A stretch of DNA of 64,000 nucleotides from Cellulosimicrobium sp. CUA-896 (GTDB lineage: Bacteria; Actinomycetota; Actinomycetes; Actinomycetales; Cellulomonadaceae), in contig NZ_MKKH01000007.1 of the NCBI RefSeq assembly GCF_001942335.1, positions 1 through 64,000 of the forward strand, in the 5' to 3' direction. Numbering within the stretch: position 1 is the stretch's first letter; every line of letters starts with the position of its first letter. Below are positions 1 through 64,000 of this stretch, in pieces. A program made the position numbers and the translations under genes. Under the pieces are notes generated by a model. That model was given only the letters and a program-made list of their open reading frames with translations. It searched no databases and was not told where the DNA came from.

Positions 1-87
1 CGTCGACGCCAGCGAGCCCTCGGCAAGCTCACCCCCGTCGAGTACGAGCTCGCCTTCACCGCCCAGAACGCCGCGCTTGCGGCATGA
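1..87 (+). CDS. IS3-family transposase (OrfB) C-terminus, partial
   Basis: The window opens inside a gene whose last 28 codons read as the end of an IS3-family integrase-type transposase: RRRQRALGKLTPVEYE is the usual tail (family pattern R-x-H-S-x-L-G-x-x-S/T-P-x-E-Y/F-E) and the stop TGA is at 85-87. The catalytic domain lies outside the window. This copy differs from the OrfB of the complete element at 906-2209, so a second IS3-type element or remnant lies next to it. No inverted-repeat partner can be tested because the other end is not visible. Identification rests on a short tail motif only. Confidence 0.7.
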   Translation, partial: RRRQRALGKLTPVEYELAFTAQNAALAA

Positions 88-905
88 TCACCACTAACCC
101 CGTGTCAACGGATCCGGCAGCAGTCCCTGCCCGAGCACAAGTCAACTCCCGGCGCAAGGAGACCCGCAAGTGTCTCGTGCGCTCAGCAGGTCGTCCGTCC
201 GTCCGGCCGTGTCGCACCACGCTGGCGTCCCGTCCCCGCCTCGAGCCCGCTCCCTCTGGCGTCGCGTCGCCGTAGCGACGACTCCGCGCGTTGCGCGACC
301 TCTCAGATCACGTCGTTCGACCTACCTCCGAGATCGCCTCCGCTGGCCACACCCCGCCGGCGACCGATCCCCCCACTGCCCGCTCTGCTCCACCGGCCGC
401 TCCGCTCCACCGGCCGCTCCCTTCCATCGGCCGCTCCCCTCCACGGGCCGTCCCGCCACAGACAGCACTCGAGGAGCACGGCACCACGTCACCGGCGCCG
501 TCCCGACGGTGGCGCCGTCAATCCTCGGGATCAGTGCCGTCCCGCGCGTGCTGGCCCCACGCGACCACATCCATGCGGACCAATTGCCCACATCTGTTCA
601 CGCGGAGCCGGTGCTCTCCGGCCCGCCACTCTTGACATCCGTTGTGACCATGTCGGCGACATCGCCGAGCTCTCTGTCAGCCGTTCGCGTTCACCCGCTC
701 GGGCTGCCTGTCGTGGTCGGACCGCTGGGTACCGCCATGGACGATCGCGTCGCAGCTCTGTTCGATGCCATCCTCATCGTTCGCACTGACCGTGGCGGTC
801 TCGGTCCGTGCACGGCAGGTCACTGCGGATCGCTGTGCTCCCGTAGGAGTGTCGCCTTCGTCAGCACCGCAGCTCGCCACGGAAGTCCAGCGCCGGGCTG
901 TCGAC
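88..905. other. non-coding or degenerate stretch between two IS3 elements
   Basis: About 820 bases separate the transposase tail from the complete IS element, and I see no credible gene. Open frames here have proline/arginine/serine-rich translations without family motifs, as expected from out-of-frame GC-rich DNA. The segment contains a 17-bp tandem repeat (383-450). The IS at 906 has inserted into this sequence, because its 3-bp target duplicate (GAC) is the last three bases here. It may be decayed coding DNA. Confidence 0.5.
383..450. repeat. four degenerate 17-bp tandem units
   Basis: Four adjoining 17-base units start at 383, 400, 417 and 434. The first two read CTCTGCTCCACCGGCCG and CTCCGCTCCACCGGCCG; the next two diverge in the middle but keep the CTC start and GGCCG end. 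The repeat is not part of a recognisable gene. The unit length is not a multiple of three, so it is unlikely to be a protein repeat. Confidence 0.7.
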
Positions 906-933
906 TGAATCGCCCCGGGTTCCATGGAGGCTC
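906..933 (+). repeat. left terminal inverted repeat of the IS3 element
   Basis: Twenty-eight bases beginning TGAATCGCCCCGGGTTCC match the reverse complement of 2182-2209 at all but three positions. The repeat sits just upstream of orfA and probably overlaps its promoter. Confidence 0.92.
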
Positions 934-956
934 TCAACCGACGGAGGATGAGGGTC

Positions 957-1277
957 ATGGCTGCACCGAGGAAGTACCCAGACGAGTTGCGTGAGCGCGC
1001 CGTCCGGCTCGTGTTGGACGCGAAGAGGGATCCTGTGAGTCGTCCCGCGGCGTGCCGGCGGATCGGTGAGCAGCTCGGGATCAACCCCGAGACGCTGCGC
1101 GGATGGGTCAACCAGGCCGAGACCGACGCGGGCGAGCGTCCCGGGACCACGACGAGCGACGCGCAGAGGCTGGCGGAACTGGAGCGTGAGAACCGGGAGC
1201 TTCGGCGTGCGAACGCGATCTTGCGCAGCGCGTCGGCTTTCTTCGCGGCGGAGCTCGACCGCCCGTCGCCCAGGTAG
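957..1277 (+). CDS. IS3-family transposase OrfA (helix-turn-helix protein)
   Basis: This 106-residue protein begins MAAPRKYPDELRERAVRLVL. An N-terminal helix-turn-helix of the IS3 OrfA type (roughly residues 5-50, with GINPETLRGWVNQ as recognition region) is followed by a leucine-zipper coiled coil (RLAELERENRELRRANAIL, about 70-95). OrfA binds the IS ends and normally fuses to OrfB by -1 frameshifting to make the active transposase. I chose ATG 957 over ATG 924 and 948 because a GGAGG lies about nine bases upstream of it. The frame ends at 1275-1277, where orfB begins. I could not identify the slippery heptamer with confidence. Confidence 0.9.
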   Translation: MAAPRKYPDELRERAVRLVLDAKRDPVSRPAACRRIGEQLGINPETLRGWVNQAETDAGERPGTTTSDAQRLAELERENRELRRANAILRSASAFFAAELDRPSPR

Positions 1278-2194
1278 TGGCGTTCATCGACGCCCACCGT
1301 GCCGAGTTCGGGGTCGAGCCGATCTGTCGCCAGCTGCAGATCGCCCCGAGCACGTACTACGCCACCAAGGCCCGCTCGCCCTCGGCTCGTGCCGTCAGCG
1401 ACGCGCAGCTGACCGAGGTGATCCGGGTCGAGCACGCCGCAAACTACGGCGTCTACGGCGCCCGGAAGATGTGGCGGCACCTGCACCGGCTCGGGCACCC
1501 GGTCGGACGCTGCACCGTCGAACGCCTGATGCGTGCGGCTGACCTGCGCGGCGTGGTTCGCGGGCGCACCAAGCGCACCACGATCCCTGGCAAGGACGGC
1601 ATCCGCGCCGGGGACCTGGTGAACCGGGCGTTCCGCGCGGACGCGCCGAACCAGCTGTGGGTCGCGGACTTCACCTACGTGCGCACCTGGTCCGGGTTCG
1701 CCTACGTCGCGTTCGTCATCGACGTGTTCTCCCGGATGATCGTGGGCTGGAAGGCTGACACGAACATGCGCGCCGACTTGGTCACCGACACCCTCGAGAT
1801 GGCCGCGTGGACCCGCGGGCGGACAGGCGTCACGGATCTGACCGGACTGATCCACCACAGCGACGCCGGGTCTCAGTACGTCTCGCTGGCGCTGACCGAG
1901 CGCCTCGCGGCCTTGGGGATGCGTGCGTCGATCGGGACCGTCGCCGACGCCTATGACAACGCCCTCGCGGAGTCCACGATCGGGCTGTTCAACACCGAAC
2001 TCATCCGTCTCCGCGGTCCCTGGCGCACGCTGGACGACGTCGAGATCGCGACCCTGGAGTGGGTCGACTGGTTCAACAACCGACGCCTGCACACCGAGCT
2101 CGGCGACATCCCACCGGCCGAGCACGAGGCCACCTACTACCGTCAGATCACAACGTCGACGAAGCTGGAAACCAGAGAACCGAGCCTCCACTGA
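1277..2194 (+). CDS. IS3-family transposase OrfB (DDE integrase domain)
   Basis: This 305-residue rve-type catalytic protein has an N-terminal HTH_21-like segment (about 1-80; AEFGVEPICRQLQIAPSTYY) and then the catalytic core. The acidic triad is visible as D131 (LWVADFTYV), D196 (IHHSDAGSQYVS) and E232 (NALAESTIGLFNTELI), giving the DD(35)E spacing typical of IS3. The GTG start at 1277 overlaps the orfA stop by one base and the frame is -1 relative to orfA, so the natural product is probably an OrfA-OrfB fusion. The frame is intact to its stop inside the right inverted repeat. Confidence 0.93.
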   Translation: MAFIDAHRAEFGVEPICRQLQIAPSTYYATKARSPSARAVSDAQLTEVIRVEHAANYGVYGARKMWRHLHRLGHPVGRCTVERLMRAADLRGVVRGRTKRTTIPGKDGIRAGDLVNRAFRADAPNQLWVADFTYVRTWSGFAYVAFVIDVFSRMIVGWKADTNMRADLVTDTLEMAAWTRGRTGVTDLTGLIHHSDAGSQYVSLALTERLAALGMRASIGTVADAYDNALAESTIGLFNTELIRLRGPWRTLDDVEIATLEWVDWFNNRRLHTELGDIPPAEHEATYYRQITTSTKLETREPSLH

Positions 2195-2209
2195 ACCCGG
2201 GGCGGTTCA
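2182..2209 (-). repeat. right terminal inverted repeat of the IS3 element
   Basis: This is the mirror of the left end. It overlaps the last codons of orfB (stop 2192-2194) and ends in TTCA directly before the GAC target duplicate. Confidence 0.92.
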
Positions 2210-2264
2210 GACCGAGGAATGAACCACGCCCACGCCCCTTCAAGAGACGATGATGCTCGATCAC

Positions 2265-2278
2265 GTTTCACGTGAAAC
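2265..2278. promoter_or_regulatory. parS: parS site 1 (ParB binding)
   Basis: GTTTCACGTGAAAC is the perfect 14-bp palindromic core of the bacterial chromosomal parS. It lies in the non-coding stretch beyond parB, nine bases before a second identical core. Confidence 0.95.
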
Positions 2279-2287
2279 AGCCCCGGC

Positions 2288-2301
2288 GTTTCACGTGAAA
2301 C
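2288..2301. promoter_or_regulatory. parS: parS site 2 (ParB binding)
   Basis: This is a second perfect GTTTCACGTGAAAC core, 23 bp centre to centre from site 1. The close pair in non-coding DNA is a likely nucleation point for ParB spreading near the origin. Confidence 0.95.
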
Positions 2302-2982
2302 GGCATCGGCACAGACGCTCCCCGCCCTGCGCCGTAACAGCGGGCGCAACGCCGGACCGTCACGGACCGCATGCCGCGGATCCTGTGGTGGACACGATCC
2401 TGCGACGGACACCCTCGACCTCCGCCATGAGCGGCGCCGCGACCTCGGTGATGTCCAGTTCTGCGACGCCGGCAACCGCGCACGCCGTTCCATACCTGGG
2501 GCCCGCGACCAATGAACCGACTCGTTCCCGCCAGGGGAATCGGCTGCGGTGGCCGCTTCAGTTCTGTGTCAATGCGCTGAGGGCGACCGGGGCGCGTCGA
2601 CGACTCATGTCAGAGCGGCGACTTCGCGCTCGTGGCGCCGACAGAATCTGTCGCCACCATGCCTTGCTCGCCGCTTCCCAATTCTCCCCGCAGGCCGGTC
2701 CCTGCGATGCCCAGCGCGCGCCGCCCCCGCGCCCGGACGTCCAGGGCCCAGTCGCACGTCTCAGTACGTCGCGCTTTCGTCGTCCGCCAGCGTCCGCGCT
2801 TCACGCTCGCGCGCACGCGTGGTTGGCTCCGACGGACACCTTGTGCCCGTCGCCCGCCCTGTCGAGCGCGTTCGCGGTGAACACAGCTCTGACGCCCGGA
2901 TTCACGCGCACTGATCTGCACGCCCACCCCCGCGGCGACCCCCACCGCCGCGCTCACGCCCACGGCCGCGCTCGTGCCACGG

Positions 2983-3024
2983 CCCACGCCCACGCCCACG
3001 CCCACGCCCACGCCCACGCCCACG
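2983..3024. repeat. seven CCCACG hexamer units
   Basis: The hexamer CCCACG repeats seven times without error over 42 bases in non-coding DNA. The area just upstream (from about 2920) has related, degenerate CACGCC and CACGGC units. Such arrays change length by slippage; no gene is read through it. Confidence 0.9.
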
Positions 3025-3286
3025 GCGAATCGTCACCACTCCGATCTATCCGCCATTCGCGCAAACTTCGTCTCCTGGCGGCATGCAGGGGGCGCCGCTG
3101 GCGGGACGGCGGCGTCGGTGGCCCTTGTCTGAACGGCGGCTGCGTCGCCACGGCGTGGCCGAGCGCGAGGACGGACTCGCGGCAAGCACACCTCGACAGC
3201 TGGGAATCGCGGCTGACGCGTCGCGCTGCGGCACGGATGCGCCGCGGAACGTCGCCATCGCGCATCAAGGGACCGACGACGACAGA

Positions 3287-3317
3287 AGGGCTCGGACGCC
3301 TTGGCCGTCCGAGCCCT
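3287..3317 (-). terminator. parB terminator hairpin
   Basis: A perfect 12-bp stem (AGGGCTCGGACG at 3287-3298 pairing with 3306-3317) with a 7-base loop lies 45 bases beyond the parB stop. It is the natural 3' end of the rnpA-to-parB minus-strand transcription unit. Confidence 0.8.
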
Positions 3318-3361
3318 CCTGCAAGTTCAGCCCGCGATGGGCGACCCCGGTACGCCGATCG

Positions 3362-4693
3362 TCACGCGCGCAGCAGCCCGGGATCGTCCGGCGCCATGAG
3401 GTCGAGGATCCGATTCAGGTCTTCCACCGACGCGAACTCGACGGTCAGACGGCCCTTGTTCTTGCCGAGATCCACCTTCACACGCGTCTCGAAGCGGTCC
3501 GACAGGCGAGTCGCGAGGCCGTCGAGTGCCTCGGACCGTTGACCCGCGCGGGGCGTCCGTGCCTGGCGCCGTTCCTCGTCGAGCCCGCCCATCGCGACGA
3601 TCTCTTCTGTCGCTCGCACGGACAGCCCTTCGGCGACGATGCGCTGCGCGAGCCGCTCGATCTCCGCCCCGTCCGTCAGACCCAGCAGCGCTCGCGCGTG
3701 GCCGGCCGAGAGCACACCAGCCGCGACCCGCCGCTGGACGAGCGGCGGAAGGCGCAGCAAGCGCAGAGTATTCGAGATTTGGGGCCGGCTGCGCGAGATG
3801 CGTTCCGCCAGCTCCTCGTGCGTGCAACCGAAGTCGTCCAACAGCTGCCGATACGCTGCCGCCTCTTCGAGCGGGTTCAGCGCGCTCCGGTGCAAGTTCT
3901 CCAGCAGCGCGTCGCGCAGGAGGTCCCCGTCGTCCGTCTCGCGGATGATCGCGGGAATCGCTGCCAGCCCCGCCGCCTGCGTCGCGCGCCAGCGCCGCTC
4001 CCCCATGATGAGCTCGTACGATGCGTCGTCACCGCTGACGGGCCGGACGACCACGGGCTGCAGGACGCCGATCTCACGAATGGAGCCGACCAGCTCGTCC
4101 AGCTCTCCCTCGTCGAACACGGACCGCGGCTGGCGCGGGTTCGGACGGATCGCGGTGACCGGGATCTCGGCGAATCGCGCACCAGGAACCGGGACCAGGT
4201 CGTCCGCGGCCCCTCCTGCCCAGTCATCGACGCCGGATGCGCCCGACGCGGACATGTCGCGCTGTCCCGCACCCTTTCCCTGCTCGGAAGTGGCTGTTTC
4301 ACGTGAAACACCCTCGTCATCAGGCTGCCGAGTCTCCGCCGCTGCGGGCACCGCGACAGCCGTCGACGACTCCTCCGATGCTCCGCCCTGGACATCCGCG
4401 GGCGCGGTCGAGGAGATCGACTCGAGCGTCGCGATGTCAGCCTCGGACAGTGCAGCGATCGCGTCGACATCCGCCGGCCCGCTGCCCGCCTCGAGCGTGA
4501 CGACCGCCGTGCCGACGGGCATGATCTCGCCCGACGCCGTGCCCGACTCGGTTGCCGGCGACGTCTCGGTCGGCGCGTCCGTGTCCGTCCTCGGCGCGCT
4601 CGGGAAGAAGACGTCGACCGGCCGGGTGCCCTCCGAGCTCGTCGGAATCAAGGCACCCAGGCCACGCCCGAGGCCACGCCTCTTCTCGCTCAT
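3362..4693 (-). CDS. parB: chromosome-partitioning protein ParB
   Basis: ParB is a CTP-dependent DNA clamp that loads at parS and works with ParA to segregate the origin. The 443-residue protein starts with the conserved ParA-contacting peptide [18 protein letters not shown] long acidic/Ser/Thr/Ala-rich linker follows (about 18-165), then the ParB nuclease-like domain with the CTP-binding GERRWRA motif, the HTH ([17 protein letters not shown]) and a C-terminal dimerisation domain. ParB proteins are usually near 300-350 residues, and the extra length is all in the linker. The gene itself contains a perfect parS (4295-4310) encoding VSRET. Its ATG overlaps the parA stop by four bases. Confidence 0.97.
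4295..4310. promoter_or_regulatory. parS: parS site 3, inside parB
   Basis: TGTTTCACGTGAAACA is the full 16-bp consensus parS. It lies in the linker-coding part of parB, where it encodes VSRET on the minus strand. Confidence 0.96.
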
Positions 4694-5880
4694 CGCTGTT
4701 CCTCCAGGTGGACGACCGATCCTCCGATGGATCCGGCCAACTCGTGATCCCTATGCGTGGCCGAATCCTCGCGGGCCGCTTCGGGCTCGTCGTCCGGCTG
4801 CTCGGGTGGCGACAGTACGGCGACGGGCGCCGTGCCGTAGGCACCCTGCTCGGTGAGCTCCCGTGCCGCTTCCAGGTACGCCAGCGCTCCGGTGGACCCA
4901 CCGTCGTACGTCATGACCGTCTGGCCGTGGCTCGGCGCCTCGGAGATTCGCACCGAACGCGGAACGGTCGTGCGCAGCGTCTGCTCGGGAAAGTGCTCAC
5001 GCACCTCAGCGGCGACCTGCTGCGCGAGATTGGTGCGGCCGTCGTACATCGTCAGCAGGATCGTCGAGACGTGCAGGCCGGGGTTGAGGTGAGCACGGAT
5101 GAGCTCGATCGTCTTGAGGAGCTGGCTGAGACCCTCGAGCGCGTAGTACTCGCACTGGATCGGGATGAGCACCTCACGCCCGACCACGAAGGCATTGATC
5201 GTCAGCAGCCCCAGGCTCGGAGGGCAGTCGACGAGGACATAGTCGATCGGGGGTTGACCCTCCCGTACGCGCTCGTCGAGGTAGTCGTCGAGGGCGCGGC
5301 GCAGTCGCGTTTCACGTGAAACCATCGAGACGAGCTCGATCTCCGCACCTGACAGGTCGATCGTGGCCGGGACACACCAGAGGGTCGGGATCTCCGGGCA
5401 CTGCTGGACGGCGCTGCTCAGAGGGTCGCCCTCGACCAGCACGTCGTACACCGACGGAGTGCCCGCGCGGTGCTCCACCCCGAGGGCGGTCGACGCGTTC
5501 CCCTGCGGGTCGTTGTCGATGACGAGCACGTTGAGGCCGGAGAGCGCGAGACCGGCGGCGAGGTTGACCGTCGTGGTGGTCTTGCCCACGCCACCCTTCT
5601 GGTTCGCGACCGTGATGATGCGCGTGGACTGCGGCCGGGAGAACCGGCGTCCCTGGAGGTCGATGCGGCGACGTGCGTCGATGGCGAGCTGCGCGGCGAG
5701 GGGCGTGGACTCGTCCGTCTCGGGAAGGCTCGCCATCAGCGCCGCCCGACGGTCGTCGTCAGTGTGGGAGCCGCTGGGACTCACCGTCATCCCTTCCCAG
5801 CGCGTGGCTTCCCCGCCACCCTCATGGGTACTTTCCGTCACGCGCTTCTCCCTCTCCGACTCCGCGACTCCACGAGTCAT
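4690..5880 (-). CDS. parA: chromosome-partitioning ATPase ParA
   Basis: ParA-family Walker ATPase that binds DNA non-specifically and moves ParB-parS complexes. After a non-conserved acidic N-terminus the core starts near residue 88 with [20 protein letters not shown], the deviant Walker A (KGGVGKTT) of ParA/MinD proteins. The Walker A' region ([15 protein letters not shown]) and Walker B ([10 protein letters not shown]) follow. As given the protein is 396 residues; a GTG at 5841 preceded by GGGAG is a better-placed start and would remove 13 residues. A perfect parS lies within the gene at 5309-5322. Translational coupling to parB is indicated by the ATGA overlap. Confidence 0.96.
5309..5322. 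promoter_or_regulatory. parS: parS site 4, inside parA
   Basis: Perfect GTTTCACGTGAAAC core in the parA coding sequence, again encoding VSRET on the minus strand, about 1 kb from the site in parB. Confidence 0.95.
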
Positions 5881-5937
5881 GCCACGATGCCCCGCTCGCT
5901 CGGGTACGGATACCGCGCGAGTCCGCGGCGTCCGCGA

Positions 5938-6606
5938 TCAGCGTGCTCCAGTCTGCCGTACGATCCGCACGACCGTGGTGCTCTCCACACCGGGAACCGT
6001 CGATGCGTCGATAACTTCCGGCTGCGAACCCTTGAGGCGGCGGAGCACCTTGCGAGCCGGGTCGATCTCCTTGGACACGTTCCTGCCCTTGAGGACGATC
6101 ATCTCCCCGCCCGGGCGCAGCAGCGGGAGCGAGATGCGCGCGAGCTTGTCCAGAGCCGCGACGGCACGCGATGTCACGATGTCGCACTCGAAGGCGTCGT
6201 GGTACTCCTCGGCGCGCCCACGCTTGATCTCCACGTTGGTCAGGCCCAGATCGGCCACGATCTCGGCGAGCCAGGCGCACCGTCGCTCCATCGGCTCGAT
6301 CAGGTAGACCGTCGCCCGCGGCCGCATCGCCGCGACGACGACACCGGGCAGACCCGCACCCGAGCCGACATCGGCGATCAGACCGGACTCGGGCAGGAAC
6401 GGGACCACCGCTGCCGAGTTGAGGATGTGCCGGTCCCAGATGCGGTCGAGCTCCCTGGGACCGATGAGGCCCCGGACCTCACCCTCGTCGCGCAGCCGGG
6501 CAGCGAAGCTCTCCACTGCTGGATACGCCTCACCGAAATAGGTACGCACGGCTTGTCGATCGAGCGACTCGCTGGTCGAGGCCGTGCTCTCGGTTCCCGA
6601 ACTCAT
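5938..6606 (-). CDS. rsmG: 16S rRNA (guanine-N7) methyltransferase RsmG
   Basis: RsmG (GidB) methylates G527 of 16S rRNA with S-adenosylmethionine; its loss gives low-level streptomycin resistance in several bacteria. The 222-residue protein has the family signature DRHILNSAAVVPFLP before the SAM-binding loop VADVGSGAGLPGVVVA, then TSRAVAALDKL and the KGRNV segment. An AGGAAGGA ribosome site stands seven to eight bases before ATG 6606. The position between parA and jag is the standard actinobacterial order. No frame damage. Confidence 0.96.
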   Translation of the reverse strand: MSSGTESTASTSESLDRQAVRTYFGEAYPAVESFAARLRDEGEVRGLIGPRELDRIWDRHILNSAAVVPFLPESGLIADVGSGAGLPGVVVAAMRPRATVYLIEPMERRCAWLAEIVADLGLTNVEIKRGRAEEYHDAFECDIVTSRAVAALDKLARISLPLLRPGGEMIVLKGRNVSKEIDPARKVLRRLKGSQPEVIDASTVPGVESTTVVRIVRQTGAR

Positions 6607-6777
6607 CGTGGGTCCTTCCTCAGGTCGAAGCCCGCCTATCGTGTCACGGCGCGAGAGCGCCCCACGTCACGCGCGCTGCTCGGGGTGAACACGCCGGACA
6701 TGCGCGCGACCCGAGGCAGTCGGATCACCGATCGAGTGTTTCCGGCACGCATGACGACGCCCCGCGCCCCAGGTGAC

Positions 6778-6791
6778 GTTTCACGTGGAAC
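6778..6791. promoter_or_regulatory. parS: degenerate parS-like site between jag and rsmG
   Basis: GTTTCACGTGGAAC differs from the parS core at one position. It is flanked by complementary arms GCCCCGCG (6759-6766) and CGCGGGGC (6791-6798), which would place it in the loop of a stem that could also act as a weak end for the jag transcript. Strength as a ParB site is uncertain. Confidence 0.6.
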
Positions 6792-6826
6792 GCGGGGCGC
6801 AGGATCGTCGACCCCGTGACGCTGGA

Positions 6827-7348
6827 TCAGTTGTCCGGGTGGATCACCACGTAGCGGTGCGGTTCGACGCCCTCCGAGTCGCTCCTCATGCCGGCCGCCG
6901 CGACGACGTCGTGCACGACCTTGCGCTCGAACGCGTTGAGCGGTTCGAGAGACACCGTCGCGCCCTCGGAACGAGCGCGGGCGATCGACTCCTCCGCCAG
7001 CGTGGTGAGCTCACGACGACGTCGAGCGCGAAAACCTGCGACGTCGAGCATGAGCCGGCTCCGCTCGCCCGTGCGTGCCTGCACGGCAAGACGCGTCAGC
7101 TCCTGCAGAGCCTCCAGGACCTCGCCGTCCTCCCCGACGAGCGCGTCGAGAGAGCTCTGCTCGTCAGCGACGATCTCGACCGCAGCACGGTCGTGCTCCA
7201 CGTCGATGTCGATGTCGCCGTCGAGGTCGGCGATGTCGAGCAGCTCCTCGAGGTAGTCGGCGGCGATCTCGCCTTCCTCCTCGAGACGACCGGTGGACGT
7301 CCCGACGGACTCGGTCTCGTCAGGCAGGGGGATCTCGGTGGACGGCAT
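6827..7348 (-). CDS. jag: Jag/KhpB-type RNA-binding protein (KH-R3H)
   Basis: This 173-residue SpoIIIJ-associated RNA-binding protein has an acidic N-terminus, a KH domain (about 50-105, with LVGEDGEVLEALQELTRLA as the GxxG-like loop region) and a C-terminal R3H domain (NAFERKVVHDVV supplying the Arg-x3-His-like core, then the terminal PHRYVVIHPDN). It sits 41 bases after yidC, the usual pairing with the membrane insertase. KhpB proteins bind many small RNAs in Gram-positives and influence cell envelope growth; that role here is inferred from the family. Confidence 0.94.
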   Translation of the reverse strand: MPSTEIPLPDETESVGTSTGRLEEEGEIAADYLEELLDIADLDGDIDIDVEHDRAAVEIVADEQSSLDALVGEDGEVLEALQELTRLAVQARTGERSRLMLDVAGFRARRRRELTTLAEESIARARSEGATVSLEPLNAFERKVVHDVVAAAGMRSDSEGVEPHRYVVIHPDN

Positions 7349-7389
7349 TCATGTGCTCCTCACGGCGACGGGACGCGCAGACGCGACGG

Positions 7390-8460
7390 CTACGGCTTCT
7401 TCTTCGGCTTCTTCGACGTGCCGGAGGGCGGCGCGTCGGTCGGCTCGTCCTCCACCGGTGCGTCCTCGACGGGCTTGCTCTGCCGGTTCACCGCAGCACC
7501 CGGGGCGCTCCCCTCCTGGGGGCGCTGGCCGCGCTGGCGGTCCTTGCGCTTGGGCTGCTGACGCTGCCCCCGAGGCTGCTCGATCACCGGCGTCGTGGGC
7601 TCGTCGACGATCCCCTTGGCCGCCTTCTTCCGCGCCTGACGCTCCTTGAGCTGTCGTTCCGCCTCGGAGCCGGGGGCCGGCATGCGTCGGATGGTGTAGA
7701 ACTGCTGGCCCATCGACCACAGGTTCGTCGTCGTCCAGTAGACCAGGACGCCGACGGGGAAGTTCACGCCGGACACCGCGAAGATGAACGGGAACAGGTA
7801 CAGCATCATCTTCTGCGTCTGCGCCATCGGGCCCTCGAGCGCGGCCTTGGGCATGTTCTTCATCGTGAGCTGGCGCTGCGTGAAGAACGTCGTGGCGCTC
7901 ATCGCGATGATGAGGACGGCGATGACGATCCGCGACTGGAGGTCGTCGGTGCGCAGGAAGATGTCCGAGAGCTGAGCGCCGAAGACGGTCGAGCTCTCGA
8001 TGTCGCTCGCGACGGAGGCGTCGATCGGGCCGATCGGATCGCTGTCCCCCTGGGAGATCGGGACCAGTCCGTTCAGCACCCGGAACAGCGCGAAGAAGAT
8101 CGGCGACTGGAGCAGGATCGGCAGGCACGACGCGAACGGGTTCGTCCCGTGCTTGCGGTAGAGGTCCATCGTCTCGCGGCTCATGGCCTCGCGGGACGCG
8201 GGATCGGTCTTCCCCTTGTACTTCTTCTGGATCGCCTGCATCTCCGGCTGCAGCAGCTGCATCCCGCGCGAAGCCTTGATCTGCTTGAAGAAGAGCGGGA
8301 TGAGCAGGATGCGGATGATGATGACGAGGCCGACGATCGACAGGACCCATGCCGTCCCCGGACCGTCGGAGAACCCCAGCAACGTGAGGCCCTGGTGGCA
8401 CAGATACATGATCCACGCCACGACCCACTCGATGGGGTAGAGGAACGCGAAGAAGTCCAT
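7390..8460 (-). CDS. yidC: membrane protein insertase YidC
   Basis: YidC/Oxa1-family insertase that places membrane proteins alone or with SecYEG. The 356-residue protein has the actinobacterial plan without the large periplasmic domain: a first membrane segment (about 35-55, WVLSIVGLVIIIRILLIPLFF) with the conserved arginine of the hydrophilic groove, a coiled cytoplasmic loop rich in charge, then hydrophobic segments around 105-125, 170-195 and 215-240. The tail is basic, ending KKPKKKP, and may contact the ribosome. It lies between yidD and jag in the conserved order. Confidence 0.97.
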   Translation of the reverse strand: MDFFAFLYPIEWVVAWIMYLCHQGLTLLGFSDGPGTAWVLSIVGLVIIIRILLIPLFFKQIKASRGMQLLQPEMQAIQKKYKGKTDPASREAMSRETMDLYRKHGTNPFASCLPILLQSPIFFALFRVLNGLVPISQGDSDPIGPIDASVASDIESSTVFGAQLSDIFLRTDDLQSRIVIAVLIIAMSATTFFTQRQLTMKNMPKAALEGPMAQTQKMMLYLFPFIFAVSGVNFPVGVLVYWTTTNLWSMGQQFYTIRRMPAPGSEAERQLKERQARKKAAKGIVDEPTTPVIEQPRGQRQQPKRKDRQRGQRPQEGSAPGAAVNRQSKPVEDAPVEDEPTDAPPSGTSKKPKKKP

Positions 8461-8514
8461 CGGTGACTGCTCCCTAACCTTCTGCCAAAGCTCGCGATTC
8501 GCCCGTGACCGGGC

Positions 8515-8892
8515 TCAGGACTGGTGCGTGTGGGCGTCTCGTGCCGGCGGGACGTCGTCGACGCCGCCGAGGCTCCAGGGGTTGCACCGGAGCAGTCTCC
8601 AGAGCGCGAGGCCGGTCCCCCGCAGCGCACCGTGCCGCTGCACGGCCGTCAGGGCGTAGTGGGAGCAGGACGGGTAGTACTTGCACGTGGGCCCGGTCAT
8701 CGGGGAGATGACCGCCTGGTAGGCGCGCAGCATGCCGATCAGCGTCAGCGCCGGGAGCCGGCGGATGACGTCAAGCGCCCGACGGGCGTGCCCGCCGACC
8801 ACGTGAGGTGGCACGTCGGGGTGCGCGAGCGTGCGCGTCGACGACGGCGGTCGGTCGCGGACCGTCGTGCCGGCGGGAGAGTGCGTGCTCAT
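8515..8892 (-). CDS. yidD: membrane protein insertion efficiency factor YidD
   Basis: Small YidD protein of about 125 residues. The family core is clear: [20 protein letters not shown], then [18 protein letters not shown] with the conserved C-x-Y-x-P-S-C-S-x-Y pattern, then [18 protein letters not shown] start it at ATG 8892, which overlaps the rnpA stop as ATGA; an upstream ATG would sit inside rnpA. The N-terminal 40 residues are variable, as in other actinobacteria. Confidence 0.94.
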
Positions 8893-9260
8893 GTGGAGCC
8901 GTCCCGACGCTGGTTCCACCGCACGACGGCGCGCTCCAGTCCGCGCTCGAGGTCGCGGCTCAGCTCGTCGTACGTCGCGTCGGCCGAGGCCGGGAGTGCG
9001 CGGACCACGACTCGCCCGTTGGCGGGGAGACTGCTCAGCCGGGGCGCGGTCGCCGCACGCAGCCGGCGCTTCACGAGGTTCCTGTGCACAGCGTTACCCA
9101 CAGCCTTGGATACGACAAAGCCGACCTGTGGCACCCCGTCCCGCTGAGCATCGTCCTCAGCGAGATGGACCACCACGGTCGACCTGCCGGCGCGCGCGCC
9201 CCGGCGCACCGCCCGCTCGAAATCCACGGAACGGCGCAGTCGGTGCGCCGCGGGAAGCAC
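8889..9260 (-). CDS. rnpA: ribonuclease P protein component
   Basis: RnpA is the protein subunit of RNase P, which trims the 5' ends of tRNA precursors. The 123-residue basic protein starts [21 protein letters not shown], the family start, and has the signature [20 protein letters not shown] (RNR-like motif region) in its middle. It lies immediately downstream of rpmH and overlaps yidD by four bases. Confidence 0.96.
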
Positions 9261-9266
9261 GTGCGA

Positions 9267-9404
9267 TCAGGCAGAGAGCTCGGTGCGGCCCTTGCGGCGG
9301 CGGGCAGCCAGGATGGCGCGGCCGGCGCGGGTGCGCATGCGCAGCCGGAAGCCGTGGGTCTTCGCACGGCGCCGGGTGTTCGGCTGGAAGGTCCGCTTGC
9401 TCAC
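9267..9404 (-). CDS. rpmH: 50S ribosomal protein L34
   Basis: L34 of 45 residues, starting at GTG 9404 ([19 protein letters not shown]) and ending RKGRTELSA. It is a highly basic protein with no acidic residues in its first 35, and the sequence is near-invariant in the family. It is the first gene of the minus-strand unit that runs to parB; its promoter must lie in the 530-base gap shared with dnaA. Confidence 0.97.
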
Positions 9405-9936
9405 GAGGTACTCCAAGAACGTCGGGGAGGAACACCGTCTGTGTCCTCGACGATGCAGTGACAGGCTCCGGTGGACCCTGCCGGTGGTTCGGTACTGCTG
9501 CACAGGCGGTCTCCCGCCCGGCCGCCCGGGCATCGGCTCCACGGCGACCGTGGTGTCCGGCGCTCGTCTCGCACGCTGGTGCTCGCACGAGGACATCGTG
9601 GCGATGTCCCCCGTGTGGGCGCGCCAAGAGCGCCTGGAACGGCTGTCTGACGTTACGCTGCCCGGTCCTGCTCGGTCAAACCCGGCCCGGGCGCTCCTCG
9701 TGCCGGCGCGGCTCACCGCGCGACGGGTGGTGCGGATCACCTCTTCGTCCTTGACCGCAGGCCGAGTTCGCGCTAGCTGCGCACAGGCTGTGGACAACTA
9801 TGTGGACGAGTCGATCCGTGGCACGATCGTGCGAGCACCGTCTCATCCCGAGACATCACGTCGAACCGTGCCGCACGCCGCGCCGACCTGCGCGCCGACC
9901 TGAGCGACCCACGGGGCGACGCACGCCCGCGACCCC
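9405..9936. other. rpmH-dnaA divergent intergenic region
   Basis: This 532-bp non-coding region carries the divergent promoters of rpmH and dnaA. It contains one DnaA-box-like sequence TGTGGACAA (9789-9797) and a related TGTGGACGA just after it (9801-9809). A plausible dnaA promoter is TTGACC (9751-9756), 17 bases, TAGCTG (9774-9779). The box directly downstream of that promoter suggests DnaA autoregulation. Open frames across this region are not genes. Confidence 0.7.
9751..9779 (+). promoter_or_regulatory. candidate dnaA promoter
   Basis: TTGACC and TAGCTG are separated by 17 bases, about 160 bases ahead of the dnaA start and 10 bases before a DnaA-box-like site. The -10 match is moderate, so this is a prediction. 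Confidence 0.4.
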
Positions 9937-11370
9937 GTGAGGACCCCACCCGTGCCGAACCCGGACGAGAACATCGGCGACGTCTGGGCACAGACGCTGA
10001 GCATCCTCGAGGCGAGCCCGGACATCACCCCGCGGCAGATCGCGTTCATCCGCCTCGCCAAGCCGCTCGCCATCCTCGACGACACGGTGTTCATCGCGGT
10101 CCCCCACGAGCAGACCCGCACGTACCTCGAGACGCGCGTCCGTGACGAGCTCGTCACCGCCATGTCCTCCTGCCTCGGCCGTGACGTGCGCTTCGGCATC
10201 ACGGTCGACCCGGAGCTCAGCTCCGAGCCCGTCTCGGCGCCCGCCTCGCGACCCGCCGTCGAACGGCCCTACGTCGACCCGGACGACGACCTCCCGGACC
10301 TGCCGCCACCGCCACCGCCCCGGCCGCAGGCGGAGCCGAGCCGGCTGAACCCCAAGTACGTCTTCGAGACGTTCGTCATCGGATCGTCCAACCGGTTCGC
10401 CCACGCCGCGGCCGTCGCGGTCGCCGAGGCTCCGGCGAAGGCGTACAACCCGCTGTTCATCTACGGCGACTCCGGGCTCGGCAAGACGCACCTGCTGCAC
10501 GCGATCGGCCACTACGCGCACAACCTCTACCCGAACGTGCGCGTGCGCTACGTGAACTCCGAGGAGTTCACGAACGACTTCATCAATTCCATCGGCGAGG
10601 GCAAGGCCGGTGCGTTCCAGCGCCGGTACCGCGACGTCGACGTGCTCCTCATCGACGACATCCAGTTCCTGCAGGGCAAGGAGCAGACGATGGAGGAGTT
10701 CTTCCACACGTTCAACGCCCTGCACAACGCGAACAAGCAGGTCGTCATCACGTCCGACCTGCCGCCGAAGCAGCTCAACGGCTTCGAGGACCGGCTGCGC
10801 TCCCGCTTCGAGTGGGGGCTCATCACGGACGTGCAGCCGCCGGACCTCGAGACCCGTATCGCCATCCTCCGCAAGAAGGCCAGCAGCGAACGGCTCAACG
10901 CGCCGGACGACGTGCTGTCGTACATCGGGTCGCGGATCTCGACCAACATCCGCGAGCTCGAGGGTGCGCTGATCCGCGTCACGGCGTTCGCCAACCTCAA
11001 CCGCCAGCAGGTCGACCTGCCCCTCGCGGAGATCGTCCTCAAGGACCTCATCACCGACGAGGACTCGGCGGAGATCACGCCGGCGGCGATCATCGCGCAG
11101 ACCGCCGCCTACTTCGGGCTCACCATCGAGGACCTCTGCGGCGGATCTCGCTCCCGCGTGCTCGTCACCGCGCGGCAGATCGCCATGTACCTGTGCCGCG
11201 AGCTCACGGACCTCTCGCTCCCGAAGATCGGCCAGCAGTTCGGCGGCCGGGACCACACGACGGTCATGCACGCGAACCGCAAGATCACCGAGCAGATGGC
11301 CGAGCGCCGCTCGACGTACAACCAGGTCACGGAGCTCACGAGCCGCATCAAGCAGCAGCACCGCGGCTGA
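9937..11370 (+). CDS. dnaA: chromosomal replication initiator DnaA
   Basis: DnaA binds DnaA boxes and melts the origin. The 477-residue protein has domain I (about 1-85), a short proline-rich domain II (about 110-130), the AAA+ domain with Walker [10 protein letters not shown] and Walker [16 protein letters not shown], and domain IV with the box-recognition signature [15 protein letters not shown] near residue 440. I use GTG 9937; GTG 9952 is an alternative start and neither has a strong ribosome site. The intact single-copy gene faces the DnaA-box-rich gap before dnaN. Confidence 0.98.
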
Positions 11371-11397
11371 CGATCTCACCTCCCCGCAGGATGGCCG

Positions 11398-11421
11398 GCC
11401 CGGCACGCGTGCGTGCCGGGC
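11398..11421 (+). terminator. dnaA terminator hairpin
   Basis: GCCCGGCACGC (11398-11408) and its perfect complement (11411-11421) form an 11-bp stem with a minimal loop, 28 bases after the dnaA stop. No long T run follows, as usual in high-GC actinobacteria. Confidence 0.7.
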
Positions 11422-12257
11422 TTCGTCGTGCGCCCGTCGAGCACCACGTCGTGCGCCCCGTCGCGCGCCTCCTGCTCCGGGCCGCACGTGCTCCGGCCGT
11501 GCCCGGCACGCGGCCGTTCACATCCTGTGCGCCGAGTTGTCCACAGCATCCACAGGGTCGTTGTGGGCAACCCGAACCGCAGCATGACGCCCCCGCGCGG
11601 CACCGCCACCGGCGACCGAACGCCTGCGAGCGAGGCGACACTCGTACTTGTCCACCACCCGTGTGTGGACGCTGACGCCATGGGACAACGGTGAGGTGAC
11701 CGCATGTACACACCTGTGCACGTTGCTGTGGATAACTGTGGACGACGGGCGTTCTCGTGTGGACACGAGCCCTGCCGTCGGTGGACACCGTGTGGGGACG
11801 AGAGGGCTGCCCACAGGGCGTGCGACTTTCCCACATGCTCCCCACCACGCCGTCCACATCGAAAAACGAGCCCTGACCTGCGCCGACGTCCGATATCCCC
11901 GGAGTGCACAACACCGATGACGATGACGAAGGAGTTCTCTAGAGGGGAAATCCACACGCCTTCATCAGGCTCCGGCCGACCGAGCGGCATCCTGCCCTCA
12001 GGACGCGTGCCGGCCACGGGGACAGCCGGTTCCTCCGGACCTCCTCCTCGCGTAGGGTGCATGCACGACAGGACGCGCAGCGTGGCCGCTGCCTCGACCT
12101 CCGGAGTGCGTGCCCGGCTCGCACCCGTGCACTCCCCGCTCGCGCGGGTCGCGGCGCGGGTGAGACGGCACGACACGGGCAGGCACGAGCGGGCACGGAC
12201 GTCCCGGACATGTGAAGATCGAGTCCGATCCTGGACGATGGGACGAGAGGGTGTGGG
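11422..12257. other. oriC: origin of replication oriC (dnaA-dnaN gap)
   Basis: About 0.84 kb between dnaA and dnaN with clustered DnaA boxes. Exact or near matches are TTGTCCACA at 11537-11545, TTGTCCACC at 11648-11656, TGTGGATAA at 11727-11735 (perfect consensus on the minus strand) and TGTGGACGA at 11737-11745. Further weaker TGTGGAC, CCCACAG and TCCACAC motifs fall between 11640 and 11960. The somewhat less GC-rich part around 11855-11950 is the likely unwinding area. Position next to dnaA, parS sites on one side and gyrBA on the other fit an actinobacterial chromosomal origin. Frames crossing it are not genes. Confidence 0.88.
11727..11745 (-). promoter_or_regulatory. tandem DnaA boxes in oriC
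   Basis: A perfect consensus box (TGTGGATAA, 11727-11735) and a weaker one (TGTGGACGA, 11737-11745) lie one base apart in the same orientation, which would allow cooperative DnaA binding. Confidence 0.8.
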
Positions 12258-13388
12258 ATGAAGTTCCGGGTTGAGCGTGATGTCCTGGCCGACGCGGTGA
12301 CCTGGACGGCGCGGACCCTGCCGACGCGGCCCCCGGCCCCCGTCCTCGCCGGCGTCCGGCTCGAGGCGGACGCGTCGGGGACGATCGGTCTGTCGAGCTT
12401 CGACTACGAGGTCTCCGCGCGGTCCGAGATCCCTGCCGAGGTGAGCGACCCGGGCACGGTCCTCGTCTCCGGCCGCCTCCTGGCCGAGATCTCCCGAGCG
12501 CTGCCCGCGAAGCCGGTCGACGTCGCGCTCGAGGGGAACAAGGTCATCGTCACGTGCGGCGCGAGCCGGTTCACGCTGCTCACGATGCCGGTCGAGGAGT
12601 ACCCCGCACTGCCGTCCATGCCGGAGCTCACGGGCACCGTGTCCGGCGACGAGCTCACGCACGCGGTCGCCCAGGTGACCGTCGCCGCGAGCCGGGACGA
12701 CACCCTCCCCCTCCTGACGGGCGTGCGCGTCGAGATCGAGGGCGAGCGCATCACGCTCCTCGCGACCGACCGGTACCGCCTCGCCCTGCGCGAGCTCACC
12801 TGGACGCCCGTCACGCCCAGCTACTCCGCCGTCGCGCTCGTGCGCGCGCGCACGCTCAACGACGTGGCGAAGTCCCTGGGCGGCTCGGGCCTCGTCAACG
12901 TGGGCCTCAGCACCGGCTCCGGCGTCGACCTCATCGGGTTCGAGGCGGGCGGCCGCCACACCACGTCCCAGCTCGTCGACGGCGACTACCCCGCCGTCCG
13001 CCGGCTCTTCCCGGACGAGACGCCGATCCACGCCGTCGTACCCACCGCCGCGCTCATCGACGCCGCCAAGCGCGTCTCGCTCGTGGCGGAGCGCAACACG
13101 CCGATCCGGCTGTCGTTCAGCGACGGGCAGGTCGTCCTCGACGCCGGCCAGGGCGACGACGCGCAGGCGTCCGAGGCCCTCGAGGCGGTCCTGGTCGGCG
13201 AGGAGATCTCGGTCGCCTTCAACCCCCAGTTCCTCCTCGACGGGCTCGGGGCCCTCGGCACCGACTTCGTCCGGCTGAGCTTCACGCACCCGAACAAGCC
13301 CGTCGAGTTCACGGGTCAGGAGTCCCTGGACGGCGAGGACTCGTCCACCTACCGCTACCTGCTCGTCCCGATCCGCTTCGCCGGCTGA
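12258..13388 (+). CDS. dnaN: DNA polymerase III sliding clamp (beta subunit)
   Basis: The 376-residue beta clamp tethers the replicase to DNA. It begins MKFRVERDVLADAVTWTARTLP, the normal DnaN start, has the three clamp-fold repeats (about 1-120, 130-250, 255-376), and keeps TDRYRLALRELTW and the C-terminal YRYLLVPIRFAG, which forms part of the partner-binding pocket. ATG 12258 directly follows oriC. The frame is intact. Confidence 0.98.
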   Translation: MKFRVERDVLADAVTWTARTLPTRPPAPVLAGVRLEADASGTIGLSSFDYEVSARSEIPAEVSDPGTVLVSGRLLAEISRALPAKPVDVALEGNKVIVTCGASRFTLLTMPVEEYPALPSMPELTGTVSGDELTHAVAQVTVAASRDDTLPLLTGVRVEIEGERITLLATDRYRLALRELTWTPVTPSYSAVALVRARTLNDVAKSLGGSGLVNVGLSTGSGVDLIGFEAGGRHTTSQLVDGDYPAVRRLFPDETPIHAVVPTAALIDAAKRVSLVAERNTPIRLSFSDGQVVLDAGQGDDAQASEALEAVLVGEEISVAFNPQFLLDGLGALGTDFVRLSFTHPNKPVEFTGQESLDGEDSSTYRYLLVPIRFAG

Positions 13389-13496
13389 CCGGGTCACCGG
13401 CGCCGGCGCACCCGCGAGGACCGCACCGCCGTCGGACCGCCCCTGGCACCGTCCCGGACACCACGGCACCGCACTCTCGCACCCGGAGGACGTCTC

Positions 13497-14431
13497 ATGG
13501 TCACCCGCATCGGACTCGTCGGTCTCGGCAAGATGGGCAACAACATGCGCGAGCGCATCCGCGCCGCGGGCATCGAGGTCACGGGGTACGACCCGCGTCC
13601 CGAGGTGTCGGACGTCGCGTCCCTCGCCGACCTCGTCGCCGCGCTGCCCGAGGACGAGCCGCGGATCGTGTGGGTGATGGTCCCCGCGGGCGAGCCGACC
13701 CGCGGCGTCGTCACCGAGCTCGGCGGGCTCCTCGGCGAGGGCGACGTCGTCATCGAGGGCGGCAACTCCCACTACCAGGAGGACCAGGCGCGCGCCACCG
13801 AGCTCGCGGAGAAGGGCGTCGGCTACCTCGACTGCGGTGTCTCGGGCGGCGTGTGGGGGCTGGACAACGGGTACGGGCTCATGGTCGGCGGCGCGAGGGA
13901 GCTCGTCGAGGCCGCCATGCCGGTCTTCGACGCGCTGCGGCCCGAGGGCCCGCGCGAGGAGGCTTCGTGCACGCGGGCGAGGTCGGCGCGGGGCACTTCG
14001 CCAAGATGGTCCACAACGGCATCGAGTACGGGCTCATGCAGGCCTACGCCGAGGGGTACGAGCTGCTCGCCGCGAAGGACGTCGTCACGGACGTGCACGG
14101 CACCATGAAGGCGTGGACGCGCGGCACCGTCGTGCGCTCGTGGCTGCTCGACCTCTTCGTGCGCGCGCTCGAGGAGGACCCGCGCCTCGCGCAGATCGAC
14201 GACTGGGTCGACGACTCGGGCGAGGGCCGGTGGACCGTCGACGAGGCGATCGACAACGCCGTCCCGCTGCCGGTCATCTCCGCGGCGCTCTTCGCCCGCT
14301 TCGCCTCCCGTCAGGAGCAGTCCCCGGCGATGAAGGCGGTCGCGGCGCTGCGCCAGCAGTTCGGTGGCCACGCGGTCAAGGCAGCCGGCCCGACGTCGCC
14401 CGGCGCCGGTCCGCTCGAGCCGCCCGCCTGA
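13497..14431 (+). CDS. gnd: 6-phosphogluconate dehydrogenase, decarboxylating (short type); one frameshift
   Basis: This oxidises 6-phosphogluconate to ribulose 5-phosphate in the pentose phosphate pathway. Restored length is 311 residues, the short single-domain-tail type often NAD-preferring. The Rossmann loop [12 protein letters not shown] opens the protein, EGGNSHYQE is the substrate region, and [22 protein letters not shown] contains the catalytic Lys and the His-Asn pair. The frame breaks near 13970: GAGGAGGCTTC should read GAGGAGGGCTTC to encode [13 protein letters not shown]. The dnaN-gnd-recF order is typical of actinobacteria. Start ATG 13497 follows a GGAGGA. Confidence 0.93.
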
Positions 14432-14478
14432 CCGCCGACCCACCCACGGACCTGTCCCCGACGCACCACCGGGCACCC

Positions 14479-15773
14479 ATGTACGTCTCCCACCTGTCCC
14501 TCGTCGACTTCCGCTCGTACGAGACGGTCGACGTCGAGCTCGTGCCGGGCGTCAACGCGCTCGTGGGCCCGAACGGGCAGGGCAAGACGAACCTCGTCGA
14601 GGCCGTCGGATACGTCGCGACGCTCTCGAGCCACCGGGTCGCGGGCGACGTCGCGCTGGTCCGGGCCGGCGCGCCCCGCGCCGTCGTGCGCACGCGCGTC
14701 GTCCGCGGGGACCGGGCCAGCACAGTGGAGCTCGAGCTCAACCCCGGCAAGGCGAACCGGGCACGCATCAACCGCTCCCCCGCGTCGAGGCCGCGCGACG
14801 TCCTCGGGATCGTGCGCACCGTCCTGTTCGCCCCCGAGGACCTCGCCCTCGTCAAGGGTGACCCCGACGGACGCAGGCGCTTCCTCGACCAGCTCGCCGT
14901 CCTCCTCGTGCCCCGGGTCGCCGCGCTCGTCGCGGACTACGACCGGGTGCTCAAGCAGCGTGGTGCGCTGCTCAAGTCGGCCTCCGCGCTGCGCGGCCGG
15001 GGCCGTGGGCGCGCACGCAGCGCCGCCCCGCCTCCTGCGGCCGACGACGCCCCGGGCGCCGGGGAGGACGGCGGCACGGAGGCCGCGCTCGCCACGCTGG
15101 ACGTGTGGGACGCGCGCCTGGCCGCCCTCGGCGCCGAGATCACCGCGCTGCGTCTCCAGCTCGTCGCGGCCCTCACCCCCTACGTGGCGCACGCCTACGA
15201 GCAGGTCAGCTCGGGCCAGGGCGACGCCCGCGTCGCGTACCGGTCGTCCGTCGACGAGGCGCTCGGCGAGGACGCCGCGGCCGAGGAGGCCAGCGGTGAC
15301 GAGGCCTCGGACGGTCCGGCGGCGCCCGGCATCCCGGACGTGGCGACGCTCGAGAAGCGCATGCTCGGCGCGCTGCGGGCTGTCCGTGCGAAGGAGGTCG
15401 AGCGCGCCGTCACCCTCGTCGGGCCCCACCGGGACGACCTGGTGCTCACGCTCGGCGGGCTGCCCGCGAAGGGCTACGCGAGCCACGGGGAGTCGTGGTC
15501 CTTCGCGCTCGCGCTGCGCCTCGCGTCGTACCGGCTCCTCAAGGACGGGGCCCCCGCGGGCCTCGAGTCGCTGCTGTGGGCGGACCAGTGGGGCCGGACG
15601 GCGAGCCGATCCTCGTGCTCGACGACGTCTTCGCCGAGCTCGACGCGCGCCGCCGCGACCGTCTCGCGGAGCTCGTCGCGGACGCCGGCCAGGTCATCAT
15701 CACCGCTGCCGTGGCCGAGGACGTCCCGGCACTGCTCGACGGCGCCCGGTTCGCGGTGCAGGGCGGGTCGTGA
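14479..15773 (+). CDS. recF: DNA replication and repair protein RecF; one frameshift
   Basis: RecF is an SMC-like ATPase that helps load RecA at gaps with RecO and RecR. The protein opens [15 protein letters not shown] and has Walker [10 protein letters not shown] (about 34-42). The signature-containing part is [17 protein letters not shown] and Walker B is [12 protein letters not shown]. The corrected product is 431 residues; it exceeds the usual size because of two low-complexity inserts (about 172-200, Arg/Pro/Ala-rich, and 255-290, acidic). The frame breaks near 15596, where one C is missing (GGGGCCGGACGG for GGGGCCCGGACGG); without it Walker B would be lost. ATG 14479 lacks a strong ribosome site. 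Confidence 0.94.
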
Positions 15774-15776
15774 CCC

Positions 15777-16423
15777 GTGCCGACTGACGACGGGGACGTC
15801 GACCCGACGACGAGGACGCCGGCCGAGGACCGCGCCGCCCCGGGCGCGACGCGGGGCCGCACGAGGACGGGGCTCGCCGGGACGACGAGCCGCGCTCGAC
15901 GGGGCTGCCCGTCGGGGACGTCGTCGAGCTGACCCCGCCCGCCGAGGTCGCGCGGCAGGCGCTGAACCGTGCGAAGGCGGCGGCGCGCGCCAAGGGACTG
16001 CGTCCCGGCCAGGAGCCCCGCCGGCGTGTGCTGGCGGACCCGCCGGCGTCCGGGGCGCGCCCGGGAGGCCGGGACCCGCAGCTGCTGGGGGACGTGCTCG
16101 CCCACCTGCTGCGTGAACGGGACTGGGTGGCCGACGTCTCGGTCGGCGGCGTCGTCGGCCGCTGGCGCGAGGTCGTCGGCGACCAGGTCGCGGACCACTG
16201 CGAGCCCGAGACGTTCGAGGACAAGGTCCTCGTCGTGCGCGCCGACTCGACCGCGTGGGCCACGCAGGTGCAGCTGCTCGCGCCCCGGCTCCTGGAGCGG
16301 CTCGCGCAGGAGGTCGGCGAGGGCGTCGTCGAGACCGTGACGGTGCTCGGTCCTGCCGGGCCCAGCTTCCGCCGCGGCAAGCGGGCGGTGCGTGGCCGTG
16401 GGCCGCGCGACACCTGGGGCTGA
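15777..16423 (+). CDS. dciA: DciA-like DUF721 protein; one frameshift
   Basis: DUF721/DciA proteins sit between recF and gyrB in actinobacteria and act with the replicative helicase. Corrected length is about 215 residues: an acidic Arg/Asp/Glu/Gly-rich N-terminus, the basic motif [21 protein letters not shown], then the DciA fold [19 protein letters not shown] to [20 protein letters not shown] and the [19 protein letters not shown] core. GTG 15777 lies just after the recF stop, but its frame must shift near 15800 (GACCCGACGACG, probably missing one base) to join the conserved part. If no error is assumed, the only start left is GTG 16028, which cuts off the basic region. Confidence 0.85.
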
Positions 16424-16470
16424 GGCCGGGACGCACCGCGCGCACGGCTGACCGGGACCGGCGCGAGGAC

Positions 16471-16506
16471 GAGGGGCCCGTCACGGACGTCCGTGACGGG
16501 CCCCTC
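16471..16506. terminator. bidirectional terminator palindrome
   Basis: A perfect 36-base palindrome (18-bp arms, GAGGGGCCCGTCACGGAC and its complement) lies between the converging dciA and LAXTG-protein genes and can serve both strands. Confidence 0.85.
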
Positions 16507-16543
16507 TGTCCCGGGTGTCGGCGTCGACGTCCCGGGGACGTCG

Positions 16544-18118
16544 TCAGGCCTGGACGCGTCGGCGCAGCCAGAGGACGAGCGCGCCGCCGCCCACGAGCAG
16601 GACGGCGAACGCCGCCGCACCGGCGACGGTCGCACCGGTCGAGGCGAGCTGCGAGCCCTCGTCGTCGCTCACCAGCGTGACGTCCTCCGCGGCGATCGGC
16701 TCGACCGGCGGGTTGGCGCACTCGCTCGACGCCGGCGGGTAGTCCACGACGGTCGAGTACGACGGGTTCACCTCGAACCGCACCTGCACGCCCTCACGCG
16801 TCCACGCGTAGTTCCCCTCGGTCTGCGTGTAGGAGCCGTCCTCGTTGCGCACGTAGCCCGGCCACTGCTTCGGCTCGCTCGCCGACGCGCCGGGCCACAG
16901 CACGCGACCGCCGAGCGGCTGGTCCGTCACCACGTGGTCCTCGCCGCCGCGCGGGTGGAGGAACGTGATCGTCAGCGGGGTGTCGCCGTCGGCCTCGACG
17001 CCCTCGGGCAGGGTGACCTCGTAGCCCAGGTACGGGACGTCGGCCTCGCACACGGCCGCGATCTCGCCGGGCACCAGCGCGCAGTCCTCGGCGGCGGGCA
17101 GGACCGCCTCGGCCGGGAGGACGGCGCGGCTGCCGTCCTCCTCGACGACGTAGCCGTCCGGCACGTCGGCGAGCGTGACGCCGTCCGCGGCCTCGGCGAC
17201 GACGCCCTCCTCGGTCGCGGTGTAGCGGATCAGCGTGGTGTCCTCGGGCAGCACGACGTCCTGGATCCCGGCGCCGCAGACCGCCGCGGCGGCGGGCGCC
17301 ACCGGCGCGGCCTCGACCACCGGCGCGGGCGGCGCGGCGATCGGGCGCCCGGGCGCGAACCCGGGCCCGCAGGTGCCCGCGGGGAGCAGCTCCGAGAGGT
17401 CCTGGTGGTCCCAGGCGACGAGGCTGCCGGCGGGGAAGTCGCCGGTGTGGTTGCCGTCCGCCGAGTACTCGATGTCGGTCGGGAGGTCGTACTCGCGGGA
17501 GGGGAGCCGGATGAGGTCCTGCTGCACGCCCCACGCGGTGCACAGGGCCTCGTCCGTCACGTCCTCGCCGACGACGTCGCGGACGGCGTCGAGATCGAGC
17601 GGCTCGACCGTCCAGGTCAGCGCCCACGGGTCCGCCGGGACCGCGGTGTCGTGGCCCGTGACGAGCTCCTGCGGGCCGGAGTTCTCCCAGGCGGCGGCCT
17701 TCTCGGCGTCGAGCTTCGGGTAGACGTACACGCCCACCTGCCCGAGGTCCTCGCCGCTCGGGCACGCGGTGGTGGTGCCCTCGTCGCTCCAGTCCCACCG
17801 GGGGTCGTCCGCCGCCTCGACCTCGACCTCCCACTCGTGGTCGGTCGTCGGGTCGAGGTCCACGGACGTCCGGAAGTCGCGGCCGAACCGCTCCTTCTCC
17901 ACGACCTCGCCGTCGACCGTGACGGTGACCTCGTTGGCCCTGCCCCGCTCCGCGTAGGCCCAGAGCGCGACGTCCACCGAGGAGCAGTCGGCGTCGACGA
18001 CGGGGGTGTGCGCGGAAGCCGGCGCGGCGGTCGCGACCAGTGCGGCGCCCAGTGCGAGCGCTGTGGTCGCGGCGCCCGCGAGAAGTCTCTTCACGGGGGA
18101 GGTGTCCCTTCGAGGCAT
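16544..18118 (-). CDS. secreted LAXTG cell-wall-anchored protein, unknown function
   Basis: A 524-residue surface protein. It starts MPRRDTSPVKRLLAGAATT with a basic n-region and Ala-rich h-region, and the signal cleavage site is probably after APASA. The C-terminus is a classic sorting signal: LASTG, a hydrophobic helix (AAFAVLLVGGGALVLWL) and a positive tail (RRRVQA). LAXTG is the motif preferred by class E sortases, and a class E sortase gene is at 29351-30130. The mature region has about eight cysteines, which could pair, and an Ala/Pro-rich spacer near 290-310. No catalytic motif was recognised. GTG 18079 (VKRLLAG) is another possible start. It sits between dciA and gyrB, where most relatives have no gene. 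Confidence 0.85.
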   Translation of the reverse strand: MPRRDTSPVKRLLAGAATTALALGAALVATAAPASAHTPVVDADCSSVDVALWAYAERGRANEVTVTVDGEVVEKERFGRDFRTSVDLDPTTDHEWEVEVEAADDPRWDWSDEGTTTACPSGEDLGQVGVYVYPKLDAEKAAAWENSGPQELVTGHDTAVPADPWALTWTVEPLDLDAVRDVVGEDVTDEALCTAWGVQQDLIRLPSREYDLPTDIEYSADGNHTGDFPAGSLVAWDHQDLSELLPAGTCGPGFAPGRPIAAPPAPVVEAAPVAPAAAAVCGAGIQDVVLPEDTTLIRYTATEEGVVAEAADGVTLADVPDGYVVEEDGSRAVLPAEAVLPAAEDCALVPGEIAAVCEADVPYLGYEVTLPEGVEADGDTPLTITFLHPRGGEDHVVTDQPLGGRVLWPGASASEPKQWPGYVRNEDGSYTQTEGNYAWTREGVQVRFEVNPSYSTVVDYPPASSECANPPVEPIAAEDVTLVSDDEGSQLASTGATVAGAAAFAVLLVGGGALVLWLRRRVQA

Positions 18119-18627
18119 GGGCCGGCCGCTGCCCCCTGACAGCCGGCTGAAAAGTGATTGACCGGGCCATCCAACCATCATCGTCGCGAAATTCCGATAC
18201 CCGGCCAAGGTATATCCGGAGCGCCGAAAGCGGACTTATATCGCATCAGCACGCCGTGGACAACCCTGTGGACAACGGTGTGGAGAAGTCCGCGCAACTC
18301 CTCGGCGCGCGGACGACCGGCCGTCCTCAGGGACGCGCAGATCCGCGGTTCCGGGCTCTCGGCAGGTAGACTGGGACGGTCATTCCGGGTCGTGCCACCG
18401 CCCTTCCCGCAGCTCTCGCGCCCCGCGCGACCGGCCACCGGCCGGCCACGCTCCTCGGGTTCCCGGGAGACCTGCGTCCTCGACGGTGCAGGCCCGGAAC
18501 CTATGAGCCGTCGACGACCGTCCTGCGCGGGAGGAACGGCCGGATCCGGGGCGGAACCCGGCCGGATCCGGGCCCGCGCCTGCAGCGGCAGCCGTCGGGT
18601 GCACGACGACGAGGAGCAGTCCTGCCC
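18119..18627. other. gyrB upstream region with DnaA-box motif
   Basis: About 510 bases without a supported gene. It holds the promoters for the divergent LAXTG protein and gyrB. The part 18155-18250 is clearly less GC-rich than its surroundings and contains TATATCC and TTATATCGC, likely promoter elements. A DnaA-box-like TGTGGACAA is at 18267-18275, with weaker GTGGACAA and TGTGGAGAA copies on both sides. Confidence 0.55.
18267..18275 (-). promoter_or_regulatory. DnaA-box-like site upstream of gyrB
   Basis: TGTGGACAA matches the GC-variant DnaA box at all but one position of the TGTGGATAA consensus. Two weaker copies flank it, at 18255-18263 and 18279-18287. A role in DnaA control of gyrB or as a DnaA reservoir is inference. 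Confidence 0.5.
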
Positions 18628-20739
18628 GTGGCAGACCACATCGACACCGCCCAGTCCCCCATCGCGGCCGCGGCCGACGGCACACCCCCTGCGGGCGGTG
18701 GCTACGACGCCAGCAACATCACCGTCCTCGAGGGGCTCGAGGCGGTCCGCAAGCGTCCGGGCATGTACATCGGATCGACGGGCGAGCGAGGGCTCCACCA
18801 CCTTGTGTACGAGGTTGTGGACAACTCGGTGGACGAGGCGCTCGCCGGCCACGCCGACACCATCGACGTGACACTCCTCGCCGACGGCGGTGTACGAGTC
18901 GTCGACAACGGTCGCGGCATCCCCGTGGCGATGCACCCGACGGAGGGCAAGCCGACCGTCGAGGTCGTCATGACGATCCTCCACGCGGGCGGGAAGTTCG
19001 GCGGCGGCGGCTACGCCGTGTCCGGCGCCTCCACGGCGTGGGCATCTCCGTCGTCAACGCGCTGTCGACGCGCGTCGTCACCGAGGTGCGGCGTGACGGC
19101 TACGCGTGGCGGCAGGAGTTCGCCGACGGCGGCAAGCCCGTCGGCGGGCTCGAGCGGGGCGACGCGACGTCCGAGACGGGGACGTCGCAGACGTTCTGGG
19201 CCGACCCGGCGATCTTCGAGACGACCGACTTCGACTTCGAGACGCTCCGCGCGCGCTTCCAGCAGATGGCCTTCCTCAACAAGGGCCTGAGGATCACCCT
19301 GACGGACGAGCGCCCCGCCCACCTCGACACGGGCGACGAGGTCACGGGCGGGGACGGCGCCACCGCCGCCACGGCCGACGACGTCGCGGAGGTCCCCGAC
19401 GGCACGGACGACGACGCGGCGGCGACCGCACCGAAGGCGCGCACCGTGACGTACAAGTACGACGGTGGTCTCGTCGACTACGTCAAGCACCTCAACTCGG
19501 CGAAGAAGGTCGAGCTGGTCCACCCGGACGTCATCGACTTCGAGTCGGAGGACACCGAGCGCAAGATCTCCGTCGAGATCGCGCTGCAGTGGACGAGCGC
19601 GTACTCCGAGTCGGTGCACACCTACGCCAACACCATCTCCACCACCGAGGGCGGCACGCACGAGGAGGGCTTCCGCGCGGCCATGACGTCCCTCGTCAAC
19701 CGCTACGCCCGCGACAAGGGCATCCTCAAGGAGAAGGACGACAACCTCACGGGCGACGACATCCGCGAGGGCTCACCGCCGTCGTCTCCGTCAAGCTCGG
19801 CGAGCCGCAGTTCGAGGGCCAGACCAAGACGAAGCTCGGCAACACCGAGGCCAAGACCTTCGTCCAGCGCGTGGTCAACGAGCGCCTCGTCGACTGGTTC
19901 GACTCGCACCCCACGGAGGGCCGCGACGTCATCCGCAAGGCGATCCAGGCGTCGCAGGCCCGCATCGCCGCCCGCAAGGCCCGCGAGGCCACGCGGCGCA
20001 AGGGGCTGCTCGAGTCCGGCGGCATGCCCGGCAAGCTCAAGGACTGCCAGTCCAACCGTCCCGACGAGTGCGAGATCTTCATCGTCGAGGGCGACTCGGC
20101 GGGCGGTTCCGCGGTGCGCGGGCGCAACCCGCACACCCAGGCGATCCTGCCGCTGCGCGGCAAGATCCTCAACGTCGAGCGCGCACGCCTCGACCGCGCC
20201 CTGTCGAACGCCGAGGTCCAGGCGATCATCACCGCGTTCGGCACCGGCATCGGCGAGGACTTCGAGCTCGCCAAGCTCCGGTACCACAAGATCGTGCTCA
20301 TGGCCGACGCGACGTCGACGGCCAGCACATCTCGACGCTCCTGCTCACGCTCCTGTTCCGCTACATGCGGCCGCTCATCGAGAACGGGCACGTGTACCTC
20401 GCGCAGCCGCCGCTCTACCGCCTCAAGTGGTCCAACGCGCCGCACGACTACGTCTACTCCGACCGGGAGCGCGACGCCTTCCTCGCGGCGGGCCAGGCGG
20501 CGGGCAAGCGGATCCCCAAGGACAACGGCATCCAGCGCTACAAGGGCCTCGGCGAGATGGACTACTCCGAGCTCTGGGACACGACGATGGACCCCGAGCA
20601 CCGCACGCTCAACCAGGTGACGCTCGACGACGCCGCCGCCGCGGACGAGATCTTCTCCGTCCTCATGGGCGAGGACGTCGAGTCGCGCCGCAGCTTCATC
20701 CAGCGCAACGCCAAGGACGTGCGGTTCCTTGACATCTGA
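18628..20739 (+). CDS. gyrB: DNA gyrase subunit B; three frameshifts
   Basis: GyrB is the ATPase subunit of gyrase. Corrected length is 704 residues. Visible parts: the GHKL ATPase start ([43 protein letters not shown]), the QTK-type loop, the transducer, the TOPRIM domain ([18 protein letters not shown] and MADADVDGQHI) and the C-terminal [17 protein letters not shown]. Three single-base losses break it: near 19028 (GGCGCCTCC for GGCGGCCTCC), near 19774 (GAGGGCTCACC for GAGGGCCTCACC) and near 20312 (GCGACGTC for GCGGACGTC). Each lies in an invariant motif, so no truncated product could work; sequence error is far more likely than a real pseudogene. GTG 18628 has GAGGAG upstream. Confidence 0.95.
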
Positions 20740-20742
20740 CCC

Positions 20743-20760
20743 GCGCGCCCTCCGGCGCGC
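20743..20760 (+). terminator. short hairpin after gyrB
   Basis: GCGCGCC, loop CTCC, GGCGCGC, three bases after the gyrB stop. It could end or attenuate transcription before gyrA. The following 250 bases up to gyrA hold no gene. Confidence 0.5.
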
Positions 20761-21009
20761 CCCGGGCGTCGGTGGTGGGACGCCGGGACGGGGCGCTCCG
20801 GGGCGGCCGTGCCGGGTCTACCATCCGCGCCGCTCGTCCCTCGCGGCGCTCCCGCCAGACCCGCCACGACCCGGCACGGCCGCCCCTCCGACCCCGTCCT
20901 GGCGCGGCTGCGCCCGACCTGACGGCGCGGCCAGCCCGAGCACCGACGGCGCACCGAACGCGGTGGCGACCACGAGCAGCGAGCACGAGACGAACGAACG
21001 AGGTAGACC

Positions 21010-23681
<2,672 letters not shown>

Positions 23682-23685
<4 letters not shown>

Positions 23686-24605
23686 GCAGCGAGAAGAACG
23701 CACCGCCGAGCGTGACGCCGGAGTCCGCCGTGCCGCGCCCCGACACGAGCACGCGGACGGCGTCCCGCCCCGCGCGCGACGGGTCGGCCGGCGGGTCGGG
23801 CAACGGGCGCAGCCAGGGTGCGGCGACCGCTCCCCCGCCGCCCCCGCCGCCGCCCGTGGTCGAGCAGGACCAGGCGTTGTCCGCCGGGGCGGACGCCTCG
23901 ACGTCGGACCCGGACGACCGCATGGAGACGGCGTCGGGCGAGAGCCGTGTGTCGGTGGCCCGGGCCGGTGCGGTCAAGGCCGCCGCGGCCGCGCTCGCCG
24001 CGGCGCGCTCGGCGGCGAAGAAGGTCTCGGCGTCCGCGCCGCAGGAGCGCGCGGAGCACGACCTCGACCACCGGACGGAGACGGGAATGGCCACGACGGC
24101 GGAGACCGAGGCCGGGCCCGCGCCCGACACCTCCTCGATGCACTACTCGGCGGCCGGTGTGACCGGTACGGCGAGCGCGCTGACCGGCTCGACGCCGGCG
24201 GTGTCGACGGCCACGGGGGCGACCCCGGTCGTCCGTGGGGACGGGCCGCGACGCGTGCGGCTGTCGGTCTCGCGCATCGACCCGTGGTCGGCGATGAAGC
24301 TGGGCTTCCTCCTCGCGGTCGCGATCGGCATCATGACGGTCGTCGCCACGGCCGTGGTCTGGTACGTGCTCGACGGGATGATGGTCTTCGACAAGGTCCA
24401 GGACTTCGTCACGCAGATCGCCGGCGAGGAGAGCGACGTCGACATCAAGCAGTTCGTCGAGTTCGGGCGCGTCGTGTCGCTCGCGACGCTGCTCGGTGTC
24501 GTGAACGTCGTGATCATCACCGCGCTGTCGACGATCATGGCGTTCCTGTACAACATCGTCGCCGCCCTCGTGGGCGGTGTGCACCTCACGCTGACCGACG
24601 ACTGA
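23682..24605 (+). CDS. DUF3566 membrane protein
   Basis: Actinobacterial DUF3566 proteins occupy this site after gyrA in many genomes. The 307-residue protein has a long low-complexity cytoplasmic N-terminus (about 1-200, including eight consecutive prolines and Ala/Ser/Thr-rich stretches) and then the conserved domain: [20 protein letters not shown], a first membrane helix (about 207-230), [17 protein letters not shown] and a second helix near 275-300. It overlaps gyrA as ATGA, so it is translationally coupled. Function is unknown. Confidence 0.9.
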
Positions 24606-24762
24606 CGCACGGTGGCCGTCCGCGCCGTCGGGCAGTGGCGGGACCCGCTCCGGTTTGGGCGAGCGGGCCCGCGTGGGGTAACCTCAAGCGCTGCCTGCGT
24701 GCGGCACGACTCCCTCCGCGGCCCTCGTGGCCAGGCAGGGAACGGCTACGCAGAGCGCGGAC

Positions 24763-24836
24763 GGGCCTATAGCTCAGACGGTTAGAGCGCTTCCCTGATA
24801 AGGAAGAGGTCAGAGGTTCAAGTCCTCTTAGGCCCA
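24763..24836 (+). tRNA. tRNA-Ile (GAT)
   Basis: A 74-base cloverleaf starts GGGCCTATAGCTCAGACGGT and ends in the pairing acceptor TAGGCCC plus A. The anticodon loop CTGATAA gives GAT. The T arm AGAGGTTCAAGTCCTCT is canonical. CCA is not encoded. The position downstream of gyrA is the classic actinobacterial location. Confidence 0.97.
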
Positions 24837-24863
24837 CTGTCGAACCCACCGAGGGGGAACGTG

Positions 24864-24983
24864 ATGAAGAAGCTCGTGGTCCTGATCCTCGCCGCCGGCG
24901 CCGGATACCTCGTGTGGCGCAAGTACTCCGAGGACTCGGCCGAGCGCGACCTGTGGGCCGAGGTCACCGACACCTTCGAGTGA
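24864..24983 (+). CDS. DLW-39 family small membrane peptide
   Basis: This 39-residue peptide starts MKKLVVLILAAGAGYLVWRK and continues YSEDSAERDLWAEVTDTFE. It matches the DLW-39 family of actinobacteria in length, single N-terminal membrane helix and the DLW motif, and in its location between tRNA-Ile and tRNA-Ala. GAGGGGGAACGTG precedes the ATG and acts as ribosome site; GTG 24861 in the same frame could also start it. Function is unknown. Confidence 0.88.
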   Translation: MKKLVVLILAAGAGYLVWRKYSEDSAERDLWAEVTDTFE

Positions 24984-25023
24984 GCCGCACGGCTCGCACC
25001 TCCGGCTCCCGGCCGGAGCTCCA

Positions 25024-25096
25024 GGGGCCATGGCGCAATTGGTAGCGCACCTGCTTTGCAAGCAGGGGGTTGGGGGTTCGAGTCCCCCTGGCTCCA
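25024..25096 (+). tRNA. tRNA-Ala (TGC)
   Basis: A 73-base cloverleaf begins GGGGCCATGGCGCAATTGGT and ends GGCTCC plus A. The anticodon loop TTTGCAA gives TGC. The T arm GGGGGTTCGAGTCCCCC is perfect. CCA is not encoded. Confidence 0.97.
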
Positions 25097-25115
25097 CGTC
25101 CTGGACCAGCACGAC

Positions 25116-25139
25116 GCCCCGCACCGAACGGTGCGGGGC
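25116..25139. terminator. bidirectional terminator after tRNA-Ala
   Basis: A 10-bp perfect stem (GCCCCGCACC with its complement) and GAAC loop, located between tRNA-Ala and the converging gene at 25187. Confidence 0.85.
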
Positions 25140-25186
25140 CGTCGTCGTCCGCCGGGCCGGCCGGACGCGCCGGCCGGCCCGGACCG

Positions 25187-26332
25187 TCACGCGCCGGGCT
25201 TGGTCTCGCCCGAGCCCTCGGTACCCGTCTCCGACGGCTCGCCGGCGGCACCCGACTCCTCGGCGCGCTTCGCCGCGTCGTCGGCGGACCCGCTGGTCGA
25301 CGTCTCGGTGGCGTCCTGCGGCACGGCCGAGGCCTGCCCCGCGGCGTTCTTCGCGGAGCCGCCGCTGCGGGAGCGGGTGGTGGCCTTCTTCGCCGTGCCG
25401 CGGGCGTCGGACACGGCCTCGTTCACGCGGCCGGAGACGTCGTCGCGCACACCGGCGGCCCGCTCGGCGAGCTTGTCGGTGGCCTCGCGCCCGCGCGCGA
25501 CGGCCGATCCGGCCGCCTCGCCGAGCTGCTCGGCGGCGTCCCCGACCGCGTGCCGCGCGTCGCCGACGACGTCGTCGAAGCGGGTCTGCTGCTGCTCCTG
25601 CTCCCACGGCTCGGCCCACGGGTCGGTCTGGGGCTGCGCGCGCCGGTACAGCACGTAGCCGACGCCCGCGGCGGTCACGCCGCCGACGACCCACCACACG
25701 GCCTTGCCGCCGCCGGAGGACTCCTTCTTCGCGGCCTTCTTCGCCGCCTTGTCCGCGGCCTCCGCGAGCTTCCGCGCGGCCTTGTCGGCAGCCTTGCCCG
25801 CCTTCTTCCCGGCGCGGCCCGAGCCCTTCTGCGCCTTCTTGGCGGCGGCCTTGGAGGCCTTCTTCGCCTGCTTGGACAGCTTGTGCGCCTTCTTGCCGCC
25901 CGCGGCCACCGTGCCCGCGGTGACGGCGGCCGTGGCACCCGCGGCGCCGACCGCGTGCTCGGACGCACGCTGGGCGGCCTCGTTGAAGCTCGCGACGATC
26001 TTCGGCAGCACCTCGTCGACGAGCTTGTCGTGGGCGGTGTCGATGGCGGGCCCGGCCTTGTCCGCGGCCTTCTCGACACGCGGGGCGGCGGCCTGGATGC
26101 TGTCCTGCCACGCCTTCTCGACGCGCGGCTGCAGCCACTCGAGGAACGCCTCCGCCTTGGGCGTGCCCCACTCCTTGGCGTGGACCGCGGCGTCCTTGGC
26201 CTGCCCGGCCAGGTGCCCGGCCGCGGTCTGTGCCGTCGCGACGGCGCCTGCCGCCTGGTCCTTCATCTTGTCGGTGTCCAGCGAGCCGATCGTGTCCTTG
26301 ACCGTGCTGGTCCCTGAGCGAGAACGAGTCAT
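25187..26332 (-). CDS. Ala/Lys-rich membrane-anchored protein, unknown function
   Basis: This 381-residue protein has no recognised enzymatic motif. The first half is helical with amphipathic Ala/Lys repeats resembling apolipoprotein- or late-embryogenesis-type helices (KAADKAGPAIDTAHDKL, KKASKAAAKKAQKGSGRAGKK). One transmembrane helix follows (VWWVVGGVTAAGVGYVLYRR, about 220-240), then TDPWAEPWEQ and a second Ala/Asp-rich helical stretch with an acidic end. GAGGAG lies six bases before ATG 26332. Such proteins are common next to tRNA-Ala in Cellulomonas-like genomes, from memory. A nucleoid or envelope structural role is possible but unsupported. Confidence 0.75.
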   Translation of the reverse strand: MTRSRSGTSTVKDTIGSLDTDKMKDQAAGAVATAQTAAGHLAGQAKDAAVHAKEWGTPKAEAFLEWLQPRVEKAWQDSIQAAAPRVEKAADKAGPAIDTAHDKLVDEVLPKIVASFNEAAQRASEHAVGAAGATAAVTAGTVAAGGKKAHKLSKQAKKASKAAAKKAQKGSGRAGKKAGKAADKAARKLAEAADKAAKKAAKKESSGGGKAVWWVVGGVTAAGVGYVLYRRAQPQTDPWAEPWEQEQQQTRFDDVVGDARHAVGDAAEQLGEAAGSAVARGREATDKLAERAAGVRDDVSGRVNEAVSDARGTAKKATTRSRSGGSAKNAAGQASAVPQDATETSTSGSADDAAKRAEESGAAGEPSETGTEGSGETKPGA

Positions 26333-26478
26333 GCGCGCTCCTCGGTTCGTCGTCCGACGCGGACGGTGGTGGAAGGTGACGTTCCGCCCACTCTGCCACC
26401 ACCGCGCGCGGGCCGCGAGACGTCCGCGCCGTCGTCCCCGGACGGGCCGTGCGCGGTGATCGTGGGAGGATGGTGCGC

Positions 26479-27016
26479 ATGTTCGCAACCCTCCACACGA
26501 CCGCTGGTGACATCCGGATCGAGCTGCTGCCGAACCACGCCCGAAGACGGTGGCGAACTTCGTCGGCCTCGCGCAGGGCACCAAGGCGTGGTCCGACCCC
26601 CGCACGGGCGAGGAGCGCACCGACCCGTTCTACGACGGCCTGATCTTCCACCGCGTCATCAAGGACTTCATGATCCAGGGTGGCTGCCCGCTCGGCACCG
26701 GCACGGGCGGCCCCGGCTACACCTTCGACGACGAGATCCACCCCGAGCTGTCGTTCGACCAGCCCTACCTGCTCGCGATGGCGAACGCCGGCGTGCGGCG
26801 CAACCCGGTCACGGCGCGACCGAGGGCACGAACGGGTCGCAGTTCTTCGTCTCGACCGTCGCCACGCCCTGGCTCACCGGCAAGCACACGATCTTCGGGC
26901 GTGTCGCGGACAACGCGTCGAAGAAGGTCGTCGACGCCATCGAGGCGACCCCCACGCGCCCGGGCGACCGGCCGCAGGAGGACGTGGTCATCACCTCCGT
27001 CACGATCGAGGACTGA
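26479..27016 (+). CDS. ppiA: cyclophilin-type peptidyl-prolyl isomerase; two frameshifts
   Basis: Cytoplasmic cyclophilin that speeds proline isomerisation. Corrected length is about 179 residues: [21 protein letters not shown], then [33 protein letters not shown] (catalytic Arg in FHRVI), [11 protein letters not shown] and the C-terminal [14 protein letters not shown]. Two single-base losses split it: near 26539 (CACGCCCGAAG for CACGCCCCGAAG) and near 26813 (CACGGCGCG for CACGGGCGCG). ATG 26479 is preferred over ATG 26470 because GGGAGG sits at the right distance. The gene stands just upstream of the rhomboid gene, the usual actinobacterial pair. Confidence 0.93.
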
Positions 27017-27954
27017 CCATCTCCCAGCCGCCGGTCCCCCCAGGGCCACCTGGGCACCCCCCGTACGGGACGGCGGGTCCGCACGACGGGCCCGCCGTCC
27101 CGCCGGTGTGCCCGCGGCACCCCGACCGCGTGTCGTACGTGCGCTGCCAGCGGTGCGGACGACCGGTGTGCCCCGAGTGCCAACGGCCCGCGGCGGTCGG
27201 CGTGCAGTGCGTGGACTGCGTGCGGGACGCGGCGCGCACGGCCCCGACCGCGCGCACGGAGCTCGGCGCCCGGGTCCGGGGCGGTCCCCCGGTCGTCACG
27301 CTGACGATCATCGGCCTGTGCGTCGTGAGCTGGGTCCTGCAGCTCGTGACGGGCGGGGACTGGACGCGGCTCTTCGCGTTCGCCCCGGTCGTCGGCGACC
27401 AGGACCCCTACCGCTTCCTCACCGCGGCGTTCCTGCACGCCACGAGCCCTGTCCACATCCTGTTCAACATGTACGCGCTGTGGATCACCGGCCCGTTCCT
27501 CGAGCAGATGCTGGGCCGCTGGCGCTTCGCCGCGCTCTACCTGCTCTCCGCGCTCGGCGGGTCGGTCGGCTACCTCGTGCTCGCCGGCGGCCCGCTCTCG
27601 GACGCCTGGTACCAGCCCGTCGTCGGCGCCTCCGGGGCCGTCTTCGGGCTCTTCGGCGCCATCCTGCTCGTCCTGCGGCGGACCGGCCGCAACGCGATGC
27701 AGATCGTCGTCCTCATCGGGATCAACTTCGCGATCGGGTTCTTCTTCCCGGGCATCGCGTGGCAGGCGCACCTCGGCGGGCTGGTGGTCGGGGCGCTCCT
27801 CGGGCTGGCGTACGCGTACGCGCCGCGGGACCGCCGCACCCTCGTCTCGGTCGGCGCGACCGTGGTCGTCGGCGTCGGGCTGGTCGTGGTGTCCTGGCTC
27901 ACGTACCAGGTCGCCTACCAGGGCGTGGGACTGGCGGCGGGTCTCCCCGGCTGA
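27013..27954 (+). CDS. rhomboid-family intramembrane serine protease
   Basis: Rhomboid protease that cuts membrane proteins inside the bilayer. The N-terminus is proline-rich and is followed by a B-box-like zinc finger ([21 protein letters not shown] to CVDCV). Six or more membrane helices follow. The active serine is in [12 protein letters not shown] and the partner histidine in [11 protein letters not shown]; the [17 protein letters not shown] segment fits loop 1 and helix 2. The start is unclear: the frame is open from a CTG at 27013 that overlaps the cyclophilin stop, while the first standard start is GTG 27106, inside the zinc-finger region. Another lost base near the start would explain this. 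Confidence 0.88.
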
Positions 27955-27990
27955 GCCCTGTTGGACGCCGGTCCACGACCGTCCCCAGGG

Positions 27991-27999
27991 TTGTCCACA
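27991..27999 (+). promoter_or_regulatory. isolated DnaA-box-like site
   Basis: TTGTCCACA lies in the 135-base gap between the converging rhomboid and crgA genes. It is identical to the box at 11537 in oriC. Function outside oriC is uncertain. Confidence 0.4.
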
Positions 28000-28089
28000 G
28001 GTGTGGAACGAACTACACCGCTGCCATTCCGCCCTATGCGCGCACGGGAACGGTCAGTGTGCGCCGATCCGCCCGTGCGCCCCGGGTGC

Positions 28090-28344
28090 CTACTTCCAGC
28101 GGGTCGTGAGCGCGAACCCCGCGATGACGAACGCGAAGCCCACGGCGAGGTTCCAGGCGCCGAGCGCGGGGATGGGCAGCTGGGCCGAGCCGCTGAGGTA
28201 GAACAGCACGATCCAGGCGAGCCCGACGAGCATGAGCCCCAGCATCGCGGGGACGAGCCAGCGCGGGTTGCCCGCCTCGGCTTTCGGCTGGCGGGGCTCG
28301 CGGGCGGGCTTCGCCGGCTTCTTGCGGGACTTCGACTCGGGCAC
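28090..28344 (-). CDS. crgA: cell division protein CrgA
   Basis: CrgA is a small two-helix actinobacterial membrane protein that links FtsZ, FtsQ, FtsI and related wall enzymes at the septum. The 84-residue protein starts with the basic [20 protein letters not shown], then [24 protein letters not shown] (helix 1), [16 protein letters not shown] and helix 2 ending FALTTRWK. Motif layout and size match the family. It is transcribed away from the DUF881 gene. Confidence 0.94.
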
Positions 28345-28604
28345 GAGGGTGGCTCCTGTCCTGGGGGTCCCCGACCGACGACGCGGTACCCGCGGGTGCG
28401 GGCGGCTGCCGTCGTCGAGCAGGGACCGTGCGTGGCTCGGGCGGACGTCGTCGACGACCGGTCAGGGGCCTGCGGAGATCTCTCGCTCCCGGCACCCGTC
28501 CCGTCCGTGGACGGCGTTCGTCGTCTAGCGTAGTGGTCGCGCACAATAGACCGTGTCACCCGGTCACCACGGCCCGGCCGTCCGGGCGTAGGAAGGGAGG
28601 GCGC

Positions 28605-29354
28605 GTGAGTACCGAGGCGACCCCGGCGGCGTCGCGCGGGCGACGCCTGCGCGCGTCCCTGTCGGTCGCGTTCGTGCTGGTCCTCGCGGGTCTGCTCTTC
28701 ACCGCGAACGCGCGTCTGGCCCAGGGCGAGGAGAGCCGCGACCCCGAGAACCTCGCGCAGCTCGTCGACCGTGAGTCGCAGCGCAACGCCGAGCTCGCGA
28801 GCCAGGTGGACGCCCTGGACGACGAGATCGCGCGCCTGTCCGCCACCGCCCCGGCGGTCCCCGGGGTCGACGAGGACCTCGAGCGGCGCTCGGCGGTCGC
28901 CGCCGGGACCGTGGCCGTGACCGGGCCAGGCGTGTCCGTGATGCTCGACGACGCCCCCCAGGACGGCACCTACCCGGCGTCGATCCGGCCCGACGACCTG
29001 GTCGTGCACCAGCAGGACATCCAGGCCGTGGTCAACGCCCTGTGGGCCGGCGGCGCCGAGGCGATGACCCTCCAGGGCCAGCGCGTCACCGCGACGTCCG
29101 CGTTCCGCTGCGCCGGCAACATCCTCCTGCTCCACGGCCGCGTGTACTCCCCGCCCTACGTCATCGAGGCGGTCGGCGACCAGGACCGCCTCCAGGCCGC
29201 GCTGGACCGCTCGGAGCGGGTCGACGTCTACCAGCAGTACGTCGACGCGGTGAACCTCGGCTGGGCCGTCGAGGAGCACGACCGCCTCGAGATGCCGCGC
29301 TACGAGGGCTCGCTCGAGCTCGAGTACGCGCGCACCGCCACGGTGGCCTCGTGA
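28605..29354 (+). CDS. DUF881 protein
   Basis: Actinobacterial DUF881 protein of 249 residues with one N-terminal membrane anchor (LSVAFVLVLAGLLFTANA), a coiled-coil stretch (VDRESQRNAELASQVDALDDEI) and the extracytoplasmic DUF881 domain (VAVTGPGVSVMLDDAP, LWAGGAEAMTLQGQRVTA, CAGNILLLHGRVYSPPYVIEA). GTG 28605 follows a strong AAGGGAGG. It is the first gene of a plus-strand run with sortase E and the small membrane protein; stop and next start overlap as GTGA. The family is linked by location to division and sortase genes, but its function is unknown. Confidence 0.9.
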   Translation: MSTEATPAASRGRRLRASLSVAFVLVLAGLLFTANARLAQGEESRDPENLAQLVDRESQRNAELASQVDALDDEIARLSATAPAVPGVDEDLERRSAVAAGTVAVTGPGVSVMLDDAPQDGTYPASIRPDDLVVHQQDIQAVVNALWAGGAEAMTLQGQRVTATSAFRCAGNILLLHGRVYSPPYVIEAVGDQDRLQAALDRSERVDVYQQYVDAVNLGWAVEEHDRLEMPRYEGSLELEYARTATVAS

Positions 29355-30130
29355 CCACCGCGCCGCCGGTCCCGGTGCGCCACCGCGCCGCGCGCGCCGG
29401 CGGACGCGGCGGCCCGGTCGCCACAGCTGTCGGCGTGGTCGGCGAGCTGCTCATCACGCTGGGGGTGCTGCTCGGGCTCTACGTGGTGTGGCAGCTGTGG
29501 TGGACCGACGTCATCGCCGAACGCGACCAGGCGCAGGTGCTCGAGCAGCTCGACGCGCCGGCCCCCGACCCGGCGGACGTCGCGGTCGAGGTCCGCCGAG
29601 ACGCGCCCCCGGTCGTGGCGCCCCCCGCGGCACAGGAGGTCTTCGGCACGCTCCACGTGCCGCGCTGGGACGACGCCGTGATCCCGCTCGCCGAGGGCAC
29701 GGACAAGCGTGCGGTCCTCGACCGGGCGATGGCGGGCCACTACCCCGAGACGGTCATGCCGGGCGACGTCGGCAACTTCTCCGTGGCCGGCCACCGCATG
29801 ACCTACGGCGCGGTGTTCCACCGCGCGGAGGAGCTGCAGACGGGCGACCCGCTCGTCGTCGAGGCGGCCGGCACGTGGTACGTCTACCGGGTCACCGAGG
29901 CACGGGTCGTCCAGCCCGACGCGGTCGAGGCCGTCGCGCCCGTGCCGTGGCAGCCGGGCGTCGAGCCGACCGAGCGGTCCCTCACGCTCACCACGTGCCA
30001 CCCCATCGGGCTCAACTCGCTCCGGGAGCGGTACATCGTCAACGCCGTGCTGGACTACTGGCTCCCCGTCGAGGAGGGCACGCCGCCCGACCTCGTGGGC
30101 CAGGCCGCACCGGAGCAGGGAGGCGCGTGA
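29351..30130 (+). CDS. srtE: class E sortase
   Basis: Sortase transpeptidase, 259 residues, anchoring proteins with an LAXTG signal to the wall in high-GC Gram-positives. It has a basic N-terminus, a membrane helix (VGELLITLGVLLGLYVVWQLWW, about 27-50), and the sortase domain from about 95. The catalytic set is visible: His in SVAGHRMTYGAVF (with the class E TYG feature), Cys in LTLTTCHPIG and Arg in LRERYIVNAVL. Start GTG 29351 overlaps the DUF881 stop. The LASTG protein at 16544-18118 is a candidate substrate in this same window. Confidence 0.94.
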   Translation: MTTAPPVPVRHRAARAGGRGGPVATAVGVVGELLITLGVLLGLYVVWQLWWTDVIAERDQAQVLEQLDAPAPDPADVAVEVRRDAPPVVAPPAAQEVFGTLHVPRWDDAVIPLAEGTDKRAVLDRAMAGHYPETVMPGDVGNFSVAGHRMTYGAVFHRAEELQTGDPLVVEAAGTWYVYRVTEARVVQPDAVEAVAPVPWQPGVEPTERSLTLTTCHPIGLNSLRERYIVNAVLDYWLPVEEGTPPDLVGQAAPEQGGA

Positions 30131-30356
30131 TGTACGGAGCCCTGTGGCGGGCGCTGCCCGGGCCGGCGTGGGTCCGCGCGCTCATGCTCGTCGTGCTCGC
30201 GGCGGCCGTGGTGCTCGCGTGCTTCGAGTGGTTGTTCCCGGTCGTCGCGGAGCACATGCCGTTCAACGACCCCAACGTCCAGACGGGTACACGGGTGCCC
30301 TGTCCACCGTCCCTGCCGCCCACGGCGCAGCCGAGCTCCCGGAGGTGCTGGCATGA
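30130..30356 (+). CDS. small single-helix membrane protein; one frameshift
   Basis: A gene of about 75 codons, with ATG 30130 sharing a base with the sortase stop. It begins MYGALWRALPGPAWVRALML; a membrane helix (about 17-40) is followed by EWLFPVVAEHMPFNDPNV. In its own frame it runs on through unrelated sequence, but adding one G to CAGACGGGTACACGG (near 30285) gives TGYTGALSTVPAAHGAAELP and a stop that overlaps the next gene start as ATGA. That tidy overlap supports the correction. Small proteins with this LWRALPGP start are common after srtE in actinobacteria; function unknown. Confidence 0.75.
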
Positions 30357-31003
30357 CGCGCATCCTCGTCGTCGACAACTACGACTCCTTCGTCTACACG
30401 ATCGTCGGGTACCTCGACCAGCTCGGGGCCGAGACCGTCGTCGTGCGCAACGACGCCGTCCCCGAGCCCGGCGCGGACGGCGTGTACCGCGACGCCGACG
30501 GCGTGGCGTTCGACGGCGTCCTCGTCTCCCCCGGGCCGGGTACCCCGCAGGAGGCCGGGCAGAGCGAGCACGTGATCCGCACGTGCGCGACGTCGAGCAC
30601 CCCGCTGCTCGGGGTGTGCCTCGGCCACCAGGCGCTCGCCGAGGTGTTCGGCGCGACGGTGACGCACGCGCCGGAGCTCATGCACGGCAAGACGAGCCTC
30701 GTCGAGCACCACGGCGCCGGTGTCATGGCGGGTCTCGGCGCGCCGTTCACGGCGACGCGCTACCACTCGCTCGCTGTGGTGCGCGACACCGTGCCCGCCG
30801 AGCTCGTCGTCACCGCCGAGACCGCCGGGGGTGTCGTGATGGGTCTGCAGCACCGTGAGCTGCCGCTGCACGGGGTCCAGTTCCACCCCGAGTCCGTGCT
30901 CACCGAGGGCGGGCACCGGCTCCTCGCGAACTGGCTCGAGGCGTGCGGGCTCGAGGGCGCCGTCGAGCGCTCGGCGGGCATGGCGCCGCTCGTGCGGCAG
31001 TAG
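30353..31003 (+). CDS. glutamine amidotransferase (anthranilate/aminodeoxychorismate synthase component II)
   Basis: A class I glutamine amidotransferase, 216 residues, feeding ammonia to a chorismate-using partner (trpE or pabB type, not in this window). Signatures: VVDNYDSFVYT at the start, SPGPGTPQEAG, nucleophile Cys in GVCLGHQAL, YHSLAV, and the His-Glu pair in HGVQFHPESVLT. The location after sortase E and before pknB is the usual actinobacterial one, where the gene is variously called trpG or pabA. Which pathway it serves cannot be told from the sequence. Confidence 0.92.
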   Translation: MTRILVVDNYDSFVYTIVGYLDQLGAETVVVRNDAVPEPGADGVYRDADGVAFDGVLVSPGPGTPQEAGQSEHVIRTCATSSTPLLGVCLGHQALAEVFGATVTHAPELMHGKTSLVEHHGAGVMAGLGAPFTATRYHSLAVVRDTVPAELVVTAETAGGVVMGLQHRELPLHGVQFHPESVLTEGGHRLLANWLEACGLEGAVERSAGMAPLVRQ

Positions 31004-31058
31004 CACCCGCCACGGCGAGCCTGCGCGGCGCGGAATCTCACGTCCCTGGACGACGACG

Positions 31059-31084
31059 GCCGCTCACCCTTCCGGGTGAGCGGC
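31059..31084. terminator. bidirectional terminator between pabA/trpG and pknB
   Basis: An 11-bp stem built on CGCTCACCC/GGGTGAGCG with a TTCC tetraloop lies between two converging genes. Confidence 0.88.
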
Positions 31085-31127
31085 GTCGTGCGTGGTGCAG
31101 TCGTGCGTGGTGCAGGGGGGCGGGACG

Positions 31128-33196
31128 TCAGCCGTCGTTCCCGCCTCCGTTGTCGCCGCCCGGACCGCCGCCGTTGTTGTTCCCGCCGCCATCGTCCTGG
31201 CCGTTGCCGTTGCTCGGTCCAGGACCGGTGGAGACGATGAGGGAGACGTTCGTCCCGACCTCGACCTCCGTGCCGCCGCCCGGGTCGGAGCCGATGACGG
31301 TGCCGGCGGGCCACTGGTCGGACGCCTGCGTCTGCCGCTGGCCCCGGTTCAGCTGGGCGCCGTTGAGCGCTTCCACGGCCTGGTCCTCGGTCATCCCCGC
31401 GAGGTTGGTCGGGACCCGCGTCGTCTCCGTCGCGGGCGGGATCGCGACCACGATTGTCACGTCGGAGCCCTGCTGGACACTGCCCGGGTTGGGACGCTGC
31501 GAGAGCACGGTGCCCTCGGCCTCGTCCGACTCGGTCTCCTCGATGACCGGGTTGAGCCCGAGGTCGCGGACGGTCTGCTCGGCCTCCTGACGGTTCATCG
31601 ACGTGAGGTCGGGCAGCTCGACGCGGCCGCTCGAGATGAACAGCGTGACGGCGGAGCCGGCGGCCACGCTCTGGTTCGCGGCGGGCTCCGTGCGGGTCAC
31701 GACGTCCTGCTCGACCGTCGCGGAGTCCTCGGGCGTGACGTTGCCGACCTCGAGACCGGCATCGGCCAGCGCCTGGCGGGCCTCGTCCTGCGTCAGGCCG
31801 GCGAGCTCGGGCACCTGCACGCTGTCCGGTCCGGTGGAGAACCACACGTCGACGGTCTCGCCGGGCTTGACCTCCTCGCCGCCGGCCGGGCTCTGGCGGA
31901 CGAACTGGCCCTCGGGGACCGCGTCGCTCTGCTCGAGCAGCGGGTTGAACTCGAGGTCCACGCCCTCGAAGAGCGCGCGCGCCTCGTCCTCGGTCATGCC
32001 CTCCTGGACGGTCGGCACCTCGACGGTCTCGGGCTCCGCCGGAGGGCGGTTGAGCAGCAGGATCGTGGCGATCGCGGCGAGGGCGAGCACGCCGACCGCG
32101 ATGAGCGTCCACATGAGGCCCTTGCGGCTCTTCTTCTCCTCCTCCGGGTCGCCGGGTCCCTCGCCGTTCGGCGGGACGGCGGGCGCCGCGGTGGTCGCCC
32201 AGGGCGACGGCGGTCCGGCGGGGCTCATGACCTGCGTCGCGGACTCGACCATCGTCGGCCGCATGTCCGCGGCCGCGACGCCTGCGCCGAGCCCGGCGGC
32301 CGCCGCGGCGACGCCGAGCGCCGGCGCGGTGATGGAGCCGCCGCGCACGGCGTTCTCGAGGTCGGAGCGGAACTCGGCGGCGCTCGAGTAGCGCTCGTCG
32401 CGGTCCTTCGCGAGGGCCTTGAGCGTGATGCGGTCGAGCACCTCGGGGACGTCCGGCGCGACCGCGCTCGGGGTCGCGGGCGCCTCACGCACGTGCTGGT
32501 ACGCGACGGCGACGGGCGAGTCGCCGATGAACGGCGGCCGGCCGGTGAGGAGCTCGTACAGCAGGCAGCCGGTCGAGTACAGGTCGCTGCGGGCGTCGAC
32601 GGTCTCCCCGCGCGCCTGCTCGGGCGAGAGGTACTGCGCGGTCCCGATGACGGCCTGGGTCTGCGTCATGGTCGCCGCGGAGTCCGCGACGGCGCGCGCG
32701 ATGCCGAAGTCCATGACCTTGACCGCGCCCGTGGGCGTGATCATGACGTTCGCGGGCTTGATGTCGCGGTGCACGATGCCCGCGTGGTGGGAGTACTCGA
32801 GCGCCGCGAGCACGCCCGCGGTGATCTCGACGGCCTCGTCGATCGGCACGGCCTGCCCGTCGCGCAGGATGTCGCGGACGGTGTGGCCCTCGACGTACTC
32901 CATGACGATGAACGGGACGTGCACGGACGCGCCTGCGTGTCGGTGTGCACGTCCTCGCCCGTGTCGTAGACGGCGACGATGGCGGGGTGGTTCAGCGAGG
33001 CGGCCGCCTGGGCCTCACGACGGAAGCGGGCGAGGAACGACGGGTCGCGGGCGAGGTCGGAGCGCAGGATCTTGATCGCCACGGTGCGACCCAGGCGGGT
33101 GTCGTGCCCGATGTGCACCTCGGCCATGCCGCCGCGGCCGATGAGCTCACCGACCTCGTAGCGTCCGGCAAGCACTCGGGGAGCGTTGTCCACCAC
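31128..33196 (-). CDS. pknB: PASTA-domain Ser/Thr protein kinase PknB; one frameshift
   Basis: Membrane kinase controlling growth and division. Corrected length is about 689 residues. Kinase domain (about 10-270): GRGGMAEVHIG glycine loop, VAIKIL lysine, catalytic loop VHRDIKPANVM and KVMDFGIAR. A linker and one membrane helix (GLMWTLIAVGVLALAAIATILLL) lead to four extracellular PASTA repeats (starting VEVPTV, VQVPEL, VELPDL, RVPTNL) and a Gly/Asn tail. The frame breaks near 32932, where CAGGCGCG should be CAGGGCGCG (TQGASVHVPF). GTG 33196 follows AAGGA. PASTA repeats bind muropeptides or uncrosslinked wall in the family. Confidence 0.94.
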
Positions 33197-33323
33197 TCAT
33201 TCGTCCTTCGGTGTCGTCGGAGCCGCGGGCGCGTCCGCACGCGGCACATCTGGCGCAATCATCCCACCCACGGGGGTCCCCACGGGCGGTCCAGGCAACG
33301 ATGTCGTCACGATGTCACCCCGG

Positions 33324-34933
33324 TCACCCCACCACCGCGGTCGCGGTCGCGGCCCTCTCGGCCAGCACGGGGGCGAGCGACCCCGCGGAGTCGTCCGTAC
33401 CGCCCCCGCCGGTGACGATGGTGGTGACGAGGACGACGAGCAGCAGCCCCAGCAGGGCGACGAGCGGCCACGTCATGCCGCGGGGGATCCCGCCGAGCCG
33501 CTGACCGGTGGTGGTCGACGTGCGGCGGGCGTTCGCGGAGCGCCCGGGCGTCTCCTGCGCCTGGCGCCGCATCTCGGCCCGCGTCGCCGGCGCCCTGGAC
33601 GCTGTGCCCGACGACGCCCGCTCCCCCGCGCCCGGCCGGTCCTGGCGCGCGTGGTCCGCGGGATCACCGCCACGCGCGGAGGTCGTCGTGCGACCCGCCA
33701 CGCGCTGGCCCGACGACGGTCGGTGCCCGCGCGTCGCACCGTGCATCTCGCGGCGCGGCGGGTAGGCGCGCGGCAGCGACCCGTCGCTCGACGCCGCGTC
33801 CTCCGCTCGCGCGGCGCCCGCGGCACCGGACGGGCGCTCCCACGGCAGGGCCGGTCCTGCGGACGGGCGTGGCGTCGCCGGGGTGGACCGTGCGGCGGTG
33901 CCGTCGCCACCACGGTCGCCGTCGTCGGCGTCGCGGACCGTCGTCGGGATGACGATCGGGGTGATGACCGGGGCGACGTCCTCGTACGGGCCGTGCTGCG
34001 GCGTCGCGGGAGCGGGCACGTCGTCGGACGGCGTCGCGTCGGGCTCTGCCTCGGCGCGCGCGCGACGGGCACGGCGCGTGGGCGCCGCGACGCGCGCCGA
34101 CCAGGGGTCGGTCGCGAGCCGCCCGGCGATCTCGTCGAGCGCCTGGGCGAGGGCGGCGGCGTCCGCGGTCGGGCGGAGGGCTCCTTGGCGAGCATCGCCA
34201 TGATGAGGTCGGCCAGCTCGGAGTCCACGGACGGCGGCAGGGGCGGCACGGGCTCGTTGACGTGCGCGACGGCGATGTCCACCGGTGTCGACCCGGTGAA
34301 GGGCCGGTTCCCGACGACGGACTCGTACGCGACGATGCCGAGCGCGTAGACGTCGGACGCGCCCGTCGCGGCCTGGCCGACGGCCTGCTCGGGCGACAGG
34401 TACTGCGCGGTGCCCATGACCATCCCGGTCGCCGTCATCGGCACCTGGTTGGCCGCGAGAGATACGCCGAAGTCGGTGATCTTCACGACGCCCGCGCGGT
34501 CGATGAGGATGTTGCCCGGCTTGACGTCGCGGTGCACCACCCCGGCGACGTGCGCCGCGTGCAGGGCGCGCGCCGTCTGGGACAGGATCGGCAGGAGCCG
34601 CAGCGGCGGGAGCACGGGCTCGCGCTCGAGCAGGTCGGCCATCGGCTCGCCGACGACGAGCTCCATGACGAGGTAGCCGGACCGCTCCTGCTCGCCGTAG
34701 TCGTACATCTGCGCGATGTTCGGGTGCGACAGCGCCGCGCTGTTGCGCGCCTCGGTGCGCAGGCGGTTGAGGAAGTCCTCGTTGCCCGCGTACTCCGAGC
34801 GCAGCACCTTGACCGCGACCTCGCGGCCCAGCGCGTCGTCGGCCGCGACCCACACCTCCCCCATCCCGCCGACGGCGATGCGCCGCACGAGGTGGTACCG
34901 GTTGCCGAGGCGCAGCCCTCGTGCGGGCTTCAT
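33324..34933 (-). CDS. pknA: Ser/Thr protein kinase PknA; one frameshift
   Basis: Second kinase of the cluster, about 536 residues after correction. The kinase domain has VGGMGEVWVA, VAVKVL, VHRDVKPGNIL, KITDFGVS and GTAQYLSPEQA. A long disordered Arg/Ala/Pro/Ser-rich linker follows (about 285-470), and one membrane helix lies near the end (WPLVALLGLLLVVLVTTIV) with a short outside tail and no PASTA repeats. The frame breaks near 34172: GCCCGACCG should read GCCCGGACCG, giving EPSARTADAAALAQALDEI. ATG 34933 overlaps the pbpA stop as ATGA. In relatives PknA phosphorylates FtsZ, Wag31/DivIVA and other wall-growth proteins. Confidence 0.93.
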
Positions 34934-36393
34934 CGGTCGATCACCGCCTCCATCACGGCGCGCGCGATGGGCGCGGCGACCGCGCCGCCGGTGGCCTCGC
35001 TGCCGCTGGAGCCGCCGTTCTCCACGATGACGGCGACGGCGACCTGCGGGTCGTCGGCCGGTGCGAAGCTCGTGAACCAGGCGTGCGGTGCCTTGGCGGG
35101 GTCGTTCTCCGCGGTGCCCGTCTTGCCCGCGACCTGGATGCCGGGCATCTGGGCCGCGGTCCCGGAGCCGTTCTGCACGACGCCGACCATCATCTGGGTG
35201 AGCTGCTCGGCGGTGGACGGCGACACGGCGGTGCTGAGGCGCTGCGGGTCGCGCTGCTGGACCACGTCGAGGTCGGGGTCGCGGATCGTGTCGACCGTGT
35301 ACGGCTCCATGAGCACGCCGTCGTTCGCGATCGCCGCGGAGACCATCGCCATCTGCAGCGGCGTGACGCGCACGTCGCCCTGGCCGATCCCGGCGCGGGC
35401 GAGCCCGTCGGGCGTCGCCTCCTCCGAGGTCGGGAAGTGGCTCGCGGTGACGTCCATGGGGATGGCGAGCGAGTCGTCGTCGAAGCCGAAGGCCTCCGCC
35501 TGGTCGCGCATCGCGTCGGCACCGAGCGTCACGGCGAGGTCCGCGAACGCGGTGTTGCACGAGATGCGCAGCGCGTCGGCGAGCGTCATCTCGCCCGTCG
35601 GTGAGCAGCGGATGCCGCCGAAGTTGCTCATGGTCTCGGTGGACTGCGGGTACTGGTAGACGTCCGGTGCCGGCACGACGGACTCCGCCGTGTACTGCCC
35701 GCTCTCGATCGCGGCGGCCGCCGTGACGAGCTTGAACGTCGACCCCGGCGGGTACGTGTTCCCGCGGATCGCCCGGTTGCTCATCGGGTTGCCCTCGGCG
35801 TTCGTCAGCTCCTGGAACGCCGCGCTGGCCGCGGCCGTGTCGTGCGAGGCCAGCGCGTTCGGGTCGAAGCTCGGCTTGGACACGAGGGCGAGCACGCGCC
35901 CGGTGCCCGGCTCGAGCGCGACGACGGCGCCGCGCTGGTCGCCCAGCGCGTCCCACGCCGCCTGCTGCGCCGCCGGGTCGATCGTGAGCTCGACGGAGGC
36001 GCCCTGGGGCTGCTCGCCGGTGAACAGCGCGCTGAGGCGCTCCATCCACAGCGAGCTCGCCTCGCCGTTGAGGAACTCGTTCTCGGCGCGCTCGATCTCC
36101 GACGTCCCGTTGACCACGGAGAAGTAGCCCGTCACGGGGGCGTAGAGCGGGCCGTTGGCGTAGGCGCGCTGGAACCCGAACGGGTCGTCGACCGGGGACG
36201 ACGACGCGACCGCCTCGCCGGCGACGACGATCGGCCCGCGGTAGTTGCCGTACTCGCGGTAGATCGTGCGCACGTTGCGCGGGTCGTTGTTGAGCTGGTC
36301 GGCCTGGAACACCTGGATGTAGGTGGTCGAGACCATGAGCGCGAGGAACATGACGAGCACGACGCTCGCAACACGGCGCAGGGGGACGTTCAC
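34930..36393 (-). CDS. pbpA: class B penicillin-binding protein PbpA
   Basis: Transpeptidase that pairs with RodA/FtsW-type glycosyltransferases. 487 residues: short cytoplasmic start, signal-anchor helix (SVVLVMFLALMVSTTYI), dimerisation region, transpeptidase domain from about 160. Active-site motifs: SxxK in PPGSTFKLV, SxN in RISCNTAF and KTG in VAGKTGTAEN. The last residues (APIARAVMEAVI) match the family. GTG 36393 overlaps the rodA stop; the gene stop overlaps the pknA start, so the whole run is translationally coupled. Confidence 0.96.
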   Translation of the reverse strand: MNVPLRRVASVVLVMFLALMVSTTYIQVFQADQLNNDPRNVRTIYREYGNYRGPIVVAGEAVASSSPVDDPFGFQRAYANGPLYAPVTGYFSVVNGTSEIERAENEFLNGEASSLWMERLSALFTGEQPQGASVELTIDPAAQQAAWDALGDQRGAVVALEPGTGRVLALVSKPSFDPNALASHDTAAASAAFQELTNAEGNPMSNRAIRGNTYPPGSTFKLVTAAAAIESGQYTAESVVPAPDVYQYPQSTETMSNFGGIRCSPTGEMTLADALRISCNTAFADLAVTLGADAMRDQAEAFGFDDDSLAIPMDVTASHFPTSEEATPDGLARAGIGQGDVRVTPLQMAMVSAAIANDGVLMEPYTVDTIRDPDLDVVQQRDPQRLSTAVSPSTAEQLTQMMVGVVQNGSGTAAQMPGIQVAGKTGTAENDPAKAPHAWFTSFAPADDPQVAVAVIVENGGSSGSEATGGAVAAPIARAVMEAVIDR

Positions 36394-38027
36394 CGGGCAC
36401 CTCCCCACTGCTCGTCGTCGCGGGGGCGGCGCACGACCTCGGTGCGCGACTCGTCGGGCACGGGGTGCGGGTCGTCGGGACCCGGAGCACCGGGCGACCC
36501 GACCGCGGGCTGGACTCCCGTCGTCGCGCGCACGGGACCCGTGCCCGGGTGGGCGGTGCCGACCGTGGTGGGGGCGTCGTCGGGCGCCGCGCCGACGGGG
36601 ATCGCGCCGGTGCCCCCGACGACCGGGACGGGGTCGCTGTCGGTGCGCGTGCGGACGCCGCCCGCGGCGACCTGGCCGCGGACGGGCAGCGACGAGGGCC
36701 GGCGCGCGTTATCGCTGATGCGCAGGAGCAGGCCGACGACGATCCAGTTCGCGAGCAGCGACGACCCGCCCTGCGCGACGAAGGGCATGGTCAGGCCGGT
36801 GAGCGGGATGATGCGGGTGATGCCGCCGACGACGACGAAGAGCTGCCACGCCATGACGAACGCGAGGCCGCCCGCGAGGAGCTTGCCGAAGCCGTCGCGC
36901 ACGCCGACGGCGGTGCGCAGGCCGCGCTCCACGAGCACGAGGTAGCACAGCAGGATGCCGAGGAGACCGGTGAGCCCGAGCTCCTCGCCGAGCGAGGCGT
37001 AGATGAAGTCGGAGAACGCGTAGGGCACGAGGCGCGGGTAGCCCTCGCCCAGACCGGTGCCGAACAGGCCGCCGTTCGCCATGCCGTACAGGCCGCGCAC
37101 GAGCTGGCCGGAGCCGCCCGGGTCGCGGTCGAAGATCTCCGGCGCGAACGGGGTGAGCCACACGTCGACGCGCGCCTGGACGTGGCCGAACGTCGTGGCG
37201 GCCAGCACGGCCCCCGCCGCGAACAGCAGGAGGCCGATGACGACCCAGCTCACGCGCTCCGTCGCGATGTACAGCATCGCGACGAACAGGCCGAAGAACA
37301 GCAGCGACGTGCCGAGGTCGCGCTCGAAGACGAGGATCGCGAGCGACACGAGCCAGACGATGATGATCGGCCCGAGGTCGCGCAGACGCGGCAGCTGCAG
37401 CCCGAGCACCTTCGGCCCGGCGAGCGCGAGCGTGTCGCGGTTGGTCACGAGGTAGCCCGCGAAGAACACGGCGAACGCGATCTTGGCGAACTCGGCGGGC
37501 TGCAGCGACAGCCCGCCGACGCTGACCCAGATCTGCGCGCCGTTGATCCGCGTGCCGAGCCCCGGCACGAGCGGCAGCGCGACGAGCACGATGCCGGTGA
37601 TCATCGCCGTGTACGTGTAGCGGCGCAGGGTGCGGTGGTCACGCAGGAACCACACGACGAGGAACGCGCACACCATCCCGAGCGCCGTCCACTGGAGCTG
37701 TCGGGGCGCGAGGTCCTGTTCCCCGCCCGTGAGCTGCGACCCGAGGTCGAGCCGGAAGATCATCGCGAGGCCGATGCCGTTGAGCGCGACGGCGACGGGC
37801 AGGATCACCGGGTCCGCGAACGGCGCACGCAGGCGCAGCAGCACGTGGGCGGCGCCGGCGAGGACGATCATGCCGCCGGAGTAGAGGTAGAAGCGGCCGG
37901 GGAGCTCGCCGGTCATCTGCAGGCCGACGACCGCGTACGCCCCGATGCCGAGCGCGAGCGCGACGACGAGCAGGCCGAGCTCGACGCCGCGGCCGCGGCG
38001 CACGTCGGTGGTCTCCACCGTCGCCAT
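36390..38027 (-). CDS. rodA: RodA/FtsW-family peptidoglycan glycosyltransferase
   Basis: SEDS polymerase making glycan strands from lipid II. 545 residues with about 12 membrane helices. Family features include GTRINGAQIWVSVGGLSLQPAEFAKIA (catalytic-loop and substrate cavity region), FERDLGTSLLFFGLFVAML, and GEELGLTGLLGILLCYL near the end. A 90-residue Pro/Gly/Thr-rich cytoplasmic tail follows the last helix. ATG 38027 overlaps the pstP stop. Adjacent pbpA is its expected partner transpeptidase; regulation by the kinases in the same operon is inferred. Confidence 0.96.
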   Translation of the reverse strand: MATVETTDVRRGRGVELGLLVVALALGIGAYAVVGLQMTGELPGRFYLYSGGMIVLAGAAHVLLRLRAPFADPVILPVAVALNGIGLAMIFRLDLGSQLTGGEQDLAPRQLQWTALGMVCAFLVVWFLRDHRTLRRYTYTAMITGIVLVALPLVPGLGTRINGAQIWVSVGGLSLQPAEFAKIAFAVFFAGYLVTNRDTLALAGPKVLGLQLPRLRDLGPIIIVWLVSLAILVFERDLGTSLLFFGLFVAMLYIATERVSWVVIGLLLFAAGAVLAATTFGHVQARVDVWLTPFAPEIFDRDPGGSGQLVRGLYGMANGGLFGTGLGEGYPRLVPYAFSDFIYASLGEELGLTGLLGILLCYLVLVERGLRTAVGVRDGFGKLLAGGLAFVMAWQLFVVVGGITRIIPLTGLTMPFVAQGGSSLLANWIVVGLLLRISDNARRPSSLPVRGQVAAGGVRTRTDSDPVPVVGGTGAIPVGAAPDDAPTTVGTAHPGTGPVRATTGVQPAVGSPGAPGPDDPHPVPDESRTEVVRRPRDDEQWGGAR

Positions 38028-39423
38028 CAGGCCCCCGTGTCGGTGGTCGTGACGGTGGGGGTGGGCTGCGGCGTGCCGTCCGAGGACCCGTCCGTCGTCC
38101 CGTCGGTCACGGTCTCGCCGGGCGTGCCCGTCCCCGTCGTCGCGTCCTCGCCCTGCTCCTGGGTCGCCTCGGCGACGAGCCGGTCGGCGCGGTCCCGCGC
38201 GTCGGCGAGGGACTGGGCGGGGATCGTCGTCTCGAGCCGGTCGACGACGTACCCGGGCAGGTCGTCGACGCGCGTACCGGTCAGCTCCACGGCGGTCGAG
38301 AGCGTGAGCGGGCCGGCGCTCTCGGGGATGCCCCGGAAGACGGCGACCTGCCCGTCGGCGACCCCGACGTAGTACTGCGTCTGCGTCCAGCGGTAGCCGG
38401 CCCAGCCCGCGACGCCGAGGCCCACGACGACCAGCGCGACCGCGACGACCGTGACCCACCGGCGGGGCGCACGGCCCGGCCGGACGTCGTCGTCACCGTC
38501 GCCACCGGAGCTGTCGCCGCCCGTGGCGTCGTGCGGGGCGTCGTCGTCCGTGGTGCTGTCGCCCGCCGTCGTCGCGCCGAGGGCGGCGGCGCGCGCCGCC
38601 GGGGAGTCCGACGCGGCGCTGGGCGCGTCGCGGTCGACGGCGGCCGAGCCCACGACCTGCGCGCGCGTGTCGGGTGCGCCGCCGTCGGGCAGCGCGTCGA
38701 CGTCGACGACGTCCGCGACGACGACCGTGACGTTGTCCGTGCTGCCGGCGCGCAGGGCGAGCTGCAGCAGGCGTCGGCGCACTCGTCGACGTCGGGCGTG
38801 TCGAGCAACGTCTGCTCGAGGGTGTCCTGGGAGACGAAGCCCGACAGCCCGTCGGAGCACAGCAGCCACCGGTCACCCGGCTTGGCCTCGCGCACCGACA
38901 TGTCCGGCGTGAGGTCGATGTCGAAGTCGCCGAGCACCCGCATGACGACGTTGCGCTGCGGGTGCGTCTCGGCCTCGTCCGCCGAGATGCGCCCCGTGTC
39001 GACGAGGTGCTGGACGAACGTGTGGTCGGTCGTGGCCTGGCTGAGCTCGCCGTCGCGCAGCAGGTACGCGCGCGAGTCGCCGAGGTGCGCCATCGCGAGC
39101 TTGTTGCCGGCGCGCAGGATCGCGGTCACGGTCGTGCCCATGCCGACGAGGTCGGGGTCGGAGACGCTGCGCTCGACGAGGTCCTGGCGGGCGTGGTCGA
39201 TGGACTGCTCGAGCTCGGCGAGGGCGTCGTCCGGGCCGTGCGACTCGCCGTCGAGCGGGGCGAGCGCGGCGACGGCGATCGAGGACGCGACGTCGCCCCC
39301 CGCGTGGCCGCCCATGCCGTCGGCGACGACGAGCAGGTGCGGGCCGGCGTACCCGGAGTCCTGGTTGTTGGACCGCACGAGCCCGACGTCGGAGCGCGCG
39401 GCGTAGCGCAGGGCGATGTTCAC
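38027..39423 (-). CDS. pstP: PP2C-type Ser/Thr phosphatase PstP; one frameshift
   Basis: Metal-dependent phosphatase that reverses PknA/PknB action. Corrected length about 465 residues. PP2C motifs: SDVGLVRSNNQDSGY, VVADGMGGHAGGDVAS, AHLGDSRAYLLRDG, LLCSDGLSGFV and STDNVTVVVADV. An acidic linker, one membrane helix (WVTVVAVALVVVGLGVAGWAGY) and an extracellular domain with a Thr/Gly/Pro tail complete it. The frame breaks near 38772, where one C of GACGCCCTGCTG is missing, between the ECADA and LLQLALRAGSTDN segments. GTG 39423 starts six bases after fhaB. Confidence 0.94.
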
Positions 39424-39429
39424 GACCGG

Positions 39430-39924
39430 CTACCTCTGCAGCTCGACGACGGACTGGCCGATGCGCACGCGCGTGCCCGGGCCGAGCGGGGTGATCTGCG
39501 AGATGCGCTGGTCGTCGACGTACGTGCCGTTGGTCGACCCGAGGTCCTCGACGAACCAGCCCCCGTTCTGCGGGAAGATCCGCGCGTGCCGCGACGAGGA
39601 GTAGTCGTCGTCGAGCACGAGGGTGCAGCTCGGCGCGCGGCCGAGGAGGATCGACGACGTCGTCAGCGGGACGGTCGTGCCGCGCAGCGGCCCCGTGGTG
39701 ACGGCGAGACGCCCGGCACCGGACGACGGCGGGCGGCTCTGCTCGGGTGGGGCCGCGCCGGAGGTGGCGGCGGGAGCCTTGCTGCTCTCGGACCGCTTGC
39801 CGCGCCGCGGCGTGATCTTCGTGCCGTACAGGTCGCGACGCAGGACCCCGATCGCGGAGAGCACGAACACCCAGAGCAGCACCAGGTAGCCCAGCCGCAG
39901 CAGGGTGAACGTGAGATCGGTCAT
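39430..39924 (-). CDS. fhaB: FHA-domain protein FhaB/FipA
   Basis: A 164-residue protein with an N-terminal membrane helix (LLRLGYLVLLWVFVLSAIGVL), a basic/Ser-rich linker and a C-terminal FHA phosphothreonine-binding domain. FHA markers: ILLGRAPSCTLVLDD, SSSRHARIF and VEDLGSTNGTYVDDQRI. The family links kinase signals to division. It lies between fhaA and pstP, the conserved order. Confidence 0.95.
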   Translation of the reverse strand: MTDLTFTLLRLGYLVLLWVFVLSAIGVLRRDLYGTKITPRRGKRSESSKAPAATSGAAPPEQSRPPSSGAGRLAVTTGPLRGTTVPLTTSSILLGRAPSCTLVLDDDYSSSRHARIFPQNGGWFVEDLGSTNGTYVDDQRISQITPLGPGTRVRIGQSVVELQR

Positions 39925-39934
39925 CGCGGCCGGA

Positions 39935-40642
39935 TCACCACTCCTCGTCGTCGGACGCGCCGGTCCAGAACATGATGCGGGTGCGGCCGATGGTCAGGGA
40001 GTTCCCGTCCAGGAGCGTCGCCGCGGGCACCTGGTGCCCCTCGACGAACAGGCCGTTGGTGGAGCCGAGGTCGGACGCGACGACGCCGTCCGGGGTCACG
40101 CGGATCTCCAGGTGCCGGCGCGAGACCCCCGGGTCGTCGACGACGATGTCGGCCTCCGAACCGCGGCCGATCACCGTGACCGGGCCCGTCAGCAGGTACC
40201 GCTGACCGTCGATGTCGACGAGCGGGTGGCGCGTGCTCGGTGACGCCGACGTCGCGGGCGCCACGTTGCCGCGCACGCTCGCGGAGCGGAGGTGGAAGCG
40301 GCCGGTGTCGAGGGAGTCGTCCTGCTCGAAGCTGACGCTCACCGGACCGACGAACGCGTAGTGCTGGGACGCGGCGTACTGCGTGACGTTCGAGGCCAGC
40401 TCGTCGGCGAGCGTCTCCGCACCCCACCCCTCGACCTGGGCGAAGTCGTCGGCCGACAGCTCGATCGTGAACTCGTTCGGGACGACCGTGCGCTCGCGGT
40501 CCACGACGGCGGCGCGGTCGTCCACCTCGCGTCGCAGCGCGCTCGCGAGCTCCACGGGCTTGACCTCGCTGCGCCCGACCCGGGCGAACGCGTTGTTGAC
40601 GACGCGCTCGACACCCTTCTCGAAGCGGTCCAGGACTCCCAT
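39935..40642 (-). CDS. fhaA: FHA-domain protein FhaA (DUF3662-FHA)
   Basis: A 235-residue protein. The N-terminal DUF3662 region (MGVLDRFEKGVERVVNNAFAR to about 125) is followed by an FHA domain with TVIGRGSEADIVVDD, VSRRHLEIRV and DLGSTNGLFVEGHQV. In mycobacteria FhaA reads phosphorylated MviN/MurJ and helps control wall synthesis. GGGAGGAGGT precedes ATG 40642. It is the first gene of the overlapping fhaA-fhaB-pstP-rodA-pbpA-pknA operon. Confidence 0.96.
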   Translation of the reverse strand: MGVLDRFEKGVERVVNNAFARVGRSEVKPVELASALRREVDDRAAVVDRERTVVPNEFTIELSADDFAQVEGWGAETLADELASNVTQYAASQHYAFVGPVSVSFEQDDSLDTGRFHLRSASVRGNVAPATSASPSTRHPLVDIDGQRYLLTGPVTVIGRGSEADIVVDDPGVSRRHLEIRVTPDGVVASDLGSTNGLFVEGHQVPAATLLDGNSLTIGRTRIMFWTGASDDEEW

Positions 40643-40895
40643 GCCACCTCCTCCCGGTGCGTGCTGGTCGTGCGCCGCGCTCCGCGGCACGACTGCCCAC
40701 GCGGATCGACGACCCACGCCCCGGCAGACTACCTAGATCGTATCGACCGCGTCTGCGGCACCGGCCCGAAACGTCGCGAGAATCCGGGACGGATGTGGCG
40801 CTTTCGTGGCGGAGCGTGTGAACGTCGGGCACGCGCCCTGGCGGCGGTCGCTGGTTCCAGGAGGGGGCGCCGCGCGTGCTAGTCTTCTGCGGCAC

Positions 40896-40979
40896 GCGCG
40901 AGTGGCGGAATAGGCAGACGCGCACGGTTCAGGTCCGTGTGCCCGAAAGGGCGTGGGGGTTCAACTCCCCCCTCGCGCA
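40896..40979 (+). tRNA. tRNA-Leu (CAG)
   Basis: An 84-base class II tRNA. Acceptor GCGCGAG pairs with CTCGCGC, then A. The anticodon loop TTCAGGT gives CAG. The long variable arm (GCCCGAAAGGGC) and T loop TTCAACT are present. CCA is not encoded. Location upstream of fhaA on the opposite strand is usual in actinobacteria. Confidence 0.97.
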
Positions 40980-40985
40980 CGTGAG

Positions 40986-41023
40986 ACGACGTCCCGGTCA
41001 GGTGATCCTGGCCGGGACGTCGT
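40986..41023. terminator. strong terminator after tRNA-Leu
   Basis: A stem of 17 pairs (one G-T) with a TGAT loop built on ACGACGTCCCGG and its complement, followed by CTTCT. It separates tRNA-Leu from the converging gene at 41101. Confidence 0.92.
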
Positions 41024-41100
41024 GCTTCTGGTCCCACGTCGAGCCGGCGGTGCTCCGTGCCGACCAGTCGCCCGGACCGCGGCGCCGCCGTGCGCGGCGC

Positions 41101-41687
41101 TCAGGCGAGCAGCCGCACGCCCGCGCCGTCGACCGTGAGGCCCGCACGGAGACCGCCGGGGCGGTGCCGCGCGGCGTACGCCTTGAGGTCGCCGCGGAAC
41201 ACGACCTCGCCGGGGAGCTCGGTGAGCATCTGCGGTCGCACCTGCCAGCGCTCGACGCCGAGGTCGCACACGCCGGCGCCTGGAGCACGTGGTAGACGAA
41301 CTCGGAGCAGAAGAACCGCGTGTCGTCCGGCGAGCCACGCCCGATGAGCACGTTCACCAGGCCCGACGCGTTGTAGGAGTAGGCGTGCGAGTCGAGCAGG
41401 AACTCGCTGATCCGCGTGCACACCGCCTCGTGCTGCTCCAGGGTCACGGGGATCTCCACCACCACGCCGGGCACCGTGTCCATGCCGCGGTAGAGGCCGT
41501 CGTCGAACCGCTCGCGCCGGAAGCACCCGACGAACGGGTTGCCCGCACGGCGCCGGCCGAAGCTGAACATCAGCTCGAGCCCCGGGTCGAGCGCCAGGGA
41601 CGCGTGGGTGAACTCGTCGCGCGTCGCGAGGGCGATCGTCCGGGACAGCACGGTCCGGCTGCGCGACAGCACGACGTAGACGTTCAC
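41101..41687 (-). CDS. predicted permuted papain-fold (YiiX/NlpC-P60-like) protein; one frameshift
   Basis: Corrected length 195 residues, beginning VNVYVVLSRSRTVLSRTIAL. His in DEFTHASLALD and Cys in TRFFCSEFVYHVL occupy the positions of the His and Cys in circularly permuted papain-like proteins that act on amide or acyl bonds. LELMFSFGRRRAGNPFVGCF is also a recurrent segment of this group. The frame breaks near 41277 (CAGGCGCCGGC lacks one G or C), after which AGVCDLGVERWQVRPQ continues. The start is GTG 41687 with a weak ribosome site. Substrate unknown; fold assignment is from memory of the motif pattern. Confidence 0.6.
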
Positions 41688-41769
41688 GACGCAGACCTTA
41701 CGACGACCTGCGACGATTCGGTAAGCCTCGACGTGCGTGGAGTGCTTGACCGCGGTATAAGGGCGCGGC

Positions 41770-42141
41770 TCAGCCGACGAGCCGCGCTCCGGGCACGGTC
41801 AGGCGCACGACGTCGCCCTCCACCGCGGCGATCTCGTCCGCGGCCGCGTACCGGTTGCCGCTCAGGAAGCCGACGGCGTCGATCCGGAGGTATCCGGCGC
41901 GCTCGAGCCGCGCCCGCTCGGCCTCGGGGATCCCGTCGCCCGTCGTGACGGCGTCGCGGACGGCGCCGATGAGCTCGTCGACGGCGCCGCGGTCGTGCGG
42001 CTCGTCGTTGGCGGTGACCCCGCCGTCGCCCATGCGCACGTCCTCGACGGTGCCGACCTCCTCGCCGTCGGCGTCCACGACCTTCATCCCCGCGTGGACG
42101 GTGGCGATGGGACCCTGGTCGTCGTTCACCGGCACGGTCAT
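41770..42141 (-). CDS. PRC-barrel-like small protein
   Basis: A 123-residue acidic protein. The start VHAGMKVVDADGEEVGTVEDVRMGD looks like a PRC-barrel or DUF2171-type beta domain, and the end GYLRIDAVGFLSGNRYAAADEI to VRLTVPGARLVG forms a second beta part. GAGGAG stands seven bases ahead of ATG 42141. It is divergent from the pectate lyase and shares the 283-base gap with the twin operators. Function unknown. Confidence 0.65.
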   Translation of the reverse strand: MTVPVNDDQGPIATVHAGMKVVDADGEEVGTVEDVRMGDGGVTANDEPHDRGAVDELIGAVRDAVTTGDGIPEAERARLERAGYLRIDAVGFLSGNRYAAADEIAAVEGDVVRLTVPGARLVG

Positions 42142-42255
42142 CGTGTCTCCTCTCGACGTCGGACGCGTTCGCCCGGGTGGCGTCGTGCCCCACTCTCGCC
42201 GCCGCCGCGGCACACGCAACCGGCACGGGGACGTCGGGGACGGGGGCTTGCGCAC

Positions 42256-42270
42256 GGGAAACCGGTTCCC
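42256..42270. promoter_or_regulatory. palindromic operator 1 (LacI-type) upstream of pectate lyase
   Basis: GGGAAACCGGTTCCC is a near-perfect palindrome around AACCGGTT, the central CG layout of LacI-family operators. It lies in the gap shared by the divergent genes at 42141 and 42425. Confidence 0.7.
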
Positions 42271-42277
42271 TACGATC

Positions 42278-42293
42278 GGGAAACCGGTTACCC
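42278..42293. promoter_or_regulatory. palindromic operator 2 (LacI-type) upstream of pectate lyase
   Basis: GGGAAACCGGTTACCC repeats operator 1 with a 22-bp offset, about two helix turns, so two dimers could bind the same face. The regulator gene is not in the window. Confidence 0.7.
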
Positions 42294-42424
42294 GTCGTGC
42301 TGGGACGCAAGGCAGCGGCCCAGCGTGGCGGGGGAGCTCCACGCCCGCGGGCGTACCCCGACCGTGCGTCGTCGCGGCACGCACCGCAAGCACTGCCCCG
42401 ATTTCAACGACGAAGTGAGGCACG

Positions 42425-43983
42425 ATGAGACGACCAGTCGCACGACGGCTCGTCGCGGCGGGGGCCGCGATCTCCCTGGCAGCTGCGATGGGCGTGACCG
42501 CCCTGACGGCCACGACGGCCCAGGCCGTGACCGGCAGCCCGACGGCTACGCCACCCAGAACGGCGGCACCACCGGCGGCGCCGGCGGCCAGACCGTGCGG
42601 GCCACGACGGGCACGCAGATCCACGCGGCCCTGTGCAACCGGGCCGGCGACGACACCCCGATCACCATCCAGGTCGAGGGCACCATCAACCACGGCAACA
42701 CGAGCAAGGTCTCGGGCGACAGCTGCAACACCGCGGCCGGGGTCATCGAGATCAAGCAGGTCAGCAACGTGACGATCGTCGGCGTCGGCAGCGGCGCGAC
42801 GTTCGACCAGCTCGGCATCCACATCCGCGAGGCCGAGAACATCATCATCCAGAACGTCACCGTCCGGAACGTCAAGAAGTCCGGCTCCCCCACGTCCAAC
42901 GGCGGCGACGCCATCGGCATGGAGAGCGACGTCCGCAACGTCTGGGTCGACCACGTGACGCTCGAGGCGTCCGGCGGCGAGTCCGCGGGCTACGACGGCC
43001 TGTTCGACATGAAGGCCGGCGTCCAGTACGTGACCCTCTCCTACAGCGTGCTGCGCAACTCCGGCCGCGGTGGCCTCATCGGGTCGAGCGAGAGCGATCG
43101 GTCGAACGGGTTCGTGACGTTCCACCACAACCTGTACGAGAACATCGACTCGCGCGCGCCCCTGCTCCGCGGAGGCATCGCGCACATCTACAACAACCAC
43201 TACGTGAGCCTCAACGAGTCGGGCATCAACTCGCGCGCCGGCGCCCGGGCGAAAGTGGAGAACAACTACTTCGAGGACTCCAAGGATGTGCTCGGCACGT
43301 TCTACACCGACCAGGCGGGCTACTGGCAGGTCGCCGGGAACGTCTTCGACAACGTGACGTGGTCGAGCCCGAGCGGCGACGACCGGCCCGCAGGCCCGAA
43401 CCCGACGTCGACCACGTCGGTGAGCATCCCGTACGCCTACACGCTCGACGGCGCGAGCTGTGTGCCGGCGCTCGTGAACCAGACCGCGGGCGCGAACAAG
43501 GGTCTGCGCGTCTCGGACGGCTCGTGCACGCCCCAGAACCCCGACCCGGGGCCTGACCCGGAGCCCGAGCCCGACCCCGAGCCGGAGCCCGAGCCGGAGC
43601 CTGAGCCGGAGCCGAGCGGGACGAACCTGAGCCTCGCGGCGGGCAGCGACGGTTCGAGCAAGGCGAGCGGGACGAGCTACGGGGACGTGCGCGACGGGGA
43701 CACGAGCACGTACTGGTCGCCGGCCGGCTCCACGGGCCGGATCTCGGTCAAGTGGGGATCCGACACGACGGTGTCGCGGGTCGTCGTCCGGCAGGCCCCC
43801 GGCGGCGGCAGCATCGGGTCCTGGCGCGTGGTGGACAACGACACCGGCGCCGTGCTGCGCAGCGGCAGCGGGTCGCCCGGCACGGTGACCTTCCCCGCGA
43901 CGTCGCTGCGGAAGATCAACCTCGAGATCACGAGCGCGTCGGGCACGCCGCGCATCGCCGAGCTCGAGACCTACGCCGGCTGA
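42425..43983 (+). CDS. secreted family 1 pectate lyase with C-terminal F5/8-type domain; one frameshift
   Basis: Extracellular enzyme cutting polygalacturonate by beta-elimination. Corrected length 519 residues. A signal peptide (MRRPVARRLVAAGAAISLAA, cleavage near TAQA) is followed by the parallel beta-helix of PL1: GGDAIGMESDVRNVWVDHVT (calcium-site and WxDH motif), YDGLFDMKAGVQYVTLSYS and HHNLYENIDSRAPLLRGG (RxPxxR catalytic region). A Pro-Glu/Pro-Asp linker (about 375-400) connects to a discoidin/CBM32-like carbohydrate-binding domain. One C is missing near 42536 (AGCCCGACGG), so the signal peptide and enzyme are in different frames as written. Confidence 0.93.
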
Positions 43984-43993
43984 CGCCGCACCA

Positions 43994-44036
43994 CGCCGCG
44001 ACCCCCGACCGCACCCCGCGGCCGGGGGTCGCGGCG
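43994..44036 (+). terminator. pectate lyase terminator
   Basis: A perfect 14-bp stem (CGCCGCGACCCCCG and its complement) with a small inner CCGC/GCGG helix lies 10 bases after the stop. Confidence 0.9.
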
Positions 44037-44121
44037 CGTGCCCGCGCCGTGCGGCACTCCACCGCGCCGTGACGGCGCGACGTCCTGGTGCGTGGCCCTC
44101 GCGGACCTATGCCTCGCAGTG

Positions 44122-44139
44122 CTAGGGTTCAAGCCCTAG
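44122..44139. promoter_or_regulatory. probable PadR autoregulatory operator
   Basis: CTAGGGTTCAAGCCCTAG has perfect 6-bp inverted arms and lies 26 bases before the padR start, in the promoter position. Autorepression through such a palindrome is usual for PadR genes. Confidence 0.55.
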
Positions 44140-44165
44140 ATCATCGAGGTATAGCGGGAGCGCCC

Positions 44166-44537
44166 GTGCGCATCGACAAGGACCTGGTGGCCGCCTCGGC
44201 CACGCCGCTCGTGCTCGGCATCCTCAGCGAGGGCGAGTCGTACGGGTACGCGATCCTCAAGCGCGTCGACGAGCTCTCGGACGGCCGGATGCAGTGGACC
44301 GACGGCATGCTCTACCCGCTCCTGCACCGGCTCGAGCGCCTCGGCCACGTGCAGTCGTCCTGGGGCGTGTCCGACGTCGGCCGCCGCCGCAAGCACTACG
44401 CGATCACCGCGGCCGGCCGCGAGGCGCTCGCGGAGCGGCAGGCGCAGTGGCACGTCGTCGCCGACGCGCTCGCTCAGGTGTGGCGCGAGGCGCAGCAGCG
44501 ACCGGCGACGCCGCGGCTCGCGGAGGGGTGGGCCTGA
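44166..44537 (+). CDS. PadR-family transcriptional regulator
   Basis: A 123-residue winged-helix regulator: TPLVLGILSEGESYGYAILKRV, MQWTDGMLYPLLHRLERLG (recognition helix) and GRRRKHYAITAAGREAL (wing). A short C-terminal helix for dimerisation follows. GTG 44166 is the start, with GGGAG upstream. It overlaps the next gene (TGATG), a membrane protein, in the common arrangement of a PadR repressor with a HAAS-domain membrane partner. Confidence 0.93.
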   Translation: MRIDKDLVAASATPLVLGILSEGESYGYAILKRVDELSDGRMQWTDGMLYPLLHRLERLGHVQSSWGVSDVGRRRKHYAITAAGREALAERQAQWHVVADALAQVWREAQQRPATPRLAEGWA

Positions 44538-45913
44538 TGGCGACGCCGGCTCCCGCGCCCGGGCCGCACGCGGAGAAGCACGCCGAGCTGGAGGCGCAGA
44601 TCGACCAGTGGCGCGGCTACGTGCGGCGCCGGGAGGCGATCTCGGCGGCGGACGTCGACGAGATGGAGGACCACCTGCGTGAGCGGGTCGAGGACCTGCG
44701 GGCGACGGGCCTCGACGACGAGGAGGCGTTCCTCGTCGCGGTGAAGCGCATGGGCGACCTGGACGCGGTGTCGCGAGAGTTCGCGCGCGAGCACTCGGAC
44801 CGGCTGTGGAAGCAGCTCGTGCTCGTGCGGGAGGCGCCGGAGGACGGGTCGCGGTCGTGGCGCGAGCTCGCCGTCGTGCTGGCCCTCGCCGTGGGCGCGG
44901 GGGTCGCGGTCAAGGTCGCGGCAGAGCTCGTGCCGGACGAGGAGGTGCTGCTGCGCAACGTCGCGCTCCTGGTGCTCCCGTTCCTCGCGGGCTACTTCGC
45001 GTGGAAGCGGCGGCTCACGTGGCCGGTGGGCGTCGCGCTGCTCCTCCCGTTCGTCGCCCTCGCGGTCGTGCTCAACGCGTACCCGTTCGCGCCGCCCGGC
45101 TCGACGGAGCTGCTCGCGGCGGTCCACGCGCCCGTCGTGCTGTGGGCGCTGGTCGGCGTCGCGTACGTCGCCGGGCGCTGGCGCTCGGACGCGGGGCGAA
45201 TGGACTTCGCCCGCTTCACCGGCGAGCTCGCGGTGTACGTCACGCTCCTCGCCCTCGGCGGCGGCGTGCTCCTCGGCCTGACGGCCGGGGTGTTCTCCCT
45301 CGTCGACGTCGATCTCGAGCCCTGGCTCGAGGACTGGATCCTGCCGTTCTGCGTGCCCGGCGCGCTCGTCGTCGCGGCGTGGCTCGTCGAGGCGAAGCAG
45401 AACGTCGTCGAGAACATCGCCCCGGTGCTCACCAAGGTGTTCACGCCGCTCACCGTCGTCATGCTCGTCGCGCTGTTCGCCGTGCTCGTGACCGCGGGCG
45501 ATCTCGCCGCCGTCGACCGCGAGCTGCTCATCCTCATGGACGCGATCCTCGTGCTCGTCCTGTGCCTGCTGCTCTACTCCGTGTCGGCGCGCGACCCGCT
45601 CGCCCCGCCCACGCCGTTCGACGGCCTCCAGCTCGTCCTCGTCGTCGCGGCGCTCGCGGTGGACGCGGTCGCGCTGACCGCGATGGTCACCCGCATCGCC
45701 GAGTTCGGCGTCAGCCCGAACAAGGTCGCCGCGCTCGGGCTCAACCTCCTGCTGCTCGTGCACCTCGTCGGCTCGGCGGTGCTCGCGGCGCGGTTCCTGC
45801 GCCACCGTCCGCTCGACGCGCTCGTGCGGTGGCAGACGAGGTTCTTGCCGGTCTACGCGGTGTGGGCCGCCGTCGTCGTCGTGGTGTTCCCGCCGCTCTT
45901 CGGCTTCGTCTGA
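44537..45913 (+). CDS. HAAS/permease-prefix-domain integral membrane protein
   Basis: A 458-residue protein. The cytoplasmic N-terminus (QIDQWRGYVRRREAISAADVDEMEDHLRERVEDL to AVSREFAREH, about 15-90) is the permease prefix/HAAS domain often found downstream of padR. About ten membrane helices follow. No transport signature is visible. Coupled to padR by overlapping stop and start. Role unknown; envelope-stress or drug response is the usual guess for such pairs. Confidence 0.8.
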   Translation: MATPAPAPGPHAEKHAELEAQIDQWRGYVRRREAISAADVDEMEDHLRERVEDLRATGLDDEEAFLVAVKRMGDLDAVSREFAREHSDRLWKQLVLVREAPEDGSRSWRELAVVLALAVGAGVAVKVAAELVPDEEVLLRNVALLVLPFLAGYFAWKRRLTWPVGVALLLPFVALAVVLNAYPFAPPGSTELLAAVHAPVVLWALVGVAYVAGRWRSDAGRMDFARFTGELAVYVTLLALGGGVLLGLTAGVFSLVDVDLEPWLEDWILPFCVPGALVVAAWLVEAKQNVVENIAPVLTKVFTPLTVVMLVALFAVLVTAGDLAAVDRELLILMDAILVLVLCLLLYSVSARDPLAPPTPFDGLQLVLVVAALAVDAVALTAMVTRIAEFGVSPNKVAALGLNLLLLVHLVGSAVLAARFLRHRPLDALVRWQTRFLPVYAVWAAVVVVVFPPLFGFV

Positions 45914-45949
45914 GCCATCACCGGCCCGGTCTGAGCCGACCGTCGGCCC

Positions 45950-46009
45950 GCCGAACCCCGGGTTGTGTGCCGTTCGTCGCCCGGAACGGCGCACAACCCG
46001 GGGTTCGGC
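45950..46009. terminator. long two-part hairpin after the HAAS protein gene
   Basis: An outer perfect 18-bp stem (GCCGAACCCCGGGTTGTG at 45950-45967 with 45992-46009) encloses an inner 7-bp stem (GCCGTTC/GAACGGC). It ends 36-96 bases beyond the stop of the upstream gene and is likely its terminator. Confidence 0.75.
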
Positions 46010-46072
46010 GCGTGGGGTGGTGCGCAACCCGGGGTTCGGCAGGTCGGGCGACGCGCAACCCGGGGGTTCGGC
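45992..46072 (+). repeat. three 31-bp-spaced copies of an AACCCGGGGTTCGGC element
   Basis: The arm CACAACCCGGGGTTCGGC at 45992 recurs as CGCAACCCGGGGTTCGGC at 46023 and CGCAACCCGGGGGTTCGGC at 46054, with starts exactly 31 bp apart. A fourth, inverted copy is the left arm at 45950. Each copy contains the palindrome AACCCGGGGTT. Confidence 0.85.
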
Positions 46073-46376
46073 GGGCGCCGGGGTGTTCCCGCTCGGAGCG
46101 GCGTGCGGAAAGCGACGACAACGCTGTCTTTTACCGTCCAGGGCGCGCAACCAGTCGACAGACGTCGAACTTTCGTATTGGCATCGTCGGAAGTGCCGGG
46201 TATGGTCGGGCGGGTGACGCGGGGCACACCTCCCGCCCGTCGCACGAGGGCCTCGTCGTCGAGGTTCTCAGCCCATCCGGGGTCCACGACCAGCGTGACG
46301 CCGAACGGCCGGCGACGGCCACGACGCGTCCCCGCCAGTGCGGACCTCGTCTCCGAGATGCGTCAAGGAGGACGTT

Positions 46377-49300
46377 GTGCACGAATCTTCCACGGGTCGG
46401 CGATGGCTGACCCGAAGCGTCGCCGCGGCGGTGTCCGCCGCGGTACTGGTACCACTCTCGATCAGCGGGGCCAGCGCCCACCCTGGTCACGGCGAGGACG
46501 CCGAGCCCACGCCCGCGGCCCAGGAGGCCACGGACTGGAACAACTACGAGAAGGTTCTCCTCAGCAAGAACACGGGTGAGCCGATCGACCTCGCGGTCCT
46601 TCCCGACACGCGAGTCCTGCACACCGCGCGCGACGGCGTCGTGCGCCTGACCGACACCGCCACCGGGCAGACCACCCAGGTCGCGCAGCTCGACGTCTAC
46701 GCGAACTCCGAGGACGGGCTCCAGGGCATCACGCTCGACCCGAACTTCGAGGAGAACAACTGGGTGTACATGGTGTACGCCCCCCGCGTCATGGAGGGCA
46801 CGTCGCCCACCGGGGTCGAGTACCCCGAGACGACGCCGTCGGGCAGCGCCCCGAACTCCCTCCCGGACGGCGAGGACGAGAGCTACTGGGACCAGTGGCT
46901 CGGCTACAACCAGCTCTCGCGGTTCACCTGGGACCCCGAGACCAGCACGATCGACCTGGCCAGCGAGCGCGAGATCATCAAGGTCGACGCGCAGCGCGGC
47001 CAGTGCTGCCACGTGGGCGCCGACATGGCGTGGGACGCCGACGGCAACCTCTTCCTCTCCACGGGTGACAACCACCCGGGCGGCACGCCGGGCGCGAACG
47101 GCTACGCGCCGATCAAAAACGCGCCGAACATGAACCCGGGCTTCGCGCCCGTCGCGGCGCCGGCAACACCAACGATCTCCGCGGCAAGATCCTGCGGATC
47201 AACCCGATCGAGGATCTCGCGGCCGACACCGAGGTCGGTCCGGGCAGCACCTACACGATCCCCGAGGGCAACCTCTTCGACGGCGCCGAGAACCCCGACC
47301 TCGTGCGCGAAGAGATCTACGTGATGGGCGTGCGCAACCCCTTCCGGATCGACTACGACCTCGAGTCCGCCTCCCTGTCGTGGGGCGACTACGGGCCGGA
47401 CGCCGGCTCCGCGCACGCCCGACCGCGGCCCCATGGGCTACGTCGAGTGGCAGCTCACCACCGAGCCGATGAACGGCGGCTGGCCGTACTGCCACGGCCC
47501 CAACGCCGCGTACAACGAGTGGGACTACGCGACCGGGACGCCCGGCGAGCAGTTCTTCGACTGCGACGCGGTCCGGAGAACAACTCGACCTGGAACACCG
47601 GCCTCGACCAGGTCCCGCCGGTCACGGCGCCGCAGGTCTACTACGGCGACAACCCGGGCGACCAGCCCGAGGTGCTCGACCCGCTGGTCGAGCTCGGCGG
47701 CGGCGGCCAGGCGCCCATGGGCGGCCCGACCTACCGCTTCGACGAGAGCCTCGAGTCGGACGTCAAGTTCCCGGAGTACTGGGACGGGCACCCCTTCATG
47801 GCCGAGTTCTCGCAGGACTACGTGGTCGCGTTCACCATGGACGAGCTGTCGTCCGACGGTGAGGTCACGGCCGTCGAGGACTTCCTGCCGAACAGCCACC
47901 TCGAGACGGTGAACCAGCCGATCTGGGACAACGTCATGGACATGGAGTTCGGTCCGGACGGCGCCCTCTACGTGCTCGAGTACGGCGACGGCTTCTTCCG
48001 CCAGAACCCGGACGCGGGCCTGTACAAGGTCACCTACGGGTCGGACGACACGACGCCGCGGGCGGCCATCTCGGCCGACCCGATCTCGGGCAGCACCGCG
48101 CCGCTCGAGGTGACGTTCGACGCGTCCGCGACCACCGACGCGGAGACCCCCAACGCCGAGCTCACGTTCGACTGGGACTTCGACGGCGACGGTGAGTACG
48201 ACGCCCAGGGCGAGACGGTGACGCACACGTTCACCGACCTGGGCCAGTACAACGTGCAGCTGCGCGTCACCGACGCGGGCGGCAACTTCGGCCTCGCGAT
48301 CCAGCGGATCACGGTCGGCAACACCGCGCCCGAGATCACGCTGAGCCAGCCGGACGGCGCCATCTTCAACTGGGGCGACGCCGTGCCGTACACCGTCACG
48401 GTGAACGACGCCGAGGACGGCGACCAGCCGACCTGCCGCAACATCCAGTACACGTTCGGTCTCGGGCACAACACGCACGCCCACCCCGAGGTGACCGGTC
48501 GTGCGGCGGACACGGAGGCCGGCTGCGGCTTCACGATCCAGACGAGCCCCGACGCCGTCGAGCACGGTGAGGGCGAGAAGATCTTCGGCACCCTCGTCGT
48601 CCGGTACACCGACCAGGCGCAGGGCGACGTGCCCGCCATCACCGGCGAGGCCACGCACATCCTCAAGCCCGAGGTGCAGCAGGCCGAGTGGTACGACGCG
48701 GCCGAGGGCGTCGAGGTCGTCGACGACGAGGCCGCCGGTGCCGGCGGCTACGTGACGTCGCTCGACGAGGGCGACTCCTTCTCCTACTCCCCGATCGCCC
48801 TGCACCACGCCCCCACGGGCGAGGCGATCAACGAGATCACCCTCCGCGGCAGCGGTGAGGGCACGGTCTCCCTGGGCTGGACGGCCGAGGGTTCCGACAC
48901 GTCCGAGGCGCTCGCCGAGTTCGAGTTCACCGGCGAGGGCTGGCAGGACGTCACGCAGGCGCTGAGCAGCGTGCCGGAGGGCTCGGGCTCGATCACGGTG
49001 ACGAGCACGGGCGGCGTCGACGTCGACCAGCTCTCCTTCGCCGTCGGCGAGGGCCCGGTGGAGCCGGTCACGGTCCCGGTCGACCAGGTGTCGATCGGCA
49101 TGTTCTCGCTGATCCCGTGGGTCAACGAGGTCGGCCTGGAGGCCGTGCTCGAGCGCCTGAGCGAGATCGGGTTCGAGAACATCGAGCCGTTCGGCTCGAA
49201 CTTCAACGGCTACACGGCCGAGGAGTTCCGCGCGCTGGCCGACTCGTACGGCCTGAGCGTGAAGTCGTCGCACTACAACGTGAACGAGGACACGTTCGAC

Positions 49301-50945
49301 GAGACGCTGGACTACGTCACGACGCTGGGCCAGGAGTACGTCGGCTCGGGCGGCTTCCCCGCCCCGGGCATCGGTACGTACGAGAACACCCTCGCCACGG
49401 CCGAGGCGATGAACCGCCTCGGTGAGCGCACCGTCGAGGCCGGCCTGGAGAAGTTCTTCGGGCACAACCACGACGGCGAGTTCCGCACCATGTACGAGCA
49501 CGAGGGCGAGACCCTCTCGGCGTGGGAGATCCTCGTCCGCGAGACGAACCCGGAGTACGTGACGTTCCAGGTGGACGTCGCGTGGGCCGCGCACGCGGGC
49601 GTCGACGTGGTCGAGCTCCTCGAGGAGTACGGCGACCGCATCGAGCTGCTGCACATCAAGGACGCCGTCAACCTCACGCCGGCGGTCGTCCGACCTTCAC
49701 CAACCTCGGTGAGGGCGACGTGCCGCTGCAGGACATCCTGGCCGCCGCGAAGGAGGCCGGCGTCGAGCTCTACGTCATGGAGTACGACGTCGCCCCGGAG
49801 GGCGAGGAGTTCGCCACGACCGGCTTCGAGTACCTCACCGGTCTCCCGGCCGGCGAGCCCCAGGAGCCCGTGACGATCCCGACGGAGCAGGTGTCGGTGC
49901 AGATGTTCTCCCTGATCCCGTGGGTCAACGAGGTCGGCCTCCCGGCCGTGCTCGAGCGCCTGGGCGAGATCGGCTTCGAGAACATCGAGCCGTACGGCGG
50001 GAACTTCTCCGGCTACACCGCGGAGGAGTTCAAGGCGCTGGCCGACTCGTACGGCCTGAGCGTGAAGTCGTCGCACTACAACGTGAACGAGGACACGTTC
50101 GACGAGACGCTCGACTACGTCGGGACGCTGGGCCAGGAGTACGTCGGCTCCGGCGGCTGGCCGCAGCCGGGCATCGGCACGTACGAGGACACCCTCGCCA
50201 CGGCCGAGGCGATGAACCGTCTCGGTGAGCGTGCGGTGGACGCCGGGTTCGAGAAGTTCTTCGGCCACAACCACGACCGCGAGTTCACCACCACGTACGA
50301 GCACGAGGGCGAGACCCTCACGGCCTGGGAGATCCTGGTCCGCGAGACGAACCCCGAGTACGTGACGTTCCAGCTCGACGTCGCGTGGGCCGCTCACGCG
50401 GGTGCGACGTGGTCGAGCTGATCGAGGAGTACGGCGACCGGATCGAGCTGCTGCACGTGAAGGACGCCGTCAACCTCAACGCCGGCGGACGCCCGACGTT
50501 CACCAACCTCGGTGAGGGCGACGTGCCGCTGCAGGACATCTTGGCCGCGGGCCAGGAGGCCGGTGTCGAGCTCTACGTCATGGAGTACGACCGTGCTCCC
50601 GACGGCGAGGACTTCGTCACCACCGGGTTCGAGTACCTCACCGGCCAGGAGGCCGGCGAGAACGAGCGGACGGTCGCCGTCACGACCCAGGTGCGCTGCC
50701 TCGCGGGCAACGCCTACCTCGCGGTCCGTGCGCTCAACGACGAGGACGTCCCGCTCACCATCACGCTCGACACGCCGTACGGCAGCAAGACCGTCGAGAA
50801 CGTGGCGCCGGGCAAGAACGCCTACCAGGCGTTCCCCGTCCGGTCGAGCGAGGTCGAGGCCGGGACGAGCTCCGTGACCGCGACGGACGCCGAGGGGGGG
50901 ACCGCCACCGTCGAGACCGAGTACGCAGCCTCCAGCTGCGGCTGA
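46377..50945 (+). CDS. giant secreted protein: sugar-dehydrogenase-like propeller, PKD, CBM6-like, two isomerase/epimerase TIM barrels; five frame breaks
   Basis: Corrected length is about 1523 residues. Signal peptide (cleaved near GASA). Residues about 50-550 form a GSDH/PQQ-type six-bladed propeller (EPIDLAVLPDTRVLHTARDG, EDGLQGITLDPNFEENNWVY, GNTNDLRGKILRI, EEIYVMGVRNPFRI, GPDGALYVLEYG). Then PKD (about 558-645, FDWDFDGDGEYDAQGE), an Ig-like segment, a CBM6-like domain (about 768-900) and two xylose-isomerase/AP-endonuclease-2-like barrels (about 902-1165 and 1170-1430) with metal-type residues in SSHYNVN, GHNHD, VDVAWAAHAG and VMEYD. A beta domain ends it. Frame breaks are near 47158, 47425, 47574, 49684 and 50404; four fit one lost G/C, and the one near 47425 fits one extra or two lost bases. 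GTG 46377 follows AAGGAGG. The reaction is unknown; extracellular oxidation and isomerisation of a sugar or glycoside is inference. Confidence 0.85.
49077..50690 (+). repeat. tandem duplication of about 804 bp encoding two isomerase domains
   Basis: The second copy starts 803 bases after the first as written (804 after restoring a lost base), so the unit is 268 codons. A 77-base block (49232-49308 and 50035-50111) is identical in both copies, and most of the rest differs only at scattered bases. Such identity points to a recent duplication or ongoing gene conversion. Confidence 0.93.
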
Positions 50946-50961
50946 TCAACCCCTGACGGCG

Positions 50962-50990
50962 GGTGAGGCGGGGTCCGACTCCGCCTCACC
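50962..50990 (+). terminator. first hairpin after the giant gene
   Basis: GGTGAGGCGG pairs with CCGCCTCACC across a 9-base loop, 16 bases after the stop. Confidence 0.7.
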
Positions 50991-50999
50991 GCCCGGGAC

Positions 51000-51040
51000 G
51001 ACGTGCCCGCCGCGGTCTTCGTGACCGCGGCGGGCACGTC
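51000..51040 (+). terminator. second, very strong hairpin after the giant gene
   Basis: An 18-bp perfect stem (GACGTGCCCGCCGCGGTC with complement, loop TTCGT). The two hairpins in series should isolate the giant gene from the one at 51126. Confidence 0.88.
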
Positions 51041-51125
51041 GCTGTCCGGGGCAACGTCGCGCCGCGGTACGACCACCCGCACCGCCGGGCCTGCGTGTCG
51101 CGGGTGGGCGGCCTAGCGTGACCGC

Positions 51126-51497
51126 ATGGAGCGGATCACCGAGCTGGGACCGGGCGAGATCTTCGTCTTCGGGTCGAACGCCTCCGGCGCGCACGGCGCC
51201 GGTGCCGCACGGACCGCGCACGAGCGGTTCGGCGCCGTGTGGGGCGAGGGCCACGGGCTCCACGGGCGGTCGTACGCGATCGACACCATGTCGGGGTTCG
51301 ACGCGCTGCGCGACGAGGCCGCGACGTTCCGCGCGTTCGCGGGCGAGCACCCGGAGCTCACCTTCCTGCTGACACCGGTCGGCTGCGGGATCGCCGGGTA
51401 CACCGCGCGCGAGGTCGCGCCCCTGTTCGCCGACTCTCCGCCGAACGTGCGGCTGCCGGACGAGTTCGCGGCCGTCGTCGGGCCGGACGAGGGCTGA
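51126..51497 (+). CDS. small macro-domain-like protein (A1S_2505-type)
   Basis: A 123-residue protein starting MERITELGPGEIFVFGSNAS. The run FVFGSN-ASGAHGAGAARTA followed by FGAVWGEGHGLHGRSYAID and a later LLTPVGCGIAGYT resembles the short macro-domain-like group often annotated A1S_2505 or phage-associated protein; the glycine-rich loops would bind an ADP-ribose-like ligand. Classification is from memory of the pattern and not certain. It stands alone between two terminators and the converging ABC operon. Confidence 0.55.
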   Translation: MERITELGPGEIFVFGSNASGAHGAGAARTAHERFGAVWGEGHGLHGRSYAIDTMSGFDALRDEAATFRAFAGEHPELTFLLTPVGCGIAGYTAREVAPLFADSPPNVRLPDEFAAVVGPDEG

Positions 51498-51534
51498 CGC
51501 GTGCCGGCGGGGAGGCCGGGGGAGTCGCGGCCCG

Positions 51535-52473
51535 TCAGGCGCGGCGCGGGCGGCCCTCCGGCACGACGAGCGGGGTGCCGGTCACCGGGTCGTCGATGAT
51601 CCGGCACGGAAGCCCGAACACGTCCTCGACGAGCTCGGCCGTCACGACGTCCGACGGCGCACCCTCGGCGACCACCGCCCCGTCCTTCATCGCGATGAGG
51701 TGCGTCGCGTAGCGGCACGCGTGGTTGAGGTCGTGCAGCACCGCGACGAGCGTGTGGCCGCGCTCGTGGTTGAGGTCGGCGCACAGGTCGAGGAGCTCGA
51801 CCTGGTGGGCGATGTCGAGGTACGTCGTCGGCTCGTCGAGCAGCAGGATCGGGGTCTCCTGCGCGAGCACCATCGCGACCCACACCCGCTGGCGCTGGCC
51901 GCCGGACAGCTCGTCGACGAGACGGCCGGAGAGCTCGGTGACGCCCGTCGCCGCCATGGCCTCGACGACGGCCGCCTCGTCCTCGCGCGACCACTGCCGC
52001 AGGAGCGTCTGGTGCGGGTACCGGCCGCGCGCGACGAGGTCGACGACCGTGATGCCCTCCGGCGCGATCGACGACTGCGGGAGCAGGCCCAGGCGGCGCG
52101 CGACCTGCTTGGCGGGGATCGCCGAGATCGAGCGCCCGTCGAGCACGACCCGGCCCTCGGCCGGGCGCAGGAGCCGTGACAGTGCGCGCAGGAGCGTCGA
52201 CTTGCCGCACGCGTTGGGTCCGACGATCACCGTGAACGAGCCGTCGGGGATCGCGACGTCGAGGCCGCGGGAGATGACCCGCTCGTCGTAGCCGAGCGTC
52301 ACCCCGGCGGCGTACAGGCGGTCCGCACCCTCCTGTACAGCGGCGCGCTCGTGCGCGGCGGCCGTCTCGGCGCGTCCCGGCGTCGCTGCGGTTCCGGCGG
52401 TCCCGGCGGTCCCGGCGGAGCGGTCGGTCGTGGTCACGCGTGTCCTCCCGGGACGGTTCGGGGGCTCGGTCAT
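51535..52473 (-). CDS. iron-siderophore ABC transporter, ATP-binding protein
   Basis: ATPase of the FecE/FepC type, 312 residues, powering uptake of ferric siderophores. A 55-residue Ala/Thr/Arg-rich N-terminus precedes the domain. Walker A is GPNACGKST, the Q-loop is in LLPQSSIAPEGITV, the signature LSGGQRQRV, Walker B ILLLDEPTTYLD and the switch His in AVLHDLNHACRY. ATG 52473 overlaps the permease stop (ATGA). Iron control is indicated by the box at 54719. Confidence 0.94.
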   Translation of the reverse strand: MTEPPNRPGRTRVTTTDRSAGTAGTAGTAATPGRAETAAAHERAAVQEGADRLYAAGVTLGYDERVISRGLDVAIPDGSFTVIVGPNACGKSTLLRALSRLLRPAEGRVVLDGRSISAIPAKQVARRLGLLPQSSIAPEGITVVDLVARGRYPHQTLLRQWSREDEAAVVEAMAATGVTELSGRLVDELSGGQRQRVWVAMVLAQETPILLLDEPTTYLDIAHQVELLDLCADLNHERGHTLVAVLHDLNHACRYATHLIAMKDGAVVAEGAPSDVVTAELVEDVFGLPCRIIDDPVTGTPLVVPEGRPRRA

Positions 52474-53566
52474 CGGCGCGCCTCGCGCACGAGCAGCCAG
52501 ACGAGGTAGGCACCGCCGAGCACCACGGTCACGACGCCCACCGGCAGCTGGGTCGGGGCGAGCAGGCGCTGGGCGACGAGGTCGCTCGCGGACAGGAGCA
52601 GCGCGCCCATCGCCGCGGCGGGCAGGACCTGCACGCCCGGGCCGCGCGTCAGGCGGCGCGCGAGCTGCGGCGCGGCCAGAGCGACGAACGAGATCGGCCC
52701 CGCGGCGGCGGTCACGACGGCGATGAGCGCGACACCGACGCGACCAGCGCGAGGCGCGTGCGCTCGCCGTGCACCCCGAGGGCGGTCGCGGCGTCGTCGC
52801 CCATCTCCAGCAGGCGCATGCGCGGCACGAGCGGCACGAGCGCGACCAGCAGCAGGACGACGAGGACGGACGCCGGTGCCGCCTGCTCCCACGTCGTGCC
52901 GTTGAGCGAGCCGGCGCCCCACAGGGTCGCGGCCATCGCCGTCTCGAGGTCGGCCGTGATGACGAGCCACGCGTTGACCGACGCGAGCATCGCGGACACG
53001 GCGATGCCGACGACGACGAACCGGAAGCCCTGGACCCCGCGCCGGTACGCGAGGACGTACACGAGCACGGCGGACCCGATGCCGCCGACCAGCGCCCCGG
53101 CGGCGACGCCCCCGTACCCGCCGCCGAGCACCATGAGCACGACGAGCGCGCCCGTGTAGGCGCCGGTGTTGAAGCCGATGACGTCGGGGCTGCCGAGCGG
53201 GTTGCGCGTGATCGACTGGAACACCGCCCCGCTCGCGCCGAGCGCCGCGCCGAGGACGAGCGCGAGGAGGGCGCGGGGCAGGCGCCACTCGACGACGATC
53301 ATGCGGACGGGCCCCTCGGACGCACCCGTGAGGGCCCCGAGCACCTGCCCGACGCTCAGCGGGTAGTCGCCGGTGGTGAGCGCGACGACCCCGACGGCGA
53401 GCGAGACGAGGAGCAGGACCGCGCACACGACACCGGCGCGCACGTCGAGGCGCCCGCTGGCCCGTCCTCCGGGGCTGCGCACGACGCGCACCGCGCGGCC
53501 GACGTGGGGCGGCAGGCCGGACCGACGGCTCCGGGAGCCCGCCGCCCGGGTGCGGGGCGCGCTCAC
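52470..53566 (-). CDS. siderophore ABC transporter permease (FecD/FepG type); one frameshift
   Basis: FecCD-family permease, corrected length 365 residues with nine to ten helices. Family motifs are LPRALLALVLGAALGASGAVFQ, TRNPLGSPDVIGFNTGA and GPISFVALAAPQLARRL. The frame breaks near 52741, where GCGTCGG should be GCGGTCGG (LVAVGVALIAVV). GTG 53566 overlaps the upstream permease stop. It pairs with the permease at 53563-54687 as a heterodimer. Confidence 0.92.
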
Positions 53567-54687
53567 AGGCCGCTCGCCCGGGTGCGGCGCACGAGCGCGA
53601 CGAGCACGGGCGCCCCGACGAACGCGGTGACGATGCCGACCGGCACCTCGCCGGGCCACGCGACCACGCGCCCGAGCACGTCCGCGACGAGCACGAGCAC
53701 CGCCCCGAGCACCGCCGAGTACGGCACGATCCAGCGCTGCAGCGGCCCGACCGCCCAGCGCGCGACGTGGGGCACCATCAGCCCGACGAACGCGACCGGC
53801 CCGGCGGCCGCCGTCGCCGCCCCGCACAGCAGCGTCACGCCGACGCCGACGAGCAGGCGCGTGCCGCCCACGTGCGCGCCGAGCGAGCGCGCCAGGTCGT
53901 CGCCGAGCGCGACGGCGTCGAGGGGACGGGCCACGGCGAGCGCGAGGACGAGGCCGATGAGGACGAACGGCGCGACGTCGGCCACGGTCGCCGGGGTGGC
54001 GCCCGCGATGGAGCCGGAGCCCCACGCGCCCGAGGTCCCGCCCCACGCGCGCAGGCGGTCGAACGACGCCGGGTCGAGCAGCGTGACGGCGAGCGTGAGC
54101 CCGCTGAGGAACGCACCGAGCGCGATCCCGGCGAGCGTGAGCCGCACGGGCGTGGGACCGCCCCGCCCGGCGGACCCCACGAGGTACACGGCGACCGTCG
54201 CGACGACCGCGCCGCCGAACGCGAACCACACGAACGCGCCGACGTCGGCTACTCCGACGAGGGCGACGCCGAGCACCACACCGAGGCCCGCGCCGGCGTT
54301 GACGCCGAGGATGCCGGGGTCGGCGAGCGGGTTGCGGGTCATGCCCTGGATGAGCGCACCGGCGACGCCGAGCGCCGACCCGACGAGCAGCCCGAGGACG
54401 GTGCGCGGCACGCGCAGGTCGAGCACGACGACGTGGTCCGCTCTGCCGTCGTACGCCGTGAGCGCGTCGACGACCGTGCCGAGCGGGACGGGCCGCGAGC
54501 CGACGGCCAGGCTGAGCACCACGGACGCGGCGAGCACCAGCACGCACACGCCCAGCCCGAGCGCGCGCCCGCCGAGCGAGCCGACGAGGCCGGGGCGCCG
54601 GTCCTCGCGCGTCGCGCGCGGCGAGTCCTCGGGACCGCCGGCGACCGCCGGGGCGGCGGCGTCCGTCGTGGAGGCGTGCGGGGCCAT
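53563..54687 (-). CDS. siderophore ABC transporter permease (FecC/FepD type)
   Basis: FecCD-family permease, 374 residues, intact. Motifs: LRVPRTVLGLLVGSALGVAGAL, TRNPLADPGILGVNAGAGLGV, and GPVAFVGLMVPHVARW. First gene of the three-gene minus-strand operon; the iron box lies 32 bases upstream of its ATG 54687. No substrate-binding lipoprotein gene is present nearby, so one must be encoded elsewhere. Confidence 0.94.
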   Translation of the reverse strand: MAPHASTTDAAAPAVAGGPEDSPRATREDRRPGLVGSLGGRALGLGVCVLVLAASVVLSLAVGSRPVPLGTVVDALTAYDGRADHVVVLDLRVPRTVLGLLVGSALGVAGALIQGMTRNPLADPGILGVNAGAGLGVVLGVALVGVADVGAFVWFAFGGAVVATVAVYLVGSAGRGGPTPVRLTLAGIALGAFLSGLTLAVTLLDPASFDRLRAWGGTSGAWGSGSIAGATPATVADVAPFVLIGLVLALAVARPLDAVALGDDLARSLGAHVGGTRLLVGVGVTLLCGAATAAAGPVAFVGLMVPHVARWAVGPLQRWIVPYSAVLGAVLVLVADVLGRVVAWPGEVPVGIVTAFVGAPVLVALVRRTRASGL

Positions 54688-54718
54688 CTCGTGCTCTTCG
54701 CGGTCGGGGTGGGCGGGC

Positions 54719-54736
54719 AGGTTACCCTCACCTTAG
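54719..54736. promoter_or_regulatory. DtxR/IdeR-type iron box
   Basis: AGGTTACCCTCACCTTAG; on the minus strand it reads CTAAGGTGAGGGTAACCT, close to the actinobacterial iron box TTAGGTTAGGCTAACCTAA. It is placed to repress the siderophore transporter when iron is sufficient. The divergent idi gene starts 57 bases away and could be affected. Confidence 0.82.
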
Positions 54737-54792
54737 TTCACGCGTCCCGGGCCCGTGCGCCGCGCCCGCGACGCGTGTGCGAGAGTGGCGAC

Positions 54793-55392
54793 ATGACCTC
54801 CCACGTCCCCGTCGCCGCGGACCACGTCGTCACCGTCGACGACGACGGCCGCCGCACCGGCACGTTCGAGCGCTCCACCGTGCACACCACCGAGACGCCG
54901 CTGCACCTCGCCTTCTCGTGCTACGTGCTCGACGACGACGGCCGCCTGCTCCTCACGCGGCGCGCGCTCGCCAAGCGCACCTGGCCCGGGGTGTGGACGA
55001 ACTCGTTCTGCGGGCACACCCGCTGGACGGAGACGTCCGAGGAGTCGGTCGTCCGGCACGCGGAGCACGAGCTCGGCATGGAGGTGCGCGACCTCGAGGT
55101 CGCCGTCCCGGGGTTCCGGTACCGCGCGGTCGACGCGTCGGGCGTCGTCGAGAACGAGATCTGCCCCGTGTACGTGGCGCGCGCGGCGACGGGCGTGACG
55201 CCCCACCCCGACGAGGTCATGGAGCTCGCGTGGGCCCACCCGGCCGACGTCGTGCGGGCCGCCGACGCGACGCCGTGGGCGTTCAGCCCGTGGATGGTCC
55301 TGCAGATCGCGGCGCTGCGCGCGGCGGCCGGCGGCGACGACGGCCCGACGGCGCAGCTCCTCGCCGCGTTCGCCGACCGTCCGCGCGGCTGA
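54793..55392 (+). CDS. idi: isopentenyl-diphosphate delta-isomerase, type I
   Basis: Nudix-fold enzyme that interconverts IPP and DMAPP. 199 residues; LLLTRRALAKRTWPGVWTNSFCGH contains the active-site Cys, and VENEICPVYVA the catalytic Glu. RHAEHELGMEV is the Nudix-like helix with metal ligands. ATG 54793 follows GAGAGTGG, a weak ribosome site. Single gene, divergent from the iron transporter. Confidence 0.95.
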   Translation: MTSHVPVAADHVVTVDDDGRRTGTFERSTVHTTETPLHLAFSCYVLDDDGRLLLTRRALAKRTWPGVWTNSFCGHTRWTETSEESVVRHAEHELGMEVRDLEVAVPGFRYRAVDASGVVENEICPVYVARAATGVTPHPDEVMELAWAHPADVVRAADATPWAFSPWMVLQIAALRAAAGGDDGPTAQLLAAFADRPRG

Positions 55393-55461
55393 GGCGCCCG
55401 CGACGCGCGGGGAGGCCGTCCTCCCGGCGAGCGGCCAGGTCCGCGGGCGAGAATCGGGGGC

Positions 55462-56318
55462 ATGCACGCCGCGGTCCCCCTCGCCCTGCCCGCTCCGAGC
55501 GCCCCGTTCGAGACGCACGTCGTGTGGGCGCGGTCGGTGCCGCTGACGGTGCCGGACCGCGGGGCGGTGGACGGCCGCGTGACCGGCCGCGTGGTGGAGG
55601 ACGCCGTGCCCTGGGACTACCCGGCGCTCGCGCGCGAGCTCGTCGCGGGCGAGCGCGGACCGGTGCTCGACCTCGGCACCGGCAGCGGCGGCCTGCTGGC
55701 GTCGTTCGCGCCCCTGCCCGCCGGCTCGGCCGCCACCGAGGCGTGGCCGCCGCACCTGCCGTGGCCCGGCGCCGGCTCACGCCCCTGGGCGTCGACGTCC
55801 GCGCGACCGGGCGCGGCGACGAGGTGCTCCCGTTCCTCGACGCCCAGTTCGACGTGGTGCTGGCCCGGCACGAGGAGTTCGACCCGGACGAGGTGCGCCG
55901 CGTCCTGCGCCCGGGCGGCGTCTTCCTCACCGAGCAGGTCGACAGCCGCGACGGCGTGCGGGCGTGCGCGGCGCTCGGCGCGGAGCTGCCGTGGGACCCC
56001 GACTCGGTGACGCTGGACGGCGCGGTCGACGTGCTGGGCGGGGCGGGGTTCGTCGTCGACGTCGCCCGCGAGCACGAGGGCCTGCGCCGGTACCGCGACC
56101 TCGGCTCGCTGCTGGGTTCCCTGCGCACGACGGCGTCCCCGGTCCCGGAGCTCGCGCCGCTCACGCCGGAGGCCGTCGCGCGGTTCGAGGCGCCGCTGCG
56201 CGCCCTGCACCTGCACTTCGCGGCGGGCCACGAGTTCGTCGACGAGGCGCCGCGCTTCCTCGTCGTCGCGCGCGCGCCGTACTGCGCCCGCCCCGGCCCG
56301 GCGTGCAGCCCGGCCTGA
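55462..56318 (+). CDS. class I SAM-dependent methyltransferase; one frameshift
   Basis: Corrected length about 285 residues. The SAM loop is VLDLGTGSGGLLASF; FDVVLARHEEFDPDEVRRVLRPGGVFLTEQV is the usual post-motif block of small-molecule or RNA methyltransferases. One C is lost near 55769 (CTGCCGTGG for CTGCCCGTGG), which joins EAWPPHLP to VARRRLTPLGVDVRATG. The substrate cannot be told. Downstream lies the structured non-coding segment. Confidence 0.85.
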
Positions 56319-56371
56319 CGTGCGCCCCGCCCGACGCGCATCCTGGCCGGGCGTGCGGCCCGCGCCGAAAA

Positions 56372-56390
56372 GCGTCCCGGGCCGGGATGC
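56372..56390 (-). terminator. hairpin with short T run (minus strand)
   Basis: On the minus strand, GC-A-TCCCG/CGGGA-C-GC forms a stem with one mismatch and is followed directly by TTTT. On the plus strand the mismatch becomes a G-T pair, but no T run follows. Confidence 0.45.
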
Positions 56391-56402
56391 GGGCACGGAG
56401 AA

Positions 56403-56463
56403 GCCCGCGGGCCGGAGGAGCGATCCTCCTGTCGTGCTGGACGAGGGCACGACTCCCGCGGGC
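56403..56463. ncRNA. candidate three-way-junction RNA element
   Basis: Outer stem GCCCGCGGG/CCCGCGGGC (9 bp, 56403-56411 with 56455-56463) encloses two hairpins: GGAGGA-GCGA-TCCTCC (56414-56429) and TCGTGC/GCACGA (56432-56437 with 56447-56452). All pairs are perfect Watson-Crick, so either strand can fold. Only one sequence is available, so covariation cannot be judged. Confidence 0.4.
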
Positions 56464-56551
56464 CCCGGTGGTCGCGTGGTACTCGCTCGCCGTCGGCCGC
56501 CTCCCGCGCGGGAGGCGCCGCCCGGTTCACGGGCTCACCGCGTCCGGTCCG

Positions 56552-56614
56552 TCAGAGACGTATCGGTCGCGCGACGACTAGCGCGCGACCACCTCACGGG
56601 TCCGAAGAGAGTTC
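56552..56614 (-). CDS. candidate 20-residue leader peptide
   Basis: GTG 56614 starts MNSLRTREVVALVVARPIRL and ends at TGA 56552-56554. Its AAGGAGGTGATC ribosome site is a perfect long match to the 16S tail, at a workable distance of about nine bases from the GAGG core. Such a strong site before so short a frame, followed by hairpins, resembles a ribosome-sensing leader. It could also be chance. Confidence 0.35.
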
Positions 56615-56730
56615 ACTTCTCGGATCACCTCCTTTCTCGTGTACGACGACCGTACGTCCGCCCCCGCTGGGCGACCAACGGATTTCGCGCAGGGAGGAGA
56701 CGGCAGCGAGACCGGCGCCGCGGCGTCGCG

Positions 56731-57636
56731 TCACGCGCGCAGGTGCGCCCACTGGTCGGGGTAGTCGTCGAGCCACTGGGCGAACGACCGCGCGGGGCGC
56801 TCCGTGAACCGCTCGACGACGTCGCTCACGTGCTCGAGCGCGCCGGCGGCGATCGCCAGGTACGACGACACCCAACCGTCGATCGCGAAGCGCGCCGCGC
56901 CGGAGGACGTGCGCGAGGCGTACGCCTCGTCGACCGTCTCCGGGCGGTAGACGATCTCGCGCCCCGTCGCCCGCGAGAGGGTCTGCGCGACCTCGTGGAG
57001 CGTGAGCGCCTCGGGTCCCGTGACGTCGTACGTCGCGCCGTCGTGCCGGCGCGGCCGCTCGTCCAGCAGGACGGCGGTCGCGACGTCGGCGATGTCGTCG
57101 TGCGAGACCGACGCGACGCGGCCCTCGCCCGCCGGGCCGCGCAGCACGCCGTCGTCGCCGACCAGGAGCGCGAGGCCGCGGTGGTAGAGGTTGTCGCGCA
57201 GGAAGGTCCACCGCAGCCCCGTGCCCCGCACGTACTGCTCGGTGTGCCAGTGGTCGCGCGCGAAGGTGAACACGGCGTCGGGCGCGGCGCCGACGAACGA
57301 GAGGTACACGACGCGCTGCACGCCGGCCGCGACGGCCGCGTCGACGGCCGCGCGGTGGTCGCCGACGCGGTCGGCCGACTCGTGCGCGGAGACGAGGAAG
57401 ACGGTGTCGCAGCCGGAGAAGGCCTCGACCATGGCCGGCGTGTCGGTGTACCCGCCGACGACGGCGACCTCCGCCTCGGGCAGAGGGTCGCCGTCGAGCC
57501 GCGGCGCGCGTTCCGCGTCCCGCACGACGAGGCGCTGCGGCGCGCCCTCCGCGGCGAGCCGGAACGCGAGCATCGACCCGAGGAGGCCGCTCGCACCCGT
57601 GACCGCGACCCGACCGGCACCCGCCCTGATCGTCAT
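56731..57636 (-). CDS. NmrA-like NAD(P)-binding (SDR-type) protein
   Basis: A 301-residue atypical short-chain dehydrogenase. The Rossmann start is VAVTGASGLLGSMLAFRLAA; VVGGYTDTPAMVEAF and VFLVSAHESADRV are typical of NmrA or QorB-type quinone reductases; HWHTEQYVRGTGLRWTFLRDNLYH replaces the usual YxxxK catalytic motif. C-terminal helices bind substrate or protein partners. ATG 57636 has only a weak ribosome site (ACCGTGAGGGC). Probably monocistronic; redox sensor or reductase, not decidable. Confidence 0.85.
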   Translation of the reverse strand: MTIRAGAGRVAVTGASGLLGSMLAFRLAAEGAPQRLVVRDAERAPRLDGDPLPEAEVAVVGGYTDTPAMVEAFSGCDTVFLVSAHESADRVGDHRAAVDAAVAAGVQRVVYLSFVGAAPDAVFTFARDHWHTEQYVRGTGLRWTFLRDNLYHRGLALLVGDDGVLRGPAGEGRVASVSHDDIADVATAVLLDERPRRHDGATYDVTGPEALTLHEVAQTLSRATGREIVYRPETVDEAYASRTSSGAARFAIDGWVSSYLAIAAGALEHVSDVVERFTERPARSFAQWLDDYPDQWAHLRA

Positions 57637-57695
57637 GCCCTCACGGTAGGTGCGGCGTCGCGCCGGTGCGCGACGAGCGGCGCGGCCGACCGGTG

Positions 57696-58604
57696 CTACT
57701 CGTCCGCGGGCTCGTTCTTGCGCCGGATGACGAGCAGGGGGTCCGGCGTCCCGACCACGGCGTGGTCCTTGCCGTCGTAGTCGAACCGGCTGAGGAAGAA
57801 CCGCATCGCGTTGATGCGCGCCCGCTTCTTGTCGTTGGACCGGATGATCGTCCACGGCGCGTACCGCTTGTCGGTGCGCCGGAACATCTCCTCCTTGGCG
57901 GCCGTGTAGTCCTCCCAGCGGTCGAGGGAGGCCAGGTCCATGGGGGAGAGCTTCCAGCGCCGCACGGGGTCGAGCTGGCGGATCGCGAACCGTGTGCGCT
58001 GCTCGGTGCGGGACACGGAGAACCACAGCTTGGTCACGTGGATGCCCGAGTCGACGAGCATCCGCTCGAACGCCGGCGCCTGCGCCATGAACGTCCGGTA
58101 CTCCTCGTCCGACGCGAACCCCATGACGCGCTCCACGCCGGCGCGGTTGTACCAGGAGCGGTCGAACAGGACGATTTCGCCCGCCGTCGGCAGGTGCTGG
58201 ACGTACCGCTGGAAGTACCACTGCCCGCGCTCGCGGTCGCTCGGCTTGGACAGCGCGACCACGCGCGCGGTGCGCGGGTTGAGGTGCTCCGTGAACCGCT
58301 TGATCGTGCCGCCCTTGCCCGCCGCGTCACGACCCTCGAAGAGGATGATCGCCCGGCGGTCGTTGTCCTCCAGCCAGTACTGGAACTTCAGCAGCTCCAC
58401 CTGGAGCCGGTACTTCTCGACCTCGTACTCGTCCCGGTCCATGAGCTCGTCGTACGGGTACCCCTCCTGCCACGTGTAGACAGGGTTGCCCTCGGGGTCG
58501 ATGAGGTCCGGGTCGGGGGTGTGCCCGTCCCGCACGGTGTAGCCGCTGTCGCGGAGGAACTCGATGTACTCCCGCAGGTCGCTCGGCGGGTTCACGACGG
58601 TCAT
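57696..58604 (-). CDS. ppk2: polyphosphate kinase 2 (class I PPK2)
   Basis: Nucleotide-phosphorylating enzyme using polyphosphate, 302 residues. Walker A is EGRDAAGKGGTIKR; Walker B and the lid are FDRSWYNRAGVERVMGF; LWFSVSRTEQRTRF, KLSPMDLASLDRWEDYTAAKEEM and YAPWTIIRSNDKKRARINAMR complete the family pattern. GAGGAG seven to eight bases before ATG 58604 sets the start. Class I enzymes favour making NTP from NDP or the reverse, which the sequence alone does not settle. Confidence 0.95.
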   Translation of the reverse strand: MTVVNPPSDLREYIEFLRDSGYTVRDGHTPDPDLIDPEGNPVYTWQEGYPYDELMDRDEYEVEKYRLQVELLKFQYWLEDNDRRAIILFEGRDAAGKGGTIKRFTEHLNPRTARVVALSKPSDRERGQWYFQRYVQHLPTAGEIVLFDRSWYNRAGVERVMGFASDEEYRTFMAQAPAFERMLVDSGIHVTKLWFSVSRTEQRTRFAIRQLDPVRRWKLSPMDLASLDRWEDYTAAKEEMFRRTDKRYAPWTIIRSNDKKRARINAMRFFLSRFDYDGKDHAVVGTPDPLLVIRRKNEPADE

Positions 58605-58744
58605 GCCGGTCTCCTCGGTGCTCGGTGCTCGGCGGGTGCGAGCAGACGGGCCGCCACGACGCCCGCCCGGGTCCAACCTGGGCCACGTGCCGCGCCGGCG
58701 CCACCGGACGGCGGGGCGGTCCGGGGGCCGGGCACAATGGCCCG

Positions 58745-59292
58745 ATGAGCGATCCCTACCGCGTCATGACCGTGTGCACCGGGAACATCTGCCGGTCCCC
58801 GATGGCCCAGGTCGTCCTGCGCGACCGGTTCGAGGCCGCCGGGCTCGGCGGGCAGGTGGTCGTGGACTCGACCGGCGTGAGCGACGAGGAGCACGGCCAC
58901 GGCATCGACCCGCGGGCGCGCGCGGCCCTCGAGGAGCGCGGGTACGCCGTCGACGACCTGCACCGCGCCCGCAGGGTCGGGCGGGACGACGTCGCCCGGC
59001 GCGACCTCGTGCTCGCCATGACGGCGCAGCACGCCCGGGCGCTGCGCCGCCTCGTCGACGGCCGTCCGGACGCGGCGGGCGTGGACGTGGGGGAGCGCAT
59101 CCGGATGTACCGCTCGTTCGACCCGGACGCCCCGCGCGTCGGCCCCGGTGAGCCGGAGAGCGCGCTCGACATCGCCGACCCCTGGTACGGCGGCCCGCGG
59201 GACTTCGAGGTCAGCCTCGACGAGATCGAGGCGGCCGCGACGCGATCGTCGACCACGTGCGCGCCGAGCTCGAGGTCCGCGCCGCGGGCTGA
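58745..59292 (+). CDS. low-molecular-weight protein-tyrosine phosphatase; one frameshift
   Basis: LMW-PTP of 182 residues after correction. The active loop CTGNICRSPMA (C-x5-R-S) lies near residues 11-18 and the general-acid Asp is in IADPWYGG. Between them is a longer than usual insert. One G is lost near 59241 (GCCGCGACGCG for GCCGCGGACGCG), which restores AAADAIVDHVRAEL and a stop at 59290. In actinobacteria such enzymes dephosphorylate tyrosine-phosphorylated or arginine-phosphorylated proteins. Substrate unknown. Confidence 0.93.
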
Positions 59293-59359
59293 GGCCGGGG
59301 GAGACCGGCGGCCGGAGGAGGCTCGACGGCGAGGGCCGGCGTGGGTGCGCGCGTGCGGG

Positions 59360-59958
59360 TCAGCGACCGGCGCGCCGCGCGCGCCAGCGGACCACCTCGG
59401 CGTCGACGTCGCGCGTCGCGTCACCACCGGCGGCCCGCCGAGGAGCTGACGCCGGGCGTCGACCACGCGCGCGTTGAAGTCCTCGAGGATCTCGCGCACG
59501 GCCTGCTCGTCCAGCTCCTGGTCGAGCCGGTCGTCGAGCTCGCGGTCCTCGCGCTTGAGGAGCATCGCGGGAGGACCGAGGCCCGTGAGCTGCTCGCGCT
59601 CGATGACGTTCCGCAGCCACCAGTCGGGGTCGTGGCGGCCGGTCAGGCCGGGGATCGGCTTGCCCGCGAGCGGGAGGTCGTCGAACTCGCCGCGCCGGAT
59701 CGCCTGGTCGATCACCGTGTCGACGTAGCGTGCGCGGTCCTCGGGCGCGACGCGCGGGGGCGTGCGGACGGTCTCGGCGCCCTCGGCCGCCTCGGTCTCG
59801 TCGACGTCCCCGGCGTCCCGGACGTCCCCGACGTCCTGGGCGGGCGCGGCCCCCCCGGTCTTCTCCGCCGCCTCCCTCGCGACCTCGCGGTCCACCCGGT
59901 ACTGCGCGGCGCGGCGGACCGGGTCGTCGTCGGGCACCTGGCGTCGCCTGCCGAACAT
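59360..59958 (-). CDS. DUF1992 (DnaJ-C28-like) protein; one frameshift
   Basis: Corrected length 199 residues. The conserved DUF1992 block is YVDTVIDQAIRRGEFDDLPLAGKPI, then HDPDWWLRNVIEREQL and LGPPAMLLKREDRELDDRL; this region is shared with the C-terminal part of DNAJC28-type proteins. The N-terminal 75 residues are acidic and variable. The frame breaks near 59427 (CCGGTGG for CCGGGTGG), after which DATRDVDAEVVRWRARRAGR ends the protein. AGGAGGG stands before ATG 59958. Function unknown. Confidence 0.88.
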
Positions 59959-60070
59959 CGTCCCTCCTGTCCCATCCGCGGTGCGGCGCGTCCGTCATCG
60001 ACCAGCCTAGGCAGGCGACCGACGGCGTGGCGCGCTGGTCGCGCCCTCCCTGCTGCGTCACCATCGGAGC

Positions 60071-61454
60071 ATGACGGCCCCCCGGGTGGTCATCAGGAGG
60101 CACCGGAGACGGTGGTGGTGGGCCGCCGTCCCCGTGGTCGTGGCGCTCGCCGCCGTCGCCCTCGTCCTCGCCGCGCGTGCCGAGCACCGCGTCTGGACCG
60201 GAGCCGTCGGCCGCTACGAGGCGCAGGTCGCGGGAGAGGCCGTGCGCGCCGAGCAGGCGCGCGCCCGGGCGCAGGAGGCCCGCGTCGCACCGCTGGCCGC
60301 GCTCGCGGCCGCCTCGACGAGGGGCGGCCCGTGCTCGCGGGCAGCGAGGGGCAGGTGGGCGACCCCGCCGTGCGCGAGACGCTGCGGTCCGTGGTGGACG
60401 ACGGCGAACGCCTAGGCGTCGCCGAGCCCGAGTGGGCCACCACCGAGCGGACCGTGGACGGGCTCACGCGACCCAACCCTTTCTTTGCCGGTTCGCGCCC
60501 CGAGCGGTCCTTCACGATCGTCACCGGGTCGACGCCCGCACCGGACGAGCTCGGCGCGGCGGCGGAGGCCGTCACGCAGGCCACCGCCGCGGTCGCCGCG
60601 GCGCAGCGGCAGTGGGCCCACGACCGCCTGGCCGCGGCGGTGGAGGACGGCCGGCCCGTCCTCGTCGAGTCGGCCGGGCTCGTCGCGGACGAGGGCACGC
60701 GGGAGGCGCTCGGCGCGGCGCTCGCGGACGCCGCGCGGTGCTGGACGCGGGGGCGGACGGCGTCGTCGTGCCCGACGCGGTCGCGCTGCGCGACGCGGTC
60801 GTCGCCGCGACGGAGGCCGTCTGGGCCGACCGCCTCGCACGGTCCCTCGCGGAGAGCCGCGCGCAGGGACGGGCGGCGGGCGTCGACTGCGCCGTGGAGA
60901 GGTGCGTCGCGCTGACGTTCGACGACGGTCCCGACGCCGAGACCGGGCGCCTGCTGGAGGTCCTCGCCGAGAAGCACGCGACGGCGACGTTCTTCGTGGT
61001 CGGGCGCAACGTCGCGGCGCGCCCCCAGGTGGCACGCGCCGTCGTCGAGGGCGGCCACCTCGTCGCCAACCACACGTGGGACCACCCGCGCCTCACGACG
61101 CTCGACGACGCCGCGGTGCGCGACCAGCTCGAGCGGACCCAGAGCGCGGTCCGCGACGCGACGGGGACGGCGCCGACGTTCCTGCGCCCGCCCTACGGCG
61201 ACGTCGACGACCGCGTGCGGTCGCTCGCGACGCGCGCCGGCCTGCGCGTCGAGCTGTGGGACCTCGACACGCAGGACTGGAGGACGCGCGACGCCGAGGA
61301 GACCCGACGCCGCGTCGCCGCGCAGGTCCGCCCGGGCAGCGTCGTGCTCCTGCACGACATCCACGGGTCGACCGTCGACGCGGTCGCCGGGATCGTCGAC
61401 GACCTGCGGCGCGAGGGGTACCGCCTCGTCACCGTCGACCTGCTCGCGCCCTGA
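60071..61454 (+). CDS. membrane-anchored polysaccharide deacetylase; two frameshifts
   Basis: NodB-family carbohydrate esterase 4, about 461 residues after correction. N-terminal anchor helix (WWWAAVPVVVALAAVALVLAA); extracytoplasmic region (about 45-270) with two related motifs DEGRPVLAGSEGQVGDP and EDGRPVLVESAGLVADE; NodB domain with ALTFDDGPD (motif 1), ANHTWDHPRL (motif 2, metal His pair), LRPPYGDVDD (motif 3), WDLDTQDW (motif 4) and LLHDIHG (motif 5). Frames break near 60327 (one C lost) and 60739 (one G lost). Likely acts on peptidoglycan or another surface glycan. Confidence 0.92.
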
Positions 61455-61552
61455 GCGAGGGCGAACCGACAGCCCCGAAGGCCGTGGCTCGGCGCTCACC
61501 CCGGTGTCGTGGAGGGCAGGGCTTGACTCACCGGCCACTGCAGTGCCATGGT

Positions 61553-61583
61553 TGCCAAAACGTTCAGCCTGAACGTTTTGGCA
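61553..61583. promoter_or_regulatory. LacI-type operator palindrome upstream of sugar ABC operon
   Basis: A perfect 14-bp inverted repeat (TGCCAAAACGTTCA, three bases, then its complement) lies 34 bases before the start of the binding-protein gene. Each arm has the AAAACGTT core of LacI-family operators. No regulator gene is visible in the window. Confidence 0.78.
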
Positions 61584-61616
61584 GTGCGTTGCATGGATAC
61601 CTCAAAGGAGACGGCG

Positions 61617-62927
61617 ATGATGCCAACCAACGACAAGCGGCGAAGGACTTCCCGTATCGCGCTCCCGGCGGCGGGCGTCGTGCTCGCCCTCGGCCTCAGC
61701 GGATGCGGCGCCGGCGGGACCACGAACACCTCCGACGAGACGCTCACCGTGCTCGTCGAAGGCGGTGGCCGAGCCGTCCTCACGCCCATCGCCGAGGCCT
61801 TCGAGACCGAGACCGGCACGTCCGTCACCTTCGTGGAGCTCCCCTACGACTCCCTCTACGACCGCCTCAACACGGAGCTCTCCTCGGGCGACGTGAGCTT
61901 CGACGTTGCCGCGCTCGACGCCATCTGGCTCAGCGCCTTCGGCCCGGGGATGGTGCCCCTCGACGACATGTTCACCGATGCCGTCAGGGACGACCTCTTC
62001 CCCTCCCTCGTCGAGGAGGCCCAGGTGGACGGCAACTTCGTCGGCATGCCGGCCTGGACGAACGCCGAGATCCTCTACTACCGCACCGACCTGTTCTCGG
62101 ACCCGGCGCAGCAGGCAGCGTTCCGGGACGAGTACGGCCGCGAGCTCGCGCCCCCCACCACCTGGGAGGAGTACCTCGAGGTCGCCACCTTCTTCACCCA
62201 GGACACCGACGGTGACGGCACCGTCGACCTGCACGGTGCCGACGTCAAGGGCGCCGTCGAGACGGAGTGGCTCTCCCTCGTGCTGCAGGCGGGCGCTGAC
62301 AGCATGGTGCTCGACGACGAGGGCAACGTCGTCGTCGACGACGCCGACCACAAGGCCGCGCTCGACGCCTACATCGCCCCCGTCGGGGAGGGCATCGCCC
62401 CGGCCGGCGCCTCGCAGGTCGACTGGGCCACGGCGCAGAACCTCTTCAACCAGGGCCAGCTGGCCATGACACGGTTCTGGGCGCACGCGTACACGCAGAT
62501 TCCCGAGGACTCCCCCGTGCACGGCAACGTCGGGGTGACCACGATGCCCGCCGGTCCGGGCGGAGCGGCGGCGGTCCCCGGTGCCTGGTACCTCTCCGTG
62601 CCCCAGGCGACGTCGAACCAGGAGGCCGCAGAGGAGTTCGTCCAGTTCGCGTTCGAGAACAACGAGCTCGGCCTGGAGAGCGACCTCGGCCTCGCCGCCA
62701 CGGTCCCCGCCCTCGAGGCCGGTGAGGCCGCCGGCCGCGAGAACCTCGGCGCGCTCATGACGACCCTCAACGAGCCCGGGACGGCTCCGCGCCCGGACAC
62801 CGACCGTTGGCAGGAGATCGTCGACTCCGTCCTGATCCCGATGCTCCAGGAGGCGACGACGGGGGATGTCGACACCCAGGCGCTGCTCGACCGGGCGGCG
62901 GAGCAGATCGAGGCCATCGTCGACTGA
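61617..62927 (+). CDS. CUT1 sugar ABC transporter substrate-binding lipoprotein
   Basis: Extracellular binding protein, 436 residues. Signal peptide with lipobox LGLSGCG (lipidated Cys near 34); then the family-1 solute-binding fold: TLTVLVEGGGRAVLTPIAEAFE, VSFDVAALDAIWLSAFG, PAWTNAEILYYRTDLF, TWEEYLEVATFF and AAVPGAWYLSVPQAT. ATG 61617 follows AAAGGAG. First gene of the transporter operon. The ligand is not evident; polyol or oligosaccharide are usual for this group. Confidence 0.93.
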   Translation: MMPTNDKRRRTSRIALPAAGVVLALGLSGCGAGGTTNTSDETLTVLVEGGGRAVLTPIAEAFETETGTSVTFVELPYDSLYDRLNTELSSGDVSFDVAALDAIWLSAFGPGMVPLDDMFTDAVRDDLFPSLVEEAQVDGNFVGMPAWTNAEILYYRTDLFSDPAQQAAFRDEYGRELAPPTTWEEYLEVATFFTQDTDGDGTVDLHGADVKGAVETEWLSLVLQAGADSMVLDDEGNVVVDDADHKAALDAYIAPVGEGIAPAGASQVDWATAQNLFNQGQLAMTRFWAHAYTQIPEDSPVHGNVGVTTMPAGPGGAAAVPGAWYLSVPQATSNQEAAEEFVQFAFENNELGLESDLGLAATVPALEAGEAAGRENLGALMTTLNEPGTAPRPDTDRWQEIVDSVLIPMLQEATTGDVDTQALLDRAAEQIEAIVD

Positions 62928-62936
62928 CGGCTCGCC

Positions 62937-62972
62937 CGCTGGAGGTGCGGACGCACGACCGCGCCTCCAGCG
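62937..62972 (+). other. intercistronic hairpin between binding protein and permease
   Basis: CGCTGGAGG pairs with CCTCCAGCG across 18 bases, ten bases after the binding-protein stop. Hairpins at this position in sugar ABC operons typically protect the upstream message and lower permease expression. Confidence 0.65.
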
Positions 62973-63011
62973 GGGCCCCGGCCCTCGACGGCAACCATGG
63001 AAAGGCCCGCT

Positions 63012-63897
63012 GTGCGACTGACAGATCGCCGCTATGCTCTGGCGCTCGTTGCGCCCGCTGCCCTCTTTCTCCTCGTCTTCGTCGCCTGGCCGCTCGTACG
63101 GCTGGTCTACGACAGCTTCTTCGACATCTCGCCGATCGCCGGTGGTGCCCGGGACTTCATCGGCTTCGAGAACTACGCGCAGATCTTCTCGAGCCCGACC
63201 TTCGTCGGTGCGACGTGGCGGACCGCGGCCTACACGGCGATCGTCGTCACCTTCGAGTTCGTGCTGGGCTTCGCGGTCGCTGCTCTTCAGTGCGCTCGGC
63301 AAGCGATCGTCGCTCTTTCGCACCTTCTTCCTCTACCCGCTGATGATCGCGCCGGTGGTCGCCGGTCTGCTCTGGCGGTTCCTGCTGATCGACAACATCG
63401 GGATCGTCAACCAGGTCCTGTTCCGGGTCGGGCTGCTCGACTCGCCGGGAGACATCGGCTGGCTGTCCGACCCCGACATCGTGCTCTGGTCCGTGGCGAT
63501 CCCGGACATCTGGTTGACGACGTCGTTCATGACCCTCATCCTCTTCGCCGGTCTGCAGAACGTCCCCGGGGACGTCCTCGAGGCGGCCCGCCTCGACGGC
63601 GCCCGGTTCCCGACGCTGCTAGTGCGGATCATCGTGCCGCTGCTCCGGCCGGTCATCGCCGTCGCCCTGATCGTGCGCGGGATCGACGCCGCCAAGGCCT
63701 TCGACATCATCCTGATCCAGACCGGGGGTGGTCCCCAGAACGCCTCCCAGACCCTTTCCCTGCTCATCCACCAGACGATGGTCCGCTACGGAGACCCCGG
63801 GCAGGCGTCCGCGATGGGCACGGTGTACCTGCTCGCGATGATGCTCGTCGCCGGCCTGGCCGTCTGGTTCATCTGGCGACCTGGAGCCGAGTCATGA
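63012..63897 (+). CDS. CUT1 sugar ABC transporter permease (MalF/UgpA type); one frame break
   Basis: Inner-membrane permease of about 294-295 residues. The first half reads RYALALVAPAALFLLVFVAW and FIGFENYAQIFSSPTFVGATW; the second LLFSALGKRSSLFRTFFLYP, LEAARLDGARFPTLLVRIIVP (EAA loop contacting the ATPase) and AFDIILIQTGGGPQNASQTL. The halves are out of frame near 63271 (GCGGTCGCTGCTC), needing either one base fewer or two more. GTG 63012 has GGAAAGG upstream; ATG 62997 is in the same frame. Its stop overlaps the next start (ATGA). Confidence 0.92.
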
Positions 63898-64000
63898 ATG
63901 GCCTGACCGCACGCCGCCCTGCCACCAAGGTCCTGCTGTGGGCCCTGCTGGTCGTCACCGTGGTGCTCTACGCGTTCCCGTTCCTCTACCTGCTGCTCAC
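63894..64000 (+). CDS. CUT1 sugar ABC transporter permease (MalG type), partial
   Basis: The first 35 codons are visible: MNGLTARRPATKVLLWALLV, then a first membrane helix ending VLYAFPFLYLLL, typical of MalG-type permeases. Start ATG overlaps the previous stop. The gene continues beyond the window. Confidence 0.85.
   Translation, partial: MNGLTARRPATKVLLWALLVVTVVLYAFPFLYLLL

Follow-up and report, generated by a model that had tools for sequence, protein, structure and literature searches.

The window, i.e. the whole 64,000-nucleotide stretch of the Cellulosimicrobium sp. CUA-896 draft genome that was analysed, carries a gene for a large secreted protein (Table 1). In this gene and its orthologs, the encoded chain begins with a signal peptide and runs through a GSDH propeller, a PKD domain and a CBM6-like domain to one or two TIM barrels, with a further module at the C-terminus. 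Piecewise translation places the five frame breaks near 47150, 47420, 47573, 49678 and 50404. The PF07995 score exceeds the curated cut-off of 25 bits and assigns the propeller to the GSDH family. The CBM6 profile stays under its cut-off here and in the relative L021 (18.7 bits), exceeds it in the ortholog L063 (30.9 bits) and scores higher still in several relatives. With a cut-off of 31.1 bits for AP_endonuc_2 (PF01261), barrel 1 is above it and the two pieces of barrel 2 reach 30.2 and 18.5 bits; the two barrels are 86% identical over the stretch compared.

Table 1. Features of the gene in the window
Feature	Position	Strand	Basis
Whole gene, GTG start to TGA	46377..50945	+	five frame breaks in draft; translated piece by piece
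Signal peptide of 34 residues ending in ASA	46377..46478	+	by eye from translation
GSDH propeller with inserted loops	46533..48040	+	PF07995, 70.8 bits; profile also matches GSDH structures, sGDH 1c9u among them
Cys-Cys-His, His aligned with sGDH His144	47004..47012	+	alignment
PKD domain	48074..48286	+	PF18911, 49.8 bits
Stretch between PKD and CBM6-like domain	48287..48679	+	no Pfam match at E 0.1
CBM6-like domain	48680..49039	+	PF03422, 22.8 bits, under cut-off 28.9
TIM barrel 1, AtOGE-like, frame break inside	49088..49842	+	PF01261, 37.5 bits
TIM barrel 2, frame break inside	49891..50645	+	piecewise translation and PF01261 pieces
C-terminal module, about 95 residues	50658..50942	+	recurs in dozens of large ORFs across the genus

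A preliminary description had proposed one continuous multidomain chain with a signal peptide. Genome contigs were scanned with peptide patterns from both the propeller and the barrel, and in 16/16 other congeneric genomes the ortholog is a single open frame of 1310–1774 codons. This confirms that the fusion is real and forms one secreted protein in the relatives, and independent split genes were rejected as the normal state. The domains named at the time are all present; two barrels are not the rule, with two in 9/17 orthologs and one in 8/17, and the C-terminal module had been overlooked.

As for the breaks, the draft assembly is 83.2% complete in 78 contigs. Three further AP_endonuc_2 genes (C78, C43 and C31) are apparently split, as is a second gene within the window (41104–41792), and among the matches listed 7/25 module-bearing frames of the draft are shorter than 500 codons, versus 1/125 in three other genomes. 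Besides the gene studied, nine ORFs of locus L011 match the window, eight of them in a single frame, so the breaks are denser in this gene, as would be expected of a copy that decayed in this one strain. Such decay is considered less likely, given the breaks elsewhere in the draft and the identity to L021 of 91% for DNA and 94% for protein over most of the length.

Conserved residues of the propeller and the barrels

Propellers were chosen for alignment by their Cys-Cys-His motif; 26 proteins were tried and 23 aligned, leaving out L054:9995-15673 and a partial L058 sequence, both without a motif match, and L060, in which the pattern misplaced the motif. The His of the motif is kept in 25/25 full-length GSDH domains inspected and the Cys pair in 23/25, with L054:9995-15673 and L060 retaining the His without the Cys pair. 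Equivalents of sGDH His144, Arg228, Asn229 and Gly247 occur in 23/23 aligned propellers and that of Pro248 in 22/23. In a stretch of uncertain alignment, Lys377 corresponds to Lys in 0/23, Arg406 to Arg in 3/23 and Arg408 to Arg in 0/23. Of these residues, we take His144 and Arg-Asn to be catalytic and Lys377, Arg406 and Arg408 to hold PQQ. Compared with a PQQ-dependent sugar dehydrogenase, the catalytic residues are there and those holding PQQ are mostly replaced, so PQQ is not supported, either as a cofactor or as the acceptor suggested earlier.

The propeller, catalytic His, Arg-Asn and Gly-Pro motif are as in sGDH (1c9u) and in 2g8s, presumably an E. coli-type aldose sugar dehydrogenase. 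The same likeness extends to CAZy AA12, judging by the part available of PMC12055684, which deals with a shipworm GSDH. Unlike these enzymes, the window family mostly lacks the PQQ-holding Lys and Arg, usually carries a Cys pair before the His and is fused to barrels.

In the intact relative L021, barrel 1 matches the structure of AtOGE from Agrobacterium tumefaciens (8bvk) with an E of 9.3e-13, and further matches 8tcs, 8tcd, 8tct, 3obe and 3l23. AtOGE, likewise a TIM barrel, beta-eliminates 3-keto-O-glucosides, and its H134A variant is inactive (PMC10628242). The match is distant, in a family that includes isomerases, epimerases and hydratases. The best NCBIfam match, IolE (TIGR04379), reached 40.5 of the 290 bits needed, scored on a fragment that a frame break truncates, and was rejected. 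Seven AtOGE landmarks (E39, H66, H132, H134, D163, H189 and E233) are kept in 24/24 aligned fused barrels, two of them biased by choice because the barrels were picked by an HNH motif; the last five comprise the metal ligands and the catalytic His. These 24 are every fused barrel found by profile in 12 of the 20 fusion loci, and 10/10 fused barrels of the remaining eight loci also carry HNH. Both window barrels retain all seven landmarks, as judged by eye. The His132 ligand is replaced by Glu in C-glycoside enzymes (PMC10628242), and the position of AtOGE Glu161 is Gln in 18/24 fused barrels. Three stand-alone barrels were aligned along with the fused ones: that of L053 has all seven landmarks, L054:15683-16753 is without H66, H132 and H134, and the one of L058 is without H66. 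Whereas AtOGE is a stand-alone protein encoded beside a separate 3-dehydrogenase, the barrels described here follow a signal peptide, are often duplicated and are fused behind a propeller.

Genomic company of the GSDH domain

Out of 30 loci, the barrel is fused to the GSDH domain in 20 and encoded by a separate gene next to the GSDH gene in 10. By eye, the separate barrels adjoining GSDH genes have export-type N-termini in 12/12 cases inspected. The contrast drawn earlier with cytoplasmic or stand-alone barrels is therefore weaker than claimed. In three congeneric genomes, which as congeners are not independent of each other, a ThuA, barrel or 3-keto-disaccharide-hydrolase domain is either fused to the GSDH domain or encoded no more than 5 kb away at 21/27 GSDH loci, against 1.34 expected. 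In this tally a broken G008 gene with two GSDH matches enters once, and split ThuA matches were handled in the same way. One gene combines the domains as ThuA-F5/8-GSDH-PKD-3keto-disac_hyd, and one cluster holds ThuA-GSDH fusions together with a barrel lacking the HNH histidines, Gfo/Idh/MocA genes and sugar-transport genes. ThuA has been tied to 3-keto derivatives, according to the part of PMC7404187 available (citing Ampomah 2013).

The flanks of the gene match the window in L011 alone among the 14 loci compared (L009–L022), and a conserved neighbourhood was dropped as a clue to the substrate. No sugar-pathway genes were recognised beside the gene in the window.

Candidate chemistry and the C-terminal module

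Whether the protein is a secreted two-step deglycosylating enzyme, working by oxidation and elimination, we regard as an even call. The CBM6-like and PKD parts would hold it on a glycan, where the propeller would turn a hydroxyl on the ring of a glycosyl unit into a ketone by oxidation, most plausibly at C3. In the order of reactions that we infer, the AtOGE-like barrel or barrels, with a divalent metal and the catalytic His, would then remove the aglycone, or what remains of the chain, by beta-elimination. A 2-hydroxy-3-keto-glycal would be released, or a 3-keto sugar should the barrel add water as well, and elsewhere in the genome there are sugar importers, further barrels and Gfo/Idh/MocA oxidoreductases that could complete the pathway. 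The C-terminal module may place the enzyme together with other exoenzymes. The 3-keto-glycoside chemistry that the preliminary description put forward is the best-supported reading, since the barrels match AtOGE and retain each of its landmarks, and GSDH recurs with domains linked to 3-keto sugars; it would, as before, be a deduction from these features.

Pathways of oxidation, elimination, hydration and reduction act on C-glycosides and levoglucosan, as far as the text available of PMC10628242 and PMC13273386 goes. Such pathways also act on gut glycans. They employ the same kinds of enzymes as separate proteins, whereas in the window family a single exported protein would carry out the first two steps. 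Oxidation-elimination cleavage of glycosides was found in the literature as the work of separate enzymes, and no description of a GSDH-barrel fusion was found among the literature matches listed (open-licence full texts). If true, the two-step reading would move this chemistry into extracellular glycan degradation, with glycosides being cut outside the cell without ordinary hydrolysis, and would supply a ready-made fusion with which 3-keto glycosides could be both produced and cleaved.

The propeller may be no dehydrogenase at all, since GSDH homologs can be non-catalytic and the residues holding PQQ are mostly replaced; hedgehog-interacting protein, which we take to be a non-enzyme homolog, is among its profile matches. 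Its role would then be structural or in binding glycans, leaving catalysis to the barrels alone, whose keto-sugar substrates would come from other enzymes, e.g. flavin oxidases. PqqE over the cut-off in 0/17 genomes agrees with this, a count without a positive control as the control genomes likewise gave 0/14. The catalytic His, Arg-Asn and Gly-Pro motif, invariant or nearly so, and the persistent tie of GSDH to 3-keto-sugar domains speak for a working enzyme and make the non-catalytic propeller unlikely. A similarly low chance is given to the barrels being hydratases of 2-hydroxy-3-keto-glycals, or isomerases or epimerases of oxidised free sugars, with another enzyme doing the cleavage. The A. 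tumefaciens operon does encode two such barrels, the second of which is a hydratase on preliminary evidence (PMC10628242); against this, the catalytic His134 and the His132 ligand of AtOGE are kept throughout the aligned fused barrels, and the eliminase is the one structural match whose activity was found in the literature.

Characterised GSDH enzymes oxidise C1, not C3, which speaks against the two-step reading. Apo-enzymes that scavenge PQQ exist, and an ordinary aldose dehydrogenase using scavenged PQQ might yield lactones, which the barrels would open or isomerise, and both the Pfam membership and the profile match to PQQ enzymes fit. The replaced Lys377 and Arg408, in their uncertainly aligned stretch, and the match of the barrels to a keto-glycoside enzyme render this highly improbable. 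We return to the two-step reading below for its bearing on a purified enzyme of the genus.

The C-terminal module gave 36 matches in this draft, while three near-complete genomes of the genus yielded 57, 49 and 54. It lies no more than two residues from the C-terminus in 43/43 targeted copies of genome G004, a count that uses the intended L105 copy (alignments A3 and A5 contain a neighbouring one); an exception to the terminal position is ORF L009 501-5630, with a partial match at residues 1571–1622 of 1710. No Pfam match holds across the module copies, the widest being DUF4232 (14/45 copies, best E 0.0035). At E 1, the 45 copies together matched 22 Pfam families, none of them a dockerin, and the PDB gave no match at the same threshold.

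Cellulosimicrobium cellulans F16 produces an extracellular particle whose assembly is unexplained in the part of PMC4562250 available, from which the following also derives. Its protein M768_06655 (Xyl_S; ThuA-GSDH-PKD-CBM6-PKD) is a purified glycosidase of unexplained mechanism, with xylosidase/glucosidase activity assigned by purification and mass spectrometry and no recognised hydrolase domain. None of nine metal ions activated the isolated subunit, and the text available does not mention an acceptor or added cofactor (PMC4562250). Both proteins are secreted, come from the same genus and share a GSDH-PKD-CBM6 core; the F16 protein has an N-terminal ThuA and no reported barrel, whereas that of the window has barrels. 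If the two-step reading is true, it might explain why the F16 glycosidase fits no known family. A bolder version, which we put forward tentatively and consider unlikely, is a new class of self-contained secreted redox glycosidase. Its propeller would oxidise the sugar with a cofactor arrangement other than the PQQ site of sGDH, perhaps via the Cys pair, its barrels would eliminate the aglycone, and the dockerin-like module, found on dozens of exoenzymes, would fix it in an extracellular particle free of cohesin, like that of F16. Should the module be an assembly or anchoring tag, the C. cellulans particle would become directly testable. As this version predicts, freed forms of the F16 subunit are described, in the part of the source available, without the C-terminal ~500 residues (PMC4562250).

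Gene layout and distribution

The gene encodes, in order, a signal peptide, a GSDH propeller, a PKD domain, a stretch without assigned domain, a CBM6-like domain, two AP_endonuc_2-type TIM barrels and a C-terminal module, and the preliminary description was right in observing a secreted multi-domain chain. Five frame breaks separate the pieces. All 16 other congeneric genomes carry the ortholog uninterrupted, in one frame of 1310–1774 codons, which bears out the reading as one continuous chain. Elsewhere in the same draft genome three AP_endonuc_2 genes look split. Within the window, the gene at 41104-41792 is split relative to the syntenic locus L011, and eight other L011 ORFs have unsplit matches. 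Among the matches listed, 7/25 module-bearing frames are shorter than 500 codons in this draft vs 1/125 in three congeners. The breaks in the window gene most likely stem from base errors in the draft; decay of this copy in strain CUA-896 is less likely.

Features of the window and their coordinates
Feature	Position	Strand	Basis or remark
Focal gene, six stretches in three frames	46377-50945	+	translation of pieces
Cys pair and catalytic His of the GSDH domain	47004-47012		
C-terminal module, ~95 residues	50658-50942		also in L063-L105 (loci of other genomes)
Second split gene	41104-41792		frame break relative to syntenic locus L011

The protein has a match in 17/17 congeneric genomes. Two barrels, as originally described for the window gene, are present in nine of the 17 orthologs; the other eight have one. 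A wider scan with one genome per species yielded 30 loci: Cellulosimicrobium (12), Jiangella (7), Georgenia (4), Agromyces (2) and one each from Oerskovia, Oceanitalea, Ruania, a further member of the Actinomycetales and a contig filed under Sphaerisporangium. Those with at least 78% identity and a genus name (n = 14) belong to Cellulosimicrobium (12), Oerskovia (1) and the Sphaerisporangium entry (1). The latter (L013, S. cinnabarinum) is Cellulosimicrobium-like, with 83% identity in the focal protein, and is possibly mislabelled. Across the order, the barrel is matched at E ≤1e-40 in 27 of 297 sampled genomes, with open frames, this draft apart, of 345 to 2396 codons; both fused-length and short barrel frames are therefore present. 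The architecture is established and conserved, and more than a single-strain oddity. Short-frame barrels (e.g. L083, and C76:57470-58165 in the window genome) are 47–53% identical to the focal barrel and are matched in 17/17 congeneric genomes.

Barrels and propeller

Against solved structures, the barrel matches 8tcs, 8tcd, 8bvk, 3obe, 8tct and 3l23, and 5zhz weakly. According to the extracts of PMC10628242, 8bvk is AtOGE of Agrobacterium tumefaciens, a beta-eliminating enzyme that splits phloretin O-glucoside oxidised at C3; its H134A variant is inactive. Counting along the alignment, AtOGE positions 39, 66, 132, 134, 163, 189 and 233 correspond to E, H, H, H, D, H and E in the barrel. All seven are identical in 24/24 aligned fused barrels and, by eye, in both window barrels; Glu161 of AtOGE differs, being Gln in 18/24. 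Most of these sites fall inside the four motifs earlier proposed as metal sites.

A profile of 23 GSDH domains matches 2ism, 2g8s, 7cdy, 1c9u, 3a9g, 3das and hedgehog-interacting protein. The equivalents of His144, Arg228, Asn229 and Gly247 of soluble glucose dehydrogenase (sGDH, 1c9u) are invariant, and that of Pro248 is present in 22/23. In sGDH, His144 is catalytic and Lys377, Arg406 and Arg408 hold PQQ. In a part where the alignment is uncertain, these last three are retained in 0/23, 3/23 and 0/23 domains, respectively. PQQ, named in the preliminary description as an acceptor, should be dropped from the claim, the three positions being mostly replaced. PqqE scored above the cut-off in 0/17 genomes and likewise in 0/14 control genomes. 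A Cys pair just before the His occurs in 23 of 25 full-length GSDH domains inspected, a biased count since 23 of them were picked by this motif; it brings to mind the vicinal disulfide of methanol dehydrogenase. One ThuA-GSDH subfamily (L054:9995-15673) has no such pair.

Proposed oxidation-elimination and genomic company

The barrel is fused to GSDH in 20/30 loci. The remaining ten, from Georgenia thermotolerans, seven Jiangella and two Agromyces, encode it in a gene of its own that directly adjoins the GSDH gene. Twelve separate barrels, ten from these loci and two beside Cellulosimicrobium GSDH genes, all carry twin-arginine or Sec-like export signals at their N-termini, as judged by eye. 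Three congeneric genomes together hold 27 GSDH loci, of which 21 are fused to or within 5 kb of ThuA, AP_endonuc_2 or 3keto-disac_hyd domains (1.34 expected at random) and six are not. With this residue-level and genomic support, the oxidation and elimination chemistry first proposed is the best available reading, and chances are about even that the protein is a secreted oxidation-elimination enzyme.

In Oceanitalea (L023) the ortholog is adjoined by a ThuA-GSDH-PKD-CBM6-barrel gene. Another cluster holds three ThuA-GSDH genes, a barrel, two Gfo/Idh/MocA oxidoreductases and sugar-transport genes, as would be expected for an outer oxidising/cleaving half and an inner finishing half; its barrel lacks the HNH histidines. 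A single gene, L057:1590-6374, combines ThuA, F5/8, GSDH, PKD and a 3-keto-disaccharide hydrolase domain.

Working with C. cellulans F16, Dou et al. (2015, PMC4562250) purified subunit M768_06655 along with a 17.9 MDa particle. According to the extracts of that paper, the subunit has the Pfam order ThuA, GSDH, PKD, CBM6, PKD, and activity on xylosyl-taxane, nitrophenyl xyloside and nitrophenyl glucoside was assigned to it; no known hydrolase domain was found, and the authors left catalytic centre and assembly open. The same extracts report no metal ion activating the isolated subunit and mention no acceptor. Oxidation plus elimination would be one answer for this activity. The support this lends is that of a family resemblance only; the focal protein has barrels where the F16 protein has ThuA.

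The C-terminal module

The module, whose consensus includes RCLAGKAYVAVRATN, NAYQSF and a terminal CG, forms the C-terminus of large enzymes that appear to be secreted, dozens of them in each genome (36 matches in this draft; 57, 49 and 54 in three congeners). Among the matches listed, bearers include glycoside hydrolase families 92, 43, 10, 95, 97, 127 and 76, a PL8 lyase, peptidases and phosphoesterases. In the congeneric genome G004, 43 targeted copies and four more from the same stretches lie at most two residues from the frame end. The module has no consistent match in Pfam and none in the PDB. It is a possible sorting, anchoring or assembly tag, the latter two being suggested because free F16 subunit forms miss ~500 C-terminal residues and no dockerin or cohesin was found for the particle, according to the extracts of PMC4562250.

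Within the family, 51/121 sampled genomes have a match at E 1e-6. Counts per genome, to be read as "at least" with at most 41 candidates scored in each, exceed 10 in the window's genus, g23, the one g11 genome listed and one g24 genome. The profile found no module on the focal-type enzymes of the Georgenia, Oceanitalea, Jiangella and Agromyces loci, and at least two loci (L028, L029) have a C-terminal FIMAH domain in its place. The G004 copy of the short-frame barrel carries the same module at its end.
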